DNA from: Bacteroidota bacterium
GTDB taxonomy: Bacteria; Bacteroidota; Bacteroidia; Flavobacteriales; Flavobacteriaceae
Direction of reading: 5' to 3'
Assembly (NCBI GenBank): GCA_018829465.1
Contig: JAHJTN010000005.1
Location: 1 to 64,000, forward strand
DNA: 64,000 nt
Each line of letters opens with the position of its first letter. Positions within the stretch are counted from its first letter, which is position 1. Positions 1 to 64,000 of this stretch are shown here, in pieces. The translations under genes were made by a program, and so were the position numbers. The notes beneath the pieces were generated by a model, which ran no database searches, was not told where the DNA came from, and was given only the letters and a program-made list of their open reading frames with translations.

Positions 1-505
1 CAAATAACGAATAACCTATAACAAACAACTCTACTGGCTAATGCCTAATGGCTATTGGCTCTTGGCTTCAAACAAATAACGAATAACCTATAACAAACAA
101 CTCTACTGGCTAATGCCTAATGGCTCTTGGCTTCAAACAAATAACGAATAACCTATAACAAACAACTCTACTGGCTAATGCCTAATGGCTCTTGGCTTCA
201 AACAAATAACGATTAACAAATAACATATAACCTCTATTGCCTTTTGCCTAATGGCTTTTGGCTAGTAATGGCTTTTGGCTTCAAACAAATAACGAATAAC
301 CTATAACAAACAACTCTACTGGCTAATGCCTAATGGCTATTGGCTCTTGGCTTCAAACAAATAACGAATAACCTATAACAAACAACTCTTCTGGCTAATG
401 CCTAATGGCTCTTGGCTTCAAACAAATAACGATTAACAAATAACATATAACCTCTATTGCCTTTTGCCTAATGGCTTTTGGCTAGTAATGGCTTTTGGCT
501 TCAAA
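1..505. repeat. Higher-order tandem repeat array
   Basis: No gene is present. The stretch is built from units that start with CAAATAACGA and end with CTTGGCTTCAAA. Unit boundaries fall near 1, 73, 138, 203, 286, 358 and 423, giving lengths 72, 65, 65, 83, then 72, 65, 83. The 83-bp unit has a different middle, with GATTAACAAATAAC and a duplicated GGCTTTTGGCT. The second block repeats the first minus one 65-bp unit, so this is a higher-order repeat with copy-number variation. The array probably continues to the left of the window. Confidence 0.9.
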
Positions 506-563
506 ACAAATAACGTACGTAGGTTTCTAAAACTGCTTTACGTTTCAATTTTTCAACTTATCA

Positions 564-639
564 GGATTAAAATCCAAAAAAGTTTAAACTTTATCGGAAT
601 GAAATCCAAAAAGGTATGTATTTTTGCGGAATGAAATCC
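564..639 (+). promoter_or_regulatory. Three 32-bp iterons with palindromic cores (candidate operator)
   Basis: The 12-bp near-palindromes GGATTAAAATCC (564-575), GGAATGAAATCC (596-607) and GGAATGAAATCC (628-639) are spaced exactly 32 bp apart. Each is followed by AAAAA and a partly conserved tail such as GTTTAAA. A regular spacing of about three helical turns next to a promoter is typical of operator sites. Binding by a regulator, or by the downstream product itself, is an inference. Confidence 0.6.
619..626 (+). promoter_or_regulatory. -7 promoter box TATTTTTG of the AAA ATPase gene
   Basis: TATTTTTG matches the Bacteroidetes -7 consensus TAnnTTTG. It lies 29 nt before the ATG at 656, between the second and third iterons, so a factor bound at the iterons would cover the promoter. 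Confidence 0.6.
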
Positions 640-655
640 AAAAAAGTTTAAATCT

Positions 656-1777
656 ATGGTTTTACGTCACTTAGAGTCCACCATCAGGAATAAGCTTTTT
701 CAAAAGAAAGCCATACTGATTATGGGGCCTCGTCAGGTCGGAAAAACCACCCTGCTTAAAAAAATATTTCATCAAAATACGGATACTTTATGGCTAAACG
801 GAGATGAAACTGATATACAACAATTATTTGAAAACATTTCTGCCAAGAGGTTTCAAGCAATCATCGGCAAAAAAAACATTGTTATCATTGATGAAGCCCA
901 ACGCATAAAGGACATAGGTTTGCGCCTCAAACTCATAACTGATACTTTGCCTGAGGTTCAAATCATCGCAACCGGGAGTTCATCTTTTGAATTGGCCCAA
1001 TACGTAAACGAACCACTTACAGGCAGAAAATGGGAATACATACTGTACCCGCTTTCTTTTTCAGAAATGGTAAATCACCACGGTTTACTCACCGAAAAAA
1101 GAATGTTGCCACACCGTTTACTTTATGGTTATTATCCGGAGGTAGTGAATAATGAAGGAAATGAAAAAGAGATTCTCAGGCAATTGTCGGACAGCTATTT
1201 GTATAAAGACGTGCTGATGCTCGATGCCATTAAAAAACCAGATAAAGTGTTGAGGCTGTTGCAGGCATTGGCCTTGCAGTTGGGTTCGCAAGTATCCTAT
1301 AATGAATTGGGCAATCTTTGCGGTCTCGATTCTAAAACGGTTGAAAAATACATCGGCATCCTCGAAAAAACTTTCGTTGTTTTCAGGCTCAGTTCATTCA
1401 GTAGAAATGTGAGGAACGAACTCAAAAACAGTAAAAAAATTTATTTTTTCGATAACGGCATACGCAATGCGGTACTCGCTAATTTTAATCAAGTAGAAAA
1501 CAGAAATGATGTAGGGGCGCTTTGGGAAAATTTTCTGGTTTCCGAGCGGATTAAATTCCTGAACTACCATAACAAATGGACCAATTATTGGTTTTGGAGG
1601 ACAAAAGAGCAACACGAACTCGATTTTATTGAAGAATCTGACGGACAACTGAAGGCCTATGAATTCAAATGGAACCATAAAGCCAAAATTAAACCTCCCG
1701 CCAAGTTTGTTTCCCACTATCCGAACACTCCAATTGAGGTAATAAACCCTGCTAATGTGGAGGATTTTTTATTGTGA
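656..1777 (+). CDS. AAA family ATPase with C-terminal DUF4143
   Basis: This 373-residue protein has an N-terminal AAA module, with Walker A GPRQVGKTT near residues 25-33 and Walker B IVIIDEAQ near 75-82, followed by sensor-like IATGSSSFEL. The C-terminal half has the DUF4143 layout, including FFDNGIRNA and a restriction-endonuclease-like tail (WFWRTKEQHELDFI, YEFKW) with the D-(E/x)K pattern. The length is normal for the family. These ATPases are common accessory genes in Bacteroidetes and their substrate is unknown. The gene stands alone, with repeats on both sides and iterons before its start. That context suggests a mobile or frequently gained gene, but no transposase is present. Confidence 0.85.
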   Translation: MVLRHLESTIRNKLFQKKAILIMGPRQVGKTTLLKKIFHQNTDTLWLNGDETDIQQLFENISAKRFQAIIGKKNIVIIDEAQRIKDIGLRLKLITDTLPEVQIIATGSSSFELAQYVNEPLTGRKWEYILYPLSFSEMVNHHGLLTEKRMLPHRLLYGYYPEVVNNEGNEKEILRQLSDSYLYKDVLMLDAIKKPDKVLRLLQALALQLGSQVSYNELGNLCGLDSKTVEKYIGILEKTFVVFRLSSFSRNVRNELKNSKKIYFFDNGIRNAVLANFNQVENRNDVGALWENFLVSERIKFLNYHNKWTNYWFWRTKEQHELDFIEESDGQLKAYEFKWNHKAKIKPPAKFVSHYPNTPIEVINPANVEDFLL

Positions 1778-2070
1778 CGATATGATGAATGTTGAATTAT
1801 GAATATTTAATTTATAACGAATAACTTATAACAAATAACGTATAACAAATAACGTATAACAAATAACGTATAACCCCTAATGCCTTTTGGCTAATGGCTA
1901 TTGGCTAATGACTTTTAAACCAATCACGAAAGAACCCTACAACCTTTAGCTGTCACCCTGAACTTGTTTCAGGGTCTTGCCCCTCGACTGCGCTCGGGGT
2001 GACATTCCATTGAGTGTAGATGCTGAACCAAGTTCAACATGACAGTTTTTAGAGTTAGTGGGATTTAATA
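1778..2070. repeat. Composite dispersed repeat, copy 1
   Basis: This is a mosaic of blocks that recur in the same order at 3020-3300 and 4740-4990: a GATATGATGAATG block, an A-rich AATAAC block, a TAATGCCTTTTGGC block, then AACCAATCACGAAAGAACCC leading into an inverted-repeat element (1951-2045). That element has TGTCACCCTGAAC...GTTCAGGGT-type arms and an inner CCTCGACTGCGCTCGGGG hairpin, and it ends in CATGACAG. No open frame in it looks coding. Confidence 0.85.
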
Positions 2071-2156
2071 GTTCTATGCGATTTTGAGAACCCTCTACTA
2101 ATCAATTTTTAGACAAAATAAACCAACTTTTATGTTTCACTTTAGGGAAACTTTTG

Positions 2157-2164
2157 TAACTTTG
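2157..2164 (+). promoter_or_regulatory. -7 promoter box TAACTTTG of the toxin-antitoxin pair
   Basis: TAACTTTG is a full match to TAnnTTTG and lies only 4 nt before the GTG start at 2169. Transcription would begin at or next to the start codon, making the toxin message leaderless or nearly so. The promoter travels inside the putative cassette. Confidence 0.6.
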
Positions 2165-2168
2165 CACC

Positions 2169-2546
2169 GTGGACAAAAATCAGAAACATAGAAAGATAAC
2201 GTTTTATAAGAACTACTTTCAAGACTTCTTTGCCAAACAAAACAAGAAAGTAAAAGCAAAAATTGTTTGGACTTTTGACTTGATTGAAGACTTACAAAGA
2301 GTTCCTGAAACATATCTAAAACACATTGAAAATACAGACGGACTTTATGAAATCCGAGTTCAATTAGGAAGCAACATTTTTAGAATTTTCTGTTTTTTTG
2401 ACCAAGGGCAACTTGTTGTTTTAGCGAACGGATTTCAAAAGAAAACGCAAAAGACACCAAAGAAAGAAATAGAAATGGCACTTAAAATAAAAACAGAATA
2501 TGAAAGCGAAATGCGAAGCATTCACGAATTCAAAATAAAAAAGTAA
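2169..2546 (+). CDS. higB: RelE/HigB-like toxin (Gp49-like, DUF891)
   Basis: This is a 125-residue basic protein with the RelE/HigB fold signature. ITFYKNYFQDFF near the N-terminus is followed by YEIRVQLGSNIFRIFCFF and VVLANGFQKKTQKTPKKEI, the usual strand-rich core with Arg, Phe and Lys residues of mRNA-cleaving toxins. Family members cut mRNA at the ribosome and are neutralised by the adjacent HTH protein. The gene starts with GTG directly after a -7 box. The toxin-first order and the 6-bp gap to the next gene are typical of higBA. The exact subfamily (HigB or RelE) is not certain. Confidence 0.82.
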   Translation: MDKNQKHRKITFYKNYFQDFFAKQNKKVKAKIVWTFDLIEDLQRVPETYLKHIENTDGLYEIRVQLGSNIFRIFCFFDQGQLVVLANGFQKKTQKTPKKEIEMALKIKTEYESEMRSIHEFKIKK

Positions 2547-2552
2547 AAAATT

Positions 2553-2855
2553 ATGAGTAAAAATAAAAACTTGATGACTCTAGAAGAGTTCAAAGAAAAA
2601 AACTACGGCAAACGTGGAACAAAAGAGCGTGACGAACTTGAAGCAGGTTATGAAGCATTTAAAATCGGTGCTTTGATTCACGACACTCGTATTGAAATGG
2701 GAATGACACAGGAACAACTTGCAGAAAAAGTTGGGACTACTAAATCCTACATTTCAAAAATTGAAAACAATCTAAAAGAAGCGCGCATTTCGACACTCCA
2801 AAAAATCATTGAACTTGGATTTGGCGGACGACTTGAACTGAACGTAAAAATCTAA
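2553..2855 (+). CDS. higA: XRE-family antitoxin (HigA-like)
   Basis: This is a 100-residue protein. The C-terminal half is a helix-turn-helix of the Cro/XRE type (IHDTRIEMGMTQEQLAEKVG, then TKSYISKIENN and ISTLQKIIELGF). The N-terminal 40 residues are charged and probably contact the toxin. Such proteins bind their toxin and repress the shared promoter. It lies 6 bp downstream of the toxin gene in the same putative operon. It ends with the LELNVKI tail common in HigA antitoxins. Confidence 0.85.
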   Translation: MSKNKNLMTLEEFKEKNYGKRGTKERDELEAGYEAFKIGALIHDTRIEMGMTQEQLAEKVGTTKSYISKIENNLKEARISTLQKIIELGFGGRLELNVKI

Positions 2856-2887
2856 CTGAGACCGCTTGACCAAAAAAAGAAAAACCA

Positions 2888-3021
2888 CATATAACAGCAC
2901 CTACACGCATGTGGGGGCTCAGTGCTTCTATGAAAGTGAAGTACTAAACCAAAGTTCTGTGATTTTAATGAAGTTCAGTGCTATAAATACCCACCTGCGT
3001 GTAGCTGCGAAACGTTCTATG
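2888..3021 (+). repeat. attC-like imperfect inverted repeat
   Basis: The outer arms CATATAAC (2888-2895) and GTTCTATG (3014-3021) are inverted with 7 of 8 matches. The inner arms at 2897-2915 and 2990-3008 match at 17 of 19 positions. The spacers between outer and inner arms are 1 nt on the left and 5 nt on the right. A ~74-nt variable middle completes a layout like integron attC sites. The outer arms only partly fit the classical RYYYAAC/GTTRRRY consensus. Confidence 0.5.
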
Positions 3022-3480
3022 ATATGATGAATGTTGAATTATGAATATTTAATTTATAACGAATAACTTATAACAAATAAGGTATAACCCCTATTGGCTC
3101 TTGGCTAATGGCTATTGTCTCTTGGCTTCAAAACAAATAACGAATAACCAATCACGAAAGAACCCTACAACCTTTAGCTGTCACCCTGAACTTATTTCAG
3201 GGTCTTGCCCCTCGACTGCGCTCGGGGTGACATTCCATTGAGTGAAGATGCTAAACCAAGTTCAGCATGACAGTTTTTAGAGTTAGTGGGATTTAATGAT
3301 ACGATGATGTGATGAATTTAAATGCTGAATAAGTAACGATTAACAAATAACAAATAACCCCTAATGCCTTTTGGCTAATGCCTACTGGCTATTGGCTCTT
3401 GGCTTCAAAACAAATAGCGAATAACCAATAACAAACAACTCTACTGGCTATTGCCTATTGCCTTTTGGCTTTTTCCTGAA
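3022..3480. repeat. Composite dispersed repeat, copy 2, plus AATAAC/GGCTAATGCC array
   Basis: No gene is present. The blocks of copy 1 recur in the same order. The inverted-repeat element is at 3179-3273, followed by a GATACGATGATGTGATG block and then more AATAAC and GGCTAATGCC words up to the next gene. Because this copy is uninterrupted, it shows the likely arrangement of copy 1 before the toxin-antitoxin insertion. Confidence 0.85.
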
Positions 3481-3488
3481 AACCTTCC

Positions 3489-4739
3489 ATGAAAACCCTG
3501 CAAAAATTTCAATACTATTTGGCTTTGGCTTTTGTGTTCACCTCATTTGTGACCTACACACCCGTATTTGAAATCTTTAAACCTTTTCATTCCAAAATAT
3601 TACTCTCCAGGCTATTTGGTTTTCCGCTATTGCTACTCACAACCTATTTATATACAAGACAGTCCAACGAGATAAAGGAATTACCCAAACTATTCCGGGC
3701 TGCTTTTATCTTTATCATCTTATTGTCTGTCTCTTCAGTTTTTTCGTTGGCACCTTATGTCAGTTTTAGACAAGTCATTTCAACCGGCTTTCTGCTTGCA
3801 ATGTCTATATGCATATATGAAGCCTTTAAAAACAAATCATCTACCTTGTTTCTGCGATGCGCTGTATTGCTGTTGCTGCTTGTATCCGTTATAGGAATCG
3901 GAAATTTAATCATCTCAAACCTAGACCTCAACCCTTGGCTCGGCTATGCACGCAAAGATGCAGCCACTTCCCTATTGAGTCGCTTTCACGAAGCTGGCAA
4001 TTTTGCGCTTCCGCTCTTGTTGGTTACCATCGCGGTTTGGTGGAGCAACCAAAGTCCTTTTCCCGAAAAATGGTCTTGGTTGACTCCTTTAACCGTGTTT
4101 ACAGGGATGTTTTTTTTGATGGCGTCGGGCAGGGTCTCCACCATTTTGGGATTTGTAGGCGGACTCACTTGCTATTTTTTATGGAATCGAGATGGAGCAA
4201 GTTTAAAAAACATAGCCAAAATAGCCTTTGTTTTTATATTACATATCGGTCTGTTTTTTGTGTTTTTCAGACCGGTTTTCGATCGGTTCGCTTATCGTTT
4301 CCAATCGCGAATATTTGAAAGACAAGCCGGCACACAAGAAGCTGATTTTGTTGTAGATAACTTAGAAAACACCTTCCGTGCTTTCAGTTTGCATCCCATC
4401 ACCGGAACAGGCTTGGGTGCGCATCAGATTTTCTACAGCCGTTATGGCCTACACGGTACCTATCTGCAATTGCTCGGCGAAGCCGGTTTGTTGGGATTTG
4501 TCGGCTTGTTGATTTTGATTGGAAGCATGCTTTTGAGTTTGTATAAGTTTTCTCAGCATACAAATGAAAGCGAAACGCAATGGCTGCATAATTTCTTTCC
4601 TCTATTTGGCGGACTCTTGATCAGTTGGCTCTACAACAACGCACTCTACAACCCTACTTTTTGGTTCTTGATTACCCTATTGGCACTGGCAATCTATTTT
4701 AAAAAACAAAGTAAAAAGGAAAAGTTTGTGGCTTCTTAA
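3489..4739 (+). CDS. O-antigen ligase/polymerase family membrane protein
   Basis: This 416-residue integral membrane protein has about 10-12 hydrophobic segments. It carries the O-antigen ligase (Wzy_C/WaaL) signature region: a large polar loop (about residues 265-325) ending in HPITGTGLGAHQIFYSRYG, then THGTY-like LHGTYLQLLGEAGLLGF, where the His and adjacent residues are expected to act in glycan transfer. Such proteins join or polymerise lipid-linked sugars at the outer face of the inner membrane. No other polysaccharide genes flank it, so its substrate is unknown. It is bracketed by dispersed repeats. Confidence 0.8.
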   Translation: MKTLQKFQYYLALAFVFTSFVTYTPVFEIFKPFHSKILLSRLFGFPLLLLTTYLYTRQSNEIKELPKLFRAAFIFIILLSVSSVFSLAPYVSFRQVISTGFLLAMSICIYEAFKNKSSTLFLRCAVLLLLLVSVIGIGNLIISNLDLNPWLGYARKDAATSLLSRFHEAGNFALPLLLVTIAVWWSNQSPFPEKWSWLTPLTVFTGMFFLMASGRVSTILGFVGGLTCYFLWNRDGASLKNIAKIAFVFILHIGLFFVFFRPVFDRFAYRFQSRIFERQAGTQEADFVVDNLENTFRAFSLHPITGTGLGAHQIFYSRYGLHGTYLQLLGEAGLLGFVGLLILIGSMLLSLYKFSQHTNESETQWLHNFFPLFGGLLISWLYNNALYNPTFWFLITLLALAIYFKKQSKKEKFVAS

Positions 4740-5220
4740 TTATGATACGATGATGCGATGAAACAAACCTAATGCCTTCTGCCTAATGGCTATTGGCTAA
4801 TGCCTTTTAAACCAATCACGAAAGAACCCTACAACCTTTAGCTGTCACCCTGAACTTGTTTCAGGGTCTTGCCCCTCGACTGCGCTCGGGGTGACATTCC
4901 ATTGAGTGAAGATGCTGAACCAAGTTCAGCATGACAGTTTTTAGAGTTAGTGAGATTTAATGATACGATGAATTGATGAATTTTGAATTGTAAATGTTGA
5001 ATAAGTAACGATTAACAAATAACGTATAACCCCTAATGCCTTTTGGCTATTGCCTAATGACTATAGCCTAATGACTTCAAACAAATAACGAATAACCTAT
5101 AACAAACAACTCTACTGGCTAATGCCTATTGGCTCTTGGCTAATAACTTCAAACAAATAACGAATAACCTATAACAAATAACGCCTAACGCCTAATGCCT
5201 AATACCTATTGGCTCTCCCC
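4740..5220. repeat. Composite dispersed repeat, copy 3, plus AATAAC/GGCTAATGCC array
   Basis: No gene is present. The inverted-repeat element lies at 4843-4937, with the same flanks (AACCAATCACGAAAGAACCC before, TTTTTAGAGTTAGTG after) as the other two copies. It is followed by GATACGATGAATTGATG and then several AATAAC and GGCTAATGCC units until the stop codon of the next gene. Confidence 0.85.
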
Positions 5221-5760
5221 TCACAACTCACTTTTTCCGTCGTCGTATTTCTTGAGGATGCTCACCCCTTTTTGCAGCATCATATTGTTAGGATAAGTTG
5301 TCCATTCACCCTCTGCATCTTCAAGTAAGAGGTAAAATGCCTTGATATCGAGGATGGTGACATCCATCGGAAAATCTTTATCGTGAATCCGAATACGATC
5401 GCCAATTTTATAGGGAAACGTAAAAAACAGTATGATGCCGGAGGTAATGTTGCTCAATATAGACCACTGGGCAAAAAGAGCCACGCCAATAATGGCAAAC
5501 ACAGAAGAAAACAAGATAATCACTTCTCCAAAATCGACACCCCATATCAGCAGTAAAATGAGAAGTAAAACCAAAGTCAACAAAAAATTGATATATTTAA
5601 TGATGAGCCTGGTACGGTTTTCCAACAAATCTGTGAGTTTCCCGAAGCGCTTCACTATATTTTTGAGCAAAAACTTGAGCACACCCAAAACCAAAATCAA
5701 AATTCCGGTTTGAATAATCTGCGTTAAATAGTTAGATATAAACAATTTAAAAGTTTCCAA
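5221..5760 (-). CDS. Small mechanosensitive channel (MscS) family protein
   Basis: A 179-residue protein with an N-terminal membrane segment (about 10-32) and two more closely spaced ones (about 55-75 and 78-100). A MscS beta domain follows, recognisable from FAQWSILSNITSGIILFFTF and YKIGDRIRI. MscS channels open under membrane tension to release solutes. The large cytoplasmic C-terminal domain of classical MscS is cut short here (ends LKKYDDGKSEL), as in minimal bacterial MscS-like proteins. It is transcribed away from the next gene. Its stop codon abuts the repeat array. Confidence 0.8.
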   Translation of the reverse strand: METFKLFISNYLTQIIQTGILILVLGVLKFLLKNIVKRFGKLTDLLENRTRLIIKYINFLLTLVLLLILLLIWGVDFGEVIILFSSVFAIIGVALFAQWSILSNITSGIILFFTFPYKIGDRIRIHDKDFPMDVTILDIKAFYLLLEDAEGEWTTYPNNMMLQKGVSILKKYDDGKSEL

Positions 5761-5842
5761 GATACATTTTTTTATGGTGACAAGATAAGAAACAATCTGT
5801 TAATTTCGAACCTAAACACAACCGTATTAGCCGTATTTTCTG

Positions 5843-5850
5843 TAACTTTG
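5843..5850 (+). promoter_or_regulatory. -7 promoter box TAACTTTG of the MBL-rhodanese gene
   Basis: A full TAnnTTTG match lies 52 nt before the ATG at 5903, in the divergent gap between the channel gene and this gene. Confidence 0.6.
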
Positions 5851-5902
5851 ATTACAAACCACAATGGTTTAGACACGTACTTTTGAAAAAATATTTTAAG
5901 CT

Positions 5903-7318
5903 ATGATTATCGAACAAATCTATACAGGTTGTCTTGCACAAGGCGCCTATTATATTGAAAGTGACGGTGAAGCCGCCATCATTGACCCCCTGCGGGAAAC
6001 CAAACCCTACTTGCTTAGAGCTGCCAAAAACAAGGCTAAAATTAAGTATGTTTTTGAAACACATTTTCATGCCGATTTTGTCAGTGGACATGTTACTTTG
6101 GCTAAAGAAACCGGTGCGCAAATTGTATATGGACCCACCGCCCAACCCGATTTTGAAGCACTAATTGCTTCCGACGGTCAAGTTTTTGAGATTGGAAAAC
6201 TCAAAATTATAGCCTTGCACACACCGGGCCATACCATGGAAAGCACCACCTACTTGCTTCGCGATGCAAACGGAAAAGACCACGCCATCTTTTCGGGCGA
6301 CACGCTGTTTTTGGGCGATGTAGGCCGACCAGATTTGGCTCAGAAAGCCGCACACATGACGCAAGAAGAATTGGCAGGTTTGCTGTTTGACTCATTGCAA
6401 ACCAAAATTATACCACTCTCAGATGATGTTTTGGTCTATCCCGCGCATGGCGCCGGTTCGGCTTGCGGTAAAAACATGATGAAGGAAACCGTGGACACTT
6501 TGGGCAATCAGAAAAAAATAAATTATGCCCTTCGTGCCAATATGACGCGCGATGAATTTATACAAGAAGTTACCGATGGCTTGATGCCACCGCCCAAATA
6601 CTTCCCCCTCAACGTGCAAATGAACAAAAGGGGTTATGAAGACATCCAACAGGTTTTAGACAGGGGCTTGATGGCACTTACGCCCAACGCCTTTGAAGAA
6701 GCGGCCAACGCCACCCATGCGGTTATTTTAGACGTTCGTTCTCCAGACGAATTTGCCCAAGCACACATCCCAAAATCTATCTTTATTGGTATCGATGGGG
6801 GTTTTGCACCGTGGGTAGGTGCCCTGATTTCTGATACCCGCCAAGAAATTCTCCTTGTCGCACCCAAAGGTCGTGAGGAAGAAGTAATCACCAGATTGTC
6901 CAGGGTTGGTTTCGACCACACCGTTGGTTACTTGGAAGGCGGTTTTGATGCTTGGAAAACAGCAGGTAAAGAAACTGACCACGTAGATTCTATTTCCGCC
7001 GAAAATTTAAAACACAAACTCAGCGATGACCAACTCGCCGTAATAGATGTGCGAAAACCGGGCGAATATGAAAGTTCGCATTTGCCACAAGCACTTTCTC
7101 TTCCCTTGGATTTTATCAACGAACAGTTTGACACATTACCCAAGAATAAAAGCTTGGCGCTACACTGTGCCGGTGGATATCGTTCCATGATTGCCGCTTC
7201 CATTCTTAAAAGCCGCGGCATCCACAACCTGATGGATGTGACAGGCGGATTCAAAGCAATTCAAGAATCGGGCATTACAACAACAGCTGTTAACTGCCCA
7301 AGTACTCAAAAAAATTAA
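5903..7318 (+). CDS. MBL-fold hydrolase with two rhodanese domains (persulfide dioxygenase-like)
   Basis: Residues 1-240 are a metallo-beta-lactamase domain of the ETHE1/glyoxalase II type: THFHADFVSGH (metal ligands), HTPGHTMEST, SGDTLFLGDVGRPD and YPAHGAGSACG. Two rhodanese-like domains follow (about 265-360 and 370-465). The second keeps the active-site loop HCAGGYRS with its Cys. The first has VAPKGREE in that place, with no Cys, so it is probably structural. Fusions of this kind oxidise glutathione or protein persulfides to sulfite and handle sulfane sulfur. The sulfur role is inferred from the family. Confidence 0.85.
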   Translation: MIIEQIYTGCLAQGAYYIESDGEAAIIDPLRETKPYLLRAAKNKAKIKYVFETHFHADFVSGHVTLAKETGAQIVYGPTAQPDFEALIASDGQVFEIGKLKIIALHTPGHTMESTTYLLRDANGKDHAIFSGDTLFLGDVGRPDLAQKAAHMTQEELAGLLFDSLQTKIIPLSDDVLVYPAHGAGSACGKNMMKETVDTLGNQKKINYALRANMTRDEFIQEVTDGLMPPPKYFPLNVQMNKRGYEDIQQVLDRGLMALTPNAFEEAANATHAVILDVRSPDEFAQAHIPKSIFIGIDGGFAPWVGALISDTRQEILLVAPKGREEEVITRLSRVGFDHTVGYLEGGFDAWKTAGKETDHVDSISAENLKHKLSDDQLAVIDVRKPGEYESSHLPQALSLPLDFINEQFDTLPKNKSLALHCAGGYRSMIAASILKSRGIHNLMDVTGGFKAIQESGITTTAVNCPSTQKN

Positions 7319-7379
7319 GGCATTCTCTTGTCGCGGTCAACATTGCGAGCCGGAAAAGCACTTTTTTTCTTGAGGTTGC

Positions 7380-8351
7380 TTACTCCTCAACGGAAACCGC
7401 AACCACGCCGGCTGTTTGCAAATAACGCTCGGCATCCAAAGCAGCCATACAACCCGTACCCGCGGCCGTCACAGCCTGTCTGTATTCTTTATCTTGAACA
7501 TCCCCGGCTGCAAAAACTCCGGGTTTGGAAGTCTTGGTCGATTTCCCTTTTGTAATTAAATAACCGGTTGCATCCATTTCCAGCTGGCCCTTGAATATGT
7601 CTGTATTGGGCTTGTGGCCTATCGCAATAAACAAACCGGTCACTTTGATTTCCTCTTTCTCCCCGGTTTGGTTGTTTACCATCCGAATGCCCTCTACTAC
7701 CGTATCGCCAAGCACCTCTTCTACTTCGGTATTGTATTTCACAACCAAATTAGCCGTGTTTTTAACACGATGTTGCATGGCTTTTGACGCACGCATATAA
7801 TCTTTGCGCACCAACATGGTTACTTTTTTACAGATGTTGGCAAGATAGGTCGCTTCCTCTGCTGCAGTATCGCCACCACCCACTATAGCCACTTCTTGGC
7901 CTTTGTAGAAAAAGCCATCGCAAACCGCACATGCCGATACGCCTCCGCCGCGCAAACGCTGTTCGCTGGGCAAATTGAGATAGCGCGCCGAAGCTCCGGT
8001 AGAAATAATCACAGACTCCGCTTCCAATTGTTTGTTTCCGTCTATGGTTACTTTGTGAAGCCCACCTTCCTCCTCGCTAAATGAAACCGCCGTGGCCATG
8101 CCCATGCGTACATCGGTACCAAATCTTTCGGCCTGTTTTTGAAGATCTACCATCATAGAAGGCCCATCTACCCCGTTGGGATAACCGGGAAAATTATCTA
8201 CTTCTGTGGTGGTGGTAAGCTGCCCGCCCGGCTCCATACCGGTGTATAAAACCGGCTTCAAATCGGCACGTGCGGCATAAATAGCCGCCGTATAACCCGC
8301 TGGTCCGGAACCTATAATCAAACATTTTATTCGCTCAGGATTTGTTGACAT
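7380..8351 (-). CDS. trxB: Thioredoxin-disulfide reductase
   Basis: A 323-residue flavoprotein of the low-Mr thioredoxin reductase family. An FAD-binding GSGPAGYTAAIYAARA motif lies near the N-terminus, the redox-active CAVC pair sits in SACAVCDGFFYKGQ near residue 145, an NADPH-binding VVGGGDTAAEEA-type motif follows, and FAAGDVQDKEYRQAVTAAG is near the C-terminus. It transfers electrons from NADPH to thioredoxin in the cytoplasm. It is a single gene, convergent with the MBL-rhodanese gene. Confidence 0.95.
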   Translation of the reverse strand: MSTNPERIKCLIIGSGPAGYTAAIYAARADLKPVLYTGMEPGGQLTTTTEVDNFPGYPNGVDGPSMMVDLQKQAERFGTDVRMGMATAVSFSEEEGGLHKVTIDGNKQLEAESVIISTGASARYLNLPSEQRLRGGGVSACAVCDGFFYKGQEVAIVGGGDTAAEEATYLANICKKVTMLVRKDYMRASKAMQHRVKNTANLVVKYNTEVEEVLGDTVVEGIRMVNNQTGEKEEIKVTGLFIAIGHKPNTDIFKGQLEMDATGYLITKGKSTKTSKPGVFAAGDVQDKEYRQAVTAAGTGCMAALDAERYLQTAGVVAVSVEE

Positions 8352-8382
8352 AATCTAAATTTTTAAATATAAATAAACACAT

Positions 8383-8390
8383 CAAAGATA
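8383..8390 (-). promoter_or_regulatory. -7 promoter box TATCTTTG of trxB
   Basis: On the minus strand TATCTTTG matches TAnnTTTG, 31 nt before the trxB start codon. Confidence 0.55.
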
Positions 8391-8764
8391 GGGTTTATCC
8401 AAATTTTTAGCATCAAAATTTATTCACAAATTCTAATTGCACGCCCAATTGCATACATAGCTTCGAAAACTAAAATTAGGTCAGGCTGAATTTTACAAAG
8501 TCGAAGTTGTAAACAAATCTTTTTAAGGCTGATACTAGAAAAAAAACATGGCATCTGCCTCCAATTAATATCCATTTATTTTGAGGGGCATTTGAAAGGG
8601 TATTAACATTTTTTTATCAAACTTTGCTACCGACTTTTTTATCTTAGCAAACAAATTGATGAAACATCTTTGAAATATGCATCAACAAATATCTTAAAAT
8701 AAATTGTTGTATTTTTCAGATATTAAGATTGCGTTTGGCCAATAAAAATTAATCCAAAGAACCG
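8391..8764. other. AT-rich intergenic region without a recognised gene
   Basis: Apart from the trxB promoter at its left edge, this stretch shows no plausible coding frame or structured RNA. A weak promoter-like AACTTTGCTACCG word at about 8622-8634 resembles one upstream of the argH repeat (AACTTTGCTACGC on the minus strand) and may drive the mini-ORF array that follows. Confidence 0.4.
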
Positions 8765-8787
8765 ATGAAAATAAATAATATAAATAG

Positions 8788-8868
8788 ATGAAACGCCCAT
8801 GTAAAATTATTGACACACAGGGGCATGATTATCCTAGGGCGTTCCATCTGACCTTTGAAAAACAATAA
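8788..8868 (+). CDS. Mini-ORF 1 of leader repeat (26 codons)
   Basis: This ORF begins MKRPCKIIDTQ and ends RAFHLTFEKQ before TAA. It is A-rich upstream (AATAATATAAATAG). It resembles the mini-ORF at 58169-58249 at both ends (MKRP versus VKRP, and RAFHLTFEKQ versus RAFRLTFEKQ). Translation is not proven, and conservation may be at the nucleic-acid level. Confidence 0.45.
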   Translation: MKRPCKIIDTQGHDYPRAFHLTFEKQ

Positions 8869-8878
8869 TTATAAACAG

Positions 8879-8959
8879 ATGAAACGAGCCATGCTAAAAA
8901 GTGTAACACACAAGAGAATGATTATTAGCGAGTTCCATCTGACCGATAAAAATAAATAA
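8879..8959 (+). CDS. Mini-ORF 2 of leader repeat (26 codons)
   Basis: This ORF begins MKRAMLKSVTHK and ends EFHLTDKNK before TAA. It aligns with unit 1 at the DNA level through small indels that change the internal frame but restore it before FHLT. It starts 10 nt after the previous stop. Confidence 0.4.
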   Translation: MKRAMLKSVTHKRMIISEFHLTDKNK

Positions 8960-8968
8960 TATAAACAG

Positions 8969-9052
8969 ATGAAATCGAGCATGACGAAAGCGACACACAG
9001 AGAGATAATTATTTTCCATGCGAGATTCCATGTGACCATTAAAAGACAATAA
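8969..9052 (+). CDS. Mini-ORF 3 of leader repeat (27 codons)
   Basis: This ORF begins MKSSMTKATHRE and ends RFHVTIKRQ before TAA, 10 nt before the start of the sugar dehydrogenase gene. Its arms differ from unit 1, but a C-to-T change in one arm is matched by a G-to-A change in the other (GAAATC with GATTCC instead of GAAAC with GTTCC). Confidence 0.4.
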   Translation: MKSSMTKATHREIIIFHARFHVTIKRQ

Positions 9053-9062
9053 ATATAAACAC

Positions 9063-10185
9063 ATGAAAACTGCCATTAATTTACTACTTCCTGTCTGCTT
9101 CCTGATGCTGACAACAGCCTGTCAGGCACAAAATGAAAGCGGCTACGAAAGCGAAAAACTCAACTACACCTTGGAGCCGGTCATCACAGGGCTTGAAATT
9201 CCTTGGGGTATGGTTTTTTTGCCCGATGGCAGTATGTTGATTTCCGAAAAAAGTGGCAAATTAATTCACCTCAAAAACGGGACACAAACCGAAATTAAAA
9301 ACGTACCTGAAGTTTACAAACGCGGACAAGGCGGCCTGCTCGATTTGGAACTTCACCCCGATTACAAAAACAATGGTTGGATATATATCACTTATGCCGC
9401 TGCTGAGGGCGAAGGCGAGGGTGGCAACACGGCACTTATCAGAGCCAAACTCATAAACGGCAGCCTGACCGAGATTCAAAAATTGTACAAAGGCGAAGAA
9501 AACACCACCAAAGGACAGCATTTTGGTTCGCGTATCGAATTTGACAACCAAGGCTATCTCTATTTCTCAATTGGCGACCGGGGAAACCGCGATCAAAATC
9601 CGCAAAGTATCACCCGTGACGGTGGTAAAATATACCGCCTTCACGACGATGGCCGCATCCCGGAAGACAATCCTTTTGTCAACGAGGCCAACGCCAAGAA
9701 AGCTATTTACTCCTACGGACACAGAAATCCGCAGGGTTTGATAAAGCATCCGGTAACCGGAGAAATTTGGGACCACGAACACGGCCCCCATGGGTGGCGA
9801 CGAAATCAATATTATTCAAAGCGGTAAAAATTACGGCTGGCCGAGCATCACTTATGGCATTAACTACAACGGCACGCCCATCACAGATCAAACGGAAGCA
9901 CCCGGCCTTGAACAACCCATACACTATTGGGTGCCTTCCATAGCACCTAGCGGCATGGCATTTGTCACCTCTGATGTATATCCGGCTTGGAAAGGCAACC
10001 TGATGGTAGGTTCGTTAAAATTTCAGTTGCTGGAAAGGCTCGAAATGGACGGGCGCAAAGTCACGCATCGCGAAAACCTAATGTTGGGCGTGGGCAGAGT
10101 CCGCAACGTTCGCCAAGGTCCGGACGGATATTTATACGTCGCATTTGAAGGGAAGGGCATTTATAAAGTAGTTCCGAAAAAGTAA
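9063..10185 (+). pseudogene. PQQ-dependent sugar dehydrogenase (GDH/sorbosone family), frameshifted
   Basis: The reading frame is split. Frame one (9063-9827) has a lipoprotein-type signal (LLLPVCFLMLTTACQ), then the beta-propeller signatures LEIPWGMVFLPDGSMLISEK, GQGGLLDLELHPDY and GHRNPQGL. It should continue as EHGPMGGDEINIIQ, which lies in the next frame (from 9790) and runs to GYLYVAFEGKGIYKVVPKK at 10185. The shift comes from one extra C in a run of five C's just before ATGGGTGG (about 9784-9788). Joined, it is a complete ~373-residue periplasmic aldose/sorbosone dehydrogenase that passes electrons to a cytochrome. A sequencing error, a true pseudogene and a slippery phase-variable tract are all possible. 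The cytochrome c gene follows 9 bp later. Confidence 0.85.
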
Positions 10186-10194
10186 TTGTAAACC

Positions 10195-10608
10195 ATGAAA
10201 TTCAAATTAACCATTCTGGCTTTTGCTTCGGTTTTTTGGTGGTCTTTTGTTGCTGAAGAACGCACACTGCAAGACCCACTCAAAGAAAGTATCGTCCGCG
10301 GACAAAGTATTTATGAAGACATTTGTATGAATTGCCACATGGCAAACGGCAAAGGCGACGGCGCTATTTATCCGCCTTTGGCGCAATCCGATTTTCTGCT
10401 CAAAAACAGAGCGGCTTCCATCCGTGCGGTGAAATATGGCATTTCCGGAAAAATCACCGTAAACGGAAAAGATTACTACAACTATATGGCCGATCCCGGA
10501 CTCAGCACACAAGAAGTTGCCGATGTGATGAACTATATACTCAACACTTGGGGCAACAAATCTGAACAAATAGTGACCCCCGAGGAAGTGATGCTCATCG
10601 TAAAATAA
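10195..10608 (+). CDS. Exported class I cytochrome c
   Basis: A 137-residue protein with an N-terminal signal peptide (about 1-21) and one haem-binding motif CMNCH near residue 44. NGKGDGAIYPPLAQSDFL follows, and the distal Met ligand is probably in YNYMADPGLS. It is a monohaem c-type cytochrome of the periplasm. Its position 9 bp after the sugar dehydrogenase suggests it is that enzyme's electron acceptor, which is an inference from context. Confidence 0.88.
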   Translation: MKFKLTILAFASVFWWSFVAEERTLQDPLKESIVRGQSIYEDICMNCHMANGKGDGAIYPPLAQSDFLLKNRAASIRAVKYGISGKITVNGKDYYNYMADPGLSTQEVADVMNYILNTWGNKSEQIVTPEEVMLIVK

Positions 10609-10746
10609 AGTGCAATAATCACTTGCTAGTAAAGCCCGAAAACACTCCGATAGCATTAGCCATTTGACAGAAAAACGCATAACTCTACGCCAGATTGCTT
10701 TTTGATTTGACAAAAAACCGTAACTTCGTTTCATAAAAATTAAAGC

Positions 10747-11361
10747 ATGCTTATCATCGGAATCGGCGGGGGAACAGGCTGTGGCAAAACTACCGTTGTC
10801 AATCAGATTATCAATGAGTTAGACATCAATGAAGTGGGCGTTATCTCACAAGATTCTTACTATAATGACCTCTCCCATCTCAGCTTTGAAGAACGTGCCA
10901 AAGTAAATTTTGACCATCCGCGCGCCATCGATTTTGACTTGCTCGTCAGCCATTTGAAGCTACTCAAATCCGGAAAACCCATTCCGCAACCCGTTTATTC
11001 GTTCAAAACACACAACCGCACCTCAGAAAGCGTGATTACACATCCGCGAAAAGTGATGATCGTAGAAGGCATTTTGATACTCACCCACGCCGATATCAGA
11101 GAAATGTTCGACATCAAAATATTTGTCCATGCTGACTCCGACGAAAGGCTTATCCGGCGCCTGCGCAGAGATATCTCCGAACGCGGACGCGATTTGGAAG
11201 AAGTGCTGACCCGCTATCAAAACACACTCAAACCCATGCACGAGCAATTTATAGAGCCCACCAAAGAGTTTGCAGACATCATCATACCCAACAACCGTTA
11301 CAATACGGTGGCTGTGGACATCGTACGCACAATAATAAACAACAAACTCAGTGAAGTCTAA
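10747..11361 (+). CDS. udk: Uridine kinase
   Basis: A 204-residue P-loop kinase. Walker A GIGGGTGCGKTT is at residues 4-15. ISQDSYYNDLSHLSFEER, the substrate-binding FDHPRAIDFDLL and the lid-type RLIRRLRRDISERGRDLEEVL are all typical of uridine/cytidine kinase. It phosphorylates uridine and cytidine for pyrimidine salvage. It is first in a run with ftsB and mutA. A promoter-like TAACTTCG, close to TAnnTTTG, lies about 20 nt before the start. Confidence 0.95.
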   Translation: MLIIGIGGGTGCGKTTVVNQIINELDINEVGVISQDSYYNDLSHLSFEERAKVNFDHPRAIDFDLLVSHLKLLKSGKPIPQPVYSFKTHNRTSESVITHPRKVMIVEGILILTHADIREMFDIKIFVHADSDERLIRRLRRDISERGRDLEEVLTRYQNTLKPMHEQFIEPTKEFADIIIPNNRYNTVAVDIVRTIINNKLSEV

Positions 11362-11365
11362 CCAA

Positions 11366-11686
11366 ATGGGATGGAAAACATTCATACAGAACAAATACGT
11401 GCGGTTTTTTACCAACAAATACTTGGTGGTTTTTGTACTGTTTGTATTGTGGATGGTTTTCTTGGACACCAATTCCTACTTGATCCACCGCGAATTAGAC
11501 CAAGAAATTGAACAACTCGAAAAAAAGAGAGATTTTTTTTCCGGAGAAATTCAAAGTGATCGCGATGCCATCGAAAACTTGAAAGACGCAGAAAAGCTGG
11601 AAGAATTTGCCCGCGAAAAATACTATATGAAACGCGACAACGAAGACGTTTACATCATTGAATACGACAGCACAGCTCATGAATAA
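11366..11686 (+). CDS. Septum formation initiator FtsB/DivIC family protein
   Basis: About 106 residues: a short cytoplasmic N-terminus, one membrane segment (YLVVFVLFVLWMVFL), then a periplasmic coiled coil (IEQLEKKRDFFSGEI...) and the conserved LEEFAREKYYMKRDNEDVY end. FtsB-type proteins link early and late divisome parts at the septum. The ATG at 11366 is preferred over an upstream in-frame GTG at 11351 that would overlap udk. It overlaps the next gene by 8 nt, suggesting translational coupling. Confidence 0.85.
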   Translation: MGWKTFIQNKYVRFFTNKYLVVFVLFVLWMVFLDTNSYLIHRELDQEIEQLEKKRDFFSGEIQSDRDAIENLKDAEKLEEFAREKYYMKRDNEDVYIIEYDSTAHE

Positions 11687-13055
11687 AAATGTTGATTTTT
11701 CGGAATTTGATCCCATCAGCACCAAGCAGTGGAAACAAAGCCTTCAAGCGGCTCTAAAAGGAGCCGATTATCAACAAACCCTGGTTTGGGAAAGTTTGGA
11801 AGGCATACATGTGAAACCCTTCTACCACGCTGACGAAGACACGCTTACCCATCCGGAAATTTGCAGAAACCAAGACGATTGGAAAATTGTGAGTTCTTTT
11901 TTTACTAAAAATGAAAAACTGGCCAACCGCAATATGCATCACGCCATAGAAAATGGTGCCACAGCGGTTTGGTTGCTTTCCGAAGAACCTTTTGACATCG
12001 AAAAACTCTTTGCGAAAATTGATTTAAATGACATTACCATTTATTTCAACTTGCGCTTCTATCACCAAATTTTTTATGAAAAGCTCCTCCATTTTCTAAA
12101 AGAAAGGCAAGCCAAATTTTATCTGAATTTTGACCCGATTGGGCAATTGGCTCGGTCTGGCAACTGGTTTGTAAATATGAAAACCGACTTGGAACTTGCG
12201 GTAAAAACACAACAAAACCACCCCAAGGTGCCCGTCTTAGGTGCAGACCTTAGCGTTTATCAGGAAGCAGGTGCCAACATGGTGCAACAACTCGCCTATG
12301 GTATGGCGCAGATTCATGAATACCTGTCCCGTCTGGAAAAACCTTCAACTTCGCTGTGTTTGCAAGTGTCTGTAGGGAGCAATTATTTTTTTGAAATTGC
12401 AAAAATCAGAGCTTTACGCTTGCTCTATGCCACTTTGGCGCGCACCTATCAGGCGCCTGAAAATTGCCACATCCTCGCCAAACCAAGCCTGAGAAACAAG
12501 ACGCTATACGACTATAACGTCAATATGTTGCGAACCACTACAGAATGTATGAGTGCCGTACTTGGCACTGCCGACGCAGTTTGCAACCTACCATACGACG
12601 CTATTTTTCACAAGGATAACGAGTTCGGACAGCGCATTTCCAGAAACCAACTGCTGATACTAAAATATGAAAGCTATTTTCATCACACGCTCAATCCGGC
12701 CGATGGCAGCTACTATTTGGAGTCTTTGACCCGTCAACTCGCCGAAAAAGCCCTCCAAATTTTTAAAGACATAGAAGCCGGTGACGGATTGCTTACACAG
12801 CTTAAAAACGGAACCATACAACGAAAAATAAACGAAAGCCATCAAAAAGAATTAGACGCATTGGCGCGTGGCAAATTGACACTTATTGGCACTACCAAAC
12901 ATCCCAATCCGGAAGATTGCATGAAAGACAGTTGCGAGTTGTATCCGTTTTTAAAAATTAAAGCTAGAAAAACACTGATTCAACCCATACATCCGAGAAG
13001 ATTGGCAGAAAATATAGAAAAAGACCGATTGGAAAAGGAAAAATTAAAATCATGA
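11679..13055 (+). CDS. mutA: Methylmalonyl-CoA mutase small subunit
   Basis: A 458-residue protein homologous to the MutA (beta) subunit TIM-barrel: FDPISTKQWKQSLQAALKGAD and GADYQQTLVW near the N-terminus, and PYDAIFHKDNEFGQRISRNQ with DGSYYLESLT near the C-terminus. The small subunit is non-catalytic and pairs with MutB, which binds adenosylcobalamin, to interconvert methylmalonyl-CoA and succinyl-CoA. It ends without the degenerate B12-binding domain seen in longer homologues. The usual partner mutB (scpA) does not follow, and a DUF4159 gene takes its place. It overlaps the FtsB gene by 8 nt and the next gene by 4. Confidence 0.88.
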   Translation: MNKNVDFSEFDPISTKQWKQSLQAALKGADYQQTLVWESLEGIHVKPFYHADEDTLTHPEICRNQDDWKIVSSFFTKNEKLANRNMHHAIENGATAVWLLSEEPFDIEKLFAKIDLNDITIYFNLRFYHQIFYEKLLHFLKERQAKFYLNFDPIGQLARSGNWFVNMKTDLELAVKTQQNHPKVPVLGADLSVYQEAGANMVQQLAYGMAQIHEYLSRLEKPSTSLCLQVSVGSNYFFEIAKIRALRLLYATLARTYQAPENCHILAKPSLRNKTLYDYNVNMLRTTTECMSAVLGTADAVCNLPYDAIFHKDNEFGQRISRNQLLILKYESYFHHTLNPADGSYYLESLTRQLAEKALQIFKDIEAGDGLLTQLKNGTIQRKINESHQKELDALARGKLTLIGTTKHPNPEDCMKDSCELYPFLKIKARKTLIQPIHPRRLAENIEKDRLEKEKLKS

Positions 13056-13699
13056 CAAAAAATTTGCTTCGTATTTTGGTGCTTTTCCTGTGTGTGGGTT
13101 CCGTCAGCGGGCAACAAATTGCCTTACTCAAATACCAAGGCGGCGGCGATTGGTATGTAAACCCAACTTCCCTGCCCAACCTGATTGCTTTTTGCAACGA
13201 AAACATTGAAACTGCCTTAGACAGCAAGCCGGCAACAGTATCGCCTAACAGTAGAGAAATTTTTCAGTATCCGCTCGTACACATGACCGGACACGGCAAT
13301 GTTTTTTTTAGTGAGGAAGATGTTGAAAATCTCAGAAATTACTTAAAATCAGGTGGCTTTTTGCACATAGATGACAATTATGGCATGGACCAATACGTGC
13401 GCAAAGAAATCAAAAAACTCTTCCCCGATACCGAACTTACCGAATTGCCAAAGTCGCATCCCATATTCAGTAGCGCCTTCGATTTTCCGGAAGGCATTCC
13501 AAAAATTCACGAACACGACGGCAACAGGCCTATGGCTTTAGGAATTTTTTTTGAAGGCAGGTTGGTACTGCTTTATACCCACGAAACCGACTTGGGCGAT
13601 GGCTGGGAAAACCCCGAAATCCATAACAATCCGCCTGCTGTAAGATTGAAAGCCTTGCGCATGGGTGCCAATATTGTAAAATACGCCTTCGAGCATTGA
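13052..13699 (+). CDS. Exported DUF4159 protein
   Basis: A 215-residue protein with a cleavable signal peptide (LLRILVLFLCVGSVSGQ). The DUF4159 core follows: GGGDWYVNPTSLPNLIAF, QYPLVHMTGHGNVFFS, LKSGGFLHIDDNYGMD and LPKSHPIFSSAFDFP. The fold resembles class I glutamine-amidotransferase-like domains, but no enzymatic activity is established. Its start ATGA overlaps the end of mutA. The periplasmic location is inferred from the signal. Confidence 0.82.
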   Translation: MTKNLLRILVLFLCVGSVSGQQIALLKYQGGGDWYVNPTSLPNLIAFCNENIETALDSKPATVSPNSREIFQYPLVHMTGHGNVFFSEEDVENLRNYLKSGGFLHIDDNYGMDQYVRKEIKKLFPDTELTELPKSHPIFSSAFDFPEGIPKIHEHDGNRPMALGIFFEGRLVLLYTHETDLGDGWENPEIHNNPPAVRLKALRMGANIVKYAFEH

Positions 13700-13929
13700 T
13701 ACCTGATCCCGAACAATCACGAAAACAACTCGTAGAATTGGCACACGCCAAAATGCCGTTTGGCAAGTATAAAAATCGATACCTGACAGACTTACCCGAA
13801 TACTATATCGTTTGGTTTAAAAACCAAGGCTTCCCGAAGGGGAAACTCGGCTCCCAACTTGAATTGGTCTATGAACTAAAACTGAACGGTTTGGAAAACA
13901 TGGTGCGAAAACTTCGAGATGCTACCTGA
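13696..13929 (+). CDS. DUF3820 family protein
   Basis: A 77-residue protein with the family signature KMPFGKYKNRYLTDLPEYYIVWF and a C-terminal helix (LELVYELKLNGLENMVRKL). The frame opens with TTG overlapping the stop of the preceding gene (TTGA). No nearer ATG would keep the conserved PDPEQSRKQLVELAHAKM start, so TTG initiation is likely. The function is unknown. Confidence 0.75.
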   Translation: MIPDPEQSRKQLVELAHAKMPFGKYKNRYLTDLPEYYIVWFKNQGFPKGKLGSQLELVYELKLNGLENMVRKLRDAT

Positions 13930-14007
13930 ATTTTGTTGACATTTTAAAGTAAGAAATAGCGCAGTGAGTCAATTATTTATTTAATTTTAAATCTAAAATT
14001 TATAAAC

Positions 14008-14475
14008 ATGAAAAACTTACTATTAATTCTTGCAGTTGCCATGAGTTTCTGTAGCATACACGCACAAGACTTTACGGCCCTTCAAGCCATTTCCATGACG
14101 GCACCGGGCGATTTTAAATCAGCTGAACCCAAGGTTTTAGCAGCAACAAATTACCTGTTTACCAACCCTGCGGACTTGGACAAAGACAAAAGATTGGCTG
14201 CCACTCAATTTATCATGAGGTGGATGGAAGGCACACCCGATTATACATTTGCCATCGATGCTGATGCCATGAAACTCACCGAAGGCAGTGCTGATTTGTT
14301 GGGATTGTATTTGGCCGGCATGACAAAAGCCGTGCTAGAATACAACGGCGAACCGCTCACCGATGAAGAAATCAGTAAAAGAGCCGAAGCATTGCTAGTG
14401 TCCTATGTTGCCGATGAAAAAAACAACATCAAGCCCAACAAAACCATCAAAAAGCTGTTAAAGCAAAAAGATTGA
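14008..14475 (+). CDS. Exported hypothetical protein
   Basis: A 155-residue protein with a signal peptide (LLLILAVAMSFCSIHAQ). The mature part is predicted to be helical, with no metal or catalytic motif that I recognise. Conserved-looking pieces are AATNYLFTNPADLDKDKRLA and FIMRWMEGTPDYTF, and a lysine-rich end follows (KTIKKLLKQKD). ATAAAC lies just before the ATG. The function is not known. It is convergent with the TonB receptor gene. Confidence 0.7.
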   Translation: MKNLLLILAVAMSFCSIHAQDFTALQAISMTAPGDFKSAEPKVLAATNYLFTNPADLDKDKRLAATQFIMRWMEGTPDYTFAIDADAMKLTEGSADLLGLYLAGMTKAVLEYNGEPLTDEEISKRAEALLVSYVADEKNNIKPNKTIKKLLKQKD

Positions 14476-14602
14476 TTGAATTGTTGTGAGCCATTTTGAA
14501 GCAGACCCCATCGAACTTAGGTGAGGTAAAAAATCCCTCTTTGACTGCTTAATTCAAAAAGGAAAGCACCAATGAAACTTTGTGAAACGCTTGGAGCAGC
14601 AA

Positions 14603-16537
14603 TTAAAAACGCATTTCCAAACCCAGTCGCACATTGTTTCCCCGCGTAGTAAAACCAAAAATTTCTTCATATTCTTCATTGAAAATATTGGTTACAGAGC
14701 CGAACAGCCGAAAGCGTTTGTCGATTTGGTGCGACACAAAAAAATCGAGGAGGCTGTAAGCATCCAAAGTTTTGTTTTCGGAAGCAAAGGTGTCCGGCGA
14801 AAAAAACACATCATCGCGTGCGTCTGTGTATTGATACGATAGTGTTAGGTTTGTCTTTCGCAAAAGCGTGTACTGTGCAGACAAATTTACTTTATTGGCC
14901 GGAATTCGGATGCGCAATGCCTTTTTGCGATCGGTATGGCTGTAGTTGCCGCTGAGCGTCAGGTTTTCTATAGCTGTGATTTTTAGGTCAATCTCTACAC
15001 CTTCTGCCGTAAAACTGCCCGGCACATTTTGGTATTGCGATTCAAAAGTGGTCGGGTTGATGGTGACAAAATCAATAAAATCGTTTTCTACCCTGTTGAA
15101 ATACACCACACTCAAGCGGTGTTTTTGGTTTCGATTAAATTCCAAACCGGCCTCAAAAGTTTCATTTCGCTCGGGCGAAAGATCCTGATTGCCAAAATCG
15201 GGTGCAAAAAGTTGAAACAAAGAAGGCGTGATAAAAGCTGTGCTAAAAGAAGTCAACACGCGTAGGTTGTCATCTCCAAAGGTAAAGGTGTAGGACGGAT
15301 TGACATTGAACACCCCGTGATTGCCGTATTCGCTATGTGTGTTTAGTCTACCGCCGGCATTCACTTGCCATCCGTTGGGATTTAGATACACGGCGTTGGC
15401 ATAAAAATCTACTAGGGTAAATTGGGCGTTGTCGCTTTGGATATTTTTGACGAAGCGCGTCTCACCAAAGGGAATATCGGCACTCTCCATGTCGTTTTGC
15501 TGGACATTAATTCCTGCTACTATATACAAATCTTTGCGCAACACCCACTTATTGTAAAGATCGCCTACCCAACTTGTGGCATTGAATCGGCCGGGAAAAG
15601 AAGATTCCACATCCCGATCCACTGCTTGGAAAGCTCCTGAAAAATGCAAAGTATGCGCACCTGCTTCCCAATCGGCCGTCAAACCGGTTCGATAATTAGA
15701 CGACTCAGAAAAATGATCTGCATCCAACAAACCGAAACTTTCATCAAAATCACTTTCAAATCGATCAAAATTCCCAAAAATGCCCAACTTAAAGTGCTCT
15801 GAAAATTGATAACCCAGCTTGGTGAGTATGTTGAGTCTTGAAAAATCATCCGGTTGATCTTCTTCGGTATCTATGGCCGACAAACCTTCTAAATCCTGAT
15901 AATTTAAAGAGGCTAAATAAGAAAATCTGCCAGTTGAGCCCGATATGGCATAGGACTGATACAGTTCATCTATCCGATATTGCTGGTTTTTTTGGGCTTG
16001 GTTGGTACCAAATGCCCAAGTAGCCATCCCGCTGAAAGGTGTCTCTTCCGGATTTTTAAGCGTGATGTTGATGATGGCAGCGGCGGCTCCTGTGCCATAC
16101 AAAGTGCTAGAAGCGCCTTTCATTACTTCCATGGAAGCAACCTGATCTGTACTGAGCAGACGCAGGTCAAAGTCATTGGCAATCGATGACGGATCGCTTA
16201 CCTGAACACCGTCAATCAGGATGAGCACTTGCCTGTTCCTAGAACCGCGTACGGCATAACCCAAATTTTGACCCGGATGGCTACCACTGCCGTTAATCTC
16301 AATCCCGGCTACTCTATCCAAAACCGCTGCAATGTTTTGTCCGGGCATTTTTTTGAGTGCTTCCGCATCGGTGCGAAAAATAATTTTACCCGATTGAGAT
16401 CGTTTTAAAGGAAATCGACTGTCCGAAACGGTAACCTCTTCAAGTTTTTGAACCTGTAGTGAATCTACTTGTTGGGCGTAAACCCCAAAAGTCATTTGTA
16501 GGGTGAATACCCAAAACAAACATGTTTTTGTTTTCAT
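14603..16537 (-). CDS. btuB: TonB-dependent outer membrane receptor, BtuB-like
   Basis: A 644-residue receptor with a signal peptide, a TonB box-like stretch (EEVTVSDSRFPLKRSQSGKI), a plug domain (MPGQNIAAVLDRVAGIEING and GSRNRQVLILIDGVQV, with MEVMKGASSTLYGTGAAAA) and a 22-strand barrel ending in LGLEMRF. The cobalamin riboswitch in its leader indicates that it imports cobalamin or a corrinoid across the outer membrane, powered by TonB. It has no carboxypeptidase-like N-terminal extension of the SusC type. The cell's B12 need fits with mutA lying nearby. Confidence 0.9.
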   Translation of the reverse strand: MKTKTCLFWVFTLQMTFGVYAQQVDSLQVQKLEEVTVSDSRFPLKRSQSGKIIFRTDAEALKKMPGQNIAAVLDRVAGIEINGSGSHPGQNLGYAVRGSRNRQVLILIDGVQVSDPSSIANDFDLRLLSTDQVASMEVMKGASSTLYGTGAAAAIINITLKNPEETPFSGMATWAFGTNQAQKNQQYRIDELYQSYAISGSTGRFSYLASLNYQDLEGLSAIDTEEDQPDDFSRLNILTKLGYQFSEHFKLGIFGNFDRFESDFDESFGLLDADHFSESSNYRTGLTADWEAGAHTLHFSGAFQAVDRDVESSFPGRFNATSWVGDLYNKWVLRKDLYIVAGINVQQNDMESADIPFGETRFVKNIQSDNAQFTLVDFYANAVYLNPNGWQVNAGGRLNTHSEYGNHGVFNVNPSYTFTFGDDNLRVLTSFSTAFITPSLFQLFAPDFGNQDLSPERNETFEAGLEFNRNQKHRLSVVYFNRVENDFIDFVTINPTTFESQYQNVPGSFTAEGVEIDLKITAIENLTLSGNYSHTDRKKALRIRIPANKVNLSAQYTLLRKTNLTLSYQYTDARDDVFFSPDTFASENKTLDAYSLLDFFVSHQIDKRFRLFGSVTNIFNEEYEEIFGFTTRGNNVRLGLEMRF

Positions 16538-16615
16538 GTTTAAAAAAATAATACGGGCGAGTACAGTGTGTCCATACCCAAACTTTTATCCCGAAAGTTT
16601 GACAATAAATGTTTG

Positions 16616-16800
16616 AATAAGGCAGGTCTCCTGGCTTGCGTCTTGTTGTTGACCTTCCCATCGCGCTATGCTAGACAGTGGTACGAAAGAATAACAACAA
16701 GCTGATTAGCTTACAGTTGCGGGAACAGCCCCCGATTTTCACGGGATTCCCTTTTAATCCTTTTTCGCAGTGCGAAATCGGAACCAAAATTCGTTACGAA
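16616..16800 (-). ncRNA. Cobalamin riboswitch
   Basis: Read on the minus strand, the leader of the receptor gene carries GGGAATCCCGTGAAAATC, GGGGGCTGTTCCCGCAACTG, a CCACTG...GGGAAGG segment and the closing AGCCAGGAGACCTGCC (16621-16636). All are canonical B12-riboswitch elements in the right order. It ends about 80 nt before the start codon. Binding of adenosylcobalamin is expected to shut down the receptor. Confidence 0.95.
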
Positions 16801-16865
16801 GATAGTTTATTCTTAAAAAAAAGATGGTGTTTGGAAAATAAAAATTTAGGAAAAGCAAAAAAAGT

Positions 16866-16936
16866 AGCCTCGACAGGAATCGAACCTGTATCTAAAGTTT
16901 AGGAAACTTCTATTCTATCCGTTGAACTACGAGGCC
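16866..16936 (-). tRNA. tRNA-Arg (CCT anticodon)
   Basis: It folds as a cloverleaf on the minus strand: acceptor GGCCTCG with CGAGGCT, D arm GTTC...GAAT, anticodon stem GAAGT/ACTTT around TTCCTAA, and T arm ACAGG-TTCGATT-CCTGT. The anticodon is CCT, which reads AGG. CCA is not encoded. Confidence 0.92.
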
Positions 16937-16982
16937 AAAGGATTGCAAAAATAGCACATCAGAAGGATTTAAAAAACTAAAC

Positions 16983-17528
16983 TTACTGTTTTATCAATAT
17001 ACCTTCGGCGTCAAAAGTCCGTGTAATTTTTGGGGAAGTAATCGTCGCATAAGCTTGCGCATCTATTCCCTTTCCGGCTTTTTCTTGATCAGCCAAATAA
17101 TGCTTTTGGTCTGCCACACTTATAGTATCTACTTTTGCCAATCCATAAATGATAGCTTCTCTTCCTGAACTGTTTTTGGGAATGCTGAAGTGATCTCTAA
17201 ACTGAACACGAACCATTTCGCCATTCATAGGAAAAGTAACCCAGCAGCCCATATTTTGGCATACTTCTGAAATCTCAATTTTCAGTTTGATGGGATTGCT
17301 AGAAAGTGCTTCAGGGTTTTTAGAAAAATCCGAAACCGTCAAAGAAGCATCCGGGGTTAAATCCTGATTCAATCCGTAAAGCTCGTAACCTTCAATTGTA
17401 GCCAAAGGCTGAACTTCGGTCGTTTCGGAAACGGCTTCTTCCGACTGTGTGACTGTATTTTTATTGGAATTTTCTTGACAAGCTATTAAAAAAATGGATA
17501 CAAGCAGTAATATTGACAGTTTTTTCAT
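16983..17528 (-). CDS. DUF4920 lipoprotein
   Basis: About 181 residues with a lipoprotein signal (LLLVSIFLIAC, lipobox Cys near residue 17) and a Thr/Glu-rich linker. The DUF4920 domain follows, with ICQNMGCWVTF-like SEVCQNMGCWVTFPMNGE and MVRVQFRDHFSIPKNSSGRE. Two cysteines in CQNMGC could bind a metal or be redox-active. The first ATG giving a normal signal peptide is at 17528, and an in-frame GTG lies 6 nt upstream. The molecular role is unknown. It is probably anchored in the periplasm. Confidence 0.78.
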   Translation of the reverse strand: MKKLSILLLVSIFLIACQENSNKNTVTQSEEAVSETTEVQPLATIEGYELYGLNQDLTPDASLTVSDFSKNPEALSSNPIKLKIEISEVCQNMGCWVTFPMNGEMVRVQFRDHFSIPKNSSGREAIIYGLAKVDTISVADQKHYLADQEKAGKGIDAQAYATITSPKITRTFDAEGILIKQ

Positions 17529-17553
17529 AATCACAAAATATAGTTTGACTTTG

Positions 17554-17561
17554 CAAAAATA
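17554..17561 (-). promoter_or_regulatory. -7 promoter box TATTTTTG of the DUF4920 gene
   Basis: On the minus strand TATTTTTG lies 25 nt before the ATG at 17528 and matches TAnnTTTG in full. Confidence 0.55.
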
Positions 17562-17610
17562 AGCCTATTCTGAGCAGCTCGCCATGACGAAAATCATCTT
17601 TTAAGAAAAT

Positions 17611-18729
17611 TCAATAGACTTCACTGTCCGGATAAAAAGCCAACCAAGCAAAAGCCAAATGGTTTCCGTGTGGTACAATCTCTAGTGTTTTACCTGCATA
17701 TGCACCTTCTAAGCACAAACCGGAAATATCCCATTTGCTCTTGGTCTGTTTATCGTAAAAATACCCGTTTTTCTCTCGAAAAGTCAGTTTGGTATCCTCA
17801 ACAAAAGGACTAAAAATCACAGCTGTTCCTACATCTTTGCTCTCGGCAATCTTATGGGCATCTAAAACTGAAACCGTCCCGGATTTATAGAACACAACCA
17901 CTTCTTTACCTTGAAAGTTGTCGTGATGTGCTTTTTTATATTGCAAAGAAGAAAAAGAATACACCTTGTGTTGCCCATCCACAGTCAGGTTAACCACGCG
18001 CTCCATATTGGGCAGTTTGTTGGTGAGTTTGTCTGTTGAAATAAACCCCGCGTAGGGATTGCCGTCTTGATTGTCGTAGCCAACATAGGGGTTTCGGCCA
18101 TATCTTCCACTGATTCCTGTTTGTTGAGATAAGATTTTACCCTCGGGAAAGCGTTTAAAAAAATCGGATACCGACAAGACCATTGAAGGCAGAATTTCCA
18201 AACTCACGCCTTCGTATTTTCCGGCGATGGCTTCGCCTGTAAGTTGTTGCCACCAGGTTTCGGTTTGTTCGTCAAACATAATCATATCGCTGTTGCGCAA
18301 CATACCCGACACCTGAAAATCTAAAACCACTTCGCGGCCTTCGTGGTTGATTTTTCGACTAAAAACCATTCCGGAATTGCACAACGGACAATAGGTGACC
18401 AATATGTCTTGCGAACCGATACGGTCGTTTGCAATTTCGTGTACGGTGAGCATATTAAAAGGATAGGCACGCGCTTCGCCAGACAACTGAACTACCAAAA
18501 CGGGTTCTTTTTCAAAAAAAGTAAGCAACCCTGCCTCTTTGCCTATAAAAAGTGGATTTTTCAATACCGGAAATGCGCCTTTTTTAACAACGACTGTCAC
18601 TTCAGTAAGATCGAGCTGCGTGTTTGACAAATCGGTTTGCCAGTCCCATGGAATTTTATTGGGATTAAAAACCTGCGAATGAGCAGTCCATCCTAAAAAC
18701 AACAAAACACCAAATAAAATTCTCATCAT
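17611..18729 (-). CDS. Exported DUF3179 protein
   Basis: A 372-residue protein with a signal peptide (LFGVLLFLGWTAHS). The DUF3179 core includes VVQLSGEARAYPFNMLTVHE, VTYCPLCNSGMVFSR with two cysteines, LRNSDMIMFDEQTETWWQQL and NPYVGYDN. The family is widespread and uncharacterised. Its CPLC motif resembles a thiol or metal site. It lies upstream of the DUF4920 gene on the same strand, with a gap that holds that gene's own promoter, so the two are probably separate units. Confidence 0.82.
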   Translation of the reverse strand: MMRILFGVLLFLGWTAHSQVFNPNKIPWDWQTDLSNTQLDLTEVTVVVKKGAFPVLKNPLFIGKEAGLLTFFEKEPVLVVQLSGEARAYPFNMLTVHEIANDRIGSQDILVTYCPLCNSGMVFSRKINHEGREVVLDFQVSGMLRNSDMIMFDEQTETWWQQLTGEAIAGKYEGVSLEILPSMVLSVSDFFKRFPEGKILSQQTGISGRYGRNPYVGYDNQDGNPYAGFISTDKLTNKLPNMERVVNLTVDGQHKVYSFSSLQYKKAHHDNFQGKEVVVFYKSGTVSVLDAHKIAESKDVGTAVIFSPFVEDTKLTFREKNGYFYDKQTKSKWDISGLCLEGAYAGKTLEIVPHGNHLAFAWLAFYPDSEVY

Positions 18730-18796
18730 TTCAAGCTTAAAACAGTTGTATTTTAAGTCTCAAAAGGAAGCTAAAATTTACAATAAGTTTGTTAAA

Positions 18797-20086
18797 TTAT
18801 ATGCTCTTGAGTGCCTGATTCATTTTGGCTGTAATGGCTTCCAAACACAAATTTCCGATACTGCCTTCGTGGGTGTGTCGCACCTTCCTATCGGGTTTGA
18901 AAGTGCCGTTTTCTATAGACGCACCCACAGCTTTGTACGCGTCTCTAAAGGGCAACCCTTGTTGGACAAGCTTGTTTACTTCTTCTACACTGAAAAGATA
19001 ATCGTACATGGGATTTGTCAAAATATCCGGATTGACGCGAATCTGTTCCAAGGAAAAAGTAGCCAAATCCAAACAAGCTTTCAAGGTTTGCACCGCCGGT
19101 ATCAATCCTTCCTTGAGCAATTGCAAATCGCGGTGGTAACCACTTGGCAGGTTGTTGGTCAGCAGTGTAAGTTCGAATGGCAAGGCTTGAATTTTGTTGC
19201 ACTTGCCGCGAATAAGTTCAAAGACATCCGGATTTTTTTTATGAGGCATAATGCTCGAACCTGTAGTAAGCGTGTCGGGAAAGCTGACAAAACCGAAATT
19301 TTGACTCATATACAAACACACGTCCATGGCCAGTTTAGACAAAGTTGCGGCCACACTGCTGATGGCCACGGCCGAAATCCGCTCTACTTTCCCACGGCTC
19401 ATTTGCGCAGCAACGGCGTTGAATTTCATCGTATCGAAGCCAAGCAATTCGGTGGTTTGTGTGCGATTGATAGGGAAAGAACTTCCGTATCCGGCAGCTG
19501 AACCCAAAGGGTTTTGGTCGGCTACAGCGTAAGCCGCATTGAGCATATAGACATCATCAATTAAACTTTCCGCATAGGCCGAAAACCACATGCCAAAAGA
19601 GGAAGGCATGGCCACTTGAAAATGTGTGTATCCGGGCAGAAGTAACTCTTTGTACAAATCGGCTTTGGATATCAGTAACGAAAATAGTTGTTGCACCAAG
19701 ATCTTTATTTCATCGAGTTCGGCCTTGAGGTAGAGGTGCATATCTAGCAAAACCTGATCGTTACGGGAACGGGCGGTGTGTATTTTTTTGCCGGTATCGC
19801 CTAAGGCTTTCGTGAGCAAGAATTCAATTTTGGAATGCACATCTTCAAAGCTGTCTTCAATGGTAAAAGTACCGGCAGAAATGCTTTGTTGAATGTTGTC
19901 AAATTCGACCAACAAATCGGACAGTTCTTTTTCAGACAAAACACCAATACTTTGAAGCATCCGGGCGTGGGCCACAGAACCTATGACATCGTATTTTGCT
20001 AAGACCAAATCGAGTTCGCGGTCGTTGCCCACGGTGAACCAATCAATTTTTTTATCGGTAGAAAACCCTTTGTCCCAAAGTTTCAT
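18797..20086 (-). CDS. argH: Argininosuccinate lyase
   Basis: A 429-residue fumarase/aspartase-superfamily enzyme. SIGVLSEKELSDLL, HTARSRNDQVLLDMHLYLK and LLPGYTHFQVAMPSSFGMW are present, with the signature GSSIMPHKKNPDVFELIR. It splits argininosuccinate to arginine and fumarate, the last step of arginine synthesis. The ATG at 20086 is chosen because an upstream TTG start would read through the leader repeat. It follows the argE-like gene on the same strand but is separated from it by a mini-ORF repeat. A moderately long C-terminus ends TAKMNQALKSI. Confidence 0.93.
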   Translation of the reverse strand: MKLWDKGFSTDKKIDWFTVGNDRELDLVLAKYDVIGSVAHARMLQSIGVLSEKELSDLLVEFDNIQQSISAGTFTIEDSFEDVHSKIEFLLTKALGDTGKKIHTARSRNDQVLLDMHLYLKAELDEIKILVQQLFSLLISKADLYKELLLPGYTHFQVAMPSSFGMWFSAYAESLIDDVYMLNAAYAVADQNPLGSAAGYGSSFPINRTQTTELLGFDTMKFNAVAAQMSRGKVERISAVAISSVAATLSKLAMDVCLYMSQNFGFVSFPDTLTTGSSIMPHKKNPDVFELIRGKCNKIQALPFELTLLTNNLPSGYHRDLQLLKEGLIPAVQTLKACLDLATFSLEQIRVNPDILTNPMYDYLFSVEEVNKLVQQGLPFRDAYKAVGASIENGTFKPDRKVRHTHEGSIGNLCLEAITAKMNQALKSI

Positions 20087-20200
20087 GTGTTTATATTTAT
20101 TGATTTTCAATGGTCATGCTTCGACTCCGCTCAGCACAGGCATGGAACACCCTAACCCATCATACCTTTGTGTGTCAGTATTTTTACATGGTTGTTTCAT
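20087..20200 (-). repeat. Mini-ORF leader repeat upstream of argH, one unit
   Basis: On the minus strand it begins TACATGAAACAACCATGTAAAA and has GACACACAAAGGTATGAT, GGGTGTTCCATG and a final ACCATTGAAAATCAATAA followed by ATATAAACACATG. A ~25-bp segment containing GCTGAGCGGAGTCGAAGC is inserted after TTCCAT. The arm change CAACC with GGGTG keeps pairing relative to CGCCC with GGGCG at 8788. Orientation and position (ending at the argH start) match the other loci. Confidence 0.7.
20114..20200 (-). CDS. Mini-ORF of argH leader repeat (28 codons)
   Basis: This ORF begins MKQPCKNTDTQRYDG and ends in MPVLSGVEA before TGA, 27 nt upstream of the argH ATG. The inserted segment shifts the frame, so the usual FHLTxxxKQ ending is lost. 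Translation is unproven. Confidence 0.35.
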   Translation of the reverse strand: MKQPCKNTDTQRYDGLGCSMPVLSGVEA

Positions 20201-20252
20201 GTATAAATGGCTTGAAAAATATTGCGTAGCAAAGTTGAGAAGTTTTTATAAA

Positions 20253-21320
20253 TTAAAAAATGACTGTTTCTAGCAATTTTGTGTATAATAAGATGCCTTC
20301 TTCTATTTCGTACAGGTAAATAAATTCATCTGCCGAATGCGAGCGGTGCGAATCTCCCGGACCCAGTTTGAGGGAATGGCAACTGAGTGCCGCCTGATCT
20401 GACAATGTGGGTGAACCATAGGTTTCCCTGCCCATTTGGATACCCGCCAGTACTATGGGATGATCTTTGGGTATAGATGATGCATTTAAACGCAGCGACC
20501 GGGCCTTTACTTCTATATCCAAAGATTGCTGAACAATCTCCAAAACTTCTTGATTGGTGTATGCATCCGTTACCCTGACGTCCACCACAAAATGACAGCT
20601 GGCAGGAATGACATTGTGCTGGTTTCCGGCATCTATTTGGGTGACAGTCATTCGTATTTTGCCCAAGGTTTCGGAAATCTTAGGAAACTCGAAGGTTCTG
20701 AACCATTCTATGGCTTCAACGGCTTTGTAAATAGAATTTTCGCCCAGCCCGTGAGCAGCATGTCCGGCTTGGCCGTGGGCAAAACAATCTAACACCAACA
20801 AGCCTTTCTCTGCAATGGCCAATTGCATTTGCGTAGGTTCTCCAACGATGGCAAAATCGAAAGGAGGCAAATGCGGCAACACGCTATTGAGTCCGTTTGG
20901 GCCTGAGCTTTCTTCCTCTGCAGAGGCCACGAGAATCAGATTGTATCGCAGGTCTTCCGACGCATAAAAATGCGCAAAAACAGCCATGAGAGAAACCAAA
21001 CAACCTCCTGCATCGTTACTGCCCAAACCGTAGAGTTTGTCCGCCTCCACTTGTGGTAAAAATGGATTTTTGGTATAGGCTGTATTAGGCTTTACCGTAT
21101 CGTGGTGTGAATTGAGGAGGATGCTAGGTTTTTGAGGGTCAAAATGTTTGTTTTTGGCTATGATGTTGTTTTGCCTTCTTTCTGTTGGGATGTGGTGAAG
21201 CGCAAACCACTTTGCAATCAATCCGGCGGTTTGGTCTTCTTCCGAGGAGAAAGATGGGGTAGCAATCAATTCTTTTAGAAGTTCTATTGCATCGGTGGTA
21301 AGTTCGGAAATAGAAGCCAT
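20253..21320 (-). CDS. argE: M20 family deacylase, ArgE-like
   Basis: A 355-residue M20 metallopeptidase: metal-site motifs LLNSHHDTVKP and YGLGSNDAGGCLVSLMA, catalytic VASAEEESSGPNGL, FAIVGEPTQMQLAIAEKG, dimerisation domain about 170-280, and C-terminal HSADEFIYLYEI. Placement directly upstream of argH argues for removal of the N-acyl group from ornithine or citrulline in arginine synthesis. The ArgF'-type carbamoyltransferase at 29129 implies that acylated citrulline is the substrate. The acyl group (acetyl or succinyl) is not resolved. Confidence 0.85.
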   Translation of the reverse strand: MASISELTTDAIELLKELIATPSFSSEEDQTAGLIAKWFALHHIPTERRQNNIIAKNKHFDPQKPSILLNSHHDTVKPNTAYTKNPFLPQVEADKLYGLGSNDAGGCLVSLMAVFAHFYASEDLRYNLILVASAEEESSGPNGLNSVLPHLPPFDFAIVGEPTQMQLAIAEKGLLVLDCFAHGQAGHAAHGLGENSIYKAVEAIEWFRTFEFPKISETLGKIRMTVTQIDAGNQHNVIPASCHFVVDVRVTDAYTNQEVLEIVQQSLDIEVKARSLRLNASSIPKDHPIVLAGIQMGRETYGSPTLSDQAALSCHSLKLGPGDSHRSHSADEFIYLYEIEEGILLYTKLLETVIF

Positions 21321-21365
21321 AAAACGGATTTGAGTTAAAATGTAACTTGATAGGCTGAGCGGTGA

Positions 21366-22229
21366 CTAAATATCATCTCCGGATCTAAACAAAAAGTCTT
21401 TTTCGTCTTTAGACAAACTGTCGTAACCGGATTGGCTGATTTTATCTAGTATTTCATCAATCTTTTGTTGTTTTTCCGATTTGCTCATCCCATTAGTCCG
21501 CGGTGCACCTCGGAAAGCCTCTTCATTTTTGTAAACAGAATGCAGCTTGGCGTGCTTTGCCCTCATCTTTTTTAAAAGATCCAATTTGTACCAACTGCCG
21601 GTGGTTTTAATCAGGTTGTAAGCTAGTGTAAAACCCAAAAGTGCGCCACCCAAATGAGCCAAATGGCCACCGGGGTTAGACTGTGGCAGCTGAACCAAAT
21701 CAATCAGAACAAAACCAATACCGATATAAGCCAACGGCACCCTGAAAAAGATGAGTTGCACCTCCGTTTTGGGCAAATACGTACAGGTATAAATGAGTAC
21801 GGCCATGATAGCAGCCGAGGCTCCAACCAAAGAAGAGTCAACTTCCAAGAAAACCGGGAACAGGTTATAGCTCACCCAAAAAAACAGTCCGCCACTGAAA
21901 GCACCGAGAAAATAGACCGGAAGAAAATTGCGTTGTCCAAAATAATCGACAAAAAGCCTACCGACAAAAAAGAGCAGCAACATATTCCAAAACAGGTGCA
22001 TAAAATCGTAATGCACAAAGGCATAGGTGAGCATAGACCAAGGTTGCATCAAAAACGCACCAAGGCTTTTAGGCAATTCTAAATACTTAAAAAAGAAATC
22101 GCGGGGCAAACCTGCAAAAAAAGTAATGAGGTGGTTAAAGACAAACAAAGTTACATTGAGCGCAATTAATTTTTCAAAATAGCGCAGTTGTTTTATTTTA
22201 TCCGTTAAAGATTGAGGTGTTGTCCGCAT
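21366..22229 (-). CDS. Rhomboid family intramembrane serine protease
   Basis: About 287 residues. The rhomboid core has six hydrophobic segments between about residues 25 and 215, with catalytic Ser in LVGASAAIMAV and His in HLAHLGGALLGF, plus the loop-1 HYDFMHLFWNMLLLFFVGR signature. A charged cytoplasmic tail of ~65 residues follows. Its ATG at 22229 overlaps the stop of the preceding rhomboid gene (TGATG). Rhomboids cleave membrane proteins within the bilayer. The substrates here are unknown. Confidence 0.87.
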   Translation of the reverse strand: MRTTPQSLTDKIKQLRYFEKLIALNVTLFVFNHLITFFAGLPRDFFFKYLELPKSLGAFLMQPWSMLTYAFVHYDFMHLFWNMLLLFFVGRLFVDYFGQRNFLPVYFLGAFSGGLFFWVSYNLFPVFLEVDSSLVGASAAIMAVLIYTCTYLPKTEVQLIFFRVPLAYIGIGFVLIDLVQLPQSNPGGHLAHLGGALLGFTLAYNLIKTTGSWYKLDLLKKMRAKHAKLHSVYKNEEAFRGAPRTNGMSKSEKQQKIDEILDKISQSGYDSLSKDEKDFLFRSGDDI

Positions 22230-22972
22230 CAGTACCACCTTTTGTCGTTAAAACTATTTTTTTTCCAATACCACATCATCAAAAATCCGAAAAGTGCGCC
22301 ACCGATGTGTGCAAAATGCGCGATGCCGCTTCCAAAGATAGAATTTCCTGTGAAACCTGCATACAAATCCATTAAGATGAGGGCCGGAATAAAATATTTG
22401 GCTTTTATAGGTATTGGAATGAACATCAAAAACAAAGCCGTATTTGGAAACAACATACCAAAAGCGACCAAGATGCCATACAAAGCACCCGAAGCACCTA
22501 CCGCGGGTGTGTTGAAGGTGGTCAGCATGTTTTGAAGCACTTCCTGTGGAACAGCCAAGTCGCTTCGGTACATGGATTTGGTAACAAACTCATAGATTTC
22601 TGCCTCAGAGTAGCCTGCTTGCAGCATGATGTTGAAACCCTGATCAAACTCGTAATAATTGACCAAAGTATGTATAAGTGCCGCACCCAAACCCGCAGAA
22701 AAATAGAAGAAAATAAAGCGTTGTTTTCCCAAAACCTGTTCCAACGGACTGCCAAACATCCACAAGCCAAGCATATTAAACAATATGTGTGTAAAACCTT
22801 GGTTGTCATGCATAAACATATGCGACAGAAACTGCCAAAAATGGAAGTCGGGGTTTTTGGGGAAGTGAAGTGCCAACAAATCATAGGCAGGTCGGCCGAT
22901 AGTGAGGGCGCCTACAAAGAATATGATGTTGATTATAATGAGGTGTTTAACCGTCTCTGTGATTCTACTCAT
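22229..22972 (-). CDS. Rhomboid family intramembrane serine protease
   Basis: A 247-residue rhomboid with catalytic VGASGALYGILVAFG and HFAHIGGALFGF, and FTHILFNMLGLWMFGSPLE in loop 1. It has an insertion of ~45 residues (YYEFDQGFNIMLQAGYSEAE...) between membrane segments, absent from the downstream paralogue. It starts 2 bp after mutL and is coupled to the next rhomboid by a 1-nt overlap. The pair therefore probably arose by tandem duplication and is co-translated. Confidence 0.88.
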   Translation of the reverse strand: MSRITETVKHLIIINIIFFVGALTIGRPAYDLLALHFPKNPDFHFWQFLSHMFMHDNQGFTHILFNMLGLWMFGSPLEQVLGKQRFIFFYFSAGLGAALIHTLVNYYEFDQGFNIMLQAGYSEAEIYEFVTKSMYRSDLAVPQEVLQNMLTTFNTPAVGASGALYGILVAFGMLFPNTALFLMFIPIPIKAKYFIPALILMDLYAGFTGNSIFGSGIAHFAHIGGALFGFLMMWYWKKNSFNDKRWY

Positions 22973-22974
22973 AG

Positions 22975-24807
22975 CTAAAATTTGTTTTCAATGTCCTCCC
23001 AATCCAACGAAATATAAACCGGCTTGCCATCGGGTGAAAGTTGCGGCTCCTTACAGGCAAAAAGCTTGTCTAACAACTGTGCTTGTTCATCGCAACCCAG
23101 GTTTTGACCGGTACGCACAGCCGAACTTTTGGCGATAGACTTGGCAATCAAATCCAAACCGGAAAAATAAGAATCGGGCAATTCCATTTCGAGGGCTGCC
23201 AACACTTTTTTGAGCAAATCTTCTACAGCTTCGGGTTGTAAATAGGCCGGAATTCCTTGTATTTCCAGACCTTCAAAGCCAAACTTAGAAAACTGAAAGC
23301 CGGCTTGCTCCAAGTGTTCCTTAATTTCAGAGAGCATGGAGATTTCAGCGTGTGTGAAGGCGGGATTTATCGGAAAAATAATTTGCTGGCTCGCAATTTG
23401 CGTATCGCTCATTTTGGTCAATATTTCTTCATATCGGATGCGGTAGTGCGCCCGGTGTTGGTGAATCAGTAACAAACCCGATTTCAATTGACTGAGAATA
23501 TATTTGCGCCGTAGCTGAAATGTTTCGGCCTTGGGTTGTTCTGAGGTTTCTACACCTAAATCCATGGTTTTTTCTTCCTGAAAATCTTCAATTTCAACCA
23601 AATCAAAAGGTTTGGTATTGGATTTGGACTCAATACCCACGTACAAACTTTCCCAAGAAGCTGTCTTTTTGGATGCGCCTGAGAACGACTTTTGTTCTTG
23701 CCGGAACGGATTAAAATTTCTATCCACTTCTATATGAGGCATACGCGGCTTTTCTTTGGTTTCCGAATAGGAAAGCTCCAGGGTTGGATCTTTCTCAAAA
23801 TCCAACATGGGCGAAAGGCTGTATTGACCGAGACTGTGTTTAACCGAGGCCCTGAGGATGGCGTACAAAGCCTGTTCGTTCTCAAATTTTATCTCCGTTT
23901 TGGTGGGATGGATATTGATATCGATAGAAGCCGGATCTACTTTTAAAAAAATAAAATATTGCGGAAAAGTGCCTTCTTTGATGAGTCCTTCATAAGCAGC
24001 CATCAAAGCGTGATGCAAATACGGATTTCTGATATAACGGTGGTTGACAAAGAAATACTGTTCAGATTTGCTGCGTTTGGCATAATCGGGTTTGCCTATA
24101 AAACCATCAATGGTGACCAAATCTGTTTCTTCTTTGAGTGGTAATAATTTTTCGTTGGTTTTGCCTCCGAAAATATTGACGATTCGCTGACGAAGGTTGG
24201 ATACCGGCAGGTTAAAATTCTCTACATCATTGTGGATAAGCCTAAAAGATACTTGCGGATGCGCCAAAGCTACCCGGTGAAATTCGTCCACGATGTGTCT
24301 GTACTCCACGGGATCAGACTTTAGAAACTGACGGCGTGCCGGGATGTTATAAAACAAACGCCTAACGGCTATGGAAGTGCCTTTAGAAACCACTTCCGGT
24401 GTTTGTGAAAGCACTTTGCTGCCTTCTATGCGAAGCAGGGTTCCCAGTTCGGAATCTTCTTGTTTGCTGGAGAGTTCTACCTGGGCTACAGCAGCTATAG
24501 ACGCCAATGCTTCCCCGCGAAAACCCTTGGTATGAAGCGCAAACAAATCTTCTGCGGTTCGAATTTTGGAAGTCGCATGGCGCTCAAAACAAAGGCGGGC
24601 ATCGGTAACAGACATGCCTTTGCCGTTGTCTATGACCTGAACTAAGGTTTTTCCGGAGTCTTTAATAATGAGTTGGATTCTGTCAGCTTCGGCATCAATG
24701 GCGTTTTCAAGCAATTCTTTCACCACAGAAGCCGGCCGTTGTACCACCTCTCCCGCAGCTATCTGATTGGCTACATGGTCCGGTAAAAGTTGAATGACAT
24801 CCGCCAT
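22975..24807 (-). CDS. mutL: DNA mismatch repair protein MutL
   Basis: A 610-residue protein. The N-terminal GHKL ATPase has ENAIDAEADRI, DNGKGMSV and TKGFRGEALASI, and the second domain has NIHPTKTEIKFENE. The C-terminal dimerisation domain aligns with endonuclease-type MutL, but the DQHA(X)2E(X)4E motif reads HQHRAHYRIRYEE (Asp to His, Glu to Tyr). The distal CPHGRP-type motif reads SPDGKP, without Cys or His. It links MutS mismatch recognition to strand removal, and the nicking activity is probably absent or altered. It overlaps the upstream small gene by 1 nt (TAATG). Confidence 0.95.
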   Translation of the reverse strand: MADVIQLLPDHVANQIAAGEVVQRPASVVKELLENAIDAEADRIQLIIKDSGKTLVQVIDNGKGMSVTDARLCFERHATSKIRTAEDLFALHTKGFRGEALASIAAVAQVELSSKQEDSELGTLLRIEGSKVLSQTPEVVSKGTSIAVRRLFYNIPARRQFLKSDPVEYRHIVDEFHRVALAHPQVSFRLIHNDVENFNLPVSNLRQRIVNIFGGKTNEKLLPLKEETDLVTIDGFIGKPDYAKRSKSEQYFFVNHRYIRNPYLHHALMAAYEGLIKEGTFPQYFIFLKVDPASIDINIHPTKTEIKFENEQALYAILRASVKHSLGQYSLSPMLDFEKDPTLELSYSETKEKPRMPHIEVDRNFNPFRQEQKSFSGASKKTASWESLYVGIESKSNTKPFDLVEIEDFQEEKTMDLGVETSEQPKAETFQLRRKYILSQLKSGLLLIHQHRAHYRIRYEEILTKMSDTQIASQQIIFPINPAFTHAEISMLSEIKEHLEQAGFQFSKFGFEGLEIQGIPAYLQPEAVEDLLKKVLAALEMELPDSYFSGLDLIAKSIAKSSAVRTGQNLGCDEQAQLLDKLFACKEPQLSPDGKPVYISLDWEDIENKF

Positions 24808-25091
24808 TAAAACAAGTCGATTTGTATATACTGCAAAGCTACGTAAGCCATCGCAAAAAGCAACACCATAATAACGGCCAAGCGCAAACGTGAATTTTGA
24901 TCAGAACGCGTCTGCCTGAGTTGCTTCCACTCGTCTCTAAAACTCACTTTTTTATGACCTATAGATCCGTCTTTTTTGCCGTGGTGTTTTTCAATGAGTT
25001 TTTCCAATCTTTCTTTGCGTTCGTCGTAGTAACGAGGGGTGTAGCTATAGCTTTTATTGGGTCGTTGCTTAAAGAGTGTAGGTAGTCGCAT
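24807..25091 (-). CDS. Small single-pass membrane protein
   Basis: A 94-residue protein with a basic, tyrosine-rich N-terminus (RPNKSYSYTPRYYDERKER), a charged middle and one C-terminal membrane segment (LAVIMVLLFAMAYVALQY). Proteins of this type next to mutL in flavobacteria are sometimes mislabelled riboflavin synthase beta chain, which this sequence is not. It is first in the mutL-rhomboid run. The function is unknown. Confidence 0.72.
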   Translation of the reverse strand: MRLPTLFKQRPNKSYSYTPRYYDERKERLEKLIEKHHGKKDGSIGHKKVSFRDEWKQLRQTRSDQNSRLRLAVIMVLLFAMAYVALQYIQIDLF

Positions 25092-25174
25092 GGATAGATA
25101 TTGTCAGTTTTCAAAAATAGCGATTTATCCCTTAAATACCGACAAGAGTCTTGCCAAAATTTGTTAACAAGCGG

Positions 25175-26407
25175 CTACAAAATCGTTTTGTTTTTGACGA
25201 TTGGCTTTGCGGAAATGGCAATATACAGCAAGTATGTCAATGCAATTACATTGAGCAGCATACCCAACCTGAGACCCAGCAAATCTCCTAAACCACCAAT
25301 CAAAAAAGGAAAAACAGCACCGCCGATAATACCGGTGCACAGCACACCTGCGAAAGTGCCGTGATGTGCAGTTAGCGAGTTGAGCCCTAAAGAAAAAACG
25401 CTTGGATACATCACCGAGGTGAAAAAACCGACCGCAGGAAAAGCCCAAAGTACGGTACTGAAATTGCCAAACAAGGCGAGAATTAGACTCATAAAAGCCA
25501 ACATCACGAAGGTGGCCAAAATTTTCTGAACATCAAAAAGTTTCATCAACAACAACCCCAAAATGCCTCCAATGGCTTGCATACCCCAAAAAAGTGCGGT
25601 GGTATCCGAACCCTCCACCGAAGGATCCAAACCGTGATAAGTTTCCAAAAAAGAAGCTATCCAAACAGAAACGCCTTGTTCAAAACCCACATAACAGAAG
25701 ATGCCGAAGAAATAAAGTTGAACTACCTTGTTTCTTAGGAGTTTTTTAATCACCGAGAATCCTTCCAACTTTTCTTCTTTCTTGAAGCTCACTTTCGGAA
25801 ATTTTAAAAACGCCATTAACCCAACCATCGTCAGTGCCAAAAGCAGGCAAAGGCCGTAAAAAGAAGTCCAAGCCATCTCTGTAGGTATAAAACCCCGCAA
25901 GGTACGACTCAAAAAATCCGCTTTTTCCGGATCTTCCAAGCCAGCAGTTAGGCGGTTGTAAACACCGGGACTGACATAAGAAGCCGCACCAAAAACCAGT
26001 TGCGCCAAAACCGAAAAAAAAGCAAAATTTTCTTCACCACCAGAAACGCGCAAAAGTGGATTGATAACCACTTGCAAAGATGCCATACCAATGCCCATGA
26101 TAAAAAGTGAACTTACATAAGTGAGAAAACCAGGGTTCAATAAAAAGAAAATACAACCGATTGCCATGAGCGAAAAACCCGCAAGCATCGTCCACTTTGG
26201 GCCGTATTTTTCTGTCAGATATCCCGCAGGAATAGACGTAGGTCCGTAGGCGATAAAAAAACTGAGCGGCAAAAAACCGGCCAAGGCTAAGGAAAGGTCA
26301 AAACTCTTGTTGGCTGCGGGTAAAATTGGCCCCAAAATATTGGTTAAAAAGGAAATGATAAAAAATGTGACCAATACCAATAGGACAAAAAGGTAGCTGC
26401 GCTTCAT
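25175..26407 (-). CDS. MFS sugar transporter, FucP-like
   Basis: A 410-residue major facilitator protein with 12 membrane segments. The N-terminal part has FIAYGPTSIPAGYLTEKYGPK, the motif after TM2 typical of the fucose/glucose-galactose symporter group, and the second half has GGIIGGAVFPFLIGGLGD. It likely imports a monosaccharide with protons or sodium. A 25-residue loop (LTAGLEDPEKADFLSRTLRG) sits in the first half. It is a single-gene unit. The sugar cannot be told from sequence. Confidence 0.85.
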   Translation of the reverse strand: MKRSYLFVLLVLVTFFIISFLTNILGPILPAANKSFDLSLALAGFLPLSFFIAYGPTSIPAGYLTEKYGPKWTMLAGFSLMAIGCIFFLLNPGFLTYVSSLFIMGIGMASLQVVINPLLRVSGGEENFAFFSVLAQLVFGAASYVSPGVYNRLTAGLEDPEKADFLSRTLRGFIPTEMAWTSFYGLCLLLALTMVGLMAFLKFPKVSFKKEEKLEGFSVIKKLLRNKVVQLYFFGIFCYVGFEQGVSVWIASFLETYHGLDPSVEGSDTTALFWGMQAIGGILGLLLMKLFDVQKILATFVMLAFMSLILALFGNFSTVLWAFPAVGFFTSVMYPSVFSLGLNSLTAHHGTFAGVLCTGIIGGAVFPFLIGGLGDLLGLRLGMLLNVIALTYLLYIAISAKPIVKNKTIL

Positions 26408-26554
26408 AAGTAGTATTTGTTTGAACGTCTAAAGTAGAGTATTTTTTATAAAACTAAAATATCTCACCGATATACTACCATAAAAGACACCTTTACGACA
26501 TAAATTTTGACATAAGAGCACATCAAATTACTTATATATTCAAAACGCATCAAC

Positions 26555-26580
26555 AAAAAAAGCGCCCCGAGGGACGCTTT
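26555..26580 (-). terminator. Rho-independent terminator after the gene at 26616
   Basis: On the minus strand AAAGCGTCCC-TC-GGGGCGCTTT forms a GC-rich hairpin followed by TTTTT. It lies 36 nt after the stop codon. Confidence 0.8.
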
Positions 26581-26615
26581 AAAACCAAATAACAAACAAA
26601 CAAACAAATAGAAAC

Positions 26616-27191
26616 TTAACTCTTAAAACTAAAATTAAAAGTCTTGCCATCTTTCACCACCTTGATGCTCACCGTGGCATCCGCAAGGTTTCTGAGTGCA
26701 TAGCGTTTTTTAAGTTCCAAAGCATCAGAGATGGTTTCATTAAAGATTACCTCTCCGGCTTCGTTATAAATAAACACTTCCATGTCTTGGCGGTTTGGAT
26801 TGAAACCCATCACGTCTAACAAGTTGTTTTGCAAACGCACAAAAGGCTTGAATACCTCCGTTTTTTCGGTTGTTTTGAGTTGTGCTTTTTGTCCGTTTAC
26901 TTCAAGCGGATAAACCACTGTTTTGATGGAAGATTCTAACAAAACAAAGTAATTTCCTACAGGCAAATTACTAAAATCCATTCGGAGTCCAACTTTAGCG
27001 TTGTCCTTTAAAAAATCTGAATACAAAATCACCCCCGCATCATCTTTGATGATAATTTGGTTAAAATTTTGCAACTGACCAATCGTAAGGTTCACTACTT
27101 TAGACCTTACTTCGTCTTTACCGTTGGAGGCAAAAACCATCGTAGCACTTAATAAAAAGGCAAACAAACTGTACTTTACATCTTTTTTCAT
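26616..27191 (-). CDS. Exported hypothetical protein
   Basis: A 191-residue protein with a signal peptide (KYSLFAFLLSATMVFASN). The mature part is beta-rich with two similar halves: NFNQIIIKDDAGVILYSDFL and then MEVFIYNEAGEVIFNETI. Each half resembles the strand pattern of secretion-sorting or Ig-like domains of Bacteroidetes, with a GNYFVLLESS-type hairpin. No catalytic motif is visible. It has its own -7 box and a terminator, so it is monocistronic. The function is unknown. Confidence 0.72.
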   Translation of the reverse strand: MKKDVKYSLFAFLLSATMVFASNGKDEVRSKVVNLTIGQLQNFNQIIIKDDAGVILYSDFLKDNAKVGLRMDFSNLPVGNYFVLLESSIKTVVYPLEVNGQKAQLKTTEKTEVFKPFVRLQNNLLDVMGFNPNRQDMEVFIYNEAGEVIFNETISDALELKKRYALRNLADATVSIKVVKDGKTFNFSFKS

Positions 27192-27220
27192 AACAATAGC
27201 GTTTTAACGTTTATACAAGA

Positions 27221-27228
27221 CAAAAGTA
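27221..27228 (-). promoter_or_regulatory. -7 promoter box TACTTTTG of the gene at 26616
   Basis: On the minus strand TACTTTTG matches TAnnTTTG and lies 29 nt before the start codon. Confidence 0.6.
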
Positions 27229-27369
27229 CACCCCGCATCGCAATTAAAAATTCCGTTACTTGCCCTGTTTATCTATTATTTTAACTTTATTTTTCTTTTA
27301 TTTAATAATAAATGATAATTTTGCACACAATTTCATCAATCTAATGGGTTAAAATCACATTAAAACCCT

Positions 27370-27377
27370 TACCTTTG
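27370..27377 (+). promoter_or_regulatory. -7 promoter box TACCTTTG of the AraC-family gene
   Basis: A full TAnnTTTG match lies 21 nt before the ATG at 27399. Confidence 0.6.
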
Positions 27378-27398
27378 AATAAAAAATAGCTGACAATC

Positions 27399-28277
27399 AT
27401 GACATTATCAAATTTAAAACCGGCTTTAGAAAAGATATCCACGCCTTTTGGCAGTTCCTTTTCGTTTAAACAATTTGCCGATAAATCGCAAAATAAAGAC
27501 CCGCAGTGGCATTTTCACCCCGAGATAGAGATGGTTTACGTAAATGGCGGCATGGGAAAGCGTCTGGTGGGTAGCCATGTTTCCTTCTACAGAAACGGCG
27601 ATTTGATTCTTATTGGTTCCAATTTGCCTCATTACGGCTTTACCGATAGGCTGACGGGAAACAAAAGTGAATCTATTATCCAATTCAACCACGACTTTGC
27701 TGGCTCAGATTTTTTTAACACCCCCGAACTATCGGGTATCAACAATATGTTGGAACGCGCCAAAATGGGCATCGTATTCCACGGCAACACCAAACGCAAT
27801 GTGGGAACCAAAATTGAAAAACTCGGTCAATATGAACCCTTTGAGCGTTTGATGAAGTTGATACAAATTTTAAAAGATTTGGAAGAGTCCGAAGAATATA
27901 CCTTGCTCAACGCCCAGGGTTTTGTGCTTGAGGTGGAGCCGCAGGACAACCAGCGAATCGATATTGTCTTTAGCTTTGTGCGGGAAAATTTTCAACGTGC
28001 CATTTCACTCGATGAAATCTCTAACCTGGTCAGTATGACAGTGCCCGCTTTTTGTAGGTATTTCAAGAAAATTACCGGGAAAACTTTTACCCAATTTGTC
28101 AACGAATACCGTTTGGTGCACGCCTCCAAACTGCTGGCTGAAAAACCGACCAGTATCACTGAAATTTGCTACGAAAGCGGTTTCAACAACTTTTCGCATT
28201 TCAATAAGCTCTTTAAAGAATTTACCGGGCGAAATCCTTCCACGTACAGAAACGAACTTCGGATGATTTTAAAATAA
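27399..28277 (+). CDS. AraC family transcriptional regulator
   Basis: A 292-residue regulator. The N-terminal cupin-type sensor domain has QWHFHPEIEMVYV and RNGDLILIGSNLPHYGF. The C-terminal double helix-turn-helix (about 190-290) has ISLDEISNLVSMTVPAFCRY and the family signature ITEICYESGFNNFSHFNKLF with FKEFTGRNPSTYR. Such regulators often respond to sugars. It is divergent from the exported protein gene and near the sugar MFS gene, so control of either is possible but unproven. Confidence 0.9.
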   Translation: MTLSNLKPALEKISTPFGSSFSFKQFADKSQNKDPQWHFHPEIEMVYVNGGMGKRLVGSHVSFYRNGDLILIGSNLPHYGFTDRLTGNKSESIIQFNHDFAGSDFFNTPELSGINNMLERAKMGIVFHGNTKRNVGTKIEKLGQYEPFERLMKLIQILKDLEESEEYTLLNAQGFVLEVEPQDNQRIDIVFSFVRENFQRAISLDEISNLVSMTVPAFCRYFKKITGKTFTQFVNEYRLVHASKLLAEKPTSITEICYESGFNNFSHFNKLFKEFTGRNPSTYRNELRMILK

Positions 28278-28292
28278 GCCGGAAAGGTATTT

Positions 28293-28326
28293 AAACCTCA
28301 CAGGTTTTGAAAACCTGTGAGGTTTT
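28293..28326. terminator. Bidirectional terminator between the AraC gene and argB
   Basis: AAACCTCACAGGTTTT-GA-AAACCTGTGAGGTTTT is a nearly perfect palindrome with A/T tracts on both sides. It can serve the plus-strand regulator gene and the minus-strand arginine operon, which converge here. Confidence 0.85.
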
Positions 28327-28342
28327 ATTTGAAATTTATTTT

Positions 28343-29122
28343 CTAAAGCGTCAGTGTCGTAAACAAGGTTTCTTTACCGCCAATCAACGACGGATTCCCG
28401 ATGATGACTTTCGAGACGTTGTTTTGCAGCGCGTGAAAGCAATTCTCCATTTTTGGGAGCATGCCGTCGGCGATGATTTGATCGTTCTTTAATTCGATAT
28501 ATTTTTGACTGTCAATATGTTCGATAACAGAATTTGCATCATTTACATCCCTTAAAACCCCCTTTTTCTCAAAACAATAAATCAGTTCGGTTTGGTAAAT
28601 CGCGCTCATGGCTATGGCCAATTCCGAGGCGATGGTGTCAGCATTGGTGTTGAGCAAATGCCCTTCCCGGTCGTGCGTAATGGCGCAAAAAACGGGGGTA
28701 AAACCGGCTTGGAGCAGTTTGTCGATATTTTCAGAATGTACAGCTTGCACATCGCCCACAAAGCCAAAATCAATCTCCGGGTGGTTGCGTTTGCGCGACA
28801 GTATGCTTCCTGCATCGGCACCCGAAAGCCCGATGGCGTTGCAGCCGTTTTTTTGCAACAGGGCCACCACTTTTTTGTTGAGCAAGCCCGCGTAGGTCAT
28901 CACCACCACGTCCAACGAAGCCTGGTCGGTGATGCGGCGTCCGCCCGTCATCTTCGTTTCCACGCCGAGCCGGGTGGCGAGTTGGGTGGCAATTTTTCCG
29001 CCGCCATGCACGAGGATTTTGGGCGGTGCCAAGGCGGCAAAACCTTCCAAAAAAGTATGGAGCGCAGCCTCGTCATCGATGACATTTCCTCCGATTTTGA
29101 CGATTTTTAAGACGGGTTTCAT
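28343..29122 (-). CDS. argB: Acetylglutamate kinase (N-acylglutamate kinase)
   Basis: A 259-residue amino acid kinase. VKIGGNVID near the N-terminus, ILVHGGGKIATQLATRLGVE, MTGGRRITDQASLDVVVM, and NTNADTIASELAIAM with DGMLPKMENC are ArgB hallmarks. It phosphorylates N-acetylglutamate (or the N-succinyl form) in the second step of the acylated arginine route. It is the last gene of the nine-gene operon, 6 bp after argF'. Confidence 0.94.
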   Translation of the reverse strand: MKPVLKIVKIGGNVIDDEAALHTFLEGFAALAPPKILVHGGGKIATQLATRLGVETKMTGGRRITDQASLDVVVMTYAGLLNKKVVALLQKNGCNAIGLSGADAGSILSRKRNHPEIDFGFVGDVQAVHSENIDKLLQAGFTPVFCAITHDREGHLLNTNADTIASELAIAMSAIYQTELIYCFEKKGVLRDVNDANSVIEHIDSQKYIELKNDQIIADGMLPKMENCFHALQNNVSKVIIGNPSLIGGKETLFTTLTL

Positions 29123-29128
29123 AAAAAT

Positions 29129-30073
29129 TCAAATTTTTTCCAATATCTTCTTCAACACCAATTGCGCCGCAAAAGTGCGGTTATGGGCTTGTTGGATGAC
29201 CACCGATTGCGGGCTGTCCAACACCGCGTCTGTCACAATCACGTTGCGGCGCACGGGTAGGCAGTGCATAAAATACGCGTGGTTGGTCAGCTTCATCTTT
29301 TCGGCTGTCACCATCCAGGCCGGGTCGGTGGAAAGTACCTTGCCGTAATCGTGGTAGGCACTCCAGTTTTTGGTATAGATAAAATCGGCGTTTTCAAAGG
29401 CTTTTTCCTGGTCGTATTCGACTACCGAACCTTTTACCACAGCGGGGTTCAACTCGTAACCCTTCGGGTGGGTGATGACAAAATCGGCGTCCTGCAACTG
29501 CATCATTTCTACAAACGAATTGGCCACGGCCTGCGGCAGGGCTTTGGGGTGCGGTGCCCAACTCAACACCACTTTGGGGCGATGGGCAGGCTTTAATTCC
29601 TCCATAGTGATAGCGTCTGCCAGGGCTTGCAACGGATGGCCGGCCGCGCTCTCCATGTTGACAATCGGGATGGTGGCGTATTGGGCAAATCCGTTCAGGA
29701 CGGTTTCTGCATAATCTTTATCGCGGTCCACCAATCCGGCAAAGGCACGAATGGCCAACACATCGCAGTATTGCGAAATGACCGCTGCCGCTTCTTTGAT
29801 GTGCTCGGAGCTGCCGCCGTTCATCACCGCGCCGTCTTCAAATTCGAGTGTCCAGCCTTCCCCGGTAAAATTCATCACCATCACGTTCATGCCGAGGTGA
29901 ATGGCCGCTTTTTGTGTGCTGAGGCGGGTGCGCAGGCTCGGGTTGAAAAACAACATCCCCAGGGTTTTGTTTTTTCCCAAATTTTGATGCGCATACGGGT
30001 TTTCTTTGAGTTGAATGGCTTCCCGTACCCAACCGGAAAGCGAATCGATGTCGTTGATAGAGAGATAGTTCAT
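29129..30073 (-). CDS. argF': N-acyl-L-ornithine carbamoyltransferase (ArgF')
   Basis: A 314-residue transcarbamylase. It has FFNPSLRTRLSTQKAA (carbamoyl-phosphate site), EDGAVMNGGSSEHIKEAAAV, AGHPLQALADAI and the HCLPVRR signature. The last, and the FNPSLRTRLST loop, mark the N-acetyl/N-succinylornithine type rather than the ordinary ArgF. It carbamoylates the acylated ornithine so that deacylation happens at the citrulline stage. The residue before EH in the substrate loop is Ser, not the Glu or Pro used to separate acetyl from succinyl enzymes, so the acyl group is undecided. Confidence 0.9.
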   Translation of the reverse strand: MNYLSINDIDSLSGWVREAIQLKENPYAHQNLGKNKTLGMLFFNPSLRTRLSTQKAAIHLGMNVMVMNFTGEGWTLEFEDGAVMNGGSSEHIKEAAAVISQYCDVLAIRAFAGLVDRDKDYAETVLNGFAQYATIPIVNMESAAGHPLQALADAITMEELKPAHRPKVVLSWAPHPKALPQAVANSFVEMMQLQDADFVITHPKGYELNPAVVKGSVVEYDQEKAFENADFIYTKNWSAYHDYGKVLSTDPAWMVTAEKMKLTNHAYFMHCLPVRRNVIVTDAVLDSPQSVVIQQAHNRTFAAQLVLKKILEKI

Positions 30074-30208
30074 TTAATCGTTATTTGTTTAAAGAGCCAG
30101 AAGCCATTAGGCATTAGGCATTAGAATTATTTTTTTTATTATTCAATTATCGCAACATCACATCATCAAATTATCATTGTTCAATTGCTACATTGTTGAA
30201 TTGTTACA
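30074..30208. repeat. Dispersed low-complexity repeat words inside the arginine operon
   Basis: The left part is the reverse complement of the AATAAC and GGCTAATGCC words of the accessory region (CGTTATTTGTTTAAAGAGCC and GCCATTAGGCATTAGGC). The right part consists of AATTATC/ATCATC words. There is no gene. The repeat separates proB from argF' in one transcription unit. Confidence 0.75.
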
Positions 30209-30976
30209 TTAAACAATTGTCGTAAACGCGCTTTCCCCCTTCATGGCTTTTTCCAAAAACAAATCTTCCAGGCCGTTGACGATCCAGGTTTCGATACCGG
30301 CTTGTTGGGCAATCGCCGCGGCTTCCACTTTCGATTTCATGCCACCCGTGCCGCCGGACGATTTTGCATCGCCGATTTGATGGGTCAAGACGTTTAAATC
30401 GGGGACATTCAAAATGGTTTCGGGTTTGCCGTTTGCCATGCTTTCCCCTGTGTAAATGCCAAAAGTGTTGGTGGCGATGACCAACAAATCGGCCTGCACG
30501 AGTTGGGCCGTCAGAGCAGCCAGCTTATCGTTGTCGCCAAATTGAATTTCATCGGTGGCCACGGTGTCGTTTTCGTTGATGATCGGGATGTAATCGTTGG
30601 CCAACAGCACGTTGATGGTATTGACAATATTGACTTTGGACTGCGCTTTTTCAAAATCGGAATAGGACAACAGACATTGAGAAGTGTTCAGGCCCAGATC
30701 GTGAAAACTCTCGTGAAAAATACGCATCAAATGTGGTTGGCCGATGGCCGCCAAAGCTTGTTTGACGGTAATCTCCCTGCCGTTGCTCTCAAGTTTGACA
30801 AACTGCCGGGCCGCAGCGATGGCACCCGAAGTCACGATGATAAACTCAAAACGGTCGCGCAAAGCCGCAATCTGAATGCCGATATCTTCAATTTTTCCGC
30901 GGGAAATATTCCGGGTTTCCTTCGTGAGCGTGTTGGTGCCAATTTTGAGCACGATGCGTTTTCTGTTCGTTTGCAT
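30209..30976 (-). CDS. proB: Glutamate 5-kinase, PUA-less
   Basis: A 255-residue amino acid kinase. It has IVLKIGTNTLTKETRNI near the start, IIVTSGAIAAAR, SQCLLSYSDFE, PIINENDTVATDEIQFGDND and GTGGMKSKVEAAAIAQQAGI. It makes gamma-glutamyl phosphate, the first step to proline. It lacks the C-terminal PUA domain of the E. coli enzyme (usual length about 367). proA, its normal partner, is not in the window. It lies 10 bp downstream of argD. Confidence 0.92.
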   Translation of the reverse strand: MQTNRKRIVLKIGTNTLTKETRNISRGKIEDIGIQIAALRDRFEFIIVTSGAIAAARQFVKLESNGREITVKQALAAIGQPHLMRIFHESFHDLGLNTSQCLLSYSDFEKAQSKVNIVNTINVLLANDYIPIINENDTVATDEIQFGDNDKLAALTAQLVQADLLVIATNTFGIYTGESMANGKPETILNVPDLNVLTHQIGDAKSSGGTGGMKSKVEAAAIAQQAGIETWIVNGLEDLFLEKAMKGESAFTTIV

Positions 30977-30986
30977 GCTAAAAAAA

Positions 30987-32141
30987 TCAGGCGGTTTTGG
31001 GTTCGTATGCCGCTTGTTCTAAAATCCCCCGAAGGGTCTCAAAAAACAAGTCGATGTGTTTTCTTTGAATGGTCAAAGGCGGAAGGATGCGCAACAATTT
31101 TTTGTTGTTGGCACTGCCCGTAAAAATGTGCCCTTCCATGATGAGTTGTTTGCGCAAGGCGGCTACCTCAAAATCAAATTCGAGGCCGAGCATCAGCCCG
31201 CGTCCTTTGATGTTTTTTACCTGCGGTATTTGTTGGGCTTTTTCGATAAAATAAGCCGAAATTTCGCGGACATTTTCCATCAATTTTTCTTGCTCCATGA
31301 TCTCCAAAACGGCCAATCCGGCGGCACAGGCCAAGTGGTTGCCTCCGAAAGTGGTGCCCAACATCCCGTAAACCGCTTCAAATTTGGGCGAAATCAACAC
31401 GCCGCCTATCGGGAAGCCATTGCCCATTCCCTTGGCGGTGGTAATGACATCGGGCGAGATGCCGTGGTACTGGTGCGCAAAAAAATGCCCGCTGCGCCCG
31501 TAACCGGATTGCACTTCATCTAAGATCAAAACCACTTGGTGTTTTTGGCAAAGTTCTTCCAAAGCCCGGAAAAATCCGGTGGTCCCCTGGTCCAACCCGC
31601 CTACGCCCTGTATGCCTTCAATGATGACGCTGCACACATCGCCTTTTGCCAATTCGTTTTCCACCGCCTGTATGTCGTTCAAAGGTAAAAAAGTGACTTG
31701 TTGTTGCTTGTTGAGCGGCGCGTTGATTTTCTCGTTGTCGGTGACGGCCACAGCGGCTGAAGTCCGCCCGTGAAAAGCATTGTCAAAAGCGACCACGCGG
31801 GCTTTTCCGGTGTGAAAAGAGGCCAATTTCAATGCGTTTTCATTGGCTTCGGCACCCGAACTGCACAAAAACAGATCGTAAGTTCCGTAACCGGACAAGG
31901 CGCCTAATTTTTTTGCCAAGGCTTCCTGCACCGGGTTTTGGATGGCGTTGGAATAAAATCCGATTTGGTCTAACTGGTTTTTGAGCGCGTTGACGTAATG
32001 CGGATGGGTGTGCCCCACGGAAATCACGCCGTGACCGCCGTACAAATCGAGGTATTCTACGCCTTTGTTGTCATAGATCAGACAATCTTTGGCCTTGACC
32101 GGCGTGATGTCGTAGAGTGGATATACGTTGAAGAGGTTCAT
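30987..32141 (-). CDS. argD: Acetylornithine/succinylornithine aminotransferase
   Basis: A 384-residue class III PLP aminotransferase. It has LDLYGGHGVISVGHTHPHYV, FLCSSGAEANENALKLA, FDNAFHGRTSAAVAVTDN and VILDEVQSGYGRSGHFFAHQ. The PLP lysine sits in VITTAKGMGNGFPIGGVL. It transfers the amino group to N-acylglutamate semialdehyde. In this operon it sits between proC and proB, which suggests a role linked to both pathways. Confidence 0.92.
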   Translation of the reverse strand: MNLFNVYPLYDITPVKAKDCLIYDNKGVEYLDLYGGHGVISVGHTHPHYVNALKNQLDQIGFYSNAIQNPVQEALAKKLGALSGYGTYDLFLCSSGAEANENALKLASFHTGKARVVAFDNAFHGRTSAAVAVTDNEKINAPLNKQQQVTFLPLNDIQAVENELAKGDVCSVIIEGIQGVGGLDQGTTGFFRALEELCQKHQVVLILDEVQSGYGRSGHFFAHQYHGISPDVITTAKGMGNGFPIGGVLISPKFEAVYGMLGTTFGGNHLACAAGLAVLEIMEQEKLMENVREISAYFIEKAQQIPQVKNIKGRGLMLGLEFDFEVAALRKQLIMEGHIFTGSANNKKLLRILPPLTIQRKHIDLFFETLRGILEQAAYEPKTA

Positions 32142-32309
32142 GTGCTAATTTGAAAATATGTTAATTTGAAAATTTGAAAATGATATAATTACTCATAATC
32201 TACAACCAATAACTTTTATCATCCATCATTTAATTCTTTTTCTATTGCCTTTTGCCTATTGCCTATTGCCTTTTGGCTAATGCCTAATGCCTAATGCCTA
32301 ATGCCTCCA
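32142..32309. repeat. Dispersed low-complexity repeat words between proC and argD
   Basis: Noncoding. It contains TATTGCCTTTTGCCTATTGCC and a run of TAATGCC words (TAATGCCTAATGCCTAATGC), the same family as at 1-505, preceded by A/T-rich ATTTGAAAAT words. Confidence 0.75.
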
Positions 32310-33104
32310 TCATTTAATCGAATTAATTTTCTCATACGATTTCACCAAACCTTTGATCAGCGCCGAACTCATGCCGGCGTGTTCCATTTCGTTGAGCCCG
32401 GCGATGGTGCAGCCGCGCGGCGTGGTCACCTTGTCAATCTCCGTCTCCGGATGGTTTTGCGATTCGAGCAACAAACTGGCCGCACCCAGACAAGTTTGCA
32501 CCGCCAGTTCTTTGGCTTCTGAGGCATCAAAACCCAACTGAATGGCACCTTGCGTTGTGGCGCGGATCAAACGCATCCAGAAAGCGATGCCACTGGCGCA
32601 AATCACGGTGGCGGCCTGCATCATTTCGTCTTCAATCAGCAGCGTTTTTCCGATGGGTTGAAAAACCGCCTCGGCCCATTTTACTTTGCCTTGCGCGGCG
32701 CGGTTCGCACTGAGGCAGGTCATGGATTGCCCGACGGCGCTGGCCGTGTTGGGCATGCTGCGGACGATGGGGATGTGTGCGCCCAAAACCGATTCGAAAA
32801 CGGCGATGTTCCTGCCTGTGACGGTCGAAATAACCAACTTGTTTTCGGTAATTTCCGGTTTGATTTCTTCTAATATCCCAGACAGTTGCCCGGGTTGGAC
32901 AGCCACAATGATCACATCCGAATTTCGGACGGCTTCCAGATTGTCTGTCCCAATTTTGGCTTGCGGATATTTGGTAAATGCCATCAACGAAGCCGGGTTG
33001 CGCTTGGTCAAATAGAGCGATTCACAAACAGCTTGTTCGCTTTCCAAAAGGCCTTTGGCGATGGACAAGCCTAAATTTCCAGCACCGAGTATGGCTATTT
33101 TCAT
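32310..33104 (-). CDS. proC: Pyrroline-5-carboxylate reductase
   Basis: A 264-residue NAD(P)-binding enzyme. It has AILGAGNLGLSIAKGLLES at the N-terminus, VQPGQLSGILEEI, VRSMPNTASAVGQSMT, and a C-terminal dimerisation helix with TTPRGCTIAGLNEMEHAGMS, the family signature. It reduces P5C to proline. It starts close to the upstream GNAT gene, with a ~125-bp repeat-rich gap. Confidence 0.93.
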   Translation of the reverse strand: MKIAILGAGNLGLSIAKGLLESEQAVCESLYLTKRNPASLMAFTKYPQAKIGTDNLEAVRNSDVIIVAVQPGQLSGILEEIKPEITENKLVISTVTGRNIAVFESVLGAHIPIVRSMPNTASAVGQSMTCLSANRAAQGKVKWAEAVFQPIGKTLLIEDEMMQAATVICASGIAFWMRLIRATTQGAIQLGFDASEAKELAVQTCLGAASLLLESQNHPETEIDKVTTPRGCTIAGLNEMEHAGMSSALIKGLVKSYEKINSIK

Positions 33105-33230
33105 AATCTAATGATTTGATGATATGATGATTCGATAATTTGATGATTTGATAATGCAGCAATGAATTTACCAACTTTAAACTTTGAACAAATAACCAAT
33201 AACGTATAACCAACTTTTCCTTAATGCATA
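33105..33230. repeat. GATGAT and AATAAC repeat words between GNAT and proC
   Basis: Noncoding. It is made of AATGATTTGATGATATGATG-type words and ends in AACAAATAACCAATAACGTATAAC, related to the composite repeats of the left-hand region. Confidence 0.7.
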
Positions 33231-33686
33231 TTAACCTTTCAAACTTTTCTCAAAACACAAACTGTTTTGCACCTGCGCGTACTGTCCGTAATTCGGGATT
33301 TGTTGATACCCACTTTTTTGGTACAACCTGATGGCACTACTTTGCCGGGTCCCGGTTTCCAAAATGCATTTTTCAAAACCCAATTCGCCGGCCCATTTTT
33401 CCAATTCCGCCAACACTTTGGCCGCAATCCCTTTTCCCCTGTGGTCCGGCGCAACATACATCCGTTTGATTTCCATTGTACAAGAATCGTATGCTTTAAT
33501 CGCCCCGCAGCCTACGGGTGTTTCCTTTTCAAAAGCCAATAACACATATTTGATGGCATATAGCTTATTAAATTGATCGTAAAATGCATGTTCATCGCCG
33601 TCCGTAACCGCCAAATCGGCATCAAGTTGTTGAACCAATTTGATGAAATCTACATTTTCCGCATTTGTCCGAACTGTTTTAATCAT
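33231..33686 (-). CDS. GNAT family N-acetyltransferase
   Basis: A 151-residue GNAT. It has VLLAFEKETPVGCGAIKAYD, the acetyl-CoA loop YVAPDHRGKGIAAKVLAELE, and ILETGTRQSSAIRLYQKSGY near the end. The ATG at 33686 is preferred. An in-frame ATG 12 nt upstream lies in a degenerate ATGATT repeat that probably drifted into the frame. Its place between proC and argC makes it one of two candidates for acylating glutamate, although small GNATs of this shape often act on other substrates. Confidence 0.82.
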   Translation of the reverse strand: MIKTVRTNAENVDFIKLVQQLDADLAVTDGDEHAFYDQFNKLYAIKYVLLAFEKETPVGCGAIKAYDSCTMEIKRMYVAPDHRGKGIAAKVLAELEKWAGELGFEKCILETGTRQSSAIRLYQKSGYQQIPNYGQYAQVQNSLCFEKSLKG

Positions 33687-33783
33687 TTGATGATTCAATG
33701 ATTTGATAATTTAATGATATGATTTTCTGATAATATTTAATGGCTTTATTAATTACCCAAACTTTAAACAAATATTCCCATTC
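33687..33783. repeat. GATGAT-type repeat words between argC and GNAT
   Basis: Noncoding. It has ATTTGATGATTCAATGATTT-like words and an ACAAATATTCCCATTCC end, of the same family as the gap at 33105-33230. Confidence 0.6.
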
Positions 33784-34770
33784 CTAAAAACTGCTCCCCT
33801 TCAACCTTAAACCCGTTGCTTCATCAAAACCAAACATCAAATTCATGTTCTGCACAGCTTGTCCGGATGCACCTTTGAGCAGATTGTCCGTGATGCTCGT
33901 GATGAGCAATTTGTTTTTGTGCTTATGCAAATGAAGGATGCAGTTGTTCGTGTTCACCACCTGTTTCAGATGAATTTCCCGGTGCGAAATTTTTGTAAAA
34001 ACCGCATCCTTGTAAAAATCTTCAAAAATTTGGTAGGCACTTTCCAAATCACCGGCATAATCGAGATAGACGGATGCGAAAATTCCCCGGCTGAAATTGC
34101 CCCGGTTGGGGATAAACAACAACTCGCCATCCAAATCGAGTTGCAGGGAAGTAAGGCTTTCCGTGATTTCCCCCAAATGCTGGTGCGTAAAGGCTTTGTA
34201 AACCGAAAAATTGTTGTCGCGCCAACTGAAATGCGTGGTGGAAGAAGGCGAAACACCCGCACCGGTGGAGCCTGTAGTGGCGTTGATGTGCACATCCGAT
34301 TGGATCTTTCCGTGTTGGGCCAACGGCAACAAAGCCATTTGAATGGTGGTGGCAAAACAGCCCGGATTGGCAATAAATTGCGCTTGTTTAATCTTGTCTT
34401 TTTGCCATTCCGGCAAACCGTAAACAAAGGTTTTGCCACTAAAAACCGCATCGGCCCGCAATCGGAAGTCGTTGCTCAGGTCGATGATTTTGGTAGCATC
34501 TGAAAAATGATTTTCTACTAAAAATTTAGCCGAATTTCCGTGGCCCAAACACAAAAAAACGACATCCACATCCGGATTGATTTGGTTTGAGAACATCAAA
34601 TCCGTTTGCCCGGTCAAATCATCATGCACATCAGAAACCGGGTTTCCGGCATTGGAAGTGCTGTACACAAAATCGATGGCAACCTGCGGATGGTTGATGA
34701 GCAAGCGCAACAATTCGCCCGCGGTATAACCCGCACCTCCGATGATTCCGACTGTTTTAATCGTTGACAT
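33784..34770 (-). CDS. argC: N-acetyl-gamma-glutamyl-phosphate reductase
   Basis: A 328-residue NADPH-dependent reductase. It has VGIIGGAGYTAGELLRLLIN at the N-terminus, the catalytic Cys in FIANPGCFATTIQMALLPLA, GSTGAGVSPSSTTHFSW, and FIPNRGNFSRGIFAS near the C-terminal domain. It makes N-acylglutamate semialdehyde from the acyl phosphate. Its start overlaps argG by 14 nt, so the two are translationally coupled. Confidence 0.94.
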   Translation of the reverse strand: MSTIKTVGIIGGAGYTAGELLRLLINHPQVAIDFVYSTSNAGNPVSDVHDDLTGQTDLMFSNQINPDVDVVFLCLGHGNSAKFLVENHFSDATKIIDLSNDFRLRADAVFSGKTFVYGLPEWQKDKIKQAQFIANPGCFATTIQMALLPLAQHGKIQSDVHINATTGSTGAGVSPSSTTHFSWRDNNFSVYKAFTHQHLGEITESLTSLQLDLDGELLFIPNRGNFSRGIFASVYLDYAGDLESAYQIFEDFYKDAVFTKISHREIHLKQVVNTNNCILHLHKHKNKLLITSITDNLLKGASGQAVQNMNLMFGFDEATGLRLKGSSF

Positions 34771-35953
34771 GATTTTTCAGGTTGTAAATTTTATTCGCAT
34801 TGGCTGTAATTTTGATAAAGCCCTTGGCTTCCTCGGCAGACCATGCCTTGTTGGTTTCCCCATACTGCCCAAAATCAGATTTCATCAAATCGTGGGGAGA
34901 GTCGATGCCATCTATGGTAAAGCGGTGGGGGTGTAAAGTTACAAAAACTTCGCCGGAGACATTTTTTTGGGTGCTTTCCAAAAAAACCTCGATGTTACGC
35001 ATCACCTCATCCAAATATTGGCCTTCGTGCAGCAACATGCCGTACCAATTGCCCAACTGTTCTTTCCAATGTTGTTGCCATTTGGTGAGCGTGTGTTTTT
35101 CCAGCAAGTGATGCGATTTGATGATGATGAGCGGCGCAGCGGCTTCAAATCCCACACGTCCTTTGATGCCGATGATGGTATCGCCCACGTGTATATCGCG
35201 TCCGATGGCATAGGCGGAAGCCATCTGCTGAAGTTTTTCGATGTTGCTAACGGGTGTGTCTTTTTGTCCGTCAAGCGCGGTGAGTTGCCCTTGCTCAAAG
35301 GTCAGCGAAATGTTTTTGGGTTCAGTCGCTGTAAGCTGGCTCGGGTAAGCCTCTTCGGGCAGGGGAAGATGGGAAGTCAAGGTTTGGGCTCCGCCCACAC
35401 TCGTTCCCCACAAACCTTTGTTGATGGAATATTTGGCTTTTTCCCACGGCCAATCCAAACCATTTTGTTTTAGGTAATCTATTTCCTCTTGGCGCGACAG
35501 TTTTTTATCGCGGATGGGCGTGACAATTTCGATTTCGGGGGCCAATACCTGAAAAATCAGATCGAAGCGGATTTGGTCGTTTCCTGCGCCGGTGCTGCCA
35601 TGCGCGATAGCTTGCGCACCCGTTTTTTTGGCATAACGGACGATTTCGAGCGCCTGTACAATGCGTTCGGCACTTACCGATAGCGGATAGGTGTTGTTTT
35701 TCAACACATTGCCGTACACCAGATATTTCACAACGGTATCGTAAAAAGTCTGCACGGCATCAATGTTCACATACGATTTGGCGCCGAGTGACAGTGCTTT
35801 TTGTTTGTTGACTTCGATTTCGCTATCCGAAAAACCGCCCGTATTGACACTAACGGCATGGACTTCATAGCCAAATTCTTTGGTTAAATATTTTACACAA
35901 TAAGAAGTGTCGAGGCCGCCACTGTAGGCGAGCACTAATTTTTTATGGCTCAT
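34757..35953 (-). CDS. argG: Argininosuccinate synthase
   Basis: A 398-residue ATP-pyrophosphatase. It has LVLAYSGGLDTSYCVKYLTK with the PP motif SGGLDTS at the N-terminus, AIAHGSTGAGNDQIRFDL, PWEKAKYSINKGLWGTSVGG and IKGRVGFEAAAPLI. It joins citrulline and aspartate. Its ATG overlaps the stop of the upstream GNAT by 4 nt (ATGA), and its end overlaps argC. Confidence 0.95.
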   Translation of the reverse strand: MSHKKLVLAYSGGLDTSYCVKYLTKEFGYEVHAVSVNTGGFSDSEIEVNKQKALSLGAKSYVNIDAVQTFYDTVVKYLVYGNVLKNNTYPLSVSAERIVQALEIVRYAKKTGAQAIAHGSTGAGNDQIRFDLIFQVLAPEIEIVTPIRDKKLSRQEEIDYLKQNGLDWPWEKAKYSINKGLWGTSVGGAQTLTSHLPLPEEAYPSQLTATEPKNISLTFEQGQLTALDGQKDTPVSNIEKLQQMASAYAIGRDIHVGDTIIGIKGRVGFEAAAPLIIIKSHHLLEKHTLTKWQQHWKEQLGNWYGMLLHEGQYLDEVMRNIEVFLESTQKNVSGEVFVTLHPHRFTIDGIDSPHDLMKSDFGQYGETNKAWSAEEAKGFIKITANANKIYNLKNHVND

Positions 35954-36573
35954 GACTTTTTATTATTTTTTAAAAACAAGGCTTGCTTGATGCTTTTGAG
36001 GCGTTGCAATACTTTTTTGTTAAACGGATGTTTTTGTTCGTGTTTTTTGTCTGCCGGGTCGTACAACATACCTGTGCACAAACACATTTTATGGTCGGTG
36101 CGCGTGAGCACATCGTAGTTTTTACAGGTTTGGCAGCCTTTCCAGAAAGTGGGGTCGTCTGTCAATTCAGAAAAGGTGACGGGTTTGTAGCCCAGTTCAT
36201 AATTGATTTTCATCACTGCCAATCCGGTGGTAATCCCGAATATTTTGGCACCGGGGTATTTTTCCTGAGAGTAGGCAAAGATTTTTTCTTTGATTTTTTT
36301 TGCCAAACCTTGGTTTCGATAATCCGGGTGTACAATCAGCCCGGAATTGGCCACATATTTCCCGTGCCCCCAGGCTTCGATGTAGCAAAACCCGGCAAAT
36401 TTACCGCCATCCAATGCAATTACTGCATTGCGATTGGTCATCTTGGTGATGATGTATTCGGGCGACCGCTTGGCAATGCCCGTGCCGCGTTGTTGTGCCG
36501 AAGTTTCGATGGTTTCACAAATAATATCGGCATATTTGAAATGCGATTCGTCTGCAATAACAATTTTGACCAT
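35950..36573 (-). CDS. GNAT acetyltransferase with Cys-rich C-terminus, first gene of the arginine operon
   Basis: A 207-residue GNAT. It has AVIALDGGKFAGFCYIEAWG and the acetyl-CoA loop LIVHPDYRNQGLAKKIKEKI. GITTGLAVMKINYELGYKPV follows. The tail has four cysteines in CQTCKNYDVL...MCLCTGM, which look like a zinc site. No ArgA or ArgJ is present in the operon, and this protein is translationally coupled to argG, so it is the best candidate for the N-acylglutamate synthase. That assignment is inferred from context, not demonstrated. Confidence 0.8.
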   Translation of the reverse strand: MVKIVIADESHFKYADIICETIETSAQQRGTGIAKRSPEYIITKMTNRNAVIALDGGKFAGFCYIEAWGHGKYVANSGLIVHPDYRNQGLAKKIKEKIFAYSQEKYPGAKIFGITTGLAVMKINYELGYKPVTFSELTDDPTFWKGCQTCKNYDVLTRTDHKMCLCTGMLYDPADKKHEQKHPFNKKVLQRLKSIKQALFLKNNKKS

Positions 36574-36876
36574 TTAGGTAATTGTTAGAATTAATTAAAA
36601 AGAGAAAAGGATTTTGAGAGGGGAAACGGACACACCTGATTCCAAATATGATACACGCTCAAAGGCGTGGATACGGGCGACGGCGCGATATAAACGTCGG
36701 GGTCAAACTCGGTAAGCTTGACAACGTACTGAAAGTCGATAAGAAAAATAAAATTTTCACTAAACTGAATCGATAATTACAGTGCAATATTATAAAAAAA
36801 ATTAGTTGTAGGAAGAATGTGAAGTAAATTCTTTGTTAAATCTGTAACGCGGTTGGTATGCTGTGATTGTGTTTTT
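36574..36876 (-). promoter_or_regulatory. Leader region of the arginine/proline operon
   Basis: This is the only long gap in this block. A promoter-like box TAATATTG (36785-36792 on the minus strand, one mismatch to TAnnTTTG) is followed by a leader of about 200 nt. The leader holds a GTG-initiated mini-ORF (36659-36760), a CACGC-CTTTGA-GCGTG hairpin at its stop codon and a T-rich tract (CCTTTTCTCTTTTTAATT) just before the first gene. No strong terminator hairpin is visible before the T tract. Confidence 0.45.
36659..36760 (-). CDS. Possible Arg/Pro leader peptide (33 codons)
   Basis: Starting with GTG AAA, it encodes a peptide that begins VKILFFLSTFSTL and ends FISRRRPYPRL before TGA, so four Arg and two Pro codons fall in the last eight positions. 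It lies in the leader of an operon for arginine and proline. No SD is present, which is normal for this phylum. A second frame on the same strand is also open across the region (LIDFQYVVKLTEFDPDVYIA) but lacks a start, so a decayed gene is an alternative. Confidence 0.35.
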   Translation of the reverse strand: MKILFFLSTFSTLSSLPSLTPTFISRRRPYPRL

Positions 36877-36912
36877 AAAAAAAAGCCGCCCAAATAAATT
36901 AGACGGCTTTTT
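36877..36912. terminator. Terminator of the rpoBC transcription unit
   Basis: AAAAAGCCGCC...AGACGGCTTTTT forms a hairpin with an A/T tract on each side. On the minus strand it ends the rpoC-DUF3467 unit. Confidence 0.8.
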
Positions 36913-36917
36913 GATAT

Positions 36918-37226
36918 TTAAGCTTCCCCAACCGGACCGAAGCTCGGTGGTAGCGGGGTTTGCTGAGCTTCTTCAATGTCGCCAAACTGTCGTTCAAATT
37001 TTTTGATGTTGTCAGATATGGCTCTGACCAATCGTTTGGCGTGTTGTGGCGTCAATATGATGCGTGATTTTACTTTGGCTTTAGGCCTACCCGGCATGAT
37101 ACTGATAAAATCCAATACAAATTCAGACGCAGAATGGTTGATAATGGCTAAATTGGAATAGATTCCTTCTGCCATTTGCTCATCTAGTTCTATATTGAGT
37201 TTTTCGCTCTCTTGATTTTTGTCCAT
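36918..37226 (-). CDS. DUF3467 protein
   Basis: A 102-residue protein with the DUF3467 pattern EGIYSNLAIINHSASEFVLD, FISIMPGRPKAKVKSRIIL and TPQHAKRLVRAISDNIKKFE, and a Pro-rich end. It starts 9 bp after rpoC and is followed by the terminator. The fold and function are unknown. Co-transcription with rpoBC suggests a constitutive, possibly transcription-linked role. Confidence 0.85.
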   Translation of the reverse strand: MDKNQESEKLNIELDEQMAEGIYSNLAIINHSASEFVLDFISIMPGRPKAKVKSRIILTPQHAKRLVRAISDNIKKFERQFGDIEEAQQTPLPPSFGPVGEA

Positions 37227-37234
37227 AACATTTT

Positions 37235-40200
37235 TTAGTTAAAAATCAACTGATCGTTCGCTTTCTTCTTCATCATCGTTTCCATTTCTTCTTTGGAACC
37301 GACGAGCAAATCGTCAAACCTTCTCATACCCGTACCGGCAGGAATTCTATGACCTACAATAACATTTTCCTTAAGTCCTTCGAGTTCGTCCACTTTACCG
37401 CTGACGGCAGCCTCATTGAGTACTTTGGTTGTTTCTTGGAATGATGCAGCCGAGATAAATGATTTGGTTTGCAAAGATGCTCTGGTGATACCTTGCAAAA
37501 TTGGTGTGGCTGTTGCTGAAATAGCATCTCTGGCTTCTACCAATGCTTTGTCATTTCGTTTCAACAAAGAGTTTTCGTCTCTCAGCTCTCTTGGGGAAAT
37601 GATTTGACCGGGTTTGAGATTTTCAGAATCTCCGGCATTTTCAACAACTTTCATACCGAAGAGTTTGTCATTTTCTGCAATGAAATCATCCTTGTGTACC
37701 AATTCGCCTTCCAGTAAAATCGTATCACCGGGATCTTGGATTTCAACTTTGCGCATCATTTGACGGACAACCACTTCAAAATGCTTGTCATTGATTTTCA
37801 CACCTTGCAAACGATATACTTCTTGCACCTCGTTTACCAAGTATTGTTGCACTTCGGAAGGTCCTTTGATTCTGAGAATGTCTTCCGGTGTAACGGAGCC
37901 GTCAGAAAGTGGCATACCGGCACGCACAAAGTCGTTTTCTTGTACTAATATTTGACTGGATAGTTTAACGAGGTAACGTTTAATTTCGCCAAATTTAGAC
38001 TCAACGATAATCTCTCTGTTACCGCGTTTGATTTTACCAAACGAAATGACCCCGTCTATTTCGGCAACTACTGCCGGATTGGATGGATTACGCGCTTCGA
38101 AAAGTTCGGTAACGCGTGGCAGACCACCTGTAATATCGCCGGATTTGGCAGATTTTCTAGGGATTTTAACCAAAATCTTACCTTCTTTGATTTTCTCATT
38201 ATCGTTCACCATCAAGTGGGCGCCTAATGGCAAGTTGTAAGAGCGGATAATTTCTCCACTGTTGTCTAAAATATTCAGCGTTGGAATCAATTTTTTGTTC
38301 CTCGATTCGGAAATCACTTTTTCTTGGAATCCGGTTTGTTCGTCTATTTCTACTTGGAAAGTGACACCTTGTTCAATATTTTCGTACGAAACTTTTCCGG
38401 TAAATTCGGAAACAATGACGCCGTTGAATGGATCCCACTGGCAGATAACTTCGTCCTTTTTCACTTCCTGCCCGTCTTTTACAAAAAGGGTAGAACCATA
38501 AGGAATGTTATTGACACTCAATAAAATACCTGTTTTGATATCATAAAGTTTAGACTCGGAAGTTCGGGATATTACGATATCTACTTTTTTACCATCCGGA
38601 CTATCGCCTTTAACGGTTTTGAGGTCTTCAATTTCGACACGACCATCAAATTTGGCTGTCAATTTGTTTTGCTCAGAAATGTTACCGGCAATACCACCTA
38701 CGTGGAAGGTTCTCAATGTCAACTGTGTACCGGGCTCACCGATAGATTGTGCGGCAACTACGCCGACAGCTTCGCCCATTTGTACCATTTTTCCGGTAGA
38801 TAAGTTTCTACCGTAACATTTGGCACAAATTCCTTTAGCAGCTTCACATGTGAGTGCGGAACGTACTTCAACTGATTCTATAGGAGATGCTTCAATGCGT
38901 TTGACGATTTCTTCAGAAATTTCTTCTCCGGCTCGCACCAATACTTCATCGGTAAGTGGATTTCGAACATCTTGAAGCGAAACCCTACCAAGGATACGTT
39001 CGCCCAGCGATTCCACAATTTCTTCATTTTTCTTGAGCGGTTTCACTTCCACCCCTCTCAAAGTACCACAATCTACCGTATTGATAATAACGTCTTGAGA
39101 AACGTCCACCAAACGACGTGTGAGGTAACCCGCATCAGCTGTTTTCAAAGCCGTATCGGCCAAACCTTTACGTGCTCCGTGGGTAGAAATAAAGTATTCT
39201 AGGATAGAAAGACCTTCTTTAAAGTTAGACAAAATGGGGTTTTCAATGATTTCACCACCACCTGCTGTCGATTTTTTAGGTTTCGCCATCAAACCTCGCA
39301 TACCGGTCAGCTGTCGGATTTGTTCTTTAGAACCCCGAGCACCGGAATCGAGCATCATATATACTGAGTTAAATCCTTGTTGGTCTTCGCGAATGCGTTT
39401 CATAGACAATTCTGTCAGTAGCGCGTTGGTAGAAGTCCAAACATCGATAACCTGGTTGTATCTTTCATTGTTGGTAATCAGACCCATGTTGTAGTTGGTG
39501 ATGATTTCATCAACTTGTTCGTTGGCCTGACTCAATAAATCTACTTTTTCTTTCGGGATAATGATATCGCCTAAACTGAAAGACAAACCGCCTTTGAAAG
39601 CGTAGTAGTATCCCATGCTTTTCATGCCGTCAAGAAACTTCGCGGTTGTTGGAATGTCAGTAGCTTTCAGGATATTACCAATGATATCGCGCAATGATTT
39701 TTTGGTCAATAGTTCGTTGATATAGCCCGCTTTTTCAGGAACTACCTCATTGAACAGGACGCGTCCTACAGTGGTTTCAACAATTTTGGAGACCAATTCG
39801 CCATTTTCGTTAAGATCTTTTACACGCACTTTGATTATGGCGTTTATGTTTACCCGCTTTTCGTTATGTGCGATGGTCACTTCTTCGGGAGAGCTGAAAG
39901 TAATTCCTTCACCTTTTACGGGGTATTCAGGCGTAGATCTTCTCTCTTTGGTCATGTAATACAAGCCCAAAACCATGTCTTGAGACGGAACAGTAATCGG
40001 AGAGCCATTGGCCGGGTTCAGAATATTACCTGAGGCCAGCATCAACAACTGTGCTTCTAAGATGGCTTCCGGACCTAGGGGCAGGTGAACCGCCATTTGG
40101 TCACCATCAAAATCCGCGTTAAAAGCTGTACAAGCTAGCGGATGCAATTGTATGGCTTTGCCTTCTATCAGTTTGGGTTGAAATGCCTGAATACCCAGCC

Positions 40201-41542
40201 TGTGCAAAGTTGGAGCACGGTTGAGTAGAACGGGATGTCCTTTGATAACATTTTCGAGTATGTCCCAAACAACAGGTTCTTTTTTGTCTATAATTTTTTT
40301 GGCAGACTTTACTGTTTTCACTATACCGCGTTCAATCAGCTTGCGAATAATAAACGGTTTGTATAGCTCGGCCGCCATATTTTTAGGCAGACCGCATTCG
40401 TGTAACTTCAATTCGGGACCCACGACAATTACCGAACGTGCAGAGTAATCGACCCGTTTACCCAACAAGTTTTGGCGAAAACGTCCTTGTTTACCTTTGA
40501 GCGAGTCTGAAAGAGATTTTAGAGGGCGGTTAGAGTCCGTTTTAACGGCTGATGCTTTTCGGGTATTGTCAAAAAGGGAATCGACAGCCTCTTGAAGCAT
40601 ACGTTTTTCATTTCGCAAAATAACCTCCGGTGCTTTGATTTCCATCAATCGCTTGAGGCGGTTGTTGCGGATAATAACCCGTCTGTACAAATCGTTCAAG
40701 TCGGAAGTGGCAAAACGACCACCATCAAGTGGCACCAAAGGTCTGAGTTCGGGTGGAATAACCTGAACTACTTTCAAAATCATCCACTCGGGCTTGTTTT
40801 CTCTGGATTTATTGGCATCTCTGAGGGCTTCTACTACTTGAAGTCTTTTGAGTGCTTCCGTTTTGCGTTGTTTAGACGTTTCTGTATTGGCTTTATGTCT
40901 CAGTTCGAATGAAAGTTCATTCAAATCGATACGCGAGAGCAAATCGATCAAACTCTCCGCACCCATTTTGGCAATAAATTTATCGGGGTTGGAGTCTTCC
41001 AAGTACTGATTTTCTTGTGGAAGCGTGTCCAATATGTTCAGATATTCTTCTTCTGTCAAAAAGTCGAGTCTTTGCAAAGGTTCGCCTTCTTCATTTTTGG
41101 CAATACCCGGTTGTATGACTACATATCTTTCATAATAAATAATCATGTCGAGTTTCTTAGATGGCAATCCAAGCAAATAGCCAATTTTGTTGGGAAGCGA
41201 TCTAAAGTACCAAATATGCACTATCGGCACTACCAAATTGATATGGCCTACACGCTCGCGACGCACTTTTTTCTCGGTAACTTCCACACCACATCGGTCA
41301 CAGATAATTCCTTTGTAGCGTATTCTTTTGTATTTACCGCAAGCACATTCGTAATCTTTAACCGGACCGAATATCCTCTCGCAAAAAAGACCATCTCTTT
41401 CGGGTTTGTGTGTTCTATAATTGATGGTTTCCGGCTTCAAAACCTCACCTTGCGATTCTGCAAGGATAACTTCCGGAGAGGCAAGACCGATGGCGATTTT
41501 GTTAAATCTTTGAATGGTATTTTGTTCTTTATTTTTTGCCAT
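37235..41542 (-). CDS. rpoC: RNA polymerase subunit beta'
   Basis: About 1435 residues. The N-terminal zinc site [20 protein letters not shown] and the clamp are followed by the catalytic [16 protein letters not shown] trigger-loop/bridge-helix region holds [18 protein letters not shown], and the second zinc site is [13 protein letters not shown]. It is a core subunit of RNA polymerase. The ATG at 41542 is preferred over one 6 nt upstream because it gives the usual MAKNKEQ-like start. The rpoB stop lies 35 nt upstream. Confidence 0.98.
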
Positions 41543-41576
41543 AATCATGGAAATAATAATTTAAAGACTGTTTTGA

Positions 41577-44500
41577 TTATTCTTCGAGACGGATATCGAG
41601 TCCGAGACCTTTGAGTTCGTGCATCAATACGTTGAAAGACTCCGGCAAACCGGGTTCTGGCATAGATTCGCCTTTTACGATTGCTTCGTACGTTTTGGCG
41701 CGTCCTACGACATCGTCAGATTTGACAGTGAGTATTTCGCGTAGAATGCTGGAAGCGCCGTAGGCTTCGAGTGCCCAAACCTCCATCTCTCCAAAACGCT
41801 GGCCACCAAACTGGGCTTTACCACCAAGGGGTTGCTGCGTAATAAGCGAGTACGGGCCAATTGAACGCGCGTGCATTTTATCGTCAACCATGTGGCCGAG
41901 TTTCAGCATATAAATGACACCTACAGTTGCCGGTTGGTCAAATTTTTCACCTGTACCACCATCGTACAGATAGGTGCTGCCGAACAATGGTAAACCGGCT
42001 TCGTCGGTATAACCGTTGATTTGGTCGAGTGTTGCACCGTCAAAAATTGGGGTGGCAAATGTCTTGTTCAGTTTCTTACCTGCCCAACCCAAAACGGTTT
42101 CGTATATCTGCCCGATGTTCATACGCGAGGGTACACCCAACGGGTTTAATACGATATCGACCGGGGTTCCGTCTTCGAGGAAAGGCATATCTTCGTCACG
42201 AACAATTCTGGCAACAATACCTTTGTTACCGTGGCGTCCGGCCATTTTATCACCCACTTTGAGTTTGCGTTTTTTGGCGACATACACTTTGGCAAGTTTG
42301 ATGATGCCTGCGGGCAATTCGTCACCTACAGAAATGGTAAATTTCTCTCTTCGCAAGGAACCTTGAATATCGTTTTCTTTGATTTTATAGTTGTGAATCA
42401 GGTCTTCGATAAGCGCATTGGTATCGTCGTCTGTCACCCAAGTTCCTTTGCCAAGGTGGGTGTAATCTTCGACACTGTTGAGCATTTTGAGCGTGTATTT
42501 TTTGCCTTTTGGCAATACTTCTTCACCCAAGTCATTCAGTACACCTTGACAGGTTTTTCCGTTCACCAAAGCGAACAATTTTTCGAGGAGTTTGTCTCTC
42601 AGTTCTTGGAATTGTGTTTGGTATTTCAACTCCAATTCTGTGATATCCTCTTTGTCTTTGACGCGTTTGCGCTTGTCTTTGACGGCACGTGTAAAGAGTT
42701 TTTTATCGACAACCACACCGTGTAGTGATGGAGATGCCTTGAGCGAAGCGTCTTTTACATCGCCTGCTTTGTCGCCAAAAATGGCGCGAAGCAGTTTTTC
42801 CTCGGGAGTAGGATCCGACTCGCCTTTGGGTGTGATTTTACCAATCAGAATATCTCCGGGATTGATTTCAGCCCCAATGCGAATCATACCGTTTTCATCG
42901 AGGTCTTTGGTGGCCTCTTCGCTTACGTTTGGAATATCGTTGGTCAGTTCTTCGGCACCTAATTTGGTATCTCTCACTTCCAACGAATAATCGTCTATAT
43001 GTATAGAGGTGAAGATGTCTTCACGAACTACGCGTTCAGAAATAACAATTGCATCTTCAAAGTTGTATCCTTTCCAGGGCATAAAAGCCACTTGCATGTT
43101 TCTACCTAGGGCCAATTCACCGCCTTTGGTGGCATAGCCTTCACAGAGTACTTGTCCTTTTTCTACGCGGTCGCCTTTTCTGACAATCGGTTTCAAATTA
43201 ATGGCAGTTCCCTGGTTTGTCTTTCTGAATTTTATGAGCGGATAGGTTTTGGTTTCTGAGTCAAAACTGACCAAGCTCTCGGCCTCTGTTCTATCGTATT
43301 TGATTTGAATTTCGTTCGCATCAACATACACTACTTCGCCTGAGCCTTCTGCGTTGATTAAAACGCGTGAGTCTGTAGCTACTTGTTTTTCCAAGCCGGT
43401 TCCTACAATAGGAGCTTCTGCGCGAAGCAGTGGTACGGCTTGGCGCATCATGTTGGATCCCATCAAGGCGCGGTTGGCATCATCGTGTTCCAAGAAAGGA
43501 ATCAAAGAAGCGGAGATAGATGCAATCTGGTTTGGTGCCACGTCAGCATAGTGAATTTCGGAAGGATCCACCACGGGAAAATCTCCTTCTTTACGGGCAA
43601 TCACTCTTTCGTCGAGCAATTTTCCGCTTTCGTCTATCTTCACGTTGGCCTGGGAAATCAGTTTGCCTTCTTCTTCTTCCGCACTCAGGTAAACGGGCTC
43701 TGATTTGTAGTCGATAGCACCGTTTTCGGCTTTGCGGTAAGGGGTTTCTATAAAGCCAAGGTTGTTTACTTTGGCAAACACCGCCAAGGAGGAAATCAAA
43801 CCGATATTAGGTCCTTCAGGCGTTTCGATGGGACAAAGACGGCCGTAGTGTGTGTAGTGAACGTCACGTACTTCAAAACCGGCGCGCTCTCTGGAGAGAC
43901 CGCCCGGCCCAAGGGCAGACAATCTTCTTTTGTGTGTCAACTCTGCCAATGGATTGGTTTGATCCATAAACTGAGAAAGCTGGTTGGTACCAAAGAAGGA
44001 GTTGATTACCGATGAAAGTGTCTTGGCATTGATCAGGTCTATTGGGGTAAATACCTCATTGTCTCTGACGTTCATACGTTCTCTGATGGTACGTGCCATA
44101 CGGGCCAAGCCCACTCCAAATTGGCTGGAAAGTTGTTCTCCTACGGTACGTACACGGCGGTTTGACAAGTGATCAATATCGTCAATCTCTGCTTTAGAGT
44201 TGATCAGCTCAATCAAATATTTCACGATGGTGATAATATCTTCTTTGGTCAAGACTTGTTTGTCCACAGAAATGTCTAAACCAAGTTTTTTATTCATTCT
44301 GTATCGACCTACTTCGCCAAGGTTGTAGCGTTGGTCTGAGAAGAACAGTTTATCTATAATGCCACGAGCGGTTTCCTCATCGGGTGGCTCGGCATTTCTC
44401 AATTGTCTGTAAATGTGATCGACAGCTTCTTTTTCGGAGTTTGTCGGGTCTTTTTGCAGTGTATTGTGGATGATAGAGTAATCTGCCTGATGCGTATTTT

Positions 44501-45389
44501 CTTTGTGCAACAAAATCGTTTTCACGTCAGCATCGACGATTTCGTCTATGTGGTCTTTTTCTAAGATGGTATCTCTGTCGAGAATAATCTCGTTACGCGG
44601 AATAGAAACCACTTCGCCGGTATCTTCGTCAACGAAGTCTTCGTGCCATGTTTTAAGCACACGTGCAGCGAGTTGGCGACCCAAAACTTTTTTAAGCCCG
44701 GTTTTGGATACCTTTACTTCCTCTGCCAAGTCAAAAATTTCGAGAATGTCTTTGTCTCTCTCAAAACCGATGGCGCGGAAAAGGGTGGTTACGGGTAATT
44801 TTTTCTTACGGTCGATATAGGCATACATCACATTGTTGATGTCTGTAGCGAATTCGATCCATGAACCTTTAAAAGGAATGACTCTGGCCGAGTACAATTT
44901 TGTACCGTTGGCGTGAAAACTTTGTCCGAAGAACACACCGGGAGATCGGTGAAGTTGAGAAACGACGACGCGTTCGGCTCCATTGATAACGAAAGTACCG
45001 CTGGGTGTCATATAGGGAATGGTACCTAAAAAGACATCCTGAACGATGGTTTCAAAATCTTCGTGTTCCGGATCTGTACAGTACAGTTTGAGTCTGGCTT
45101 TGAGTGGCACGCTGTGTGTGAGACCTCTCTCTATACATTCTTGAATACTGTATCGGGGTGGATCAACGAAGTAATCTAAAAACTCTAAGACAAATTGGTT
45201 TCGGGTATCCGTTATGGGAAAATTTTCCATAAAGGTTTTGAAAAGCCCTTCGTTTTCCCGCTGATCAGATTTGGTTTCAAGCTGGAAAAAATCTTGAAAT
45301 GATTTTACTTGGATATCTAAAAAATCGGGGTAATCAACCTTGTTTTTGAGTGATGAGAAGTTGATTCTTTCGGATTGATTTGCGACCAT
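41577..45389 (-). CDS. rpoB: RNA polymerase subunit beta
   Basis: About 1270 residues. The N-terminus has [20 protein letters not shown]. The rifampicin pocket has [20 protein letters not shown] with [20 protein letters not shown], so the usual rifampicin-sensitive residues are present. The C-terminus has [20 protein letters not shown]. The ATG at 45389 is used because the preceding in-frame codon is TTG. It follows rplL with a hairpin in the gap. Confidence 0.98.
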
Positions 45390-45451
45390 CAATGGACAAA
45401 ATTAGAGTTATTTTTAATAAAAATGAACGTATGTTATTTTATACGTAAAAT

Positions 45452-45490
45452 GGTTTAGGTCTCCGGAAGCTTACTTCCAAGACCTAAACC
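45452..45490 (-). promoter_or_regulatory. Hairpin between rplL and rpoB (candidate attenuator or processing site)
   Basis: The outer arms GGTTTAGGTCT (45452-45462) and AGACCTAAACC (45480-45490) pair perfectly, and an inner GGAAG/CTTCC stem sits around CTTA. It is followed on the minus strand by ATTTTACG, only a weak U tract. Position between ribosomal protein and polymerase genes matches the attenuator or RNase site known in other bacteria. Confidence 0.6.
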
Positions 45491-45511
45491 GAATTAGTTC
45501 TGCTGTTGAAA

Positions 45512-45889
45512 TTACTTCAACTCAACCTCAGCACCGGCCTCTTCCAAAGACTTTTTAAGACCTTCGGCCTCGTCTTTAGAAACGCCTTCTTTTACTGTTG
45601 AAGGTGCTTGATCTACAATATCTTTAGCTTCTTTGAGGCCAAGACCTGTTAGTTCTTTTACCAATTTAACAACAGCGAGTTTAGAAGCGCCGGCTGCTTT
45701 AAGAATTACATCAAATTCTGATTTCTCTTCTACAGCGGCTTCTCCGCCACCGGCAACAGGACCTGCAACCGCAACTGCAGCAGCAGCGGGTTCGATTCCG
45801 TATTCATCCTTAAGGATGGTTGCCAATTCGTTTACTTCTTTTACAGTGAGGTTAACTAACTTTTCTGCAAAATCTTTTAAATCTGCCAT
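45512..45889 (-). CDS. rplL: Ribosomal protein bL12 (L7/L12)
   Basis: A 125-residue protein with an N-terminal dimerisation helix ([17 protein letters not shown]), an Ala/Gly hinge ([13 protein letters not shown]) and a C-terminal domain with [20 protein letters not shown] and [12 protein letters not shown]. It forms the ribosomal stalk that recruits translation factors. Confidence 0.97.
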
Positions 45890-45939
45890 TTTCTATCGTT
45901 TTAAAATTTAAAAATATAAGGGTTTGAGTGCGTACACAA

Positions 45940-46461
45940 TTAGGCTTCCCTTTCGGAAAGTGTTTTAACAATACCTGCAAGTTTGCCTCCGCTCGATTGG
46001 AGTGCGGAAATAACATTTTTGGCAGGTGATTGAAGCAAGGAAATGATATCGCCCAACAACTCTTCTTTAGATTTGATTTTGGTCAAGTCGTCGAGTTGGT
46101 TGTCACCGATATAAATTGCTTCAAAGATAAAAGCTCCTTTGAGGATGGGTTTATCTGAGTTCTTGCGAAAATCCTTGATTACTTTGGCAGGCACATTGCT
46201 TGTGTCTGCGGTCATCATGGAGGTATTCCCTTTGAGAATACTTGCAAGATCGCCAAAATCTTTGGTAGATTGTTCCATCGCTTTTGCCAACAAAGTATTT
46301 TTAACTACTTCGAGTTTGACGTTAGATTTGAAACAAGCTCTGCGAAGATTGGAGGTCGATAGGGCATTGAGCCCGGAAATATCTGCAAAATAGATATTGT
46401 TGTTTTCTTCGAGTTGGGCGGTCAATTGATCAATGACTGCCGATTTTTCTTCTCTGGTCAT
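45940..46461 (-). CDS. rplJ: Ribosomal protein uL10
   Basis: A 173-residue protein with TREEKSAVIDQLTAQLEENN at the start, FADISGLNALSTSNLRRACF, and a C-terminal bL12-binding helix (SPAKNVISALQSSGGKLAGI). It anchors the stalk to 23S rRNA. It lies between rplA and rplL in the usual order. Confidence 0.96.
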   Translation of the reverse strand: MTREEKSAVIDQLTAQLEENNNIYFADISGLNALSTSNLRRACFKSNVKLEVVKNTLLAKAMEQSTKDFGDLASILKGNTSMMTADTSNVPAKVIKDFRKNSDKPILKGAFIFEAIYIGDNQLDDLTKIKSKEELLGDIISLLQSPAKNVISALQSSGGKLAGIVKTLSEREA

Positions 46462-46472
46462 AATGGTCTTTT

Positions 46473-47159
46473 TTAAACCGCTTTAGGATCCACGGGAATT
46501 CCGGGGCTCATGGTGCTTGACAAACTTACACTTTTGATATAAGTTCCCTTAGCAGCCGTTGGTTTGAGTTTGACTAATGTTTGTAGAATTTCTGTGGCAT
46601 TTTCGGTGAGTTTTTGGGCTTCGAAAGATGCTTTGCCAATAGCGGCATGGACAATTCCGGTTTTGTCAACCTTAAAGTCGATTTTACCGGCTTTTACTTC
46701 TGTAACAGCTTTTGCAACGTCCATGGTAACCGTACCTGTTTTGGGGTTAGGCATCAAGCCTCTTGGCCCGAGCACACGACCCAGCGGGCCTAGTTTACCC
46801 ATCACGCTAGGCATAGTGATGATGACATCTACATCTGTCCAGCCGTCTTTGATTTTTTGGAGGTAATCATCCAAACCTACATAGTCAGCACCGGCCTCTT
46901 TGGCCTCTGCTTCTTTGTCTGGAGTTACCAAAGCCAATACACGAACATCTTTACCTGTACCGTGTGGCAGTGTCACTACGCCGCGAACCATTTGGTTTGC
47001 TTTACGCGGATCAACGCCCAAACGAACAGCGATATCTACAGATGCGTCAAACTTTACATTGGTGATTTCCTTAACGAGTGATGAAGCTTCTGCTATAGAA
47101 TAGACTTTGTTTTTGTCTATTTTGGCTAAGGATTCTTTGTATTTTTTTGTTTTTGCCAT
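46473..47159 (-). CDS. rplA: Ribosomal protein uL1
   Basis: A 228-residue protein with [36 protein letters not shown], and [17 protein letters not shown] containing the L1 signature. It binds 23S rRNA near the E site and in many bacteria represses its own operon. Confidence 0.97.
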
Positions 47160-47177
47160 TTTGTAAGCTTTTAAAGA

Positions 47178-47615
47178 TTAAAAGGGAGCGTCGCCCGTTA
47201 CGGTGATTCCCATAGAACGTGCTGTTCCGGCAATCATAGCCATGGATGATTCAATGGTAAATGCATTGAGGTCACTCATTTTGTCTTCTGCGATTGCTTT
47301 GATTTGGTCCCAAGTTACGGAAGCCACTTTTTTTCTGTTCGGTGTACCCGAACCGCTCTTAATCTTTGCCGCTTCTAGAAGCTGTACCGCTGCAGGAGGT
47401 GTTTTAATGACAAAGTCGAAAGACTTGTCTTTAAAAACAGTGATCACTACAGGCAATACTTTACCGGGTTTGTCTTGGGTTCTGGCGTTGAACTGCTTGC
47501 AGAACTCCATGATGTTTACACCGGCTGATCCTAAGGCGGGTCCGACCGGTGGCGATGGATTCGCGGCACCTCCCCTAACTTGAAGTTTTACAACCTTACT
47601 GATTTCTTTTGCCAT
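47178..47615 (-). CDS. rplK: Ribosomal protein uL11
   Basis: A 145-residue protein with [56 protein letters not shown], and the C-terminal [20 protein letters not shown] signature. It forms part of the GTPase centre. 18 bp separate it from rplA. Confidence 0.97.
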
Positions 47616-47686
47616 TTTTAATAAAATTTAGTTTTGTGTGCTTTGTGGAAGCTAAGCGACACGGAATATAAATTGCGTAACAACTT

Positions 47687-48241
47687 TCACACTTTTTCTA
47701 CTTGCATATAACTGAGTTCTAATGGTGTCTTTCTTCCGAAAATCTTCACCATGACTTCTAGTTTACGCTTCTCTTCGTTTATTTTTTCAACGGTGCCGTT
47801 AAATCCGTTAAATGGCCCGTCGATTACTTTGATGGTTTCTCCTATCGTAAACGGAATGGCTACATTGTCGGCTTTTACAGCCAATTCATCCACTTTGCCA
47901 AGCAATCTATTGACTTCAGACATCCTGAGTGGTACGGGATCGCCTCCTTTTACTTCACCCAAAAAACCAATCACACCGTTAATAGATTTGATGATATGTG
48001 GTATTTCACCCGTCAAATTGGCTTCAACCATTACATAGCCGGGTATGTACACGCGTTCTTTATTGATTTTTTTTCCGTTTCTTATTTGAACGACTTTTTC
48101 GGTGGGCACCAAAACCTTAGATATATAATCTTCAAGATTGAACCTTTTAATTTCAGACTCAATATAGGTTTTGACTTTGTTTTCCTGACCGCTAACGGCC
48201 CTGACAACATACCACTTTTTAACATTTACAGCATCAGACAT
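47687..48241 (-). CDS. nusG: Transcription factor NusG
   Basis: A 184-residue protein with KKWYVVRAVSGQENKVKTYI and the N-terminal RNP-like domain, VYIPGYVMVEANLTGEIPHI, and a C-terminal KOW domain (ETIKVIDGPFNGFNGTVEKI). It modulates RNA polymerase pausing and couples transcription to translation. It lies 12 bp after secE. Confidence 0.96.
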   Translation of the reverse strand: MSDAVNVKKWYVVRAVSGQENKVKTYIESEIKRFNLEDYISKVLVPTEKVVQIRNGKKINKERVYIPGYVMVEANLTGEIPHIIKSINGVIGFLGEVKGGDPVPLRMSEVNRLLGKVDELAVKADNVAIPFTIGETIKVIDGPFNGFNGTVEKINEEKRKLEVMVKIFGRKTPLELSYMQVEKV

Positions 48242-48253
48242 TCGAAGTCGTTT

Positions 48254-48454
48254 TTAGGTATTAATACCATTAAAATAAAAATCTAAAACCTCACTCATGA
48301 CGATGTCTATACCCCAAATTGCCAAGGCAAAAAGTACGGAAAAAGTGGCCACGGTGACTGTTAGTTTTTGTGCTTCTGCCCAAGTAGGCCAAGTCACTTT
48401 AGTTTTGAGCTCTTCGAAAGAAGCTTTGAAGTAATCAACTAATGAACTCTCCAT
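48254..48454 (-). CDS. secE: Preprotein translocase subunit SecE
   Basis: A 66-residue single-pass protein with DYFKASFEELKTKVTWPTWA, the conserved amphipathic helix and VTWPTWAEA motif, then the membrane segment VTVATFSVLFALAIWGIDIV. It stabilises SecY in the translocon. Confidence 0.95.
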   Translation of the reverse strand: MESSLVDYFKASFEELKTKVTWPTWAEAQKLTVTVATFSVLFALAIWGIDIVMSEVLDFYFNGINT

Positions 48455-48615
48455 TGATGCTTATTTATTTTTAAGACAGTTTACACGATCTCTTTTTATT
48501 AACACTATAATTACCGTAAAAAAATCTGCGCGATTTTCAATACGCTGTTGACGCTTCTCGGTTTTTCAATTTACATACCTTACACACTCACAAACCAAGT
48601 GGAATCCACTAATTG

Positions 48616-48688
48616 CACGGGTGGAGAGGCTCGAACTCCCGACACCTGGTTTTGGAGACCAGTGCTCTACCAACTGAGCTACACCCGT
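48616..48688 (-). tRNA. tRNA-Trp (CCA anticodon)
   Basis: Minus-strand cloverleaf: acceptor ACGGGTG with CACCCGT, D arm GCTC-AGTTGGTA-GAGC, anticodon loop CTCCAAA in stem CTGGT/ACCAG, and T arm with GTTCGAG. It lies between tuf and secE, as in many Bacteroidetes. Confidence 0.96.
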
Positions 48689-48735
48689 AGGTCATTAGAC
48701 TAGAAAAACAGCCACTAAAATGAGCTGTTTATAGA

Positions 48736-48765
48736 AGTCAGGATGTTGCGCACAACATCCTGACT
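48736..48765 (-). promoter_or_regulatory. Perfect 13-bp hairpin after tuf
   Basis: AGTCAGGATGTTG and CAACATCCTGACT (48736-48748 and 48753-48765) pair perfectly around a 4-nt loop. It sits 13 nt beyond the tuf stop codon and is not followed by a U tract on the minus strand, so it may be a processing site or a weak terminator protecting the tuf mRNA. Confidence 0.6.
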
Positions 48766-48778
48766 GTATATCTAAATA

Positions 48779-49966
48779 TTAGTCTAAAATCTCAGTTACC
48801 TGACCGGCACCTACTGTTCTACCTCCTTCACGGATGGCAAAACGCAAACCTACGTTTAGTGCAATTGTACTTAACAACTGTACTTCAATGGTAAGGTTGT
48901 CACCAGGCATAACCATCTCAACGCCTGAAGGCAAATTGATAGTTCCGGTTACGTCAGTTGTACGAACGTAAAACTGCGGACGGTAGTTATTGTGGAAAGG
49001 CGTGTGACGACCACCTTCTTCTTTTTTCAAGATATAGACTTCCGCTTTAAACTTAGCGTGTGGTTTTACTGAACCCGGCTTGCAGATAACCATACCTCTT
49101 TTGATTTGAGACTTTTCAATACCTCTCAAAAGGATACCTACGTTATCTCCGGCTTCACCTCTGTCAAGAATTTTTCTAAACATCTCAACTCCAGTAATAG
49201 TTGAAGTCAATTTTTCTGCACCCATACCGATGATTTCTACAGGATCACCTGTGTTGGCTACACCTGTTTCGATACGGCCGGTAGCAACTGTACCACGACC
49301 TGTGATTGAGAATACGTCTTCAACAGGCATCAAGAATGGCTTGTCAACATCGCGCTGTGGCAATTCAATCCACTCATCTACGGCATCCATCAACTGCATT
49401 ACAGTATCAACCCATTTGGCTTCATTGTTCAACGCACCAAGTGCAGAACCTTGAATCACAGGTGTGTTGTCACCATCGTATTCGTAGAAAGAAAGCAATT
49501 CTCTGATTTCCATCTCCACCAATTCCAACAATTCAGCATCGTCAACCATATCCACTTTGTTCATAAACACAACCAATCTTGGAATGCCAACTTGGCGTCC
49601 GAGCAAGATGTGCTCACGGGTTTGTGGCATAGGACCATCCGTAGCAGCAACAACCAAAATAGCACCGTCCATTTGGGCAGCACCCGTAACCATGTTTTTC
49701 ACGTAATCCGCGTGACCCGGACAGTCAACGTGTGCATAGTGACGTTTCTCTGTTTGGTATTCCACGTGAGACGTGTTGATGGTAATACCTCTTTCTTTCT
49801 CTTCAGGAGCGTTGTCAATTTGATCAAAGCTTCTCAATTCAGAAAGGCCTTTTGAAGCCAAAACTGTTGTAATAGCTGCAGTTAATGTAGTTTTACCGTG
49901 ATCCACGTGCCCGATGGTACCGATATTTAAGTGGGGTTTGGAACGGTTAAATGTTTCCTTTGCCAT
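48779..49966 (-). CDS. tuf: Elongation factor Tu
   Basis: A 395-residue GTPase with [20 protein letters not shown] (G1), the G2 region [34 protein letters not shown] (G3), NKVDMVDD (G4), and the C-terminal [11 protein letters not shown]. It delivers aminoacyl-tRNA to the ribosome. It is flanked by tRNA genes on both sides. Confidence 0.98.
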
Positions 49967-50094
49967 GATGAAAAAAATTTAGTCTTAGTTTATAAATATT
50001 TGTGTTTACACTTGATTTGGCGAATGATTGTTTGCGACAATGACATTCAAATTTTGTACAAAAATTAAACCCTGTAAAACAGCGTTATAATCCG

Positions 50095-50166
50095 AGCCAA
50101 TGACGGGATTTGAACCCGTGACCTCTTCCTTACCAAGGAAGCACTCTACCCCTGAGCTACACCGGC
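50095..50166 (-). tRNA. tRNA-Thr (GGT anticodon)
   Basis: Minus-strand cloverleaf: acceptor GCCGGTG with CATTGGC, D arm GCTC-AGGGGTA-GAG, anticodon stem CTTCC/GGAAG around TTGGTAA, and T loop with GTTCAAA. CCA is not encoded. Confidence 0.95.
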
Positions 50167-50171
50167 TTTTG

Positions 50172-50244
<73 letters not shown>

Positions 50245-50380
50245 GTTTTTATCAATAAAACTGCATGCAACTTTATTGAATCGATTTGAAAAACCAACCA
50301 AAACCCCCTAATATAAACAAAAAGGGATGTTATTTCTGAGTCGTGCCTGAAACTTTGAACAGGCTTGTTTGTTTCACATC

Positions 50381-50464
50381 TGGTGGGGAGAGCAGGATTC
50401 GAACCTGCGAAGGTTACCCAACAGATTTACAGTCTGTCCTCGTTGGCCGCTTGAGTATCTCCCC
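50381..50464 (-). tRNA. tRNA-Tyr (GTA anticodon)
   Basis: Minus-strand class II tRNA: acceptor GGGGAGA with TCTCCCC, anticodon stem ACAGA/TCTGT around CTGTAAA, and a long variable arm. A 3' ACCA follows the acceptor stem, so CCA appears to be encoded. It is first of the three tRNAs upstream of tuf. Confidence 0.95.
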
Positions 50465-50536
50465 TTTTGATATTTTCAGTAATTTAATGAACCTAAAAAA
50501 ACTTTTAAAAATGACCTGAATTCAACTTTTAGGCAT

Positions 50537-50564
50537 AAAAAAAGTCCGCTATTTCTAACGGACT
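50537..50564 (-). terminator. Terminator after hpf
   Basis: On the minus strand AGTCCG-TTAGAAATAG-CGGACT is followed by TTTTTT. It lies about 50 nt after the hpf stop and separates it from the tRNA-tuf unit. Confidence 0.75.
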
Positions 50565-50616
50565 GCAAATGTATAGATTTATTTTCTTATACAAAATTTT
50601 TTTTCTAAAATTTTAT

Positions 50617-50919
50617 CTAGACATGAGGACGGGTTTTTTGCTTCCTCTTTTTGAGTTGTCGCTCTAGTGATTGTACCGCTAAATCTGTGGCTTCCTCAAA
50701 AGATTTGGCCTGCTTTTTAATGATGAGGTCATCACCAGGTATGTGCAATTTGGCTTCGAAAATTTTGTTTTCTTTCTCGCTTGTGTTGACAACTTTCAAA
50801 AAAACTTCTGCCTGTATGATTTTATCGTAAAAAGTCTCCAACTTATCCATTTTTTTCTGAATAAAATCGATAAGTTTAATGTCGGCGACAAAATTGACGG
50901 ATTGGGTGTTCACTTTCAT
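50617..50919 (-). CDS. hpf: Ribosome hibernation-promoting factor, short form
   Basis: About 100 residues: VNTQSVNFVADIKLIDFIQK, VFLKVVNTSEKENKIFEAKL, HIPGDDLIIKKQAKSFEEAT, with a basic tail (KKRKQKTRPHV). It has the betaalpha fold of HPF/YfiA without the long C-terminal domain. It binds the small subunit of idle ribosomes. The ATG at 50919 is preferred because one 12 nt upstream would add a hydrophobic stretch (MTII). It lies downstream of xerC, with which it may be co-transcribed. Confidence 0.9.
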   Translation of the reverse strand: MKVNTQSVNFVADIKLIDFIQKKMDKLETFYDKIIQAEVFLKVVNTSEKENKIFEAKLHIPGDDLIIKKQAKSFEEATDLAVQSLERQLKKRKQKTRPHV

Positions 50920-50952
50920 AATTATGGTCATTTTAAGGATTATACATAAACA

Positions 50953-51843
50953 CTATTTCTTGCCTCGCGGATGGGCATTTTTGTAAACTTGTTGCAATTG
51001 CGACATACTACTGTGGGTATAAACTTGCGTAGAAGATAAACTGGCGTGACCCAGCAGCTCTTTGATGGCGTTGAGATCGGCACCTTCATCCAATAGGTGT
51101 GTAGCAAAAGTGTGCCTGAGTACATGCGGACTTTTTTTGGCTTTTAAAGTAACACTACTAAGGTAATCATTTACGATACGATATACAAGCATTGGATACA
51201 TCTTTAACCCTTTTTTAGTAACAAAAAATTGGGAATCATTTTTTTCAGGCAAACTGTTTCGGTGTGTTAGGTATTGCTGCAAAAGGGTTATCGCACCGGG
51301 AATAAGCGGCACACGCCTTTCCTTATTGCCTTTTCCGCTAACTCTTATGAATTTGTTTGACAGATCGACATCTTTATCGGTCAGTTGGATGAGTTCATTT
51401 TTTCGGATGCCGGTGGCGTACATCAACGCAATAATTGCCTTGTCTCTGTTGCCTTCAAAATTGTCTTGAAAAGGTGTTTCTTCCAAAATGCTTTTCATTT
51501 CAGATACGGTAAACGGGGTGTTTATCTTTCGGGGTGTTTTGAGTGCTTTGTGATGCGCCAAAGGGCTCGAATCGATCTGACCTATTTTTAAAAGAAACTT
51601 ATAAAAGGCATTTAGAGCACTCATTTTTCGATTGATGCTCCTGTTGGTAAGCCCTTCGTTTTTTAAGGACACTATCCACTGCCTGATTTCGCCATAGGAT
51701 ACTTTCCCCACATTTTCAGATCCGGATTGTAGGGCTACAAATGCGGAAAATTTTCTGAGATCTGACGCATAATTTAACAAAGTATGACCGGCGTAATTTT
51801 TTTCGGAACTCAGGTATCTCAAAAAGGCTTCAATATTGTCCAT
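50953..51843 (-). CDS. xerC: Tyrosine recombinase XerC/XerD family
   Basis: A 296-residue integrase. The N-terminal SAM-like domain has FLRYLSSEKNYAGHTLLNYA. The catalytic domain has ALMYATGIRKNELIQLT (Arg I), SGKGNKERRVPLIPGA, HVLRHTFATHLLDEGADLNA (His-x-x-Arg) and GHASLSSTQVYTHSSM with the Tyr nucleophile. It resolves chromosome dimers at dif. The two Xer paralogues of a genome are hard to tell apart from one sequence. Confidence 0.9.
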   Translation of the reverse strand: MDNIEAFLRYLSSEKNYAGHTLLNYASDLRKFSAFVALQSGSENVGKVSYGEIRQWIVSLKNEGLTNRSINRKMSALNAFYKFLLKIGQIDSSPLAHHKALKTPRKINTPFTVSEMKSILEETPFQDNFEGNRDKAIIALMYATGIRKNELIQLTDKDVDLSNKFIRVSGKGNKERRVPLIPGAITLLQQYLTHRNSLPEKNDSQFFVTKKGLKMYPMLVYRIVNDYLSSVTLKAKKSPHVLRHTFATHLLDEGADLNAIKELLGHASLSSTQVYTHSSMSQLQQVYKNAHPRGKK

Positions 51844-51912
51844 AAAAAAATCTGATATACAAAGTTACGAAACTTTCTATATCAGATGTATGGTTTGAAA
51901 AGCAAATATTGA

Positions 51913-52107
51913 CTATTGGTTTTCTTTGTCTCTCAGCGTTTGAATGTACTGTGCTTTTTGCAAAGTAGCTCTGCGCTCGACGGATGGCTTGGTAAACTGT
52001 TGCTTAGCACGCAATTTACGGATGACACCCACGCGGTCAAATTTTCGTTTGTAACGTTTTAGCGCGCGATCTATATTCTCGCCTTCTTTGATGGGAATAA
52101 TTAACAT
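51913..52107 (-). CDS. rpsU: Ribosomal protein bS21
   Basis: A 64-residue basic protein with IIPIKEGENIDRALKRYKRK, FDRVGVIRKLRAKQQFTKPS and VERRATLQKAQYIQTLRDKE. It is a small-subunit protein near the 3' end of 16S rRNA. In Bacteroidetes bS21 helps hide the anti-SD sequence. Its own gene here has a strong SD and a -7 box, and lies between xerC and the hypothetical gene. Confidence 0.95.
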   Translation of the reverse strand: MLIIPIKEGENIDRALKRYKRKFDRVGVIRKLRAKQQFTKPSVERRATLQKAQYIQTLRDKENQ

Positions 52108-52144
52108 AGCTTAGACACCTCCTCTCATTTGGACGGCAAATATA
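52108..52144 (-). promoter_or_regulatory. rpsU promoter TATATTTG and strong Shine-Dalgarno
   Basis: The minus strand has AGGAGGTG (52116-52123), a full anti-SD match 8 nt before the ATG, and TATATTTG (52137-52144), a full -7 box. Other start sites in the window show only A-rich leaders, so this SD is exceptional. Confidence 0.8.
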
Positions 52145-52169
52145 TTAAAAGTATTTTATTCAAAAACAA

Positions 52170-52793
52170 TTAATATTGATTCTTTTGAGATACCTTGTGC
52201 ATTACAATAAACTCCTTGGACGTTTTAGAAAAAAACTCCCTTAACTTCATTTCATCAAAATCAGGTTTCAAAAACGAATTAAATTCTTCTTTATCAGCAC
52301 AATAAAATAAAAATTGTTCCAATAAATCCTCCTCTATCCCATATTCTTTACGAAAATATCCTGCGTAATAATAATTCTTGAAAGTCAAAATATCTTCATC
52401 TCTTCGAACAGATTTCAGAAAACGCTTATATCTCTTGAGGTCGCCGTTTAAACTGTAAACAATTAGACTAATGAAGTCTGAGCGCATTAACTTGATTTTG
52501 CTCTCAGCTGGCATTTTGTTGCCGACCAAGTTTGAATTATTGCCCAAAACAGATTTATTCAATCTTTCAGTGGTATTATCAAAGAATATTTTTTTTGACA
52601 GTTGAACGGGCGTTTCCTTTTTTAAAGTGAATAAATTTGTAGCAACATCGGCTTCCTTTTTGGGTTTAAAAACGTAATCAAGTTTTTTTGTTTTATTCTC
52701 AAGGGAATCTATAGGATTATATTCTCCCACTTGCGCTAACATCGAAATCGAAAAAAATAAAAAAGCGTATATTTGGATGATAAAACGAAGCAT
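52170..52793 (-). CDS. Exported hypothetical protein
   Basis: A 207-residue protein with a signal peptide (QIYAFLFFSISMLA). It is rich in Lys and Phe, with a KLMRSDFISLIVYSLNGDLK-type middle and LLEQFLFYCADKEEFNSFLK near the end. No catalytic motif that I recognise is visible. It is 10 bp upstream of nothing conserved, and follows the acyl-CoA dehydrogenase gene on the same strand. The function is unknown. Confidence 0.65.
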   Translation of the reverse strand: MLRFIIQIYAFLFFSISMLAQVGEYNPIDSLENKTKKLDYVFKPKKEADVATNLFTLKKETPVQLSKKIFFDNTTERLNKSVLGNNSNLVGNKMPAESKIKLMRSDFISLIVYSLNGDLKRYKRFLKSVRRDEDILTFKNYYYAGYFRKEYGIEEDLLEQFLFYCADKEEFNSFLKPDFDEMKLREFFSKTSKEFIVMHKVSQKNQY

Positions 52794-52803
52794 TAGAACT
52801 TAT

Positions 52804-53958
52804 TTACTTCCCTATAATATTTCTCGCAATGACCAATTTTTGGATTTCAGAAGTGCCTTCTCCAATAGTACAGAGCTTGGCATCGCGGTAAAATTTCTCC
52901 ACCGGAAAATCTTTCGTAAATCCGTAACCACCAAAAATCTGGACGGCCTCTGACGCAATTTCAACGCATATTTCAGACGCATAAAGTTTGCTCATTGCGC
53001 TTTCTTTGGTCATTTTTACATTTTTATTTTTCAAAAAAGCCGCTTTGTGAAGCAACAGCTCGGCAGCTTCTATTTTTGTTGCCATATCTGCCAATTTGAA
53101 AGAAATGGCTTGAAACTGGTTGATTGGTTTGCCAAATTGTACGCGTTCTGAGGAATACTTTAATGCAGCTTCATAAGCGCCTTTCGCAATACCTAAAGAG
53201 AGTGCGCCAATAGATATGCGTCCGCCATCTAATATTTTCATAGATTGAATGAAGCCATCGCCCTCTGCACCCAGCACGTGGTCATCCGGAACAAAACAGT
53301 CAGAAAAAATCATTTCGGCTGTTTCCGAAGCCCGCATGCCCAATTTATTTTCTTTTTTTCCTGAACTAAATCCAGGTGTGCCTTTTTCCACTACAAAAGT
53401 AGTCATGCCGTGTGAATCTCCTTTTTCGCCTGTGCGGGCAATCACTACGGCTATGTCGCCGCTTTTTCCGTGGGTAATAAAGTTTTTGGTGCCATTGATA
53501 ACCCAGCCGCCATCTTTTCGCACGGCAGTGGTGCTCATCCCTCCGGCATCGCTGCCTGTGTTGTGTTCTGTAAGCCCCCAAGCGCCTAGCCATTCGCCAT
53601 GTGCCAATTTTGGAATCCATCTTTGGCGTTGCGACTCGTTGCCAAAACTCAGTATGTGGTTTGTACAAAGGGAATTATGGGCTGCCACAGAAAGTCCTAT
53701 TGACGGATCTACTTTTGAAATTTCTTCAATAATGGCTATGTATTCGTGATAGCCAAGCGCCGAACCTCCTAAATTTTCGGGAACCAACACGCCCATGAAA
53801 CCCATTTTTCCCAATTCGGTAAACAGTGATCTGGGAAATTCTTGGCTTTCATCCCATTCCATCACATGCGGAAGTATGTGTTGTTCGGAAAAGGTTTTGG
53901 CCGAATCTGCCACGAGATGTATGGCCTCGCTGTAATCAAAATTGATAGTATTACTCAT
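52804..53958 (-). CDS. Acyl-CoA dehydrogenase
   Basis: A 384-residue flavoenzyme with [20 protein letters not shown] (FAD contact), [20 protein letters not shown], and a C-terminal [20 protein letters not shown] with [17 protein letters not shown]. The catalytic Glu is expected near EGTSEIQ. It oxidises acyl-CoA for fatty acid or branched-chain amino acid breakdown. It overlaps the HhH gene by 4 nt (ATGA). Confidence 0.93.
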
Positions 53959-54827
53959 AGCTTTTTGGTGTACAAATATAAAGCAATTGAAGATAGCCTG
54001 TTGGTTGGGAAATCTTGAATTTTTGTTAATTCTTGCAGGTCTTCAATAGGCCCATGGTTTTGACGAAAGGTAATGATTTTTCTGGCAAGCCATGTATTGA
54101 GATAAGGTATCTGTTTCAATTCATCGAAAGTAGCTGTATTCACATCGAGTTTTTCAATGGCCACAGGTGTGAGTACGGTAAACTTCTTCAAGGCTTTTTC
54201 AACAGTGGCAGTATCCAACCCATACACATCATACAATTGAAAATCAGCAGCAAATCCACCTAGTTTTTCTCTAAATTCTACAATCCGAACCGACAACTTC
54301 TCTCCGATGCCATACACTGTTTTTAAATCTTCAGCAGTCGCTGTGTTTAAATCGATTTTGGAAACTTCAACTTTGAGGTTAGTTGTATTTTCGAAGTTTT
54401 TCGAAAAGCGATTTTTAGGAGCCGATTTTTGGGCAGCAACCACCCAATCGGGAAATTTGAAATACGGACTTATGGCATCGAGCAGCGAATCTGAAACTGC
54501 TGTAACTTGTTGAAACTCCCTTGCAGAATTGACAAACTTTCCGGTTTTTCTAAAAGCCATCAGCTTGTCTATTTCTTCAAGGTTCATCCCTAATTGATAA
54601 CCTCTGTAATCGGTAAGGTAGTTGGGGTTAAACGGATAAATCGTGTCTCGTTTTGGTGAAGCCGCTTTCAAAGAATCTATTTTCGACTGAAGTTGTTGCA
54701 AATCTTTGGACAAAGCTACATCTTGAACTTCATACGCATCATTTTTAAACCAAATAAAAGCCTGAACCGATCCCAAAATCACGAGTAAAAATACCAAACC
54801 GGAACGCTGACTTTGATTGAGTTTCAT
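53955..54827 (-). CDS. Helix-hairpin-helix protein, ComEA-like
   Basis: A 290-residue protein with an N-terminal membrane anchor ([18 protein letters not shown]), a central region with a coiled-coil pattern, and two helix-hairpin-helix units: [20 protein letters not shown] and [20 protein letters not shown]. HhH motifs bind DNA non-specifically, as in ComEA for transformation uptake. A role in DNA uptake or in repair is inferred. It is translationally coupled to the acyl-CoA dehydrogenase gene without obvious functional link. Confidence 0.82.
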
Positions 54828-54867
54828 CGTCTAATCAGTCTTAGGGCAGTACAATTACTTACAATTG

Positions 54868-55011
54868 CTACCGTGGCTCATCATCGTTTTCAGAAAAAGA
54901 GTCAGGCTCTTCTTTTGGCGGTGTGGTGAGCACTCTGTAAAAGAAATAAACTGCTAGGGAAATGATGGTTCCCTGTGCGATAATCATGGTTAAAATAGCT
55001 GGTGTTGTCAT
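54868..55011 (-). CDS. MetS-type small subunit of an NSS transporter
   Basis: A 47-residue single-pass peptide: MTTPAILTMIIAQGTIISLA and then VYFFYRVLTTPPKEEPDSFS, ending in an acidic tail. It matches the MetS family that accompanies NSS transporters (known from the MetPS methionine system of corynebacteria). Its ATG overlaps the stop of the transporter gene by 4 nt (ATGA), so it is translationally coupled. It is too short for many gene callers. Confidence 0.85.
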   Translation of the reverse strand: MTTPAILTMIIAQGTIISLAVYFFYRVLTTPPKEEPDSFSENDDEPR

Positions 55012-56678
55012 AGTGTGTTCCTCCCTTCTCTTCTGCGTTTGTTAAATGCCACATAAACGATGGCACTGATAAATAAAAATAGCCCCAAGAGCATAAAACG
55101 CGCCATGGAAATATAAAATTTTTGATCGAGTAGTCTTTCTTTTTCTACGGTGTCTGTGGTTGCCGCAATTTTCTCCTCTATACCCGAAAAAGCCAGTTGG
55201 TTGATGATGGAAGAATTATCCAAAGTCCAACCGTTACCGCTAAATAGCGAGGATAAATTACCCGCCCAATCATTGTTTAGCGGTGTAAATATAGCACCCA
55301 AGAACACGATAAGCAGTAGCGTAGGTGTGATGTATTTAATGATAAACTTATAGATGTTGGGTATTTTGATATCAGCGCCTTCATTGATTTCGCGCCAACC
55401 TTTATCGATGCCGAATATCCAAGAAAACACGATGGTTTCGAGCAAGGCAAACACAACCAAACTGACGGTTCCCGCCCAATAGTCATATTCGTCAAAAACA
55501 CCCATATTATAAAAGAATACGGTGGGCAAGCCCATGATAAGCGCCAACAATCCGAAAGACCAAGCACTTTTGGTTTGGTTCCAATCAAATTCGTCACGCA
55601 TAAAACCGACCCAAGGCGTACCCATGGCCAGTGAAGAGGTAATTCCGGCAAAAAACAACAAGCCAAACCAAAGCAATCCGGCTATGGCTGCCAGTGTAGT
55701 GCCCCATTGTTGAAAGAGATAAGGCATGGTCTGAAACGCCATACCAAACCCGGCGTTTTCGAGTACCCAATCCAAACCCAAATATCCTGCTGCAATTGGA
55801 ATCACAACCAAACTGCCGAGTACAACTTCAACAAACTCGTTCATAAATCCGGCCGAAACGGCGTTTAACGCCACATCATCTTTAGATTTCAGATAAGCGG
55901 CATAGCAATGAATGGTTCCCATACCGACAGAAAGTGTGAAGAAAATCTGCCCGGCAGCGGCCATCCACACTTTCGGGTTTGTCAGGGAATCAAATTGCGG
56001 AGTCCACAAGAAGTTGAGCCCGTCCCAAGCGTTTCCGGCAGGAAAAGCTTCGGAGGCACCGCTTGTGCCTAAAGTAAGTCCTCTTACGGCCAAAATGACA
56101 CCAAAAAGAATCAGCAAAGGCATTCCTATTTTAGCTACTTTTTCAATACCTCCCAAGCCTTTGGACAATATATAGGTGTTTATGGCTAAGCAAATGACAT
56201 AGAAAACGATGGCCTCGTATGGAATTCCGGTTGTGGACTTGCCTATGGTGGTATAGTCTGAAAAGAAATTTGCAACATCGCCCTGACTCATGCCTTGAAA
56301 AGTACCAATCAAAGAGTGGTAAACATAGGACATTGTCCAAGATTCTATATAGCAATAATAGGAAACGACCGCTATGTTGGTAAAGATTCCAAAGACACCT
56401 ATGTACTTCCAAACCCGGCCTTTGGCCATGGTGTCCAAGATATAGGGAGTACTGTGATTACCGAATTTTCCGCCAAACCTACCGGATGACCATTCGATAA
56501 AGAGCAAAGGAATTCCCATGACCAGGAAACAAACCAAGTAAGGAATGATAAAAGCACCGCCGCCATTTTGAACAGCTTGCACCGGAAATCTGAGAAAATT
56601 ACCAAGACCGACTGCATTCCCGGCCATTGCAAGAATAAGGCCGACACGCGAGCCCCAAGATTCTACTTTTTGTGACAT
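55008..56678 (-). CDS. Sodium-dependent (NSS family) transporter
   Basis: A 556-residue membrane protein with 12 segments. It has WGSRVGLILAMAGNAVGLGN (TM1 with the sodium site), GGGAFIIPYLVCFLVMGIPL, LSVGMGTIHCYAAYLKSKDD in TM6, and a C-terminus FISAIVYVAFNKRRREG. NSS proteins import amino acids with sodium. The MetS partner suggests methionine or another neutral amino acid, which is an inference. Confidence 0.9.
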   Translation of the reverse strand: MSQKVESWGSRVGLILAMAGNAVGLGNFLRFPVQAVQNGGGAFIIPYLVCFLVMGIPLLFIEWSSGRFGGKFGNHSTPYILDTMAKGRVWKYIGVFGIFTNIAVVSYYCYIESWTMSYVYHSLIGTFQGMSQGDVANFFSDYTTIGKSTTGIPYEAIVFYVICLAINTYILSKGLGGIEKVAKIGMPLLILFGVILAVRGLTLGTSGASEAFPAGNAWDGLNFLWTPQFDSLTNPKVWMAAAGQIFFTLSVGMGTIHCYAAYLKSKDDVALNAVSAGFMNEFVEVVLGSLVVIPIAAGYLGLDWVLENAGFGMAFQTMPYLFQQWGTTLAAIAGLLWFGLLFFAGITSSLAMGTPWVGFMRDEFDWNQTKSAWSFGLLALIMGLPTVFFYNMGVFDEYDYWAGTVSLVVFALLETIVFSWIFGIDKGWREINEGADIKIPNIYKFIIKYITPTLLLIVFLGAIFTPLNNDWAGNLSSLFSGNGWTLDNSSIINQLAFSGIEEKIAATTDTVEKERLLDQKFYISMARFMLLGLFLFISAIVYVAFNKRRREGRNTL

Positions 56679-56817
56679 GAGGTTAAATTGAGTTAAAGGT
56701 GTCCAAATATAGAAAAATAGGCTTATAAAAATGAGTCATCTGGCATTTTCCGTGAACACAAATGGGCATTACATATTTAACTTTATGATTTTAAACAACT
56801 TAGTAAATAAATTCAAA

Positions 56818-57819
56818 TTAAAATAATTCGTTTAATTTTTTGATTTGTTCCGTTTTTCCCAACACTATAATTCTGGAATTGATATTGAGTTGGGTATCGG
56901 GATCGGGATTGATGGTATAGTCGCCGTCACTATTTTTCATCCCAATAACGGTACACCCGGTGAGCTTGCGCAGATCCAAATCACGTATAGAGCTGATGTT
57001 TTTTCCTGAAGACATGTCTTTTATACAAATCTCTTCAATGTTCACTGCGTTTTCTCCAACTATGGAAAGACGGTCTATAAATTCGGTCAAATCGGGCGAT
57101 ACTACTAAAGAAGCCATGTGATCGCCTCCAATTTTATCGGGCATTATGACATTGTCCGCTCCGGCAAGTTTCAGTTTTTTGTAAGACGACTCTTGCGAGG
57201 CCCTGCTGATGATGGTCAACTTAGGATTGAGCTGTCTGGCAGTTAATACCACATATAAATTGTCCGCATCACTTGGCAGGGCGGTGATAAGAAAAGAAGC
57301 TTTTAGAATCCCCGCCTTCAAAAGCACCTCATCATTGCTGGCATCGCCCTTTACGAAAAGCTTATTTTCACTAGCCCATCCCTCTATGAGTTGCTCGTCG
57401 CGTTCTACCACAACATAGGGTTTTTTGTAAGTACTGAGTTTTGCTGCGGCCTGACTTCCATTTCTGCCAAAACCACAAACGATAATGTGATTGCTGAGTT
57501 TGTCTATCTTTTGCTGCACTTTTTTGTAGATAAATTGGTTTAAAATATTTTTACTGAAAATATATTCCGTCACGACCGACAAAGAATACCCTATAATGAC
57601 GAGACTGCTAATAATGATAAAGATAGTGAATATTTTAGCCTCGGCAGTATCCGGAACGTATTCTCTAAAACCCACAGTAGCTATGGTAATAACAGCCATA
57701 TAAAAAGCATCTAACCAAGGAATATCGGAAAGTAACTTATAGCCAGTTGTTGCTGTTACAAAGAGAAACATCAACAATAAGGATACAACATAAATTTTAT
57801 TTTTAAAAAATTGTATCAT
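56818..57819 (-). CDS. Ion channel with cytoplasmic RCK (TrkA-N) domain
   Basis: A 333-residue protein with two membrane segments flanking a pore loop whose filter reads TIATVGFREYVP in place of TVGYGD. A TrkA-N/RCK domain follows (HIIVCGFGRNGSQAAAKL with the Rossmann glycines, and FVKGDASNDEVLLKAGILKA), then a TrkA-C domain. It resembles RCK-gated potassium channels. With Phe-Arg-Glu in the filter, ion selectivity may differ. It overlaps the PspC gene by 4 nt. Confidence 0.85.
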   Translation of the reverse strand: MIQFFKNKIYVVSLLLMFLFVTATTGYKLLSDIPWLDAFYMAVITIATVGFREYVPDTAEAKIFTIFIIISSLVIIGYSLSVVTEYIFSKNILNQFIYKKVQQKIDKLSNHIIVCGFGRNGSQAAAKLSTYKKPYVVVERDEQLIEGWASENKLFVKGDASNDEVLLKAGILKASFLITALPSDADNLYVVLTARQLNPKLTIISRASQESSYKKLKLAGADNVIMPDKIGGDHMASLVVSPDLTEFIDRLSIVGENAVNIEEICIKDMSSGKNISSIRDLDLRKLTGCTVIGMKNSDGDYTINPDPDTQLNINSRIIVLGKTEQIKKLNELF

Positions 57820-58043
57820 AAATCAAAAACAGAGGTTCTTTTGGTATAAACCAAATCTTTCATTCTTAGTAAAAAAGCCATGGTAATATACACACCAAAC
57901 CACAAACCTACGGTTGCGAAAGATATGTAGATAAAAAAGAGCCTGACATTTTTGGCACGCATACCTAGTTTATCTGCCAAACGCGAAGCCACTTCAAAAC
58001 CGTGCTTTTCAAAAAAACTTCGGATTAGATAGATAAATTTCAT
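57816..58043 (-). CDS. PspC-type membrane protein
   Basis: A 75-residue protein with KHGFEVASRLADKLGMRAKN and a single membrane segment (FFIYISFATVGLWFGVYITM), the pattern of the PspC domain. It sits directly upstream of the channel gene in the same unit. Two leader mini-ORFs precede it. Confidence 0.78.
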   Translation of the reverse strand: MKFIYLIRSFFEKHGFEVASRLADKLGMRAKNVRLFFIYISFATVGLWFGVYITMAFLLRMKDLVYTKRTSVFDL

Positions 58044-58056
58044 GAGTCTATAATTA

Positions 58057-58158
58057 TTATTTTTTCAACGGCCTTGCTTCGACTGTCTCAGCACAGGCAT
58101 GGAACGCACTACGGTAATCATACTCCTGTATGTTACTCTTTCTACGTGGGCGTTTCAT
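58057..58158 (-). CDS. Mini-ORF 2 of PspC leader (33 codons)
   Basis: It begins MKRPRRKSNIQEYDYRSAFH and ends TVEARPLKK before TAA. The insert after AFH replaces the usual LTFEKQ ending. It lies 13 nt before the PspC start. Confidence 0.4.
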   Translation of the reverse strand: MKRPRRKSNIQEYDYRSAFHACAETVEARPLKK

Positions 58159-58168
58159 CTGTTTATTT

Positions 58169-58249
58169 TTATTGTTTTTCAAAGGTCAGACGGAACGCCC
58201 TAGGATAATTATACTCCTGCATGTTACTCTTTCTACGTGGGCGTTTCAC
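58169..58249 (-). CDS. Mini-ORF 1 of PspC leader (26 codons, GTG start)
   Basis: It begins VKRPRRKSNMQEYNYPRAF and ends RLTFEKQ before TAA. It starts about 12 nt after the transcription start expected from the TATTTTTG box at 58267-58274. Confidence 0.42.
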   Translation of the reverse strand: MKRPRRKSNMQEYNYPRAFRLTFEKQ

Positions 58250-58266
58250 GATGATTCTTCTTGCCT

Positions 58267-58274
58267 CAAAAATA
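58267..58274 (-). promoter_or_regulatory. -7 promoter box TATTTTTG of the PspC-channel unit
   Basis: On the minus strand TATTTTTG lies between the terminator of the subtilisin gene and the first mini-ORF, so the leader repeats are expected to be transcribed. Confidence 0.55.
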
Positions 58275-58305
58275 AAAAAAACCACTCATAAATAAGTGGT
58301 TTTTT
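58274..58305 (-). terminator. Terminator after the subtilisin gene
   Basis: On the minus strand AACCACTT-ATTTATG-AGTGGTT is followed by a T tract. It lies about 20 nt after the stop of the S8 protease gene. Confidence 0.75.
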
Positions 58306-58325
58306 GAGGATATAAAATTAAAATT

Positions 58326-59570
58326 TTATCTGTGCGCAATAGGATCGGGATTGCCATCCGGATCGTTGATTACAAATCCATCTGTGGTTACATTACCCAA
58401 AAGCAACAATCCGGCCATATGTGGCGCTGCCATAGAAGTACCACTAATAGTATTGTAACCACTACCCGTCCAAGTAGAATTTATAGAAACGCCCGGACAA
58501 GCAAAATCTACTCCGGCACCGAAGTTTGAAAAAGAAGCGAAACGGTCGCTGCTGTCGAATGCCGAAATGGTAAAAATATTTGCACCTTCTGCTCTAGCCG
58601 GAGAATGATTGATGGCATCGTCGCTTTCATTGCCTGCCGCCAAAGCAAATTTGACACCTGTGGCGGCCGCATTGATGACAGCATTATCCAGTGTAGTAGA
58701 AACACCTCCACCCAAACTCATATTGGCTACATCGCCGTTGTTGCCATTGGCTGCTACATAGTCCACCCCTGCAATTACGCCGGATATAGACCCCGAACCT
58801 CTTCTGTCAAGAACGCGAACAGCTACCACACTAGCACCGGCTGCAACGCCTACCACACCAATAGTATTGTTTAGTGCCGCTACTGTACCGGCTACATGCG
58901 TACCGTGTCCGTTTTGGTCATCGGGACTGGTATTTCTACCACCTAGGAAAGAAATACTGCGTTGGGTATCTACGTTCAAATCGGGATGGTCCTGTTGAAT
59001 ACCCGAATCAATAATCCAAGCCGTTTTGCCGGTACCATCACCGGCTCCGCCTACTCTAGCTATGCCCCAAGGGGTTGATTGCGATGGTGTGCTGCCTCCG
59101 CCTCCGCCTCCGGGTTTGCCCATATTGATTTCCAAGGGAGGATTTAACTGAATTTGAATATCTTTTTCAATAGAAGCAACCCGACTGTCTCTCTGTAAAA
59201 GCGACAACTGCTCGTCGGTCAGTTCAGCTGCAAAACCTTCGGTCGCAAAACCGTATGTGGCTTTAATTTTTCCGGGTGCTATTCCAAGACTGTTAAACAA
59301 ACGGTTGATTTCGCTGCGCAAACGCCCATCAGCACTTTTGTAGTCTGATTTACTGACAGCCGCACCGCGCAAAGTACCTTCCTTGAGCACAATAATATAA
59401 TTGTTGGCTATTACTTGGTCGTTTGCTCCATTTGCTCTTGGTTCCGTCACAGGTACCAACTCTTCGCTTTGGGTTTCAGATAAAATACCTTCGGATTGGC
59501 AGGCAAATAAAAAGGCTGCCATCGTACCGAGGACAAGCGCTGATTTAAGGTTCAAAAAAGTTTTTTTCAT
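58326..59570 (-). CDS. Exported S8 (subtilisin) protease with I9 propeptide
   Basis: About 414 residues with a lipoprotein-like signal (LVLGTMAAFLFACQ). An inhibitor I9 propeptide follows (NNYIIVLKEGTLRGAAVSKS to LLQRDSRVASIEKDIQIQL). The catalytic domain has Asp in AWIIDSGIQQDHPD, His in DQNGHGTHVAGTVAALN, and Ser in SGTSMAAPHMAGLLL. A glycine-rich GKPGGGGGGST spacer precedes the mature part. No type IX C-terminal sorting domain is present. The ATG at 59570 gives the normal signal; an upstream ATG would precede it by 9 residues. Confidence 0.9.
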   Translation of the reverse strand: MKKTFLNLKSALVLGTMAAFLFACQSEGILSETQSEELVPVTEPRANGANDQVIANNYIIVLKEGTLRGAAVSKSDYKSADGRLRSEINRLFNSLGIAPGKIKATYGFATEGFAAELTDEQLSLLQRDSRVASIEKDIQIQLNPPLEINMGKPGGGGGGSTPSQSTPWGIARVGGAGDGTGKTAWIIDSGIQQDHPDLNVDTQRSISFLGGRNTSPDDQNGHGTHVAGTVAALNNTIGVVGVAAGASVVAVRVLDRRGSGSISGVIAGVDYVAANGNNGDVANMSLGGGVSTTLDNAVINAAATGVKFALAAGNESDDAINHSPARAEGANIFTISAFDSSDRFASFSNFGAGVDFACPGVSINSTWTGSGYNTISGTSMAAPHMAGLLLLGNVTTDGFVINDPDGNPDPIAHR

Positions 59571-59635
59571 GAAATAAGGCTTTAATTTAGTTAACATTTT
59601 ATTTGCTAAAATTAACTTTTTTTAATAAAAACAAA

Positions 59636-60925
59636 TTATTTCAACAAAAAATTCCCTATTTCGCACGACAAGCAGCGATTTTTAAAACAGTAGTTTTGAC
59701 TGAGTTGAAGCAGTGCCTGACTGATGAGTGCATTTTTATTTACGTGTTCAATATCGTCAAAAAGTTTGGTATAACGGTTTTTTTCGGGAGCCATTTCCTG
59801 CATCCAAGCCAATATTTGCTCAAATGGATTTTTGCCTTGTGCAGTTGCATAGGCAAAGCGCATCGGAAATACAACGTTGATAAGTTGAATGTCAATAAAA
59901 CTTTTGGAAAGTTTCTTCTTTGAAGGCTTGGAAAGTGTTCCGAAGGTATAGTGATTGTCCCAATATGCCGCAGCAGTTACGTTAAAAATACTGTAGAAAT
60001 CATTGAGGCTTTGGGCTTCCAAAAGTTGATGAAATACGGCGGCGTGTTTTGCATATAAACCTGCCAATTGAGATAGGCGTATATTGGGGAAATTAGGCGG
60101 ACGCAACCTGAAAAACTGCGCGCGTTGAATGTTTTGATGGTCCAATTGGAATTTATGTTGTGTATAGGCATAGGATTCGCGCAGCTTCTGTAGATAAGGA
60201 TCTACAATATCTTTATCAAGTAGGTGATTTTGCCCCATAAAAAGGGCTTCGAGTGCTTCTTGGTTTTCACTGAGCTTTCTTACAATGCCAAAGTCTGTTT
60301 GTTGGGCCATCGATTCAAAAGCTGCTGCGTTTACTTTTAAACCAAAATACCTTGCCAACATATGAAAAAGCGTGGCTTCCCAATCGTTTTGATTTTGTAA
60401 AAGCAGTTGGTGAATGTAAGTGGTTTTCTGTTCAAGCCGCTCCAAGTACAGATTTTCAAACCCATGTTGTTTTACAAAATTATCTACCTGTGCAAAGTCC
60501 TTCTCACAGAGAATTCCTGAAGGTTTGAGCTGCATCAGTTCGGTGTATTTGTCCAACAGTTCGCGTGACACATAGGGCGCCAAAACTAAGGTAGGTATGG
60601 GTTTTTCGTCTGCATAGAACACCTCTGCATCCTGCTCCCAAACCACATGAAGGATTACATTGTCGTAAGCTTTGTCTGTTTCGTGGTGATGTTTGTACCA
60701 ATCCGAAGCACGCAGGTGCATTTCTACATTTCCGGCCCATTTTTGACCGTCAATTTCGATTTGCGCATTGAAAAAATCCGGGCCGGCATCTGTATTGTAT
60801 TGCCCAACTTGCAATAGCCTAATTTGCAGTCCTTGTGTCGTTTTTAGATGCTGAAAATTGAATTTCTTTTGTTGCCAAACAAAATGCAAAAAAGTCTCTT
60901 TGATGGAATCATGCTTAAACGACAT
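59636..60925 (-). CDS. DUF2851 protein
   Basis: About 429 residues: FLHFVWQQKKFNFQHLKTTQ, LLQVGQYNTDAGPDFFNAQI, WAGNVEMHLRASDWYKHHHE and HVVWEQDAEVFYADEKPIPT in the N-terminal half, and FSHLPMLARYFGLK-like FHMLARYFGLKVN with RFAYATAQGKNPFEQI later. The C-terminal end has a KNRCLSCEIGNFLLK. The family is common in Bacteroidetes and uncharacterised. The ATG at 60925 is used because the codon 18 nt upstream is TTG. Confidence 0.88.
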   Translation of the reverse strand: MSFKHDSIKETFLHFVWQQKKFNFQHLKTTQGLQIRLLQVGQYNTDAGPDFFNAQIEIDGQKWAGNVEMHLRASDWYKHHHETDKAYDNVILHVVWEQDAEVFYADEKPIPTLVLAPYVSRELLDKYTELMQLKPSGILCEKDFAQVDNFVKQHGFENLYLERLEQKTTYIHQLLLQNQNDWEATLFHMLARYFGLKVNAAAFESMAQQTDFGIVRKLSENQEALEALFMGQNHLLDKDIVDPYLQKLRESYAYTQHKFQLDHQNIQRAQFFRLRPPNFPNIRLSQLAGLYAKHAAVFHQLLEAQSLNDFYSIFNVTAAAYWDNHYTFGTLSKPSKKKLSKSFIDIQLINVVFPMRFAYATAQGKNPFEQILAWMQEMAPEKNRYTKLFDDIEHVNKNALISQALLQLSQNYCFKNRCLSCEIGNFLLK

Positions 60926-61015
60926 AGACAAGAGTTTATACAAAAAAACCAGTAAATATAAGCAATTGGCAGAAAATTATTTTTCAACGTATTTCAGCAA
61001 CTTCATCTATAAAAA

Positions 61016-61522
61016 TCAATTTATCTCAATCAATGATGCAGTTACTTTATCGCCCAACAGTACAACTTGAAACAAAAATCCGTATTGCTTTTCATCGATT
61101 TCTTCATATTTATCATACCCCACAAACCAGTTGACAAATTTGGGTGTGGAGTTGCTGTGACCCACCACCAAGACAGTTTTTCCACGGGTGTCTTCCAGAA
61201 ATTGTTTGTAATCCAAATCTTTGTGATTGTATAGCCGAACACTGAGTCCCTGGGCTTCAGCTATGGGTTGTGCTGTTTTTCGCGTACGTATCAAATCGGT
61301 CGAATACACTTCATCAAAACGAACATGACCCAATATTTCTCGCCACTTTTGGGCGCGTTGCAAGCCTTCGGCTGTCAAATCGGGGTTAGAATTGTCCGGA
61401 TTACTGAGCTCTTTTTCGGCATGTCGAACAAAGTAATACGTTGTGATTTCCGCATCTTTATTTTGAGACAGACAAGCCGTCAACAAAGCTATCGCCAACA
61501 ATAAAAAGAGTTTTTTAAGCAT
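61016..61522 (-). CDS. Histidine phosphatase family lipoprotein
   Basis: A 168-residue protein with a lipoprotein signal ([13 protein letters not shown]). The phosphatase core has [15 protein letters not shown] with the catalytic [38 protein letters not shown], and [20 protein letters not shown] with the second His. It is periplasmic and its substrate is unknown. It overlaps deoD by 8 nt, so the two genes are coupled. Confidence 0.85.
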
Positions 61523-62222
61523 CTGTGAGTGTGTTTAGTGCAATTTCTATCATCTCAGAAAAAGTGGTTTCGCGTTCGGAAGCTGTTGTTTTCTCTCCGG
61601 TCACCAACGAATCGGAAATGGTGAGTAGCGTCAATGCATCTACCCGGTGCTTGGCCGCTAGGGTGTACAAACCGGCCGTTTCCATTTCTACACACAACAC
61701 GCCAAAATCGGCCCACTTTTTAAAATCCTCAAAGCGATCTTCGTAAAACAAATCTGAAGTGAGCACATTGCCACCTTTGACAGGTATCTTCAGCTTTTCA
61801 GAAGCCCGAAGCGCCTTGACAAAGAGCTCAAAACTGGCCGTAGGCGCAAAATCTGCACCGTGAAAACGCAAGCGATTGATGCCAGAAGTAGTAGAAGCTG
61901 TCATGGCTATAACTACATCGAGCAACGCAACTTGTGGATGATACGACCCTGCCGAGCCAACCCGAATCAGTTGCTTCACCCCAAAATCTCTGATAAGTTC
62001 TTCCGCATAGATAGAAATGGAAGGCACGCCCATGCCCGTGCCTTGTACCGATATTTGCTGCCCTTTGTAAGTTCCGGTAAACCCGAGCATGTTCCGAACT
62101 TTGTTGTAACACATCGGATTTTCCAGCCAAGTTTCGGCAATCCATTGTGCACGAAGCGGATCGCCCGGCAATAAAATTTTTTCGGCCACCTGTCCTGCCT
62201 TTGCTCCTATGTGAATACTCAT
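61515..62222 (-). CDS. deoD: Purine-nucleoside phosphorylase, DeoD type
   Basis: A 235-residue phosphorylase with [77 protein letters not shown] and [20 protein letters not shown]. It splits purine nucleosides with phosphate for salvage. It is the first gene of a two-gene unit with the phosphatase. Confidence 0.94.
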
Positions 62223-62597
62223 GCTAATGGTTTGTTTTCTGTTGTTTGTGTTGATTAATTAGGTTACCTACAGCCCAATGAATCCCTTGCGAAGATAGGG
62301 CTATTTCTAAAAAAACAGAAACCAAAAAAATTATCCGCCCGGTAAAATGGCCCAAATGCCATTGAAAAAACCAAGTGAACAATCATAAACTTTGTTTTTT
62401 TGAGATTAGATGGACTTATTATACCTAATGAAGGTTTCCTTTACTTTTTGATTTCCTAAGAATGAAAACACTAAGCGAGAAGAATAATGAAGCCAAATGC
62501 CGGGTTGATACATTTGGGTGCGGCAAAATTTGTATTGGTGTTAGACCCAAATGAAAATACACCTCAGATAAATCCAACTCAGATAGCAAAGAAAACT
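62223..62597. other. Intergenic region without a recognised gene
   Basis: This is the divergent gap between deoD and the GlcG-like gene. An open frame from ATG at 62487 (MKPNAGLIHLGAAKFVLV) runs into the next gene out of frame and has no family match that I recognise. A T-rich stretch near 62390 and no strong hairpin are seen. Confidence 0.4.
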
Positions 62598-62605
62598 TAT
62601 ATTTG
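62598..62605 (+). promoter_or_regulatory. -7 promoter box TATATTTG of the GlcG/HbpS-like gene
   Basis: A full TAnnTTTG match lies 23 nt before the ATG at 62629. Confidence 0.6.
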
Positions 62606-62628
62606 TTCTTTAACCCATGATACGCAAT

Positions 62629-63042
62629 ATGAAAACTTTTGCAAAAGTAAGTGCCGCAGAGGCACAACAACTTATCTCCTCGGCCTTTCAAGCCACCCTA
62701 GCCATGCAGGCAAATATCAGCGTAGCTGTTGCCGGTCCCGATGGTGAACTGCTGGCCTTCTTGCGGATGGATGGCGCCAACGGTGCTTCTGTCACCATCA
62801 GCCAAAACAAAGCTTATACAGCAGCTCGCGATCGTTGCACTACCGAATCGTTAGGCGAAAAAATTCGTAAAAACGCCTACCCTATTGGCAATTGGGGCGA
62901 CCCGAAGATTACAGGATTTGGTGGCGGATTGCCTATTGTTCAAAATGGCGAGGTCATCGGAGCTATTGGTGTCAGCGGACTGGAAGAGTCAGAAGATATT
63001 CAAGTGGCTCAAAAAGCCATCGACCTTGTTTTTGGAAACTAG
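62629..63042 (+). CDS. GlcG/HbpS family protein
   Basis: A 137-residue protein with ALAMQANISVAVAGPDGELL-like AMQANISVAVAGPDGELLAF, FLRMDGANGASVTISQNKAY, GFGGGLPIVQNGEVIGAIGV and SGLEESEDIQVAQKAID. The fold is shared by GlcG and the haem-binding HbpS. No signal peptide is present, so it is cytoplasmic unless exported otherwise. The role is unclear. The ATG at 62629 is preferred over a short upstream one. Confidence 0.85.
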   Translation: MKTFAKVSAAEAQQLISSAFQATLAMQANISVAVAGPDGELLAFLRMDGANGASVTISQNKAYTAARDRCTTESLGEKIRKNAYPIGNWGDPKITGFGGGLPIVQNGEVIGAIGVSGLEESEDIQVAQKAIDLVFGN

Positions 63043-63142
63043 TTTGTTTTCCCCATTCATTTAAAAATGGCTGTTTTTATGAGAAAAAAACAGCGCAAAA
63101 TGTTTTATACTTTTCTTTACCTTTCCTTTTCGGGTAGAATTG

Positions 63143-63150
63143 TATTTTTG
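63143..63150 (+). promoter_or_regulatory. -7 promoter box TATTTTTG of the DUF4834 gene
   Basis: A full TAnnTTTG match lies 19 nt before the ATG at 63170. Confidence 0.6.
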
Positions 63151-63169
63151 TAGCCTAAAAAAAAGCATT

Positions 63170-63415
63170 ATGCAGATGGCTTCCTTAACCGGATTGATTA
63201 GAATTATCGTTATTTTTCTGGCTGTGTATTACGGGCTGCGGTTTATCATGCGCTTTTTGGCGCCTTATTTTATGCGGTATATGTCCAAAAAGTTCGAACA
63301 AAAAGTACGTGAACAATACAAACAAACCCAACAAAACCAATCAAAAACACCTCCGAAGCAAAAACCCAAAGATGACAAATTGGGCGAATACATAGATTAC
63401 GAGGAGATTGACTAA
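63170..63415 (+). CDS. DUF4834 membrane protein
   Basis: An 81-residue protein with one N-terminal membrane segment (IRIIVIFLAVYYGLRFIMRF) and a charged, Gln-rich C-terminal tail (YKQTQQNQSKTPPKQKPKDD, ending in DKLGEYIDYEEID). The pattern matches DUF4834, a small family of Bacteroidetes. It is 19 bp upstream of the YfhO-like gene, with which it probably forms an operon. Confidence 0.85.
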   Translation: MQMASLTGLIRIIVIFLAVYYGLRFIMRFLAPYFMRYMSKKFEQKVREQYKQTQQNQSKTPPKQKPKDDKLGEYIDYEEID

Positions 63416-63434
63416 ACCATCAAACCCACTCATA

Positions 63435-64000
63435 ATGACGCTAGCGATTCGAAAATTTATCCCACACCTGATTGTTTTGGCGTTCTTTACAGTAGCCGCC
63501 ATGGTGTATTTCTATCCGGTGATGCAAGGAAAAGAAATCTACCAGAGTGATATCGTACAATATCGAGGCATGGCCAAATTGCAAAATGATTTTCGAGCAG
63601 AAAGTGGTGAAGAATCCTATTGGACAGACGCTGCTTTTGGTGGCATGCCCACTTATCAATTGGGTGCAAAATACCCGCATAATTATATCAAAAAACTCGA
63701 CCTGGCGCTTCGTTTCCTGCCGCGTCCGGCAGATTATCTGTTTTTGTATTTTGCAGGACTCTACGCGCTCTTGCTCGTTATGAAAATCGATTATAAAATT
63801 GCGGTGTTGGGCGCGCTGGCATTTGGTTTTTCTACTTATCTGATCATCATACTCGGCGTAGGGCACAATGCCAAAGCGCACGCCATAGGCTATATGCCTC
63901 TTTTTCTGGCAGGTGTTTTATGGTTGCTACGCAAGCCTGGTTTACCGTCCTTTTTACTGACAACTATCGCGATGGGGCTCGAACTCAATGCCAACCATTT
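63435..64000 (+). CDS. YfhO-like integral membrane protein (partial, 5' part)
   Basis: The ATG at 63435 opens a frame that runs off the window. It has a membrane segment near the start (HLIVLAFFTVAAMVYFYPVM), then QGKEIYQSDIVQYRGMAKLQ, EESYWTDAAFGGMPTYQLGA and more hydrophobic segments. The SDIVQY-GMPTYQ region is typical of YfhO-family glycosyltransferase-like membrane proteins of Bacteroidetes. Its substrate is unknown. Confidence 0.8.
   Translation, partial: MTLAIRKFIPHLIVLAFFTVAAMVYFYPVMQGKEIYQSDIVQYRGMAKLQNDFRAESGEESYWTDAAFGGMPTYQLGAKYPHNYIKKLDLALRFLPRPADYLFLYFAGLYALLLVMKIDYKIAVLGALAFGFSTYLIIILGVGHNAKAHAIGYMPLFLAGVLWLLRKPGLPSFLLTTIAMGLELNANH

Follow-up and report, generated by a model that had tools for sequence, protein, structure and literature searches.

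The window, meaning the whole 64,000-nucleotide stretch of DNA that was analysed, carries at 8788–9062 three tandem units of 91, 90 and 94 bp, every one opening with ATGAAA. Tandem Repeats Finder delimits this array as 8768–9068, with a period of 91, 3.3 copies and a score of 271. Each unit holds a mini-ORF (8788–8868, 26 codons; 8879–8959, 26 codons; 8969–9052, 27 codons), 10, 9 and 10 nt separate the stops from the ATG that follows, and the final ATG, at 9063, is the start of a dehydrogenase gene. The geometry that had been proposed in a sequence-only reading of this DNA, namely ATGAAA, 26–27 codons, a stop, about 10 nt and the next ATG, is borne out for these three units. The dehydrogenase gene is broken into two overlapping frames, 9063–9827 and 9790–10185, which match PF07995 positions 1–204 and then 204–325, the split reflecting either a frameshift or a sequencing error. 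The features of this locus and of two other sites in the window are as follows.

8761–8787, plus strand: remnant of the 3′ leader of a further unit, older and now decayed (ACCGATGAAAATAAATAATATAAATAG), read from sequence; it matches other unit leaders (direct repeats D1/D2)
8788–8878, plus strand: unit 1, R1 match of 115.4 bits; P1 formed by AACGCCC (8792–8798) with GGGCGTT (8837–8843), helix B by CATCTG (8845–8850) with CAGATG (8876–8881)
8879–8968, plus strand: unit 2, of the CGAGC...GCGAG subtype, with tandem G·A mismatches in P1
8969–9062, plus strand: unit 3, the most diverged, with a CATGTG/CACATG version of helix B
9063–10185, plus strand: glucose/sorbosone dehydrogenase family (GSDH) gene, PF07995 by profile match, beginning at the last ATG of the array
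20087–20200, minus strand: single unit with a CTGTGCTGAGCG..GTCGAAG palindrome in its right arm; the last ATG (20086) opens a 429-codon ORF
58044–58249, minus strand: two-unit array whose leftmost codon is GTG; the last ATG opens a 75-codon ORF

Many units, among them those at 20087–20200 and 58044–58158 in the window, carry a second palindrome (approximately CCTGTGCTGAGCGCAGTCGAAGCATGACC) at a fixed position within the right arm. A length of 111–116 nt is found in 28 of 134 units of this genome, and the composite units with the second palindrome still finish in a leader and ATGAAA. The window also holds repeats of other kinds: arrays with 7-, 14-, 21- and 65–72-bp periods (CTAATGGCT..., AACAAATAACG..., CTATTGCCTTTTGCC...) at 1–515, 1813–1916, 3050–3127, 5044–5203 and 32242–32306, and 8-, 13- and 16-bp repeats (TTTGATAATATGATGA, TTTAATGA) at 33099–33155 and 33678–33742.

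The array at the dehydrogenase gene is more than a chance arrangement, because the same unit recurs at many other sites of the genome (3,065,749 bases in 55 contigs). Used as a query, the array gives at least 47 matches, with 40 of 134 candidates scored, and the 12-mer AAACASATGAAA occurs 151 times as against four for its reversed control. A covariance model, R1, built from 44 units, returns at least 148 matches at E ≤ 1e-3 (150 of 2326 candidates scored). Altogether 153 units lie in 107 arrays, on both strands and interspersed, within 97 stretches that amount to 481,059 bases with small overlaps; 73 of the arrays are single, 23 double, 10 triple and 1 quadruple. Six of 86 units in an early set were undelimited, and the statistics of unit length and reading frame refer to 134 units, the remaining 19 of the 153 lying outside that set. 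A composite of about 150 bp was examined as a candidate for a longer, autonomous version, and it seems to be a decayed relative joined to another palindrome. It occurs at three loci (L020 3046–3250, L177 1349–1536 and L182 1573–1759), in each of which a different right half is followed by a conserved stretch and a AACCTCACAGG palindrome, and the sequence ends without a gene start.

The position of the dehydrogenase start at the end of an array is the rule rather than the exception. In a scripted search, 86 of the 107 arrays have an ORF of 60 aa or more beginning at the final ATG, and five further arrays (L135, L155, L172, L173 and L175) have a gene start at the final ATG or, in L135, 5 nt on. 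The sequence-only reading had held that units lying far from starts would count against the peptide idea; this is not what is seen, the total standing at 91 of 107 arrays with the final ATG at a gene start or at most 5 nt away. Two arrays (L009 and L012) run off contigs, and 14 have no recognisable start: L016, L020 (first), L022, L037 (minus), L041, L141, L153, L160, L161 (second), L177 (first), L178, L181, L182 and L184. Several of these 14 look decayed, and three lie within coding sequence, that in L041 splitting a reading frame in two where an in-frame ATGAAA follows codon 53 and those in L022 and L153 standing at the 3′ end. Insertions within genes are rare, as selection would make them. 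Outside the arrays, the same stretches contain ATGAAA at 56 starts and at 94 intergenic non-start sites, as well as 336 times in sense and 107 times in antisense CDS; a second, cruder ORF caller counts 48 starts and 158 intergenic sites, both callers being crude and their results different. Comparison of the arrays (91:11, start to non-start) with background ATGAAA (56:94) gives a Fisher p of 2e-17. Starts are preferred, then, also when the comparison is confined to sites at which insertion breaks no gene, a bias that may come from targeting or from selection. Two other genomes show the same tendency. Of 18 near-identical copies read in G006, 14 are at gene starts and 4 are off (14:4, p 0.002), and in G061 a gene of at least 100 codons begins at the final ATG in 11 of 13 readable stretches, the other two having no recognisable start. 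Eight of the 40 stretches in this reading are uncounted through having no match to the pattern (2 of 20 from G006, 5 of 18 from G061 and 1 of 2 from G088).

Comparison with related genomes reveals the corresponding genes without the element. Of 40 downstream proteins set against 40 stretches of a same-genus relative, 14 found a match. Seven of these align from residue 1 and have an ATG there; their leader differs, and the 60 nt inspected contain no element. Two of the orthologues begin one and three codons earlier, and the others are distant or partial matches. Since codon 2 is GAA, ACA or AGA instead of AAA in three of the seven element-free orthologues, a fixed ATGAAA target is unproved. An empty site can be followed more closely in G006, where a gene that we take to be argG carries an element that is missing from three sister species (G395, G396 and G397), with flanks 79–83% identical on both sides. 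G396 and G397 have one ATGAAAAAATTAG, and G006 has at the equivalent site ATGAAA, the element and ATGAAAAAATTAG, hence two ATGAAA 91 bp apart; G395 is without the element there but has about 40 nt of another leader. An upstream reading frame of at least 208 codons in G006 stops 1 nt before the ATG of this site, so that the insertion occurred at an operon-internal start with no room on either side. In the genome under study, two genes within a trp operon, presumably trpD and trpF, also carry elements. The names argG, rpiB, serC, trp and coaD are our own assignments from the sequences, GSDH alone having been identified by profile match. Empty sites in close relatives and dispersed near-identical copies, the marks of a mobile element, are thus both present here.

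In most arrays, DNA to the left of the first unit is outside the repeat. Its composition at positions −20 to −1 (A 0.46, G 0.10 in 77 arrays) is leader-like, close to that of unoccupied starts (A 0.43, G 0.08) and apart from that of non-start sites (0.33 and 0.18), and between −40 and −20 the same 77 arrays do not differ from other sites. On this compositional evidence the unique left-flanking DNA looks like the native translation leader of the gene. The motif TAnnTTTG, which we take to be the −7 promoter motif of Bacteroidetes, occurs in the −70 to −10 region of 14 of 98 arrays, compared with 4 of 98 on the opposite strand. Among 83 anchored arrays the left border codon is followed as ATGAAA in 68, GTGAAA in 3, ACGAAA in 2 and AAGAAA in 1, the rest being other sequences, some of them mis-anchored. 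Because GTG, ACG and AAG also occur there, the left codon alone is no proof of a native start. The idea that GTG at the left border is a sign of a native start was dropped, because the border pattern first used had required TGA; ACG (2) and AAG (1) appear beside GTG (3). The presence of ATGAA at both borders may reflect duplication of the target, or the sequence may belong to the element.

The unit sequences additionally support a common fold. In alignment A1, helix A, which joins the left and right arms, is paired in 92.6% of cells, and helix B, which joins the right arm to the next start codon, in 98.3%. In the wider alignment A2, RNAalifold finds the hairpin P1 and helix B unprompted; these are paired in 93.9% of cells as against 86.4 in shuffles and include 46 double-change cells as against 12.2, values that 0 of 500 shuffles reach in either case. 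The base following the right-arm CAT and the base preceding the final ATG form C–G in 34 and G–C in 27 of 68 units, with one C–C, one G–G and five other combinations in the remaining seven; the 68 are those units that fit the pairing pattern, and many are near-copies, so the p of 1.6e-15 is an overstatement. Covariation of this kind shows a hairpin P1 in the single strand, for example ACGCCC/GGGCGT or ACATCC/GGATGT, and a pairing of the right arm, TTnCAT(C/G)TG, with the 3′ end of the element itself, CA(G/C)ATGAA. This right arm is also able to pair with ATGAA at the left border. The base that precedes the native left codon shows no consistent pairing with the arm, being C in 0 of 27 elements of the G-type and G in 14 of 22 of the C-type, and some C-type left borders may follow older element leaders. 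Position 4 of P1 is usually mismatched in both alignments, with A facing C or A of the right arm. In a CGAGC/GCGAG subtype (window 8879–8968, L057, L062, L064 and L065), two Watson–Crick pairs of P1 are replaced by tandem G·A mismatches, and A2 shows this subtype to be kept across genera. An inner hairpin, P2, receives modest support, with z below −1 in 12 of 49 compared with 0 of 49 for a control loop, and is left unclaimed. Rfam 15 contains no match to the units in window 8000–10000 at E ≤ 5 or to those in six loci at E ≤ 1, the single match in each search falling elsewhere. The fold would act as RNA or as single-stranded DNA of either strand, the covariation fitting both.

The element extends well beyond this genome. 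Matches to R1 occur in 41 of 100 genomes of the same family, the genome under study included, a lower bound set by the stricter filters of that survey; G032 has none there and one match to R2. Across the phylum, R2 matches 33 of 296 genomes, with rough E-values and several single weak matches. Twenty of these carriers belong to the same family, 4 to another family of the order, 7 to two other families of the class and 2 to families elsewhere in the phylum. Among the carriers known by name are Winogradskyella, Flaviramulus, Xanthomarina gelatinilytica, Allomuricauda, Lacinutrix and Croceivirga, which suggests Flavobacteriaceae as the family. Twelve loci were read, and a gene begins at the final ATG or 4 nt after it in eight, a further unit follows in three, and neither is present in one (L265, from another class). 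Three genomes of the same genus have at least 148, 13 and 5 copies, the last genome being 82% complete. A record from Veillonellaceae (L124) proved to be a chance match to a 19-base pattern, with no element present. Some element-bearing genes are shared between genomes, namely that of L151 and L222, presumably serC, that of L059, L125 and L133, which encodes an MKFNTKTIHGG.. protein, and that of L048 and L246; the element sequences at these shared genes are partly quite different from one genome to another.

Taken together, these observations argue, with a probability of roughly 0.82, that each unit is one copy of a mobile element of Bacteroidota, non-coding and about 90 bp long, that inserts at start codons (approximately ATGAA, usually ATGAAA). 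That a leader segment was simply duplicated in tandem on the spot, with no mobility involved, is hardly credible as an alternative. Such a process would fit the 6 of 29 neighbouring unit pairs that are most like each other, and because of these pairs local duplication must also happen; in the other 23, mutual likeness is no greater than likeness to copies elsewhere (units of 80–96 nt, second-palindrome units left out, with identities expressed as gap-penalised scores). Within the window array, unit 1 has a score-based identity of 0.97 to a copy in L026 and unit 2 one of 0.99 to copies in L012, L014 and L009, the best match of unit 3 elsewhere being 0.70. Since most neighbours are no closer to each other than to copies elsewhere, repeated insertion is the main way in which arrays grow, and interspersion, empty sites and near-identical copies at unrelated genes refute duplication as the main process. 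The sequence-only reading suggested instead a stack of leader peptides or coupled re-initiation. On such an account ribosomes would translate each mini-ORF and restart 9–10 nt downstream, regulating the dehydrogenase. The codon counts and gaps of the window array agree with such a stack, as do the 41 of 134 units with a gap of 9 or 10 nt and the 41 of 105 ordinary units with an ORF of at least 24 codons ending before the next ATG, compared with a mean of 7.0 in mononucleotide shuffles, though the units have common ancestry and are not independent. Neither length nor frame is conserved, however. From the first ATG, the ORF has 15 codons in 24, 20 in 27, 26 in 35 and 28 in 13 of the 134 units, the rest being other, so that the 26–27 codons of the window units do not characterise the family in this genome or in other genera. 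Sorted by length modulo 3, the 105 ordinary units divide 44/35/26 over the three classes, and among 49 units from many genera the commonest ORF is a 4-codon stub (24 units, with five codons in 6 and two in 1, hence at most five codons in 31 of 49). A single unit makes up 73 of the 107 arrays, and the pairs of P1 change on both sides, which implies selection on folding and not on codons. The shared FHLT/FHVT peptide end is likewise a property of the three window units and absent as a family trait, and no conserved frame or peptide of the sort that marks a leader peptide or attenuator was found. With frames broken elsewhere, the peptide idea falls and the DNA or RNA repeat remains: of the earlier suggestion that either the peptide ends or the RNA is under selection, the structural half holds, in the form of two covarying helices, and the peptide half does not. 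Translation of a leader-peptide stack is accordingly a very unlikely account. The start–stop–start chain arises because the unit begins with a former start codon and the imported A-rich leader contains TAA, and the mini-ORFs are probably a by-product of the old start codon.

A role in regulation deserves more weight, though it too is improbable. The element might be a cis-regulatory RNA family, kept because it regulates translation of its genes; on this reading the right arm would switch between the left arm, extending P1 over the old start, and helix B, covering the start of the gene. Both pairings use the CAT of the right arm, RNAalifold recovers P1 and helix B unprompted, and helix B takes in the start codon and covaries, although a fold that served transposition as DNA would be expected to covary in the same way. 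Gene pairs that are homologous and carry the element in different genomes number 8 of 5853, compared with 63 of 146325 for control ORFs (raw odds ratio 3.2, p 0.006), but spurious ORFs are among the controls, and identical or very close genomes account for at least 3 of the 8 pairs. The element-bearing genes otherwise look unrelated, copy number falls from at least 148 to 5 within one genus, no Rfam family is matched, and a folding role leaves the empty sites and serial insertion unexplained. Somewhat less improbable, yet still unlikely, is that a Y1 (HuH) transposase moves the units as folded single-stranded DNA, which would make them REP-like or derived from IS200/IS605. In keeping with this mode, the hairpin has a near-constant mismatch (A4 opposite C or A of the right arm), one internal arm is complementary to the two ends, and a short, fixed sequence stands at each border. 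No consistent Y1 gene accompanies the element, however, 23 of 24 Y1 matches are without an element within about 1.5 kb, the GT[AG]G foot is absent, and no strand segregation is apparent by eye in G061, G204 and G297 among the matches listed.

The search for a mobilising enzyme bears directly on this last alternative. Among the Y1 (HuH) and RAYT candidates tested, none tracks the element. PF01797 is present in 11 of 17 chosen genomes, a count from which divergent Y1 genes may be missing; G070 carries the element without a PF01797 match, and all four such matches in G061 hold stops. A RAYT resembling subclass 2.6 is found in 24 of 100 genomes, 12 of which are carriers, compared with 29 carriers among the other 76 (p 0.35, carrier status being a lower bound). 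Neither set, PF01797 in 17 genomes or RAYT in 100, shows an association that would favour a Y1 transposase as the mover. R2 finds no element within about 1.5 kb on either side of 23 of the 24 Y1 matches, and the exception is an element copy at the gene preceding the Y1 gene of the genome under study. This single Y1 gene sits between repeats of another kind, with the palindrome AACCTCACAGGTTTT... It is listed as follows.

L136 5749–6300 (G000:C36, trp operon): RAYT-like Y1 gene flanked by AACCTCACAGGTTTTnAAAACCTGTGAGGTT palindromes (also window 28290–28328)

The AACCTCACAGGTTTTnAAAACCTGTGAGGTT palindromes occur elsewhere in the genome too, and the gene lies between what are presumably trpF and trpB. 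IS200 copies in G006 were considered as relatives and set aside, their ends being unrelated. IS200/IS605 elements insert into the lagging-strand template; in the closed genomes G061, G204 and G297 the strands are mixed along the chromosome, as judged by eye among the matches listed and with the origin unmapped.

Set against known systems, the element combines familiar traits in an unfamiliar place. It resembles REP/REPIN sequences and their TnpA-REP/RAYT (the REPtrons) in being short, folded, non-coding, present in many copies and without an internal transposase, and in probably being moved in trans. It differs from them in its location on start codons, its length of about 90 bp and the translation leader and start codon at its 3′ end, and no cognate TnpA-REP gene flanked by element copies was found at 24 Y1 loci with about 1.5 kb on each side. 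By eye, A1 and A2 also lack the GT[AG]G tetranucleotide at the hairpin foot, a trait that is likewise wanting in RAYT/REP subclass 2.6 (PMC6006769). Compared with MITEs of DDE transposons, which are also non-autonomous, small and repeated, and with which a border repeat of about 5 bp could be shared, the element has no terminal inverted repeats, its ends ACGCCC... and ...AAACAG not being inverted copies (A1 and A2, by eye), and its border is fixed, nearly always ATGAA, rather than a variable target duplication, with one ATGAAA in the empty site and two in the occupied one. IS200/IS605 elements move by means of hairpin-based ends, an internal guide complementary to the border sequence and a fixed short insertion site. 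These three traits recur here, with the differences that one arm could serve both ends, that the unit holds no transposase gene, that start codons are preferred and that there is no clear strand segregation among the matches listed. Integron attC sites are folded sites with a mismatch, conserved in structure and variable in sequence, in arrays that grow at a regenerated site; the element shares this sequence-variable fold with a mismatch and array growth by insertion at a regenerated site, but no cassettes are seen and about 90 separate gene starts are occupied. In leader-peptide attenuators and uORFs, too, short ORFs precede a structured leader and the start of a gene; the element is set apart from them by its mobility, its unrelated genes and its unconserved ORF length and frame. 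Rickettsia palindromic elements are small palindromic mobile repeats that repeatedly involve coding genes (PMC10969869); they go in frame inside reading frames, whereas the present element usually stands at the start codon and leaves the protein intact. The open-access literature searched contains no description of an element that inserts at start codons and takes over leader and start. Small folded mobile repeats are thus a known kind, and the start codon as insertion site is the new aspect.

With the start-codon element favoured here, insertion leaves a native-looking leader ending in ATG on the left, and on the right the gene begins with an ATG behind the A-rich leader of the element itself (AAAAACAATAAATATAAACA[G/C]-ATGAAA). 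As the insertion site is regenerated in this way, further copies can enter it and the arrays grow. An intermediate in the form of a folded single strand or a circle would require complementarity of one arm to both ends and to ATGAA, and the right arm may be such a built-in guide, holding both ends of the element on the folded single strand or circle and enabling an enzyme supplied in trans to cut and join at ATGAA. Ribosomes would use the final ATG, and insertion is probably tolerated because the gene keeps its reading frame and gains a standard Bacteroidota translation leader. A more ambitious version, to which we would give somewhat less than an even chance, is that the units represent an undescribed class of selfish element with the start codon as its niche, carried on a self-guided single strand, one arm of which pairs with its two ends, and cut and joined at ATGAA by an enzyme that favours regions of translation start. 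Should the enzyme prove to be of a new type, this would raise the novelty beyond that of a variant of known repeats, and CA[GC]ATGAAA preceded by a covarying CAT[CG]TG provides a handle for the search for the mobilising enzyme.

To our knowledge, mobile elements normally avoid or break genes. This element lands on the one position able to absorb an insertion. If it does form a selfish class of this kind, it can enter genes inside operons, and probably essential ones too, while leaving them unbroken, and become the translation start of about 90 genes in one genome. With its false upstream starts, every array also bears on the annotation of gene starts. Provided that the final ATG is used, the translation starts of many genes, operon-internal ones included, would have been rewritten at once, a process that bears on the persistence of non-coding parasites in compact genomes and on the evolution of Bacteroidota leaders.
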